Source: a virus
Direction: 5' to 3' (one strand)
Virus record (IMG/VR): IMGVR_UViG_3300035126_000119
Coordinates: 1-21,700 of that record
Length of the DNA stretch: 21,700 bases
Shown in pieces: positions 1 through 21,700 of the stretch. The notes under the pieces are model-generated. The model had not been told where the DNA came from. It did no database searches and saw only the letters and a list, made by a program, of their open reading frames with translations. The translations under genes were made by a program, and so were the position numbers. Position 1 is the first letter of the stretch. The number at the start of each line of letters is the position of its first letter.

Positions 1-245
1 ATAAAATTATCTTTGACTTCTGCTGTCGCATAAGTTGATGATGGAAGAGAAGCATCGCTACACATCAATCCTAAAGTAGTTCCAAAACTTTTGAAATCTA
101 CTCCTTCAGAATCTAAAAGTTTTGAGATAAAATCACCTTGCCAACCAGGTCCAATAAAAACCTGATATAGGTTAGTTGTTGCCATATCACCAAAATAGGT
201 TTTGGCATTACGCATTCCAATATTAGTTATTGCTGGAACTGGCAT
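1..245 (-). CDS. Tail tube / baseplate tube-initiator family protein (gp19/gp54-like), 3' end missing
   Basis: The first 81 codons of a leftward gene are visible; the rest lies beyond the left edge. It starts at ATG 245, with AAGGT about 9 nt upstream. The protein begins MPVPAITNIGMRNAKTYFGD, then TNLYQVFIGPG, then LGLMCSDASLPSSTY. The order 'NLYQV...' then a Cys-containing strand then a 'LPSS'-type turn resembles the N-terminal half of T4 gp19 (NLFQVEI, then CKATALPAG), a fold also used by gp54. It diverges from gp4 and sits next to gp48 and gp53, which fits a tube or baseplate-tube junction role in the virion. I cannot tell gp19 from gp54 or another tube-like protein with only this fragment. 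A late-promoter box (279-286) precedes it. Confidence 0.6.
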   Translation of the reverse strand, partial: MPVPAITNIGMRNAKTYFGDMATTNLYQVFIGPGWQGDFISKLLDSEGVDFKSFGTTLGLMCSDASLPSSTYATAEVKDNF

Positions 246-288
246 CTAAATACCTTGTGCGATCCTTACATTATAGAGTATTTAGATG
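243..288. promoter_or_regulatory. Divergent pair of late promoters forming an inverted repeat over both start codons
   Basis: The 11-base CATCTAAATAC at 243-253 is repeated, inverted and without mismatch, at 278-288. Each copy holds a TCTAAATA box: 245-252 reading right (toward gp4) and 279-286 reading left (toward the tail-tube gene). TCTAAATA is a variant of the NATAAATA late-promoter box of T4-like cyanophages. Each copy also contains the start codon of the gene driven by the other copy. The gap between the two start codons is only 40 bases. The match to the known late box is seen; promoter activity is inferred. Confidence 0.6.
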
Positions 289-723
289 TCATATAAAGGA
301 AAATACCAACCATCATTTCCACAAAAGTATAAGGGAGATCCGACAAATATCATATACAGATCTTTATGGGAAAGAAAGTTTATGGTCTATTGTGATCTCA
401 ATGAGAAAGTGTTGGAATGGGGATCGGAAGAAATGTTTGTGTGGTACAGATCACCAATAGACAGTAAACCTCATAGATATTTCCCAGATTTTTATATCAA
501 AGTTCAAGAATCTAGTGGTCAAATTAAAAAGTATTTGATTGAGATTAAACCAAAAAAGCAAACAACTCCTCCTCCCAAACAACAGAGACAAACTAAAAAG
601 TATCTCTATGAAGCATATGAGTACGCCAAGAATCAGGCAAAATGGGAAGCAGCAAAAGAATGGTGTGCTGATCGTGGATATGAGTTTAAGGTGCTCACAG
701 AAACAGAACTTGGTATAGTATAA
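286..723 (+). CDS. 4: Head completion protein gp4 (gp50/65), PD-(D/E)XK-like
   Basis: A 145-residue protein, close to the length of T4 gp4 (head completion, which readies DNA-filled heads for tail joining). The sequence has the gp4 pattern: YKGDPTNIIYRSLWERKFM (residues 15-33), VLEWGSEE (42-49), HRYFPDFY (63-70) and IEIKPKKQ (85-92). E29, D68 and the E86-x-K88 pair are spaced as in PD-(D/E)XK nucleases of the TnsA/Hjc type, so a nuclease-like fold is likely; activity is an inference. It starts at ATG 286, within the inverted promoter repeat, with no clear Shine-Dalgarno. Its stop overlaps the next start (TAATG). Confidence 0.85.
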   Translation: MSYKGKYQPSFPQKYKGDPTNIIYRSLWERKFMVYCDLNEKVLEWGSEEMFVWYRSPIDSKPHRYFPDFYIKVQESSGQIKKYLIEIKPKKQTTPPPKQQRQTKKYLYEAYEYAKNQAKWEAAKEWCADRGYEFKVLTETELGIV

Positions 724-1124
724 TGCCTAGAAAGACACTCAAGCAAAGGCAAGAAAGAAACCCGACCGATGATAATGATAATCGGGTACGTTCTGTCATT
801 GATAATGTAATCGGAACTGAAGATCCCGATGATTTAATGCTTGAAATTATGAGTGTGTTACAAGAAAGTGGACGAGTTCCACAGGCAGGTAAGTATTATA
901 CATTCGTTTATAATCCAAAGACACCAAATATATCTTACGATCAAAATCCTTTAGTCGCAGTGACTGAAGTTTATAAATGGGGATTTAAAGCCATTAATTT
1001 TCACTGGGGTCAATTGAGACAATATACCTGGAGTGAAGTTGCTGGGCAATTATATGAGGTTTATCCAGACGAATTAGCGGATTTAAGAGAGGTGCCTTTT
1101 GCCAATATCCGTCTAAATAGTTAA
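723..1124 (+). CDS. Conserved cyanophage protein of unknown function between gp4 and gp48
   Basis: A 133-residue protein I do not recognise by function. It starts at ATG 723, sharing one base with the gp4 stop (TAATG), so the two are translationally coupled. The N-terminal 20 residues are basic and polar (MPRKTLKQRQERNPTDDNDN), followed by a helical-looking acidic stretch (about 22-50) and a compact aromatic-rich part with YYTFVYNPKTP (58-68), KWGFKAINFHWG (85-96) and LYEVYPDE (110-117). There is no signal peptide or membrane segment. Its place between head-completion and baseplate genes suggests a virion or assembly role. The late-promoter box for gp48 lies within its last codons. Confidence 0.75.
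   Translation: MPRKTLKQRQERNPTDDNDNRVRSVIDNVIGTEDPDDLMLEIMSVLQESGRVPQAGKYYTFVYNPKTPNISYDQNPLVAVTEVYKWGFKAINFHWGQLRQYTWSEVAGQLYEVYPDELADLREVPFANIRLNS
1112..1119 (+). promoter_or_regulatory. Late promoter box (TCTAAATA) for gp48
   Basis: TCTAAATA, followed by GTTAAAAAAT, lies 17 nt before the gp48 start at 1137 and inside the last codons of the preceding gene. The same box plus A-rich leader occurs before several fibre genes (for example 16726-16733). No Shine-Dalgarno is visible in this leader. Confidence 0.5.
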
Positions 1125-1136
1125 AAAATAGCCAAA

Positions 1137-2117
1137 ATGGCAGAAAATTATAGATATCCAAGAGAAAATATAAAAGCAGGTATAGATTACCTTCAAATTC
1201 AGGTGATTAAAACTGAATTTGGAACTCCCACAACCACCTCTTCAACAGATCCAGTATTTGTAAATAGAGGACAACAAAATCCTACCGGAACTGGTCCTGG
1301 AGGAAGTTACAAAGCAAATTTAACAACAACAAAAAATGTTCTTTTAAAAACACCTGGATTTGCTAAAAACAAAGCCAAATCTGATAGTATAATCTCAACG
1401 ATTATTTTACCAATGCCATCAAATATAAGTGATTCTAATCAGGTCACTTATTCTGATGATAGTCTAGACGCAGTAACTGCTGAAGTGGCAGGATTTGCTG
1501 GTAATTTAATGAGATCTGGTTCGGCTCAAGACATAACAAATAATATAACATCTTTTGTAAGTGGTATTGGAGAAAGATCTGATCAATTAAAAAACATTTA
1601 TCTTGGACAACTTGCCGCCTCTGCTGCTCAAATTGCTGGAGTTGGAAACATAACTCTAAATCAAATTCTTGCGAGAGGTGAGAATCAAATTCTAAATCCA
1701 AATATGGAATTGCTGTTTAATGGTCCAACGATTCGTAATTTTAGATTTTCTTTTAAAATGACACCTAGAGATGAAAAAGAATCTGCTGATGTAAAAAATA
1801 TTATTAGAACATTTAAAAAGAATATGGCACCCAAAGCAAGTAATCAATTCTTTTTAGGTGCTCCAAATATTTTTGAGTTAAGATATGTTGAAACAGATAA
1901 AGATACTGGCAGAGCATTTAACCATAAGTTTTTACATAAATTTAAACAATGTGCTCTCACAGATATAACTGTAAATTACACTGGAGAAAATATTTACGCA
2001 ACTTATGCTGATGGAACTCCAGTCTCTATTATTATGGACCTAACATTTAAGGAACTTGAACCAATTTACTCCTCTGACTATGAAACATCAGAAGGAAAAG
2101 AAGGAGTAGGATACTAA
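1137..2117 (+). CDS. 48: Baseplate tail tube cap gp48
   Basis: A 326-residue virion protein. The C-terminal half carries the gp48/gp54-type pattern: MELLFNGPTIRNFRFSFKM (about 184-202), TPRDEKESADVKNIIRTFKK, then FLGAPNIFELRY, FKQCALTDITVNYT and PVSIIMDLTFKELEPI near the end. In T4, gp48 sits on the central baseplate hub and, with gp54, starts tail tube assembly. The N-terminal half (about 35-165) is Ser/Thr/Asn-rich and less conserved-looking. T4 gp48 is slightly longer. It is followed two bases later by gp53, the usual neighbour in cyanophages. gp54 is the alternative name, but the order next to gp53 favours gp48. No Shine-Dalgarno is seen before ATG 1137. Confidence 0.8.
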   Translation: MAENYRYPRENIKAGIDYLQIQVIKTEFGTPTTTSSTDPVFVNRGQQNPTGTGPGGSYKANLTTTKNVLLKTPGFAKNKAKSDSIISTIILPMPSNISDSNQVTYSDDSLDAVTAEVAGFAGNLMRSGSAQDITNNITSFVSGIGERSDQLKNIYLGQLAASAAQIAGVGNITLNQILARGENQILNPNMELLFNGPTIRNFRFSFKMTPRDEKESADVKNIIRTFKKNMAPKASNQFFLGAPNIFELRYVETDKDTGRAFNHKFLHKFKQCALTDITVNYTGENIYATYADGTPVSIIMDLTFKELEPIYSSDYETSEGKEGVGY

Positions 2118-2119
2118 AA

Positions 2120-2770
2120 ATGGGATACTTCAGAGAACTACCAGACCTCGCATATCAGTCTTTCTTACCTGATAAAAACTCCTCACAGGATTATGTGATT
2201 GTAAAGAATCTTTTCAGAAGAGTTAAACTTCGTGATGACTTATATAATGTATTCACCATCTTTAACAAGTATCAAATCAAAGATGGTGCTCGTCCAGATA
2301 CCGTTGCCGACGAGATCTATGGAAGTCCAGAACTAGATTGGGTTGTTCTGACCACTGCCAACATCATCAATGTCAGAGATCAGTGGCCATTATCAGACTA
2401 TCAAATTTATAATTATGCCGAAAACAAATACGGAAATGATCTGACTAAAATTAGATTTTATGAGACCACAGAAGTCAAAGATTCTTCCAACCGCCTGATT
2501 CTTCCTGCTGGTAAAGTTGTAACCCAAAACTTTACAATACCAGATCCAGATGATGGAACAAAAACTCTGAGTCCTGTGACTGGTATTACAAACTATGAGT
2601 ATGAAACCAGAAAGAATGATGAAAAAAGGTCCATCTATCTTCTCAAACCAGCGTATCTACAACAGTTTCTGAATGATATGAGAAGAGAGATGTTATATTC
2701 AGAGTCTTCAGAATACATTACAGACACTCTGATTCAGACTCAAAATACTAACATTACACTACCACAATAA
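2120..2770 (+). CDS. 53: Baseplate wedge subunit gp53
   Basis: A 216-residue baseplate wedge protein; in T4, gp53 joins neighbouring wedges around the hub. Recognisable features are the N-terminal MGYFRELPDLAYQSF, the segment VKNLFRRVKLRDDL (28-41), and the highly typical ADEIYGSPELDWVVLTTANI (63-82), which resembles the LysM-like domain of gp53. It starts at ATG 2120, two bases after the gp48 stop, with no promoter between, so they are co-transcribed. Its 3' end overlaps the 3' end of the convergent Mom-like gene by 12 bases, with no terminator in between. Confidence 0.85.
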   Translation: MGYFRELPDLAYQSFLPDKNSSQDYVIVKNLFRRVKLRDDLYNVFTIFNKYQIKDGARPDTVADEIYGSPELDWVVLTTANIINVRDQWPLSDYQIYNYAENKYGNDLTKIRFYETTEVKDSSNRLILPAGKVVTQNFTIPDPDDGTKTLSPVTGITNYEYETRKNDEKRSIYLLKPAYLQQFLNDMRREMLYSESSEYITDTLIQTQNTNITLPQ

Positions 2771-3346
2771 CTCTAAGTTCTTATCAAAAACCATCACATA
2801 TCGGTGCTTGCGGGAGCGGTCTTTCCATTCTCCTTCAGCACCTTTAATTTTGCCTCTAGAGTGTTTAGTTCCGTCTGCATAGTAGAAATCTTTCTTTGAG
2901 TCTGTGAGTCCGCAATATTTAAAGTTACAAGCCCGATAGATTGTACCACTATGGAAATCACTATCAGCGTAAGAGATGATTGCTTTAACTTCAGCATCCT
3001 TCCGTAACTGTCTAATCGCTCTTGAAACAAACCAAGAAGTGATATTATGCTCACTAGATTGGGTATCTGGATGGATGCAGAGACGGGAAAGTTCAAATAG
3101 TCCTTGTTGATCATTTCGTTCAAGTCCAAATGCTCCTTGTGCGACTTCTGGAACAGGGAGTCCAGTGAAAACACAGACTCCCTGAATACCGCCAATATTC
3201 AAAGGGCAGAAGTCATTACCCTTATACAAACCGTAGTTGTAACCACTCTTAAAAGATTTAGAAAAGTCCTTAAGATAATGAAACCGCAGAAGTAACTCTG
3301 CGGCTTCGGATTTACTTACACGGTCAATGTAGTAATCAGTCTTCAC
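2759..3346 (-). CDS. Mom-like DNA-modification acyltransferase (GNAT fold)
   Basis: A 195-residue protein resembling phage Mu Mom, which modifies adenine in phage DNA (to a carbamoylmethyl-type base) and so protects it from host restriction enzymes. Visible Mom/GNAT motifs are FHYLKDF (22-28), FELSRLCIHPD (84-94), NITSWFVSRAIRQLRKD (101-117) and SYADSDFHSGTIYRACNF (125-142), the last being the strongest family signature. The start is GTG at 3346, within GTGA overlapping the gp32 stop, so translation is coupled to gp32 and it shares that transcript. It is the last gene of the leftward replication block and converges on gp53. Another small-molecule acyltransferase is possible; cofactor and base specificity cannot be read from sequence. 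Confidence 0.75.
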   Translation of the reverse strand: MKTDYYIDRVSKSEAAELLLRFHYLKDFSKSFKSGYNYGLYKGNDFCPLNIGGIQGVCVFTGLPVPEVAQGAFGLERNDQQGLFELSRLCIHPDTQSSEHNITSWFVSRAIRQLRKDAEVKAIISYADSDFHSGTIYRACNFKYCGLTDSKKDFYYADGTKHSRGKIKGAEGEWKDRSRKHRYVMVFDKNLELLW

Positions 3347-4263
3347 TCCTCAGCAAGACGGGCGAAGTACGACAGGGCATCATCATCCTCATCTTCTTCC
3401 ACTGCGGGACGGCGAGTGAGTTTCAGAGAAGACAGTTCTTCACGGAGATCCTCATCAAGATCCTTCACGGGACCACGAGAATACTCTTCCTCTTCTGCCA
3501 CTTCTTCATCCACACGGCGGGAACCTTTGGAACCCAGCACATACTCAAGACGCTTCTTCAGTTCATCATAGGTCTTGAACTGGTCAGCAGCAACGAGTTC
3601 TGCCAAAGAATACTGCTTCTTCCAGATTGCTTCCATTGCGTCATCATCATCCAGCAGAGCGCCTTGTGCAGCAAACTCACTGGAATCATAGTTACGATAA
3701 CCAGCAACATTCTTTGCCTTCAGTTTGAAGTTGGCACCTTGCCAGAAGTCAAACGGATCAATCGCTTCCTCATCTTCAAACTCGGGTTGCATCGCAGCAG
3801 TCAGTTTGTCAAAGATCTTCTTACCGAACTTAAACAGGAAGACTTTACCTTCGTTGGCAGGGTTAGCAGGATCCTTCACCACATAGATGTTGGAAACATA
3901 AGTCAGTTTACGCTTCTGCTTACGTGCCAGTTCCTTACCAGCATCAGTGCCGTTGTTCCACAGTTCAGAGTTCAGTTCGGACACAGGATCCTTCTGATTC
4001 AGAGTGGTAAGACTGTTCTCAATATACCAACCAGATACTCCCTGAAAGGCGTGTGAATAAATCTTCACAAACGGAAGGTCTTCTCCATTAGGGGCAGGGA
4101 GAAAACGAATTACAGCATATCCGTTTCCTGCCTTGTCACACTCTAATTTCCATACACGTTCATCGGAGGAAGAATTGGAAGAATTCATCTTCTCAACTTC
4201 CTTAACAAGTTTGGCGGTAAGATTGCCAAGTTTGGACTGCTTTTTAAGGTCGGAAAACGACAT
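3343..4263 (-). CDS. 32: Single-stranded DNA-binding protein gp32
   Basis: A 306-residue protein, about the length of T4 gp32 (301). It coats single-stranded DNA in replication, recombination and repair and recruits gp59. The N-terminal basic part MSFSDLKKQSKLGNLTAKLV matches the cooperativity (B) domain. The OB-fold core runs from about 35 to 230, with GYAVIRFLPAPNG (48-60), GWYIENSLTTLNQKDPV (78-94) and VFLFKFGKKIFDKL. The C-terminal tail is acidic (EEVAEEEEY, then EEDEDDDALSYFARLAEE), the protein-interaction domain. The zinc-binding His/Cys cluster of T4 gp32 is absent: the only Cys is C42. It has its own sigma70-type promoter and an AATCC-repeat leader. Confidence 0.92.
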   Translation of the reverse strand: MSFSDLKKQSKLGNLTAKLVKEVEKMNSSNSSSDERVWKLECDKAGNGYAVIRFLPAPNGEDLPFVKIYSHAFQGVSGWYIENSLTTLNQKDPVSELNSELWNNGTDAGKELARKQKRKLTYVSNIYVVKDPANPANEGKVFLFKFGKKIFDKLTAAMQPEFEDEEAIDPFDFWQGANFKLKAKNVAGYRNYDSSEFAAQGALLDDDDAMEAIWKKQYSLAELVAADQFKTYDELKKRLEYVLGSKGSRRVDEEVAEEEEYSRGPVKDLDEDLREELSSLKLTRRPAVEEDEDDDALSYFARLAEE

Positions 4264-4300
4264 TTGGATTACCTCGGATTAATTGGATTCGGGGGATTTA
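4264..4300 (-). promoter_or_regulatory. gp32 5' leader with four AATCC repeats (candidate autogenous operator)
   Basis: In the mRNA sense, AATCC occurs four times before the gp32 start (plus-strand GGATT at 4266, 4276, 4285 and 4294), spaced 10, 9 and 9 nt. A GAGG Shine-Dalgarno lies between the last two, about 10 nt before the ATG. T4 and RB69 gp32 are known to repress their own translation by binding a leader RNA. The repeats here could serve that purpose; this is an inference. Confidence 0.4.
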
Positions 4301-4307
4301 CTTAGAT

Positions 4308-4336
4308 AGTATAGCGAAGATTGAGTCACCTGTCAA
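4308..4336 (-). promoter_or_regulatory. Sigma70-type promoter for gp32
   Basis: On the minus strand TTGACA (4336-4331) is followed after exactly 17 bases by TATACT (4313-4308). Transcription should start near 4301, giving a leader of about 38 nt. The -35 box overlaps the last codons of the DUF1825 gene. This is an early/host-polymerase promoter, unlike the late boxes elsewhere in the window. Confidence 0.75.
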
Positions 4337-4658
4337 TGAATTGCTTGAGAGACTCAATGGTCTTGTTCATACTACTGAATAAAACTTGCATATCAGTCTC
4401 TGGTGGGAATCCCATCAGAGCCACTGATTTGCGTAGGTTCTCTTTCATCTCAACCGCTTGTGGGTCATCTGAAAGGGACAACCTAGTATACATCACTCTC
4501 TGCTTTTCTAGCAAGAGCTCAAGTTTCTCAATATGTTCCAGTTTGGTCTCACGGGGCATCATACCGAAAGTCAGAATGCTTCCGTAGATTTCCTCTTGTA
4601 ACTTGTTGATTTCTCTCAGTTCGTCTTGAATAATATCGGAGTCAAAAAAGTTACTCAT
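4326..4658 (-). CDS. DUF1825 family protein (cyanobacterial/cyanophage)
   Basis: A 110-residue helical, soluble protein with the DUF1825 look: an N-terminal FFDSDIIQDELREINKLQEE (4-23), a YGSILTFGMMPRETKLEHIE stretch (25-44), then LELLLEKQRVMYTRLSLSDD (46-65) and an amphipathic C-terminal helix after MGFPPETDMQVLFSSMNK (82-99). DUF1825 proteins are known from cyanobacteria and their phages; the biochemical role is unknown to me. It starts at ATG 4658, overlapping the gp59 stop by 8 bases, and sits between gp59 and gp32. That suggests a link to replication-fork or late-transcription functions. The gp32 promoter lies across its 3' end. Confidence 0.7.
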   Translation of the reverse strand: MSNFFDSDIIQDELREINKLQEEIYGSILTFGMMPRETKLEHIEKLELLLEKQRVMYTRLSLSDDPQAVEMKENLRKSVALMGFPPETDMQVLFSSMNKTIESLKQFIDR

Positions 4659-5241
4659 CTATAATTTCCCTTAAAATCTTCTTGAATTGAAACACATCTG
4701 TATTTAGAAATGGAGAATATTTTTTAATTTTTAAGCTGACGGTTTCCCACACTGGGTCCAGAAGTTTCTTATCAAACTTCTTCCCGAACAGGAATATTTT
4801 ATCATAGATGACTAGAGTTTCAATAGAAATCTTCCCGCTCAGGAATCTTTTTAGAACGGGTGGATGACCTTTGGAACAGTTCAAGGCATCCTCTAATTTT
4901 GTTTCCAAGAACAATTCGCTGCTTTGCTCTTTGAACAAGTAAGTCAAACTCTGTTGTCTCCGCATCCAATCTGCGTATGTCCTTTCGCCAGAATTGATAA
5001 TTTCTCCAATCCATAGGTTCTGTGGGTTGTCTGCTTCTACAAAATTTGATACAAAAAAGTCTACTATTTCTTTGTCAGAATACTTCCTAGAAGATTTCTC
5101 AAAGAAATATTTGTCCTTACGTTTATTAAACGAAGTTAATGATGCTCTTGTTTTTTGATGATACCTAAAATAGTCATACTTGGGATTGGTGAAGTGATTC
5201 TTCAATCCCAAGTATTGAGTATAACATTCAAAGGGTGACAT
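4651..5241 (-). CDS. 59: Replicative helicase loader gp59
   Basis: A 196-residue protein (T4 gp59 is 217). It loads the gp41 helicase onto gp32-coated forked DNA. The N-terminal third is diagnostic: FNKRKDKYFFEKSSRKYSDK (38-57) aligns with T4 QKRRDKYFFQKLSEKYKLKE, followed by IVDFFVSNFVEADNPQNLWI (58-77) matching LALIFISNLVANQDAWI. The C-terminal half is helical and less conserved. It starts at ATG 5241 within TAATG overlapping the gp33 stop. Position between gp33 and gp32 is the usual cyanophage order. Confidence 0.85.
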   Translation of the reverse strand: MSPFECYTQYLGLKNHFTNPKYDYFRYHQKTRASLTSFNKRKDKYFFEKSSRKYSDKEIVDFFVSNFVEADNPQNLWIGEIINSGERTYADWMRRQQSLTYLFKEQSSELFLETKLEDALNCSKGHPPVLKRFLSGKISIETLVIYDKIFLFGKKFDKKLLDPVWETVSLKIKKYSPFLNTDVFQFKKILREIIDE

Positions 5242-5501
5242 TACAGAGGCAAACGTGCGCGAGAAGTTTTTTTCATAAAGTTAAGACGAGTTGCGTCCCA
5301 CTTTAATCTCTCTTTCAAAGGTTTTGAAATGAGTTTCACCACCGATTCTACCTCAAGACTATTGGATTCGCAATAGTGGCAGATAGCATCAATGTAGTTC
5401 AGATTTTCTTCTGCTACGATTTTTTCAATCTCAAGAGCAAATTTAGACGGCGTTAAAAATTTACTTTCTATTGCCTGTTCTAGTTCTTTATTTGGTTCCA
5501 T
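5241..5501 (-). CDS. 33: Late transcription co-activator gp33
   Basis: An 86-residue protein when started at ATG 5501 (MEPNKELEQAIESKFLTPSK). In T4, gp33 bridges RNA polymerase and the sliding clamp and, with sigma factor gp55, activates late promoters. The segment FALEIEKIVAEENLNYIDAI then CHYCESNSLEVESVVKLISK parallels T4 gp33 (MVEEFGMSYLEATTAFLEENSI then a conserved hydrophobic C-terminal patch). The same frame is open for 35 more codons upstream, but those lie inside the exonuclease gene. The 5501 start overlaps the exonuclease 3' end by only 14 bases and has GGAA 6 nt upstream, so I prefer it. Its stop shares one base with the gp59 start. Confidence 0.75.
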   Translation of the reverse strand: MEPNKELEQAIESKFLTPSKFALEIEKIVAEENLNYIDAICHYCESNSLEVESVVKLISKPLKERLKWDATRLNFMKKTSRARLPL

Positions 5502-6168
5502 AGAGTTCCAATTTATCTCCAACAAACTTTCTAATGTATTTGCCGAGTAGTTTGATGTACTTTGATTTGTCTCTTTCTTCATAGACGACGCATTCTCCAT
5601 TTTCACAAGCCATGATGATTACAAGTTTTTTAACTGAAATACCAGTCAGTTCGTATAGCATACAACCATATGCCATACATTGAACAAAATAGTGTTCAAT
5701 CCACTCGCGTGGTTTTGGTTTTTTAGAAGTCTTAAAGTCAATTATTGCTAACTCGCCGTTATATTCAGCGATACAATCAACTGTCCCAGCAATGCCCAGT
5801 TGCTTACTATATAGGGACCCTTCAAGGGCGTAAATATTATTTATGCGATTTAGATTCGTCTTCGCAATTTTAAACAGAAAATCCGCCATCGGCGCAACAG
5901 ACGGGAGATCTTTATTGTCCAGATAATTTTCCACGAGAGAATGCATATCCGTGCCACGAGAAGTAGCTGCCTTAGTAATCTTCTCCGCTTCCTCCTCACC
6001 AACCTTTTTACGCCAATTGACAAAGATTTCACGATTAAAATGACTCGTAATGGAAGTAATAGAAACTAGTTTAAGTAGTTCTTCTTCATCAGGCACAGAA
6101 TAATATCTTACACCATCAATTGTTTCACGCTCCAACTGGGGGAGTTCAATATCAATATGATTAAACAT
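5488..6168 (-). CDS. PD-(D/E)XK exonuclease (RecB/Cas4-like)
   Basis: A 226-residue protein with the RecB-family nuclease signature in order: ATSRGTDMHSLVE (about 68-80, the G..H motif), a conserved Glu in ALEGSLYS (E116), GIAGTVDCIAEYNGE (D131) and LAIIDFKTSKKP (D144 and K146). These give the metal-binding D-D-K active site and a downstream Tyr/Gln-bearing helix HYFVQCMAYGCMLYEL. It is widespread in T4-like cyanophages and is probably used in recombination or DNA end-processing. ATG 6168 overlaps the phoH stop (TGATG). A TTG just upstream is a weaker start. It lies between phoH and gp33. Confidence 0.8.
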   Translation of the reverse strand: MFNHIDIELPQLERETIDGVRYYSVPDEEELLKLVSITSITSHFNREIFVNWRKKVGEEEAEKITKAATSRGTDMHSLVENYLDNKDLPSVAPMADFLFKIAKTNLNRINNIYALEGSLYSKQLGIAGTVDCIAEYNGELAIIDFKTSKKPKPREWIEHYFVQCMAYGCMLYELTGISVKKLVIIMACENGECVVYEERDKSKYIKLLGKYIRKFVGDKLELYGTK

Positions 6169-6926
6169 CAAAAACCAGCATCCATTTTCGCAATAATGTA
6201 TTCTTTAACAAGTCCAGAACGAACAATATCGTCTACACCAAATTCAATTATATCAAATGATGGCATTTTACGCAATACTGACATAAAATCTACAATACCA
6301 TTACGCTCATTTGTTTTTTGTAGATCAGACTGAGAAGCATCGCCACAGAAACAAATCTTGGTATTCTCACCAACACGAGTAATGATTGAATCAAGTTCGT
6401 GGAAGTTTAGGTTTTGGAACTCATCAACAATAATGATAGCATTATCAAGCGTAGTGCCTCTTAGGAATGAAGTACTCCAGAACTTAATGGTTTCTTGTGA
6501 CTTAAGATTTCCATAGAGCATCTCAAAGTCAGCATCAGAAGGCATCTGGAACATATACTTCACCATATTCTTATAAGGAATCTGGTAAATATCTGCCTTA
6601 TCTTCGTGAGAACCAGGCAAGAATCCAATTTCTCTTGTAGCAACTAATGAGCGAACCAGATAGATTTTCTCATAAGGTGTTGATTCATCCAAAACATCTG
6701 CAAGAGCATTGTAGAGTGTAATGAAAGTCTTACCAGTTCCAGCACAACCATAAGCAACTAAGTGTTTACCTGCCGCATATGATTCAAAAAGACGCTTTTG
6801 ATTGTCTGTAAGTGGATCAATATCAACCAAATAGTCAGAACTCAGAGGTTTTCTCCTCTTCATCTGTTTTGCCGTCAGACCAACTCCGATTGGTTGTTCT
6901 ACATTTCCTCTTTTTCTTCTTGCCAT
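6168..6926 (-). CDS. phoH: PhoH-like P-loop ATPase
   Basis: A 252-residue PhoH-family protein, common in marine phages. The Walker A motif is AYGCAGTGKTFIT (58-70) and Walker B is AIIIVDEFQN (163-172, D168/E169). The helicase-like motif ICFCGDASQSDL follows (about 191-202), and the C-terminal motif is DDIVRSGLVKEYI. Other recognisable parts are KIYLVRSLV (87-95) and GFLPGS (101-106). The exact reaction is not known; RNA or DNA-linked ATPase or RNase-related roles have been proposed. In hosts the gene responds to phosphate stress. The start ATG is at 6926, one base after the HNH gene, and its stop overlaps the exonuclease start. Confidence 0.92.
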   Translation of the reverse strand: MARRKRGNVEQPIGVGLTAKQMKRRKPLSSDYLVDIDPLTDNQKRLFESYAAGKHLVAYGCAGTGKTFITLYNALADVLDESTPYEKIYLVRSLVATREIGFLPGSHEDKADIYQIPYKNMVKYMFQMPSDADFEMLYGNLKSQETIKFWSTSFLRGTTLDNAIIIVDEFQNLNFHELDSIITRVGENTKICFCGDASQSDLQKTNERNGIVDFMSVLRKMPSFDIIEFGVDDIVRSGLVKEYIIAKMDAGF

Positions 6927-6927
6927 A

Positions 6928-7530
6928 TTAGAGTTTTTTTAAATGATTTGCTATTTTTAAAATATGTTCAGTAAATGTAGATATATTTAAATCACTTTTC
7001 ATATAGTTACATCTAGAACAGCAAGGAACACAATTTTCTTTTTCATATACTTCATTGCTGTTTACCCTATCAATACCATTATATGGAACTGGAATACCAA
7101 CATATCTACCTTTTCCTCTATGAGGTTGTCTTAACTCTGGTTCAGATCCACAATAATAACAATCTTGTTTAATAATTTCAAGATATTCTTCTTTTGATAG
7201 ATTAAATTCTATGTTTCTAGTTCTTGCCCCCGATTGACATTGCTCATAAATGTATCTATAAACACTTTCTGGTTTTCTTCTTTTTTGAGCGTTAAAATTG
7301 TTTCTATAAGTATGCTTACATCCACAACTTTTTGCTCGGTCTAATTCGTCTTTACATACAAAACTATCATATCTAAAAACTTTTTCTTTTCCACAAATAC
7401 ATTTACACAAAACTTTTTTTCTTTTTCTACCACTTGGATAGGTTTCATAAAAAGGTGGAGATATAACTTCAAGATAATAAAATTTATCTCCGACTTTTAT
7501 TTCTGGATGTTTTGTATATTGTCTAGACAT
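6928..7530 (-). CDS. HNH homing-type endonuclease with N-terminal zinc-ribbon-like DNA-binding part
   Basis: A 200-residue free-standing endonuclease. The N-terminal part (about 1-95) has VLCKCICGKEKVFRYDSF then SCGCKHTY, the Cys-paired 'KCxCG...SCGC' module often found before phage HNH domains. The C-terminal HNH/zinc part has CYYCGSEP, then GIDRVNSNEVYEKENCVPCC and SRCNYMKSD, with the catalytic region around the GIDR segment. I chose ATG 7530 (MSRQYTKHP) because a TATAAATA late box lies 24 bases upstream and the longer GTG frame (from 7614) would overlap the preceding gene by 41 bases. The DNA is visibly more AT-rich than neighbouring genes. It looks like a mobile insertion between the FmdB-like gene and phoH. 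Confidence 0.85.
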   Translation of the reverse strand: MSRQYTKHPEIKVGDKFYYLEVISPPFYETYPSGRKRKKVLCKCICGKEKVFRYDSFVCKDELDRAKSCGCKHTYRNNFNAQKRRKPESVYRYIYEQCQSGARTRNIEFNLSKEEYLEIIKQDCYYCGSEPELRQPHRGKGRYVGIPVPYNGIDRVNSNEVYEKENCVPCCSRCNYMKSDLNISTFTEHILKIANHLKKL

Positions 7531-7553
7531 AAACCAGGTTGGAATGATGTAAG

Positions 7554-7561
7554 TATTTATA
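7554..7561 (-). promoter_or_regulatory. Late promoter box (TATAAATA) for the HNH gene
   Basis: The minus strand reads TATAAATA, identical to the T4 late-promoter consensus, in the gap of 43 bases between the FmdB-like gene and the HNH start at 7530. The leader lacks a clear Shine-Dalgarno. Confidence 0.6.
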
Positions 7562-7573
7562 TTATAACCTAGT

Positions 7574-7813
7574 TTACAATTTTTTGACGTTTGATCCGGG
7601 CATTTTTTGGGCACGATTTAAAACATCGTTCCACGAAGGGTGTTTTGAAGTTAATTTATTCCTCCAATCACCAACTTCACCAACATTCATTTGTGTTGGA
7701 ATAAGTGGTTTTAAATGAGGGTTTTCTTTAAGATATGGTTCTTTTTCTGCCATAAGCATCCATTTCTCAAAAATTTCACCTGTTTCAGTATTTTCAAATC
7801 TATACGTTGGCAA
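7574..7813 (-). CDS. Small FmdB-like cyanophage protein, TTG start
   Basis: A 79-residue protein of a type common in T4-like cyanophages. It begins MPTYRFENTETGEIFEKWM, like the first strands of FmdB-type zinc-ribbon proteins, but has no cysteines, so no zinc ribbon. The middle has KEPYLKENPHLKPLI (24-38) and the end is WNDVLNRAQKMPGSNVKKL. Translation should begin at TTG 7813: AGGAGG lies 7 nt upstream and there is no ATG near the conserved N-terminus. A TCTAAATA box (7837-7844) precedes it. Function unknown. Confidence 0.75.
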   Translation of the reverse strand: MPTYRFENTETGEIFEKWMLMAEKEPYLKENPHLKPLIPTQMNVGEVGDWRNKLTSKHPSWNDVLNRAQKMPGSNVKKL

Positions 7814-7836
7814 GATTATACCTCCTATTTAATTTT

Positions 7837-7844
7837 TATTTAGA
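7837..7844 (-). promoter_or_regulatory. Late promoter box (TCTAAATA) overlapping the thyX stop codon
   Basis: TCTAAATA on the minus strand; its TAA is the thyX stop codon (7842-7840). It is followed by an A/T-rich leader and AGGAGG before the TTG start at 7813. Confidence 0.5.
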
Positions 7845-8490
7845 GAACCCATTCTGCTTCACCACCAAGTGATTCATAACAAATTGGAAACTGTTCAGCA
7901 AAAACTGATTTACACGCTTTAGCAATATCCATATGCTCTTTTTGAGTTCCTGACTTTTCACGGAGAGCAATATAGGTTATCCACGAGCGGCAAGATCCCG
8001 TCATATAGATGCGTGTAGGCGTCGCTAGGGGCAATACAAACCTCGCACACTCTTTTGCCACACCTGCCTCCAACATTCGCTTGTAGAGGTTATTAGAGTG
8101 CGTAAAGAGTTCAGCAATCTCTGTCTGAAACTTGAGCTTCACATAGTCGCCAAGATCATCAGTAGAGTTCTGACGGTTTTTGGTGTCTTGGCGGCGGAGG
8201 TCAGGAACAGGAATACGTTCAGTAATCAAATTGGTGTCCGCATAACGCTGCGAAAATTCTTGAAATGTGAAACTACGATGGCGCAGAATTTGTGCTGCGA
8301 TACCACGGTTGGTTTCAATTTCAAGACTCATAGTGCTCTGCTCAAAAACAGACCAATGATTGTGCTTAATACAATAACGTAGCAAACCCGCATAGTTTTC
8401 AGAATCTTGATTCGCTGGATTAGAAACTCTAGCAATATATGCCATTGTTTGTTCTGCATCGGGAGTTACACTGATAAGTTTTACAGTCAT
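7840..8490 (-). CDS. thyX: FAD-dependent thymidylate synthase ThyX
   Basis: A 216-residue flavin-dependent thymidylate synthase, making dTMP from dUMP with methylene-tetrahydrofolate and NADPH. The ThyX signature (canonical RHRxxSxNExSxR) appears as RHRSFTFQEFSQRY (70-83), with Thr and Gln in place of Ser and Asn, a variant seen in phage-type ThyX. Supporting segments are HNHWSVFEQSTMSLEIETNR (43-62), CARFVLPLATPTRIYMTGSC and RSWITYIALR. The length is typical. ATG 8490 overlaps the preceding gene's stop (ATGA). It supplies thymidine for phage DNA synthesis. Confidence 0.93.
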   Translation of the reverse strand: MTVKLISVTPDAEQTMAYIARVSNPANQDSENYAGLLRYCIKHNHWSVFEQSTMSLEIETNRGIAAQILRHRSFTFQEFSQRYADTNLITERIPVPDLRRQDTKNRQNSTDDLGDYVKLKFQTEIAELFTHSNNLYKRMLEAGVAKECARFVLPLATPTRIYMTGSCRSWITYIALREKSGTQKEHMDIAKACKSVFAEQFPICYESLGGEAEWVL

Positions 8491-8675
8491 TTCTTTCCAA
8501 ATCCTTTTGACGTGTGTGCTTCTAGTTTTGCGACTTCTTCTTCTGCCTCACGAAGTCGTCTTTTCATTTCACGAAGTTCTTCTTCGCTATACATATGATT
8601 TTGAGCGACCAATCGCTTCATTAATTTTAGCAGTTCTTTTGCTTTTTTAGTCTGCGTATCCATCGTCATCGTCAT
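8487..8675 (-). CDS. Small coiled-coil protein of unknown function
   Basis: A 62-residue charged helical protein. Residues about 10-52 form a likely coiled coil (KELLKLMKRLVAQNHMYSEE then MKRRLREAEEEVAKLEAH), ending SKGFGKK. I recall similar small proteins near thyX in T4-like cyanophages but know no function. Three in-frame ATGs lie at the start (8675, 8669, 8663). 8675 is used here, though MDTQTKK at 8663 is equally possible; none has a strong Shine-Dalgarno. It overlaps the upstream 56-residue gene by up to 29 bases and thyX by 4 (ATGA). Confidence 0.65.
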   Translation of the reverse strand: MTMTMDTQTKKAKELLKLMKRLVAQNHMYSEEELREMKRRLREAEEEVAKLEAHTSKGFGKK

Positions 8676-8817
8676 AAAGTTCGTCGTAATCTACAAATCG
8701 TTCTGTTGTTTTCTCTGGTGCCTTGTAAGCAGAAACATCAGAGTACACTTCTGCTTTGAGAGAATCTACAAGAAGTTCTAGATTACGGACGATGAGTTTG
8801 AGTTTGTCTCTGTCCAT
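8647..8817 (-). CDS. Small acidic protein of unknown function (56 residues)
   Basis: The minus strand from ATG 8817 to TAA 8647 encodes MDRDKLKLIVRNLELLVDSL, then KAEVYSDVSAYKAPEKTTER and FVDYDELYDDDDGYAD. The N-terminal half is a likely amphipathic helix; the C-terminal tail is strongly acidic. It is the first gene after the promoter at 8839-8868 and overlaps the next gene, so it heads the thyX transcript. The sequence looks like a real cyanophage protein; I know no function. Confidence 0.65.
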   Translation of the reverse strand: MDRDKLKLIVRNLELLVDSLKAEVYSDVSAYKAPEKTTERFVDYDELYDDDDGYAD

Positions 8818-8838
8818 AAGTTACTATTCTCTTTAGGC

Positions 8839-8868
8839 ATTTTACCATAAAAAAAGAGGGGCAGTCAA
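8839..8868 (-). promoter_or_regulatory. Sigma70-type promoter for the thyX cluster, -35 inside a terminator hairpin
   Basis: Minus strand TTGACT (8868-8863), an 18-base spacer, then TAAAAT (8844-8839). Transcription should start near 8832, 15 nt before the ATG at 8817. The -35 box is the loop of the terminator at 8849-8875 and the spacer contains its T-run. Confidence 0.5.
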
Positions 8869-8875
8869 CCCCCCC
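8849..8875 (-). terminator. Rho-independent terminator after the 58-residue gene
   Basis: In the leftward transcript GGGGGG pairs with CCCCUC around a UUGACUG loop, followed by seven U (plus-strand A-run 8849-8855). It lies a few bases after the stop at 8882. Confidence 0.75.
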
Positions 8876-8881
8876 GTTTCA

Positions 8882-9058
8882 TTATGACTTGCTTAACAAC
8901 TCCCTACAAATTCTTTTACAAGTTTGTTTTTCATCATCACACTCAATCAAACAATTAAAATAATCATTAACTAAGTCGTTCTGTTCATTAGATCGTTCTA
9001 CTGTCTCCTCAAAGTGTTCCCATCCAGCTAGTTGATTGTAAGAGATTAGGTTGTGCAT
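8882..9058 (-). CDS. Small Cys-containing protein of unknown function (58 residues)
   Basis: From ATG 9058 the protein is MHNLISYNQLAGWEHFEETV, then ERSNEQNDLVNDYFNCLIEC and DDEKQTCKRICRELLSKS. I chose this start because GGAGG lies 7 nt upstream; the same frame is open for another 11 codons with a weaker start. Four Cys in the C-terminal half (NCLIEC, TCKRIC) could bind metal or form disulfides. There is no membrane segment. It is followed directly by a terminator and is thus the last gene of its unit. Function unknown. Confidence 0.65.
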   Translation of the reverse strand: MHNLISYNQLAGWEHFEETVERSNEQNDLVNDYFNCLIECDDEKQTCKRICRELLSKS

Positions 9059-9107
9059 AATAACCTCCATGCACATAGAATAACATAACAAAGGGGTTTT
9101 CGTTCAT
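9009..9107 (-). CDS. Possible 32-residue overlapping leader ORF
   Basis: ATG 9107 has GAGGTG 6 nt upstream and opens MNENPFVMLFYVHGGYYAQP then NLLQSTSWMGTL in a frame different from the 58-residue gene, overlapping its first 50 bases. The Shine-Dalgarno is good, and translation past the second start could couple the two. Protein reality is doubtful, since the length could arise by chance. Confidence 0.25.
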   Translation of the reverse strand: MNENPFVMLFYVHGGYYAQPNLLQSTSWMGTL

Positions 9108-9192
9108 ACGCTTCACCTCTATATTCTACTACTATCTAGGTGTTTTGTGTTGATTCCTTAACAATAATTTATGCCTACGAGTTTATACCTAT

Positions 9193-9217
9193 AAAAAAAG
9201 GAGGGTTGCCCCTCCCA
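9193..9217 (-). terminator. Rho-independent terminator of the microprotein operon
   Basis: The leftward transcript forms GGAGGG-GCAA-CCCTCC, a perfect 6-bp stem with a GNRA tetraloop, followed by a U-run (seven A on the plus strand, 9193-9199). It starts 6 bases after the stop of the 28-residue gene. Confidence 0.85.
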
Positions 9218-9222
9218 GTGAT

Positions 9223-9309
9223 TTACTTATAAAGCCACTGAATGTATGATGACAGTAATATGGTCATCAACGCAATCGCAGCAGTTGAAGATATGATGAC
9301 TTGTCCCAT
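9223..9309 (-). CDS. 28-residue single-span membrane microprotein
   Basis: ATG 9309 to TAA 9223 encodes MGQVIISSTAAIALMTILLS then SYIQWLYK. About residues 4-24 are a hydrophobic helix long enough to cross a membrane, followed by an aromatic/basic end (IQWLYK). Its ATG shares the A of the preceding gene's TGA stop (TGATG), so translation is coupled. It is the last gene before the terminator at 9193-9217. I do not recognise it. The coupling, the terminator position and the clear membrane helix support it despite its size. Confidence 0.6.
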   Translation of the reverse strand: MGQVIISSTAAIALMTILLSSYIQWLYK

Positions 9310-9407
9310 CACTTTGCTCCAACTAGTTGTGCTAGTTGTGCCTGATGACGACGCTCTTCTTTTTGCTTTTGCTCTTTAATGATTTGAAGGAAGTTAAGTT
9401 TTTTCAC
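9309..9407 (-). CDS. 32-residue charged microprotein with GTG start
   Basis: GTG 9407 to TGA 9309 encodes (M)KKLNFLQIIKEQKQKEERR then HQAQLAQLVGAK, a very basic and Gln/Glu-rich amphipathic helix. The GTG lies in GTGA, overlapping the stop of the 45-residue gene by 4 bases, with AGGAGGGG about 5 nt upstream. Its own stop overlaps the next ATG. Function unknown. The double coupling and the strong Shine-Dalgarno support translation. Confidence 0.6.
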   Translation of the reverse strand: MKKLNFLQIIKEQKQKEERRHQAQLAQLVGAK

Positions 9408-9541
9408 TTATGCCCCTCCTTTACAAACTTAACACCACGATAGGTTTCGTTGTATTGTTGGGATTGTTGTTGCATTTGCTGTTGATATTCAATACGCTTT
9501 TCGGTATCGTATTCAACACCACGGTATACGACTTTAGACAT
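9404..9541 (-). CDS. 45-residue YRG-motif protein (DUF4278-like)
   Basis: ATG 9541 to TGA 9404 encodes MSKVVYRGVEYDTEKRIEYQ, then QQMQQQSQQY and NETYRGVKFVKEGHK. Two YRGV motifs (residues 6-9 and 34-37) flank a Gln-rich linker. This matches the short 'LTYRGxxY' proteins of marine picocyanobacteria and their phages (DUF4278), some of which are stress-responsive; the molecular role is unknown. AAGGAG sits 8 nt before the ATG. It lies just downstream of the riboswitch-like elements and is probably a main product of this operon. Host origin is likely. Confidence 0.75.
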   Translation of the reverse strand: MSKVVYRGVEYDTEKRIEYQQQMQQQSQQYNETYRGVKFVKEGHK

Positions 9542-9571
9542 TAGGTTTGCTCCTTTACTGTTAGGTTAGGT

Positions 9572-9742
9572 GGCGTTCCTTCAGTCGGCTTTTGCGTCTA
9601 TGGGGCAAGTTTTTGGAGAAATCTGTTTGATCTCCCAAATAATATCATTCTTTGCTTGATTGGGAATGTCCTGTTTAAGAATTCTCCCAACCATTAACTG
9701 TGCTTGAAGGCAAGTTAAAAGAAGTGTTTCCATAGATGAACG
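9572..9742 (-). ncRNA. Second, split glutamine-II-like aptamer with an ORF in its P2 loop
   Basis: In the transcript, CGTTCATCTATGGAAAC (9742-9726) closely repeats the 5' part of the aptamer at 9763-9807. About 130 nt later AGACGCAAAAGCCGACT and GAAGGAACGCC repeat its 3' part (9599-9572). The parts pair as in a normal copy: CGTTC with GAACG (P1), and TCTATGG (9736-9730) with CCATAGA (9603-9597), a perfect 7-bp P2. The P2 loop is 126 nt and holds nearly all of the 50-codon ORF. The 3' sequence CTGAAGGAACGC is closer to the usual motif than that of copy 1, but the ACGGAAGTA part is degenerate (ACGCAAAA). Ligand binding is uncertain. Confidence 0.45.
9581..9733 (-). CDS. 50-residue conserved cyanophage microprotein
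   Basis: ATG 9733 to TGA 9581 encodes METLLLTCLQAQLMVGRILK, then QDIPNQAKNDIIWEIKQISP and KTCPIDAKAD. The order METLLLT, an aliphatic helix, a charged helix and a final 'KTCPI' resembles small proteins I recall from cyanophages and marine cyanobacteria (function unknown). It has two Cys (8 and 43). No good Shine-Dalgarno is seen. Its ATG falls inside the P2 stem of the second aptamer-like copy and its stop falls inside that copy's 3' core, so ribosomes and RNA folding must compete. Confidence 0.6.
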   Translation of the reverse strand: METLLLTCLQAQLMVGRILKQDIPNQAKNDIIWEIKQISPKTCPIDAKAD

Positions 9743-9762
9743 ACCTATAAGTAGGTTTTGAT

Positions 9763-9807
9763 CCGTTCCGAGTCGGCTTACTTCCGTCTGGTTTTCCAGA
9801 TGAACGT
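9763..9807 (-). ncRNA. Glutamine-II riboswitch (downstream-peptide motif)
   Basis: The leftward transcript starts almost at once with CGTTCATCTGGAAAACCAGA, then CGGAAGTAAGCCGACT and CGGAACGG. P1 is CGTTC/GAACG, P2 is TCTGG-AAAA-CCAGA, and ACGGAAGTA is the hallmark of the downstream-peptide RNA of cyanobacteria and cyanophages, known to bind L-glutamine through a pseudoknot. Such RNAs normally precede short ORFs, as here. The 3' part (CTCGGAACG) differs from the usual CTGAAGGAACG. CCTACTT shortly downstream could pair with AAGTA and may take part in switching. Confidence 0.72.
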
Positions 9808-9813
9808 AGAGGC

Positions 9814-9842
9814 ATTATACCTCGTTACGATAATTTATACAA
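9814..9842 (-). promoter_or_regulatory. Sigma70-type promoter of the riboswitch/microprotein operon
   Basis: Minus strand TTGTAT (9842-9837), exactly 17 bases, then TATAAT (9819-9814). Transcription should start at about 9807, i.e. at the first base of the riboswitch. Confidence 0.75.
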
Positions 9843-9925
9843 GTTTTTTTGTAAAATGTGATACAATTTTAAAAAACTTTAAGAACTCAAAATTTTGCCG
9901 GAAAAATTGTTGGCGATCTGGGGAA

Positions 9926-10264
9926 TCACTTCCGCTTTTTGGTTTTGGGTGCTTGATAACCCCACGTCTTTGGATTGATTGTACCAAATCCAAAGTCAAT
10001 ATTCTTCAGGTTCTCACGAAACTTATCCCAGTACATGTCAAACAGTTTGCTTCTACTACCTTTAGTCAGGTCAAAGCAAACCATATCGTCAACAAGATAC
10101 TTGATGATATAAGCATCTCTGGGTGCCTCTTTCGTACAGACTTCGGCATACGAACCATTTTCAACGATGATGTCACAACCGTAGCGTGACTTACAAGTTT
10201 CTTTTTCTGCTGGTGTCCAATGGTCCATATGCTTTTCCTGTCGTTTATCAACAACCTGACTCAC
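9926..10264 (-). CDS. Conserved cyanophage protein of unknown function, GTG start
   Basis: A 112-residue protein when started at GTG 10264. I chose it because GTGA overlaps the DUF6433 stop and GGAGGG lies about 5 nt upstream. ATG 10228 (MDHWTPAEKE, with AGGA upstream) is an alternative giving 100 residues. Visible features: WTPAEKETCKSRYGCDIIVE, a DAYIIKYLVDDMVCFDLTKG stretch, KLFDMYWDKFRENLKNID, and a basic tail (PKTKKRK). Cys residues occur in ETCKSRYGC, VCT and VCF. No domain is recognised. It is the last gene of the glutaredoxin-DUF6433 series. Confidence 0.65.
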   Translation of the reverse strand: MSQVVDKRQEKHMDHWTPAEKETCKSRYGCDIIVENGSYAEVCTKEAPRDAYIIKYLVDDMVCFDLTKGSRSKLFDMYWDKFRENLKNIDFGFGTINPKTWGYQAPKTKKRK

Positions 10265-10866
10265 GAACGCCCTCCCCATTGAATGTCGGGATATGCCTCC
10301 GCAACAACTTCTTTGGTGATATTATACTTTTCGGAAAGTTTCTTGTCCTTACAAAGGCAAATGATCTCTGCCTCAAGAGGATGAAGTCCTTCAAGAATAT
10401 TGATGAACATTGTCTCACGACGAATGTTGTTGAGAGTATCATTTCCACCTTTGATGAAATGATAGAAGTTCACATACTCTCTACGAATCGTGGTGTGTCC
10501 TTGATTATCACTCGCACCAAGAGAGAATGATCCAGTCTCATGCATTCTACGAACTTCTTCAGTGATCTTTGTGGAGAGAGATCCATTATAAGAAGTCTGA
10601 TCTGCGTATCCAGAATAGGGTACAGCACCCTCTGGAAGAACAGAAATGATAGACTCATCAAAGTTCCAAACAAATAGAGACTTCAGAGAGATGTCTTCAT
10701 ATTTTTTGAGAACTTCTACTTTCTTGACATTAGATCTCTGTTTTGATACAAGATCTAATACTTCAAATGTGAAAGGATTATTTGGTAATTCTGGAATTGG
10801 AGTGACCTTGACGGTTTTTGATTGTGCTTTAGTCGTCGTGGTCTTCTTCTGCGTCGTCGTTGTCAT
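10261..10866 (-). CDS. DUF6433 family protein of T4-like phages
   Basis: A 201-residue protein when started at ATG 10866; a TTG four codons upstream is possible. The first 25 residues are a low-complexity Thr/Lys tract. The rest has the DUF6433 pattern known from T4-like phages: FEVLDLVSKQRSNVKKVEVL, then SVLPEGAVPYSGY, FYHFIKGGNDTLNNIRRETM, FINILEGLHPLEAEIICLCK and DKKLSEKYNITKEVVAEAYP near the end. Function is unknown. Its first codons overlap the acidic C-terminus of the membrane protein by 38 bases and its stop overlaps the next GTG. Confidence 0.75.
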   Translation of the reverse strand: MTTTTQKKTTTTKAQSKTVKVTPIPELPNNPFTFEVLDLVSKQRSNVKKVEVLKKYEDISLKSLFVWNFDESIISVLPEGAVPYSGYADQTSYNGSLSTKITEEVRRMHETGSFSLGASDNQGHTTIRREYVNFYHFIKGGNDTLNNIRRETMFINILEGLHPLEAEIICLCKDKKLSEKYNITKEVVAEAYPDIQWGGRS

Positions 10867-11059
10867 AATAGTTTTCAAAGTTAAATGCGATTACTTCATC
10901 TGGGATTAAATTGCCTTGGGAGTCAAACATCTCTGGATGTGGTCTTGGAATCTCCCGATAGTTCATCATATATTCTCTTGCTACCCAACCAAGCATTACT
11001 CCCACAATCAGAAACAATACTGTTAGAAAAGAACCGAATACTAAACTGATTGCTAACAT
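10829..11059 (-). CDS. Small membrane protein with acidic cytoplasmic tail
   Basis: A 76-residue protein: an N-terminal membrane helix (about 3-27, SLVFGSFLTVLFLIVGVMLG) followed by WVAREYMMNYREIPRPHPEM, FDSQGNLIPDEVIAFNFENY and a run of acidic residues (DNDDAEEDHDD). This layout is one I recall as frequent in T4-like cyanophages; the role is unknown. CGGAG lies about 8 nt before ATG 11059. It overlaps the DUF6433 start. Confidence 0.7.
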   Translation of the reverse strand: MLAISLVFGSFLTVLFLIVGVMLGWVAREYMMNYREIPRPHPEMFDSQGNLIPDEVIAFNFENYYDNDDAEEDHDD

Positions 11060-11076
11060 GTGTTTGCTCCGGGAAA

Positions 11077-11295
11077 CTACTTTTTCTTCCTTGATCTAAA
11101 GGAAAACTCAAAATAGATGGTTACCTCCCGATTTAGAAAGCAAACCATCTTCTCAAAGATGATATGGAAGGGCTGGGTCTGCTTTCTTTTTCCTCCATTA
11201 AGTATAAGTTCAACGCCACGATTAAAGTGGTCTTCTTTTTTATTTAGGTCAGGATTTGATGATTTGTTGTTCCTTGAGGAATTTGATTGTGTCAA
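11077..11295 (-). CDS. Probable small protein, non-ATG start, overlapping glutaredoxin
   Basis: The frame reads DHFNRGVELILNGGKRKQTQ then PFHIIFEKMVCFLNREVTIY and FEFSFRSRKKK, a balanced protein-like sequence with an amphipathic helix and alternating hydrophobic strands. It fills the gap between glutaredoxin and the membrane protein. No ATG is available before EKM. The most upstream start, TTG 11295, has AGGAGG 5 nt before it but lies inside the glutaredoxin gene, where GGAGGATCC also codes Gly-Gly-Ser. The true start is uncertain, so the coordinates are the longest reading. Function unknown. Confidence 0.45.
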   Translation of the reverse strand: MTQSNSSRNNKSSNPDLNKKEDHFNRGVELILNGGKRKQTQPFHIIFEKMVCFLNREVTIYFEFSFRSRKKK

Positions 11296-11491
11296 CGGAT
11301 CCTCCTAATTTCTTATCGTCACAGATAACCTGTGGGAAAGTTGAACCTTTTCCAAACTCTGCATAAAACTCATCTTTGGTAAAATGCTCATTAAGATTAT
11401 AAACCACAAAGTTACTTCCTGTCAACTCAAGAACTTGTTTGACTTTATAGCAGTATGGGCAATCCTCTTTAGAATATACAGTAAAGTTCAT
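11249..11491 (-). CDS. Glutaredoxin
   Basis: An 80-residue glutaredoxin. The redox motif is C11-P-Y-C14 in VYSKEDCPYCYKVKQVLE. The cis-proline is in STFPQVICDD (about 50-59) and the GSH-binding GG is in KKLGGSVDTIKFL (60-72). Phage glutaredoxins supply electrons to ribonucleotide reductase, which fits with thyX nearby. ATG 11491. A TATAAATT box lies upstream, and upstream of that the strong promoter/terminator RNA at 11526-11671. It heads a leftward gene series. Confidence 0.88.
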   Translation of the reverse strand: MNFTVYSKEDCPYCYKVKQVLELTGSNFVVYNLNEHFTKDEFYAEFGKGSTFPQVICDDKKLGGSVDTIKFLKEQQIIKS

Positions 11492-11513
11492 AATTTGTTA
11501 TGATTTTTATATT

Positions 11514-11521
11514 AATTTATA
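11514..11521 (-). promoter_or_regulatory. Possible late promoter box (TATAAATT) for glutaredoxin
   Basis: Minus-strand TATAAATT, one base off the late consensus, 22 bases before ATG 11491 and just after the terminator of the structured RNA. Confidence 0.35.
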
Positions 11522-11525
11522 ATAG

Positions 11526-11550
11526 AAAAAAAGAGGGTATAAAAACCCTC
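11526..11550 (-). terminator. Rho-independent terminator of the structured RNA
   Basis: GAGGGT-loop-ACCCTC followed by seven U in the leftward transcript (A-run at 11526-11532). Confidence 0.85.
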
Positions 11551-11627
11551 CTTATTATACCACCAACTCACCTCTCCCACCACAGAGAAGTGGTCTTCAT
11601 TCCCAAAGTTACAAGGATATTGAAGAC
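11526..11627 (-). ncRNA. Structured ~100-nt RNA with own promoter and terminator (sRNA or attenuator leader)
   Basis: Between the promoter at 11634-11662 and a terminator there is no credible gene; the longest ATG frame is 10 codons. The transcript folds into adjoining helices. Stem 1 is GTCTTCA/TGAAGAC (11627-11621 with 11599-11593, loop of 21). Stem 2 is CACTTCTC/GAGAGGTG (11592-11585 with 11576-11569, loop of 8, one GU) and starts at the very next base. The terminator is GAGGGT/ACCCTC (11550-11545 with 11538-11533) plus seven U. An alternative stem, GGTATAA/TTATACC (11561-11555 with 11542-11536), would exclude the terminator. That fits an attenuator in front of glutaredoxin. I know no matching RNA family. 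Confidence 0.6.
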
Positions 11628-11633
11628 TTGAAT

Positions 11634-11662
11634 ATTATAAAGGAAATTCAAAAGGTTGTCAA
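11634..11662 (-). promoter_or_regulatory. Consensus sigma70 promoter for the structured RNA
   Basis: Minus strand TTGACA (11662-11657), exactly 17 bases, then TATAAT (11639-11634): a perfect consensus at both boxes and spacing. Start near 11627. Confidence 0.85.
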
Positions 11663-11671
11663 CCGGTTGAC
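11658..11671. promoter_or_regulatory. 14-base perfect palindrome over the -35 box (candidate operator)
   Basis: GTCAACCGGTTGAC is its own reverse complement and covers five of the six bases of the -35 box. Such placement is typical for a dimeric repressor site; the binding protein is unknown. Confidence 0.45.
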
Positions 11672-11730
11672 GAAGAGTGTTTTTATGAGTAGACTAGGTT
11701 TGTTGCCGTTGAAGATAAGTTATAACTTAA

Positions 11731-12000
11731 TTAAGGTTTAGGACCTAAAAGACTCTCATCCCAAACTTCTTTGAGTTCTGTTGTGATCTCATCAACGGTT
11801 GTTCCAGTTATTTCTGCTTCAGTAACAATATTGGTTGCATCACGAAGTGCTTGTTTTTGAGTCTTAATTTCTTCAGTATCAGTACCAAATTCAAGTGCTC
11901 TTACAAAATCCACATCCAGTTTTTCTAGAAGTGGTTTTCTCACCGCTCTCATCTTATCTTTTTGGATTTCTTTTGCTTTATCTACGTTAATCTTGATCAT
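11731..12000 (-). CDS. Small tail-fibre-associated protein (89 residues)
   Basis: A helical, charged protein, MIKINVDKAKEIQKDKMRAV then RKPLLEKLDVDFVRALEFGT, KTQKQALRDATNIVTEAE and the end LKEVWDESLLGPKP. This pattern (INVDKAK...RR/RKPLL..LD..F.RALE....QALRD......LK..W...LL) is one I know from short phage proteins encoded just after tail fibre genes, often labelled tail fibre assembly or tail accessory. Actual function is unproven. ATG 12000 overlaps the preceding stop (ATGA). A 14-base palindrome (11716-11729) follows its stop but lacks a T-run. Confidence 0.65.
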   Translation of the reverse strand: MIKINVDKAKEIQKDKMRAVRKPLLEKLDVDFVRALEFGTDTEEIKTQKQALRDATNIVTEAEITGTTVDEITTELKEVWDESLLGPKP

Positions 12001-12260
12001 TTCTTGTACTCCAGTACCCAGTCTTCATAGTCCATACCGTATCCTGTCGGTTCTCCGAGTGCCTCTATATCCAGTTCCCAAGCATTAAAAAATGTATGGT
12101 CGTTTGGTATATACTCTTCATCAACAATCCAGAAAGGTTTTCCTTTTGGAGTTCCTTTTTTAGCACATTCAAACAATCCAATTGTTTCAAGTGCTTCTGG
12201 TGATGGGTATCCTACAGCAACGCCACCTTGATCGTTTTCTAGAATAAAAAGTTGATCCAT
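11997..12260 (-). CDS. Small tail-region protein (87 residues)
   Basis: The protein is acidic and aromatic: MDQLFILENDQGGVAVGYPS, then PFWIVDEEYIPNDHTFFNAW, and GYGMDYEDWVLEYKK at the end. I do not recognise a domain, but such proteins often precede the 'INVDKAKEIQ' type protein in phage tail fibre regions. No Shine-Dalgarno is visible before ATG 12260. An AATAAATA box lies 12 bases upstream. Its stop overlaps the next start, so the two form a pair. Confidence 0.65.
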   Translation of the reverse strand: MDQLFILENDQGGVAVGYPSPEALETIGLFECAKKGTPKGKPFWIVDEEYIPNDHTFFNAWELDIEALGEPTGYGMDYEDWVLEYKK

Positions 12261-12272
12261 AATTTTTATTTT

Positions 12273-12280
12273 TATTTATT
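12273..12280 (-). promoter_or_regulatory. Late promoter box (AATAAATA)
   Basis: Minus strand AATAAATA, 12 bases before ATG 12260. The leader is pure A/T. Confidence 0.5.
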
Positions 12281-12306
12281 AATGACTAATTTGAATATTA
12301 ATGTGC

Positions 12307-13383
12307 TTATCGGAATACTGAAATCATATTAATAGTTCTATCACTAGGACCAATACCATCACCGATTGCATAAACTCTAAAGGAAGACGCTGTTGGTGTA
12401 AAAGATCCTCCGAAAGTACCTTGTATGTAACTATACGTTGAGGTAACATTATCATCACACGTCGTATAATTGGCACAATAATTAGCGTCGGGCATAGAAG
12501 TAGTAAAATTGATCGTATAATTACCACTACTATTTTTAGTTACACTATTGACGTTTCCTGAACTGCGAATGACTCCAGTAGAACCAAAGTTCGCCCAGGC
12601 ACGGCATCCATAAGCCGTTGCTGCTGAACCATATCCAGAGTTAAATAATAAATTTCCATTAGAGTTCAATTGCATTTGAACTCCCAATTCACCATTATCT
12701 GGTTTTGTATAAAATCTTAATAATCCTCCAGTATCAGCAGCATTTGCTACGTTTGTATTTGTATAAGACTCAATAACTGCCTTAATGCCAGAATTACTAG
12801 TTACGCTAGTTCCAGAAACTTTATTTCCAAAAACAATTGCTCCAACTCTTGATGCACTTGGATTTGCATTTGGGCTCACTAACGCAATTACACCATCAGA
12901 TGGGTTTCCTCCACCAGCAGTTCCTGAAAAAGTATAAACTAATTGATTATCGTCCTTACTCCAATTTAAATCACCTGTGGTAATTCCAACTCCAAAAGTT
13001 GCTTCACCTCTTACATCTAAAGGTTTTACAGCACTTATTGTTCCTATACCCAGACGACCACTACTATCAAACCTAGCTGCTTCTACACCACCTTCTGCAA
13101 ATGCAATGGTATCAGCAGAAGGAAAGAATATGCCGGTATTACTGTCTCCTGTTGGACTTATAGATGGAGCAGCAGTGGTTCCAGCAGAAATTACAATGCC
13201 GCTAGAAAACGTAGAAACCCCAGAAGAACTTAAAGTATTATTACCAATCTTAATTGTTCCTGACTGAACATCCAAAGCACTCGTTGGTACTGACGTTCCG
13301 ATACCGACTCTACCAGTGGAATCTTGATAGACTCCGCCAGTACCAGATTGATGTAACCAACGATTGAATCTTATATCAGACAT
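12307..13383 (-). CDS. Tail fibre-like structural protein (358 residues)
   Basis: It opens MSDIRFNRWLHQSGTGGVYQ and carries fibre repeats: GRVGIGTSVPTSALDVQSG (about 25-43) and GRLGIGTISAVKPLDVRGE (about 112-130), the 'GIGT..P...LDV' motif of phage fibre shafts, and SSGVSTFSSG between them. The centre resembles a beta-rich domain (VSPNANPSASRVGAIVFGNK). The C-terminal domain starts at GCRAWANFGSTGVIRSSGNV and contains NYTINFTTSMPDANYCANYT, a domain found at the ends of marine phage fibres and probably receptor-facing. No S74 chaperone is present. A TATAAATA box precedes it; there is no Shine-Dalgarno. Confidence 0.75.
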   Translation of the reverse strand: MSDIRFNRWLHQSGTGGVYQDSTGRVGIGTSVPTSALDVQSGTIKIGNNTLSSSGVSTFSSGIVISAGTTAAPSISPTGDSNTGIFFPSADTIAFAEGGVEAARFDSSGRLGIGTISAVKPLDVRGEATFGVGITTGDLNWSKDDNQLVYTFSGTAGGGNPSDGVIALVSPNANPSASRVGAIVFGNKVSGTSVTSNSGIKAVIESYTNTNVANAADTGGLLRFYTKPDNGELGVQMQLNSNGNLLFNSGYGSAATAYGCRAWANFGSTGVIRSSGNVNSVTKNSSGNYTINFTTSMPDANYCANYTTCDDNVTSTYSYIQGTFGGSFTPTASSFRVYAIGDGIGPSDRTINMISVFR

Positions 13384-13400
13384 TTATATGAGTTTTTAGA

Positions 13401-13408
13401 TATTTATA
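13401..13408 (-). promoter_or_regulatory. Late promoter box (TATAAATA) overlapping upstream stop
   Basis: Perfect TATAAATA, 17 bases before ATG 13383. It overlaps the TAA stop of the 71-residue gene and is followed by TCTAAAAACTC. Confidence 0.65.
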
Positions 13409-13619
13409 GACCCAACAGTTCTTTGAGTTCTTCTATTGAGAGTCCTGCTGCCTCTAACTTTTGTTGAGGTGTTGGAGGTTCGGGTTCTGGATCTGGTGGA
13501 AGGGGAGTGTTGCCTTCTTCTAACCAGAGAAGATATTCTGTTGAGGTCTCGACATTATGCCATTCGTCTGTTCCTATTTTATTTGCAGATGACCTATCTT
13601 GATTTAATTTAAAATTCAT
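13404..13619 (-). CDS. Small tail-fibre-associated protein (71 residues)
   Basis: MNFKLNQDRSSANKIGTDEW, then VETSTEYLLWLEEGNTPLPP, a Pro/Glu linker (PDPEPEPPTP) and a C-terminal helix QQKLEAAGLSIEELKELLGL. The Pro-rich linker plus 'QQKLEAAGL..EELKELLGL' end recurs in small phage proteins coded next to tail fibres. AAGGAGATAAAGTT precedes ATG 13619, a strong Shine-Dalgarno. It follows the 417-residue fibre gene by 12 bases and is surely co-transcribed with it. Function unknown; an accessory or assembly role is inferred. Confidence 0.65.
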   Translation of the reverse strand: MNFKLNQDRSSANKIGTDEWHNVETSTEYLLWLEEGNTPLPPDPEPEPPTPQQKLEAAGLSIEELKELLGL

Positions 13620-13631
13620 AACTTTATCTCC

Positions 13632-14885
13632 TTATAATTCGGCAGAAGCTCTAATGCGAACGTAAGTATGACCACACACTTCACCAGTAGAAAAGTTTCC
13701 AGATGTTCTAGAAGCTGCAGATGAAACGGCACCCACTGTTGGAGCTTGATTATTACCATAAGTTACAGCAGTACTGCCCCCATTATAATATATAAATCCA
13801 GAAGCTTGATATGCTGTATCATAAGTAACTACGGATGGACCAGTTCTCATTAATGGAGAAAGAGGTATGCTAAAATAACCATTAGTTGAACCAGGATACA
13901 TATTAACTGTTCCCCCATTATATTCTTTTATTTGATAGTATCTTTCACATAATGCTAACTCTTGTCCGAAACTTCTTCTCTCAAACGGGGTCGCAACTGT
14001 ACCGGATTCTAATTGAACTCCTGTGATAAAAAAGGTAGCATTAAGAGTTGAAATCCACTGAGTTTGTGATGATGTTGCTAATTCTACACTTCCTGTCCAT
14101 GTGTTATTTGTCGCCTGATAGTCTGTACCAGCACCTAGTGTCCACGCCATATTCATACCACCAGAGTTGGTCTTTTCCCAAGTTCCAGTAGTATCTCCAC
14201 TAATAGTAATGGTTTTATACTCCCAAGTATCGGGAGAGTTAATTGAATAATTTATTGGAATAGCACGACTGTCGGCATAGTTTGTAAGTGCGACACAATA
14301 TGTCCCCGATATACTAGATTTTACCCAGAAAGATAAAGTTGCTGTTTTAGCATTGGTAGTTCCATAGTGTAAATCGGCAACGTTATATCCCTCAAATCTA
14401 TGACTAATAGAAGCGTAATCACCAGCAGCAATAGTGGCATCGGCGGTGGTGACTTGTGCTCTTAAAGCATTTGAAAAACCTTGACCAGTTGGTACGTCAG
14501 ATGTTTGAATACCAGAAATAACACACGTTGAGTTTTTTTGAATGTTAAATCTATCTACTGGAAATTGTCTATTACCAAATCCATCACCAGTAACTGAAAC
14601 ACTCGCTCCATTATTTCTCTGGTCCACTCTCATATCACCATTGATTATTTTATTCCGGAAACCGGAAAGAGGACCGTCATTCACAGAACCAATATAAGCC
14701 GTTGTAATACCAGCAGTTGTTACACCAGTGATTGATGTAGCACTTATAGTAGTGGCACTAACTGTTGTAAAAGTAGAAATCCCAGAGACACTCGCAGCAT
14801 AAGTAATAGTTCCGCCAGCAGTCCCAATAGCGACGTTAGTTCCACTCGCTGGAACGATAGCATTAACTCGAAGACTGCTAGCCAT
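13632..14885 (-). CDS. Tail fibre protein with carbohydrate-binding-like domain (417 residues)
   Basis: The start MASSLRVNAIVPASGTNVAI shares the 'S.L.VN.I' opening of the neighbouring fibre genes. A Ser/Thr/Ile repeat shaft (GISTFTTVSATTISATSITG) runs to about 75. From FRNKIINGDMRVDQRNNGAS (about 76-95) a jelly-roll-like domain begins, with FPVDRFNIQK, ATLSFWVKSSISGTYCVAL, WEYKTITISGDTTGTWEKT and FFITGVQLESGTVATPFERR. This module is known from many phage tail fibres and resembles carbohydrate-binding modules, so sugar binding is likely. The last 130 residues form a further beta domain. AAGGAG lies 8 nt before ATG 14885. Confidence 0.8.
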   Translation of the reverse strand: MASSLRVNAIVPASGTNVAIGTAGGTITYAASVSGISTFTTVSATTISATSITGVTTAGITTAYIGSVNDGPLSGFRNKIINGDMRVDQRNNGASVSVTGDGFGNRQFPVDRFNIQKNSTCVISGIQTSDVPTGQGFSNALRAQVTTADATIAAGDYASISHRFEGYNVADLHYGTTNAKTATLSFWVKSSISGTYCVALTNYADSRAIPINYSINSPDTWEYKTITISGDTTGTWEKTNSGGMNMAWTLGAGTDYQATNNTWTGSVELATSSQTQWISTLNATFFITGVQLESGTVATPFERRSFGQELALCERYYQIKEYNGGTVNMYPGSTNGYFSIPLSPLMRTGPSVVTYDTAYQASGFIYYNGGSTAVTYGNNQAPTVGAVSSAASRTSGNFSTGEVCGHTYVRIRASAEL

Positions 14886-14905
14886 TTATAAACTCCTTTG
14901 TATTA

Positions 14906-15187
14906 TCAACCGGCGAGTGCTGCTGATGCCGCTGCTGCTTCTTCGTTTCTTTGTGCTGCTGTTTTGACTAAACCTTCCTCATAAGCCGCTAGAACCATAT
15001 CAGGTTTGTTAGTAGCAGTGATTGCTTCGTTGTTGTCTAACTTATGCTTGACGTAGAGGTCGCAGATTTCGTCAATCGCAATGCGAGCACGGTTGTGTGC
15101 TGCGTTATCAATCCAATCTTGTGGGTCGGCAGCGACATATTGAAGTGCTAGGTCTTCTGCTTCGGTTAAAGTAATTGTGTAGTCCAT
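14906..15187 (-). CDS. Small helical tail-region protein (93 residues)
   Basis: MDYTITLTEAEDLALQYVAA, then DPQDWIDNAAHNRARIAIDE, ICDLYVKHKLDNNEAI and an Ala-rich end (EEAAAASAALAG). The 'WI.NA.HNRAR.A.DEI' stretch (25-42) is a pattern I recall from small phage proteins linked to tail fibre genes. It is predicted all-helical, with no membrane segment. An AATAAATA box (15212-15219) lies upstream; the near Shine-Dalgarno is weak (TAGGT). It is followed 20 bases later by the 417-residue fibre gene. Function unknown. Confidence 0.65.
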   Translation of the reverse strand: MDYTITLTEAEDLALQYVAADPQDWIDNAAHNRARIAIDEICDLYVKHKLDNNEAITATNKPDMVLAAYEEGLVKTAAQRNEEAAAASAALAG

Positions 15188-15211
15188 ACCTATATGTAAA
15201 TTGTTTTGAAG

Positions 15212-15219
15212 TATTTATT
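15212..15219 (-). promoter_or_regulatory. Late promoter box (AATAAATA) overlapping upstream stop
   Basis: AATAAATA, 24 bases before ATG 15187, overlapping the TAA stop of the gene ending at 15218. Confidence 0.5.
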
Positions 15220-15511
15220 AAGGTTTAGGATATTTATTTTTTACTTCATCAATCATTTCTTTCCAACCATCATAACCTTGATGATATAATGTATCTAGTT
15301 GGTCCTGAATAGAAGGATAGTCAGAGGCACGGTCTCTTTGATATTCTTTTGCTGCATATTCTGCCTGGAGTCTTTCTATTTCTTGAGCAATTTCGTCTTC
15401 TGATGGTTTTGTTTCTTCTGGACCATACCACACAAGACCTTTATAAGTATCTCCGTTTAAATCCCATCTTGCTCCTGGTCTTAAAGAAAAGAGTGCTTGA
15501 ACGATTCCCAT
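15218..15511 (-). CDS. Tail accessory/fibre assembly-like protein (97 residues, XkdW-like), paralogue of 17985-18308
   Basis: MGIVQALFSLRPGARWDLNG, then an Asp/Glu linker, IAQEIERLQAEYAAKEYQRD and RASDYPSIQDQLDTLYHQGY, ending EVKNKYPKP. The 'YQR.RA..YPS..DQLD.LYH.G.....I..VK.KYPKP' pattern is well known from short phage proteins coded after tail fibre genes (XkdW-like or tail-fibre-assembly-like). Its start shares bases with the stop of the 241-residue fibre gene (TAATG), so it is translated with its fibre. The protein at 17985-18308 has the same build and the same relation to a related fibre. Chaperone action is inferred. Confidence 0.7.
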   Translation of the reverse strand: MGIVQALFSLRPGARWDLNGDTYKGLVWYGPEETKPSEDEIAQEIERLQAEYAAKEYQRDRASDYPSIQDQLDTLYHQGYDGWKEMIDEVKNKYPKP

Positions 15512-16236
15512 TATGCCGACACCTCCATTAAAACTACTGTTGAAACTCCACGAAAATTATATCCAGAATTTGCATCACTATCAGTATATGATCTATTTAA
15601 TCCAAATCCTTGAGATGATACAACTTCTGCCCTAACTTGAAGTTGATAAGTCACTGCACTTGTTGTGGCAGGACTGTCCAGATAGGTAAAGGCAATAGAA
15701 CCTGTATGGTTTGCGTCTCTACCTTGATTCGAATCGCCAAATTGTGATTGTGGTCTACTTCCAGCAGCATCACCTACATTTGCTACTACTCCATTTCTAG
15801 TAACTCTAAACGTATTGTTATTAATGCCACAAACTTTACCAAGATTTACACTAACTAATATTCTATTTGAAGAACTAGTCGGAGTAATTGTTGCACTCAT
15901 ACCAGTTACATCATAAAAAGTTTCTGCTGTCGAACTATAAAAAGTATCAGTCTTTATGGTCTGAACAACTTGAAGAATACTTCCAGTACTATTCAGAATA
16001 GGTTTTCCAGCAGTTGTTTGAATTGCTCCTGTTTGTAATGTAGTTACAGTAGAAACACCACTAGAATTTAGATTACCAGTAACGTTGCCGATAAATCTAG
16101 ATGCGGTAATAATTCCAGAAGAATTAACTGTTCCTGTTACATTACCAATTAAGTTACCTTGAATATTACTGCCAAATGTAATGGTAGAAACTCCAACATC
16201 TGCTTCTATATTATTAACTATAATTTTACTAGTCAT
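15511..16236 (-). CDS. Tail fibre-like protein (241 residues), related to the 362-residue fibre
   Basis: From ATG 16236 (ATGA overlap with the upstream stop) the protein is MTSKIIVNNIEADVGVSTIT, then a shaft with imperfect repeats (SSGIITASRFIGNVTGNLN, SSGVSTVTTLQTGAI), and a globular C-terminal part beginning at NSTGSILQVVQTIKTDTF. The C-terminal part, with MSATITPTSSSNRILVSVNL, FTYLDSPATTSAVTYQLQVR and a final VVLMEVSA, aligns clearly with the end of the 362-residue fibre (FTWLDSPATTSLISYEL... TLMEVAA). A TTG four codons upstream is possible but the ATGA start is better. It is probably a virion fibre or adhesin. Confidence 0.75.
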   Translation of the reverse strand: MTSKIIVNNIEADVGVSTITFGSNIQGNLIGNVTGTVNSSGIITASRFIGNVTGNLNSSGVSTVTTLQTGAIQTTAGKPILNSTGSILQVVQTIKTDTFYSSTAETFYDVTGMSATITPTSSSNRILVSVNLGKVCGINNNTFRVTRNGVVANVGDAAGSRPQSQFGDSNQGRDANHTGSIAFTYLDSPATTSAVTYQLQVRAEVVSSQGFGLNRSYTDSDANSGYNFRGVSTVVLMEVSA

Positions 16237-16475
16237 ACGATTGTCCAAACTCCTTGTACTGTAATGGTGTAACCAGCACCGACTGTCACTGTTCCGGCAG
16301 TGACTCCGTTAGTTCCCAATGGTATCGTCACGTTCTCATCAATAGTATTTTTATTTGTTTTGATGACTCCATAACTATCAACCCATTGTGAAGCACCATT
16401 GACGCTGATTGGATCTTTAAAATCAACTGTGCTACCAGTTTGAGAGCGAATGTTTTGAACGTAGATGCGAGTCAT
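16233..16475 (-). CDS. Single-domain fibre-tip-like protein (80 residues), tandem paralogue
   Basis: From ATG 16475 it reads MTRIYVQNIRSQTGSTVDFK, then ISVNGASQWVDSYGVIKTNK, and ENVTIPLGTNGVTAGTVTVG to the end TVQGVWTIV. It matches the next gene upstream (79 residues) along its full length. The C-terminal half is a small beta unit ('NVTIP.GTNG...G..TV..GY..TV.G.W.IV') also found at the C-terminus of the 256-residue protein. Both ends overlap neighbours by ATGA, so the three genes 16711-15511 are translated as a chain. It is probably a short fibre or decoration protein; function unproven. Confidence 0.7.
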   Translation of the reverse strand: MTRIYVQNIRSQTGSTVDFKDPISVNGASQWVDSYGVIKTNKNTIDENVTIPLGTNGVTAGTVTVGAGYTITVQGVWTIV

Positions 16476-16711
16476 ACAATTACCCACTCTCCGTTTACTG
16501 TAACTTCATATCCAGGTTGAACTGTAATTGGTCCAGAAGAAAGACCATTGGTTCCTGCTGGAATTGTCACGTTTTCGGCAATGGTATCACGATTGGTTTT
16601 AATAACTCCATAAGTATCCACCCATTGCTTATCACCATTTGCGGTGATGGTTTCTTTGAACTCCGTTGTTGCGGAAGTTGAATCAATAATATTGGCTTTG
16701 AGTGTGCTCAT
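16472..16711 (-). CDS. Single-domain fibre-tip-like protein (79 residues), tandem paralogue
   Basis: MSTLKANIIDSTSATTEFKE, then TITANGDKQWVDTYGVIKTN, ENVTIPAGTNGLSSGPITVQ and PGYEVTVNGEWVIV. The 'MSTLKANII' opening is like that of the long fibre proteins here (MSTLRVSNI, MSILNVNTI), so it looks like a minimal fibre: an N-terminal attachment strand plus one C-terminal beta unit. It is the first gene after a TCTAAATA box and has no clear Shine-Dalgarno before ATG 16711. It is a duplicate of the following gene. Confidence 0.7.
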   Translation of the reverse strand: MSTLKANIIDSTSATTEFKETITANGDKQWVDTYGVIKTNRDTIAENVTIPAGTNGLSSGPITVQPGYEVTVNGEWVIV

Positions 16712-16725
16712 TGCGGGTTTTTAAC

Positions 16726-16733
16726 TATTTAGA
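16726..16733 (-). promoter_or_regulatory. Late promoter box (TCTAAATA) overlapping upstream stop
   Basis: TCTAAATA then GTTAAAAACCC, 14 bases before ATG 16711. The TAA within it is the stop of the 411-residue fibre gene. Confidence 0.5.
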
Positions 16734-17964
16734 GTTTATAGCGAATAATAACTATTCCAGGACCACCAGTTGCAGTGCTTCCTGGTCCACCTTGATAGTC
16801 TGCACCGCCTCCACCTCCACCATATCCGATAGCAGCAGTTCCATTTCCATTACCAACCCTTGCTCCAAAACCACCAATATTACCTAAACCACCTTGTGGA
16901 GTTGCCTGACCTGTTCCGGTGTCAATATTAGTGCCTCCACCTCCACCACCACCAAAATATCCAGCATCACCCATCGCATTTCCAAATGGTGCCGGAATCG
17001 CAGGAGAAAGAGCAAGTCTGTTGAAGTTTGGAAATGCTGCTCCCATACCACCATTACCACCATTACCTGGCTCTCCTGGAACATCAGAAGCTCGACCTAC
17101 TTCGCCGGCTCCGCCGCCGCCTCCACCGCCATTATAAGTAACTCCCGGAATGCAACCACCACCATCGTGTCCATAATTTGCGATGGTAAATGGTAATGCT
17201 GGGTGTGATGGTTGAGTTCCAGAAGAATTACCAAAATTACCTGCGTTACCATCAGCTCCGTCTCCACCACCAGAACCTCCTGGTCTACCAGGAACGGTGC
17301 GACCACCACCTCCACCTCCACCATATCCAGTCATTGTCCACGGACCACCTGGATTGGCAAAAGAACTATTTCCACCATCACCACCAGAAGAAGGTTGAGC
17401 ACCAGAAGCCGCTCCCCCGGATCCAATAGTTGCTACATAAGTTCCTGGACTTAAAGGAACTTCCGCACTATAAATGATGCCACCGGCACCTCCACCGCCA
17501 GTTCCACCTCCTCCACCAGCACCAACAACTAATACTTCTGCGGTAATTGAACCAGAAGAGACTACAAATGGGTTTGTAGATGTATAAACGTGATATCTAA
17601 ATCCATTACCAGGATTTAAAGTTGTTCCACCTGTTGCTGTAAACGAAGATTGAGCGGCAACAGTTGATGTTAAGGTTAACCATTGAGTTCCATTATAAAC
17701 TTGTAATGCTCCAACAGTAGAATTGAAAATTAATGCTCCTGTTGCGGTAGATGCTGATGAAACTCTTGTAGATGTTGATGAAGTTACAATGCCTGTATTT
17801 GTAGAACTTACAACAGCAGTTCCAATAGTAATAGAACCAGAACTTCCTAAATTTATAGAACCAGAAGTAATTGAAGTAACTCCTATTGTTAACGAATCAG
17901 CACTTACCGTAACCGTCTGACCGCTTCCAACTGGTTTTATTGTATTGACATTCAGAATACTCAT
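16729..17964 (-). CDS. Tail fibre/adhesin with glycine-rich domain (411 residues)
   Basis: The N-terminal 110 residues are a Ser/Thr/Val repeat shaft (MSILNVNTIKPVGSGQTVTV, then GSINLGSSGSITIGTAVVSS) followed by ALQVYNGTQWLTLTSTV. From about 113 (FTATGGTTLNPGNGFRYHVY) starts a glycine-rich module: AEVLVVGAGGGGGTGGGGAG, SPGTYVATIGSGGAASGA, and many poly-Gly turns separated by variable loops, ending in GPGIVIIRYKL. Such domains form polyglycine-helix sandwiches in T-even gp38-type adhesins and set host range through their loops. The relation to that fold is an inference from composition. The partial gene at the right edge has the same module. Confidence 0.75.
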   Translation of the reverse strand: MSILNVNTIKPVGSGQTVTVSADSLTIGVTSITSGSINLGSSGSITIGTAVVSSTNTGIVTSSTSTRVSSASTATGALIFNSTVGALQVYNGTQWLTLTSTVAAQSSFTATGGTTLNPGNGFRYHVYTSTNPFVVSSGSITAEVLVVGAGGGGGTGGGGAGGIIYSAEVPLSPGTYVATIGSGGAASGAQPSSGGDGGNSSFANPGGPWTMTGYGGGGGGGRTVPGRPGGSGGGDGADGNAGNFGNSSGTQPSHPALPFTIANYGHDGGGCIPGVTYNGGGGGGGAGEVGRASDVPGEPGNGGNGGMGAAFPNFNRLALSPAIPAPFGNAMGDAGYFGGGGGGGTNIDTGTGQATPQGGLGNIGGFGARVGNGNGTAAIGYGGGGGGADYQGGPGSTATGGPGIVIIRYKL

Positions 17965-17978
17965 TGGAGTTTTTTAGG

Positions 17979-17986
17979 TATTTATT
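17979..17986 (-). promoter_or_regulatory. Late promoter box (AATAAATA) overlapping upstream stop
   Basis: AATAAATA then CCTAAAAAACTCC, 14 bases before ATG 17964, overlapping the TAA stop of the gene ending at 17985. No Shine-Dalgarno is in the leader. Confidence 0.6.
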
Positions 17987-18308
17987 ATTCTGGTTTAGGA
18001 TACTTTAATTTAATTGCTTCACATTTTGCATAATACTCATCAAGTTTGGTAGTATCGTCTTTTGAAGACCAATACAAAGCATCAGCAAGTTCTTTCAAGT
18101 CTGGATATTCTGGTGCTCTTAATCTTTGATATTCTTGCTGACTATATTCTGTTTGAAGTCTTGCTATTTCTGCTTCTACTTCCTCTTCTGTTGGTTGTTG
18201 ATATACTTCGTCCCACCAGTCAATAGTGTTATAATCATCGTCTCTTATTGAAAATTCAGCACCAGGTAGTAAAGAACCAATTGCCTGATGAATAGTTATT
18301 TTTTTCAT
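17985..18308 (-). CDS. Tail accessory/fibre assembly-like protein (107 residues, XkdW-like), paralogue of 15218-15511
   Basis: From ATG 18308, sharing a base with the fibre stop (TAATG): MKKITIHQAIGSLLPGAEFS, then IRDDDYNTIDWWDEVYQQPT, VEAEIARLQTEYSQQEYQRL and RAPEYPDLKELADALYWSSK, ending AIKLKYPKPE. It parallels the 97-residue protein at 15218 from end to end: a first strand 'SL.PGA.....D.Y..', a Pro/Glu linker, an 'EI.RLQ.EY...EYQR.RA..YP' helix and a 'KYPKP' end. Pairing with the preceding fibre suggests a dedicated assembly partner; this is inferred. Longer non-ATG starts exist upstream but would overlap the fibre gene. Confidence 0.7.
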   Translation of the reverse strand: MKKITIHQAIGSLLPGAEFSIRDDDYNTIDWWDEVYQQPTEEEVEAEIARLQTEYSQQEYQRLRAPEYPDLKELADALYWSSKDDTTKLDEYYAKCEAIKLKYPKPE

Positions 18309-19396
18309 TACGCTGCTACCTCCATTAAAGTCCAAGAAGAATTAAAATCTCCTGCTGATCCAACAAACATAACTCCACCACATCCTGTTGCCCTACAATA
18401 CAATTCATAACTAATCAATGATGTCGTCGCTGGACTGTCTAACCAAGTAAAAGTATATGCGGGCATATCAACTGTATATGAACCAGTAATACCATCTCTA
18501 TAAGAGTCCATTAAACTTGGAGAAACTACAGTTCCACCTCTAGCAATTGCTAAATTTCCATCACAAATAAATTGACATCCAATAGTTACAGTGTGAAGTA
18601 TCTTACTAGTAGATGCACTTGGTGTAATAGTATTTGTAAATCCTGTTGCTCTATATGTTGATGATGTAGAAGTTGCCGTAAAATTTCCGCTTCCTAAATC
18701 TTTCCAATATACTTGAAGAATACTTCCAGTTTGATTAAGTATAGGGAGCCCAGAACTATTTAATACCTTTGTTCCTGCTGATGAAAGTTGAAAATTTCCA
18801 GAGCTATCAATTCCTGCTCTAATTGCTGCATTAGTAACATCAACAAAACGAAGACTTGGTGTTGAGGTATTACCATAAACATCAATATACCAACCAGTCG
18901 CATTATCAGTTGCTCTACCAAAACTTACTTGCCCACCCTCTTCATTAGAATCAACTCTACCTGCCTTAATTTCTCCACCAACGACTTCAAGTTTTTGTGA
19001 TGGATTTGTGGTTCCTATACCAACCAAACCACCAGTAGTTGTGGTAATTATAGTTCCACCAGTTCCAACATTTAATCTTGTAAAAGTAGAAACACCAGTT
19101 GTATTTGTATTATTAAAAGTTGACTGTCCGGTTACATTAACCGAAGTAAAAGTAGAAACACCAGTTGTATTAACATTTGCAGCAGTAATAACACCTACAA
19201 ATTGAACATTCTGATTTCCATCAATCGTAAATGAAGTACTCGTTGTATTAATACCAATGCTTGTAATACCAGCAGTCTTACCATCAATCTGTACTAGAAC
19301 TCTTCCCTGCGAGCTAGTAACTTTAACCTTCTCATCAATAGTAGGACTTGAAGCATCTGCCTTTGCTTCTATATTACTAACGCGGAGAGTACTCAT
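18308..19396 (-). CDS. Tail fibre-like protein (362 residues)
   Basis: The opening is MSTLRVSNIEAKADASSPTI. A shaft follows, with repeats NTTGVSTFTSVNVTGQ and NTTGVSTFTRLNVGTGG, partly encoded by a 26-base direct repeat. Then come the 'GLVGIGTTNPSQKLEVVGGE' fibre motif, a compact domain (GWYIDVYGNTSTPSLRFVDV), and a C-terminal domain from NQTGSILQVYWKDLGSGNFT to FTWLDSPATTSLISYELYCR and LMEVAA. The C-terminal domain is shared with the 241-residue fibre at 15511. The leader has AAGG close to ATG 19396 and a TCTAAATA box. It is probably a virion fibre; host receptor binding is inferred. Confidence 0.75.
   Translation of the reverse strand: MSTLRVSNIEAKADASSPTIDEKVKVTSSQGRVLVQIDGKTAGITSIGINTTSTSFTIDGNQNVQFVGVITAANVNTTGVSTFTSVNVTGQSTFNNTNTTGVSTFTRLNVGTGGTIITTTTGGLVGIGTTNPSQKLEVVGGEIKAGRVDSNEEGGQVSFGRATDNATGWYIDVYGNTSTPSLRFVDVTNAAIRAGIDSSGNFQLSSAGTKVLNSSGLPILNQTGSILQVYWKDLGSGNFTATSTSSTYRATGFTNTITPSASTSKILHTVTIGCQFICDGNLAIARGGTVVSPSLMDSYRDGITGSYTVDMPAYTFTWLDSPATTSLISYELYCRATGCGGVMFVGSAGDFNSSWTLMEVAA
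19080..19171. repeat. 26-base direct repeat within a fibre gene
   Basis: The same 26 bases occur at 19080-19105 and 19146-19171, 66 bases apart (22 codons, in frame). They encode the NTTGVSTFT shaft repeat, so recombination between them would change shaft length by 22 residues without a frameshift. Confidence 0.8.
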
Positions 19397-19417
19397 TCCT
19401 TTATATCACCTTTTGAA

Positions 19418-19425
19418 TATTTAGA
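19418..19425 (-). promoter_or_regulatory. Late promoter box (TCTAAATA) overlapping upstream stop
   Basis: TCTAAATA, 21 bases before ATG 19396. Its TAA is the stop of the 256-residue gene. The leader here does contain Shine-Dalgarno-like AGGTGA and AAAGGA. Confidence 0.5.
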
Positions 19426-20191
19426 CTACGACTAAAACGGAACCAGAAGCCACATCAATCGTGACTCCCAATCCAACTGTTACAGGACCAATTACAAGAC
19501 CGTTTTTACCTGATGGGATAAAAAGATTTGAATCAATATTTTGATCTGTTAAAATGGCACCATCTACAAGAGCAATGTTACCAACTGCCTGAATTGCTCC
19601 TTCTGAATTGGCAGCACCAGCAATGGTCGTTGTATTGATTCCAAGACTCTTTGTGGTACTCAAACCTACAGAGTTGACAGCAAAGATTGTGTTTGCCGAT
19701 CCACTCTGAATGCTAATGTCAACCGTTTTGGTGGAGACATTATAAGTGAATGTGTTTCCAGTTCCAATAAAGTTCAGTTGAGTAACACCAGCACCAGCGA
19801 TTGAAACACCGCCAGACTGAATACCGACACCTCTTGCTAATGGATCAAGTTTCTCATAAGTTACAGATTCATATTGTATCTTATTCGTTGAAACAGTTCC
19901 TTCACCAGGAACTCCAATCGCTAATGCTTCTCCAAGAGAAATGCAGAAGAAGTCGTCAGTTGATTGTGGTGCTGCTGCGAAGATGATTTGGTTTTCATCA
20001 ATCTCATATGCTGATGATGGTTCTTGTATAACACCACCAAGAGATACCAGAATTGAAAATGGTGAACCTGGATAATGAGGATTGCCACCAGAGGTTAAGT
20101 TGAATCTTACGGTAGACCCATTAAACTGTGATGAAATATCATCCAGTTTGAGATAATTTCCAGCATTTAGTTGTCTACCAATATATGCCAT
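19421..20191 (-). CDS. Cyanophage structural/fibre protein (256 residues)
   Basis: The N-terminal domain, MAYIGRQLNAGNYLKLDDIS, FNGSTVRFNLTSGG, PFSILVSLGGVIQEPSSAYE and DDFFCISLGEALAIGVP (to about 95), is a module common in cyanophage virion proteins. A repeat region follows (GVGIQSGGVSIAGAGVTQLN, GLSTTKSLGINTTTIAGA), ending in FIPSGKNGLVIGPVTVGLGV plus TIDVASGSVLVVV. That last unit matches the C-terminal unit of the 79- and 80-residue proteins at 16233-16711. It is probably a tail fibre or fibre-attached protein. ATG 20191 has no Shine-Dalgarno but a CATAAATA box lies 14 bases upstream. Confidence 0.7.
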   Translation of the reverse strand: MAYIGRQLNAGNYLKLDDISSQFNGSTVRFNLTSGGNPHYPGSPFSILVSLGGVIQEPSSAYEIDENQIIFAAAPQSTDDFFCISLGEALAIGVPGEGTVSTNKIQYESVTYEKLDPLARGVGIQSGGVSIAGAGVTQLNFIGTGNTFTYNVSTKTVDISIQSGSANTIFAVNSVGLSTTKSLGINTTTIAGAANSEGAIQAVGNIALVDGAILTDQNIDSNLFIPSGKNGLVIGPVTVGLGVTIDVASGSVLVVV

Positions 20192-20205
20192 TATGGTTTT
20201 TTAGA

Positions 20206-20213
20206 TATTTATG
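20206..20213 (-). promoter_or_regulatory. Late promoter box (CATAAATA) overlapping upstream stop
   Basis: CATAAATA then TCTAAAAAACC, 14 bases before ATG 20191, overlapping the TAA stop of the glycine-rich gene. Confidence 0.6.
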
Positions 20214-21700
20214 ATGGGTAAGAGATGATGACGATGCCAGAACCACCATTACCACCTATTGTATTTGCAAGTGGATTGGTGGTTGGACTATTCAATCCAG
20301 TTCCACCACCTCCTCCTCCACCACCAGTTCCTACCGAACCAGATGTTCCATTAATATTGAGTCCCCCTCCATTTCCAGAAACACCAAGATATCCAGCGCC
20401 ACCAAGTTGTCCACCTCCTCCACCACCAGCGCAATACATTACTGTTTGACCAGAAATAGATGAGAACAATCCAATACCACCGGCACCACCAACGGTAGTT
20501 GCTCCTGGTGCTGGTGATCCTGCAGCGCCTGCACCACCACCTCCACCAGCGCCTGTTCCTGATGCTGGGTTATATGCCTGAGCAGTTCCACCTGGATTAC
20601 CTTGATCCGGAGTTCCAGTTCCGGCGCTTGTTGTTGATGGGTTGTTTGCTCCTCCACCACCAGAACCACCAGGAGATGCTGCTATTGAATTATTTGACCA
20701 CGCATTCCCACCCCCGCCTCCAGTTGCTGGAATACCTAATGCAGAACTATTATTACCATTACTTCCTACAGCTTGTGCAGAACCAGGATAAACACCACCA
20801 CGTCCACCAGAACCAACTACAACTGAATAAACACCAGGAGAAGCACTAACAGGTTGTCCAGTTCCAGTTCTTAATCCACCAGCGCCACCGCCGCCAGCAG
20901 TAGCATTGGTATCAAAACCACCACCACCTCCACCACCACCAGCAGCGATAAGGTAATCAACAGAAGTTAGAGTGGGGTTTGTGACAGTAAATGTTCCAGA
21001 TGTTGTAAAGGTATGAATTGTCTTTCCATTTGCATAAGTTATATTTCCACCTGTTGCCTTTGGAACTGTTCTTAATCCACCAATTGGATATCTAACAACA
21101 ACAATTCCAGAACCACCAGAACCACCACGAATTACTGATATTCCCATTCCCCCACCACCAGATCCTGTAGAAAATGCAGCGTCTCCACCCCAACCATCTG
21201 CTGCGAAATTACTTCCTGTTACACTCTGACCTGCAGGTGCTCCAGTTCCAAATGGTGCGCCTGGCTGACCACCATAAGTCACTCCATATCCTACTGGTCC
21301 ACCATCACCATAAATGGAGGTGTTCCAGGCACCTCCACCGCCCCCACCACCAAGTCCACCATTTCCAGAGGTATTATTATTTCCTTGACTACCACCACCG
21401 CCACCGCCAGCATAAAAGAGTGCCTGACCAGTTATTGTAAATTGAAGTCCATTTCCACCATCACCAGATTTATAAACTTGTGCCGATTGACCTGCTTGTC
21501 CAGCGCCGCCCCCGCCACCAGAAACATATGTTGCATAAAAACCTGGATGTCCACCCTTTCCACCAGGATATCCTTGTCCAGGTGTTGTTGATATTCCACC
21601 CAAAACAGAGTTAGCATATTGAACTGGATGCCAACCACCTCCACCACCAGAAGCACCATTTCTACCTTGTGTTGTTGGTGTATATCCTGGTGATCCAATA
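20209..21700 (-). CDS. Large glycine-rich tail fibre/adhesin, 5' end missing (496 residues visible)
   Basis: The frame stays open from its stop at 20209 to the right edge, so this is the C-terminal part of a longer protein; a TTG at 21603 is inside the gene, not its start. Two glycine-rich modules are visible. The first ends GGSGGSGIVVVRYPIGGLRT. A linker (ITYANGKTIHTFTTSGTFTV, VDYLIAAGGGGGGGGF) leads to a second that ends NGGSGIVIISYPS. The linker is the 'HTF..SGTFTV......DYL..AGGGGGG' opening of phage glycine-rich domains, also seen in the 411-residue protein. Role as a host-range adhesin is inferred from T-even gp38-like composition. Codons for Gly give long CCACC-type repeats on the plus strand. 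Confidence 0.75.
   Translation of the reverse strand, partial: IGSPGYTPTTQGRNGASGGGGGWHPVQYANSVLGGISTTPGQGYPGGKGGHPGFYATYVSGGGGGAGQAGQSAQVYKSGDGGNGLQFTITGQALFYAGGGGGGSQGNNNTSGNGGLGGGGGGGAWNTSIYGDGGPVGYGVTYGGQPGAPFGTGAPAGQSVTGSNFAADGWGGDAAFSTGSGGGGMGISVIRGGSGGSGIVVVRYPIGGLRTVPKATGGNITYANGKTIHTFTTSGTFTVTNPTLTSVDYLIAAGGGGGGGGFDTNATAGGGGAGGLRTGTGQPVSASPGVYSVVVGSGGRGGVYPGSAQAVGSNGNNSSALGIPATGGGGGNAWSNNSIAASPGGSGGGGANNPSTTSAGTGTPDQGNPGGTAQAYNPASGTGAGGGGGAGAAGSPAPGATTVGGAGGIGLFSSISGQTVMYCAGGGGGGQLGGAGYLGVSGNGGGLNINGTSGSVGTGGGGGGGGTGLNSPTTNPLANTIGGNGGSGIVIISYPS

Follow-up and report, generated by a model that had tools for sequence, protein, structure and literature searches.

What does a promoter of full consensus do in a phage genome when it leads into no gene? 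The question is raised by the 21.7 kb window analysed here (the whole stretch of DNA, an IMG/VR virus record), which is a fragment of a T4-like cyanophage encoding a baseplate tail-tube cap, tail fibres and an NrdC-type glutaredoxin. Among cultured phages, the closest relative found for the stretch was Synechococcus phage S-SRM01, a Serangoonvirus from Serangoon Reservoir in Singapore, with 72% identity over the region and the same glutaredoxin (86% at the amino acid level). A preliminary description of the window had proposed a unit of promoter, structured RNA and terminator, and had offered two functions for it, a free small RNA made early in infection or a riboswitch-like attenuator of glutaredoxin. 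Our analysis recovers that unit both in the window and in homologues. The locus is almost certainly a real, selected and structured RNA gene, and its best explanation as a whole, which we consider the probable one, is that of a small-RNA gene, complete in itself, carried by T4-like cyanophages.

The unit in the window and its homologues

The RNA is intergenic, lies on the same strand as the neighbouring genes and sits where the tail-fibre cluster borders a group of small genes. Comparison of the sequences shows a unit composed of a near-consensus promoter, a hairpin at +1, a GUGGUG hairpin, a G/U-rich single strand and a terminator, with the following features in and beside it.

11657 to 11662, minus strand: -35 hexamer TTGACA (TTGACA in 65 of 72 distinct copies, TTGACG or TTGACT in 5 more)
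11634 to 11639, minus strand: -10 hexamer TATAAT, which together with TTGACA at a spacer of 17 gives 12/12 consensus positions
11526 to 11627, minus strand: small RNA of about 102 nt, inferred +1 at G 11627 (from the fold, 100 homologues and pair counts)
11593 to 11627, minus strand: 5' hairpin, consisting of helix 1, inner helix 2 and the conserved apical loop UUGUAWCUUU
11627-11621 with 11599-11593, minus strand: helix 1 (GUCUUCA/UGAAGAC, 7 bp), beginning at the expected +1
11617-11614 with 11604-11601, minus strand: helix 2 (inner, 4 bp), from fold and pair counts
11569 to 11592, minus strand: second hairpin (11592-11584 with 11577-11569), loop GUGGUG at 11583-11578
11554 to 11568, minus strand: single-stranded G/U-rich linker, AGUUGGUGGUAUAAU in the window, unpaired in the minimum free energy fold
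11526 to 11553, minus strand: intrinsic terminator (hairpin 11553-11530) with T7 tail
11514 to 11521, minus strand: late-promoter motif TATAAATT (T4/S-PM2-type), taken as belonging to glutaredoxin rather than the RNA
11249 to 11491, minus strand: glutaredoxin (NrdC-like; PF00462, E 5.4e-12), the usual downstream neighbour, outside the RNA gene

Homologues were gathered by several routes. A glutaredoxin-based collection of 83 upstream regions (80 IMG/VR loci, the window, S-SRM01 and S-SKS1) held the same RNA and promoter at the same distance in 40, and a scan of all IMG/VR contigs with the first-loop pattern gave at least 119 stretches. A covariance model search yielded 100 matches, representing 70 distinct sequences from IMG/VR cyanophage contigs and S-SRM01, with scores of 81-121 bits, bar one decayed copy at 42 (L050) that has lost its promoter, loop-2 sequence and linker, as expected of a degenerating gene. 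In one lineage (G004, G005, G008 and G009), two good copies lie about 42 kb apart and are joined by a weak third. Beyond these contigs, blastn of divergent forms against 50,697 phage records matched S-SRM01 alone, and full-length scans of ten cyanophage genomes, cultured or single-cell, found the RNA in S-SRM01 only, with scores of no more than 22 bits in S-SKS1, S-T4, Sf-CH5, P-SSM2, DSL-LC03, S-PM2, P-HM2, ACG-2014d and AG-345-L05. Run over species genomes of bacteria and archaea (84,980), the first-loop pattern met six chance matches, none of them cyanobacterial and none accompanied by the rest of the RNA, so that a host origin is not visible.

One well-conserved copy (L107, 2399-2498, minus strand) has no promoter and lies in the 3' region behind another gene, with TTTGACT-17-TATAAT following downstream. 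At least eight contigs have matches with the same score and the same composition, and in such places the RNA may be made by processing or may serve as a terminator.

Several other elements were observed in the window. At about 11680-11730 (minus strand), a short stretch, CGGCAACAAACCTAGTCTACTCATAA, is common to an intergenic place in S-SKS1 and is also present upstream of the RNA in many relatives; it reads as a C-terminal fragment lacking a start, and the tail-fibre cluster may have a recombination boundary here. A glutamine riboswitch (RF01739, 37.2 bits, above the cut-off) lies 1.7 kb downstream of the RNA at 9760-9808 (minus strand), before a 50-aa ORF, and glutamine-riboswitch matches likewise lie downstream of the RNA in L148 and L087 (near or above the cut-off) and, more weakly, in L138 and L116. 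A sub-threshold CRISPR-DR21 match (35.8 bits, cut-off 48) is at 5693-5729 on the plus strand.

Conservation of promoter, fold and loops

The fully consensus sigma-70 promoter that had been claimed (TTGACA-17-TATAAT, 11662-11634, minus strand) matches at 12 of 12 positions. Two perfect promoters of this kind were found in the window, against 0.10 expected from its shuffled sequence, and the second falls within the glutaredoxin gene. The RNA start lies six bases past the -10 box; this distance of 6 nt is kept in 71 of 72 copies and the 17-nt spacer in 70 of 72. Two collections of copies, one chosen by the loop only and the other by the promoter only, carry opposite selection biases, so that each tests the criterion of the other. 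Among the loop-chosen copies (73 distinct, among the matches listed), the promoter scores 12/12 in 61 and 11/12 in 11, with L107 the one copy that has none, and at that placement 0.8% of random 70-mers score 10/12 or better; conversely, all 28 distinct promoter-chosen copies carry the loop-1 motif and GUGGUG. Where two phages have glutaredoxin genes of 65-75% nucleotide identity, their promoter hexamers agree at 96% of positions and their 17-nt spacers at 47%; the corresponding figures are 50% for third codon positions and 82% for the RNA minus its terminator. By these counts and identities, the promoter is under selection, whereas the sequence of its spacer drifts freely. The palindrome noted at the promoter is present in the window, where its 14 nt (GTCAACCGGTTGAC) overlap the -35 hexamer; its conservation with the unit did not hold up, given that it is perfect in only 2 of 72 copies and that GTCAA occurs within 14 nt before the -35 hexamer in 20 of 72, and we therefore place it outside the conserved unit.

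The RNA folds at -37.1 kcal/mol, compared with -23.6 +/- 2.9 for shuffled sequences (z -4.63; 0 of 200 as stable), and four divergent homologues gave z values from -3.6 to -4.4. The 7-bp helix that had been placed at +1 is present, and so is the terminator behind the helices. The second helix does begin at the very next base, as described, although it counts nine pairs, two of them G-U, rather than eight. In the alignment of 70 distinct sequences, 97.1% of the cells at the 23 pairs can pair (93.3% when shuffled), and two-sided changes occur at 10 of the 23 pairs in a total of 84 cells (27.6 +/- 3.6 when shuffled; 0 of 500 shuffles as high), figures that lean towards the structure because the alignment was fitted to the structure of the model. 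Sliding the partners by 1-3 columns lowers pairing to 54-69% and the two-sided cells to 6-33. The raw sequences themselves display covariation, from UCC/GGGA to UCU/GAGA in the first hairpin, from CUCUC/GAGAG to CUUUC/GAAAG in the second and from GGAGGG/CCCUCC to GAGGAG/CUCCUC in the terminator. By helix, a C-G to U-A change is two-sided in 11 sequences in helix 2 and a G-C to A-U change in 3 in helix 1, three pairs of the second hairpin have two-sided changes in 15, 15 and 4 sequences, and the terminator helix, which varies in sequence, has them at 4 of 6 pairs, its pairing being kept despite sequence change and its T run recurring, as in the window, in the aligned family. The compensatory changes that the preliminary description had proposed to seek at homologous loci are thus in place.

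The unpaired parts follow the opposite pattern, in that loop 1 (UUGUAWCUUU), loop 2 (GUGGUG, kept in 66 of 70 distinct copies) and the linker GUUGGUGGU (TTGGTGG exact in 52 of 70) are fixed in sequence while the helices vary. Both the GUGGUG loop and the linker contain GGUGGU.

Two readings in which the RNA itself would have no function of its own, or none as an RNA, can be weighed against this pattern. If the transcript were a short message for a very small reading frame (in the window, for example, ATGAAGACCACT), the ATG that closes the first apical region in most copies would be its start; insertions of one and two bases between the conserved blocks shift the frame of that ATG, the only one in the alignment, from member to member, and in some copies (L053, L002) it is replaced by TTG or ACG, which leaves the coding reading vanishingly improbable. 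If the locus were instead a promoter-terminator insulator around a functionless RNA, separating, for example, early from late transcription, then its most regular parts should be the promoter and terminator, as they are, and the position of the unit at the border of the tail-fibre cluster would suit it. An insulator, however, needs neither a conserved RNA body nor paired changes, and the loops and linker are 82% identical where third codon positions have fallen to 50%, and the helices are maintained through paired changes; we consider this reading very improbable. In the alignments, the small-RNA gene has no conserved reading frame, and its helices are maintained by compensatory changes.

A neighbour of glutaredoxin

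The remaining choice posed at the outset was between a free RNA and a cis-acting attenuator or riboswitch that governs read-through into glutaredoxin. Nearly all copies lie 60-75 nt upstream of the glutaredoxin start, and because most stand directly before that gene, some cis role is possible. The 7-bp alternative stem GGTATAA/TTATACC, described as excluding the terminator, can indeed form in the window; it was not found to be conserved, being exact in only 10 of 72 copies, and no conserved antiterminator was seen among the homologues. Further, copies that have the terminator precede other genes: L139 stands before a glycosyltransferase gene, L104 before another consensus promoter together with a small ORF and a Phd-like antitoxin, and L180 before another ORF. 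In two contigs a 212-aa ORF separates the RNA from glutaredoxin.

The late-promoter motif TATAAATT, which resembles the late promoters TATAAATA of T4 and NATAAATA of S-PM2 (PMC2984593), bears on the same point. It follows the terminator in 67 of 72 copies, and four of the five copies without it (L104, L107, L139, L180) are not located before glutaredoxin, while the fifth (L138) has TTTATAATTA before glutaredoxin. The motif is therefore found behind the terminator only where glutaredoxin comes next, with one exception. Taken together, the other downstream genes, the intervening ORF, the lineage with two copies and the unconserved alternative stem argue that the RNA is its own gene, and that glutaredoxin is, on the evidence of these arrangements, apparently a neighbour with its own late promoter rather than the gene it regulates. 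The attenuator proposed for glutaredoxin thus does not survive the comparison, and we regard it as very improbable. The free small RNA made early is well supported, since promoter, start, fold and terminator form one conserved unit with covarying helices, some copies of which lie away from glutaredoxin.

Two observations concern the surroundings. The 212-aa ORF lies exactly between the terminator and glutaredoxin (L036, 1285-1923; L048, 3352-3990), has no Pfam match and looks like an HNH endonuclease by eye. Inside the glutaredoxin coding sequence of the window, the second 12/12 site (TTGACA-18-TATAAT, 11396-11425, minus strand) coincides with codons that are invariant in 42 distinct sequences obtained with an ad hoc filter (Leu always TTG, Tyr TAT and Asn AAT), while other third positions vary, a pattern that may point to an internal promoter serving the genes downstream.

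Relation to known RNAs and possible action on the host

As the preliminary description had supposed, the RNA belongs to no family in Rfam 15, where neither the window RNA nor seven divergent homologues matched above the gathering cut-off. Nor is it named in the cyanophage literature found, a search that left most subscription journals and supplementary files outside; the RNAs known there are tRNAs, CfrI, wcaG, manA, PhotoRC-II, glnA and abiF-like RNAs. On these two grounds we call it a new RNA family, although of a kind already known, the stand-alone phage small RNA. It shares with GcvB-type RNAs its own promoter, a 5' hairpin, accessible G/U-rich segments and an intrinsic terminator, and differs from GcvB in being phage-borne, about half the length and without sequence relation. 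In enterobacteria, the G/U-rich seed of GcvB pairs with C/A-rich leaders and blocks translation. With wcaG, manA, PhotoRC-II and the glutamine (glnA) riboswitch the RNA has in common that it is structured and recurrent in cyanophage genomes; those four are mRNA leaders, whereas it is a separate transcription unit and matches none of them. CfrI of Synechococcus phage S-PM2 is an antisense RNA of about 225 nt (Millard et al. 2010; in PMC2984593, PMC12197685), antisense to psbA and a homing-endonuclease gene and expressed in lytic infection (PMC2984593, PMC12197685). Both are non-coding RNAs of T4-like cyanophages; unlike CfrI, the present RNA runs antisense to no neighbouring gene, is equipped with a consensus promoter and a terminator of its own and occupies a different locus, and the S-PM2 genome has no match to it. 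Temperate phages encode small RNAs that act on host mRNAs, among them 24B_1 and VpdS (PMC12197685), and these are likewise phage-encoded and thought to act in trans, whereas the phages that share the present RNA, a large set, are T4-like cyanophages and belong to a lytic group.

How might such an RNA act? For their early genes, cyanomyoviruses are believed to rely on sigma-70 sites and on the host polymerase in its unmodified form (PMC2984593). With its promoter, the RNA would be made in large amount by host RNA polymerase early, before the phage-modified (gp55/gp33) late programme, and transcription would stop at its own terminator, leaving a stable transcript about 100 nt long. It is very probably transcribed early as a separate RNA and, with somewhat less assurance, likely to act in trans; that it does so by base pairing is a tentative proposal, made by analogy. 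Since conserved, accessible G/U-rich segments are the anatomy of a seed-bearing small RNA, we propose pairing with C/A-rich leaders. The GUGGUG loop and the linker GUUGGUGGU are likely contact sites on a host RNA or host protein, and could conceivably pair with C/A-rich CACCAC or ACCACCAAC sequences in host mRNA leaders, thereby perhaps blocking translation in the manner of the GcvB seed. Alternatively, the RNA might titrate a host RNA that carries a CACCAC-like or ACCACCAAC-like sequence.

The phages' own gene starts offered no conserved target: in S-SRM01 and the near-complete G001 and G002, predicted pairing is on average the same as for shuffled RNA and the best site differs from one phage to the next, and the leaders of early-type phage genes are not enriched in CACC-like words. 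One leader stands out in S-SRM01, UCAGUUCACACCACUGAACC-AUG before a GP88-family gene (ddG -25.7; 0 of 24 shuffles as low), which is the strongest predicted partner among 348 gene starts and whose hairpin loop, CACCAC, mirrors the GUGGUG loop. As a kissing candidate, the GTTCACACCACTGAAC leader is strong in S-SRM01 only. In 19 other contigs that bear the leader, the RNA does not score above about 22 bits, and the CACCAC leader is accordingly a lead and no evidence. That an abundant immediate-early RNA reprogrammes cyanobacterial translation or photosynthesis mRNAs through GUGGUG-CACCAC loop-loop pairing is, in our estimation, unlikely.

The leader itself is a repeated element. As CTCAGTTCACACCACTGAACC-ATG it occurs in S-SRM01 (L269) at 9333 and 10317 and in L279-L309, directly behind -10-like boxes and with a hairpin whose loop is CACCAC, and it precedes unrelated small genes in many phage contigs (GP88-like, 44-aa, 70-aa and 99-aa ORFs). 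It has no Rfam match.

The invariant loops are equally compatible with protein binding, in which the RNA would serve as a decoy or mimic for a host RNase, RNA chaperone, translation factor or RNA polymerase. Loop 1, loop 2 and the linker hold their sequence while the helices change, GUGGU is present both in a loop and in the linker, and the phages' gene starts share no mRNA target, all of which would suit a protein partner; the 84,980 bacterial and archaeal genomes, in contrast, contain no homologous or look-alike RNA by the loop-1 pattern, and the form in which the RNA is a CsrA sponge fails on an unconserved GGA. We judge protein binding in general possible but rather doubtful, and the specific version in which the invariant loops are the protein contacts and the repeated GGUGGU a doubled binding site is doubtful too.

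Three narrower candidates were rejected. The CsrA sponge drew on a weak RsmZ match in one homologue (26.5 bits, cut-off 44) and fails because the GGA of the first hairpin becomes GAGA in many members. An anti-Shine-Dalgarno decoy would pair GAGGUGA with the 16S 3' end; that segment lies within helix 3, where it changes with compensation and hence is not conserved. A minigene like that of lambda bar (GUG GUA UAA in the linker) is present in some members only, others having GGUUAAU.

Returning to the small-RNA gene, few non-coding RNAs are known from T4-like cyanophages, and the literature covered describes mostly tRNAs and mRNA leaders, besides a single antisense RNA. The covariance model gives annotators a means to mark an element that is now left blank in annotations. 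The RNA probably contributes to the phage's control of its host in the early phase of infection, and, being common to many cyanophages and to the cultured S-SRM01 (on Synechococcus KCZYC6), it provides a handle on host takeover at the level of RNA.
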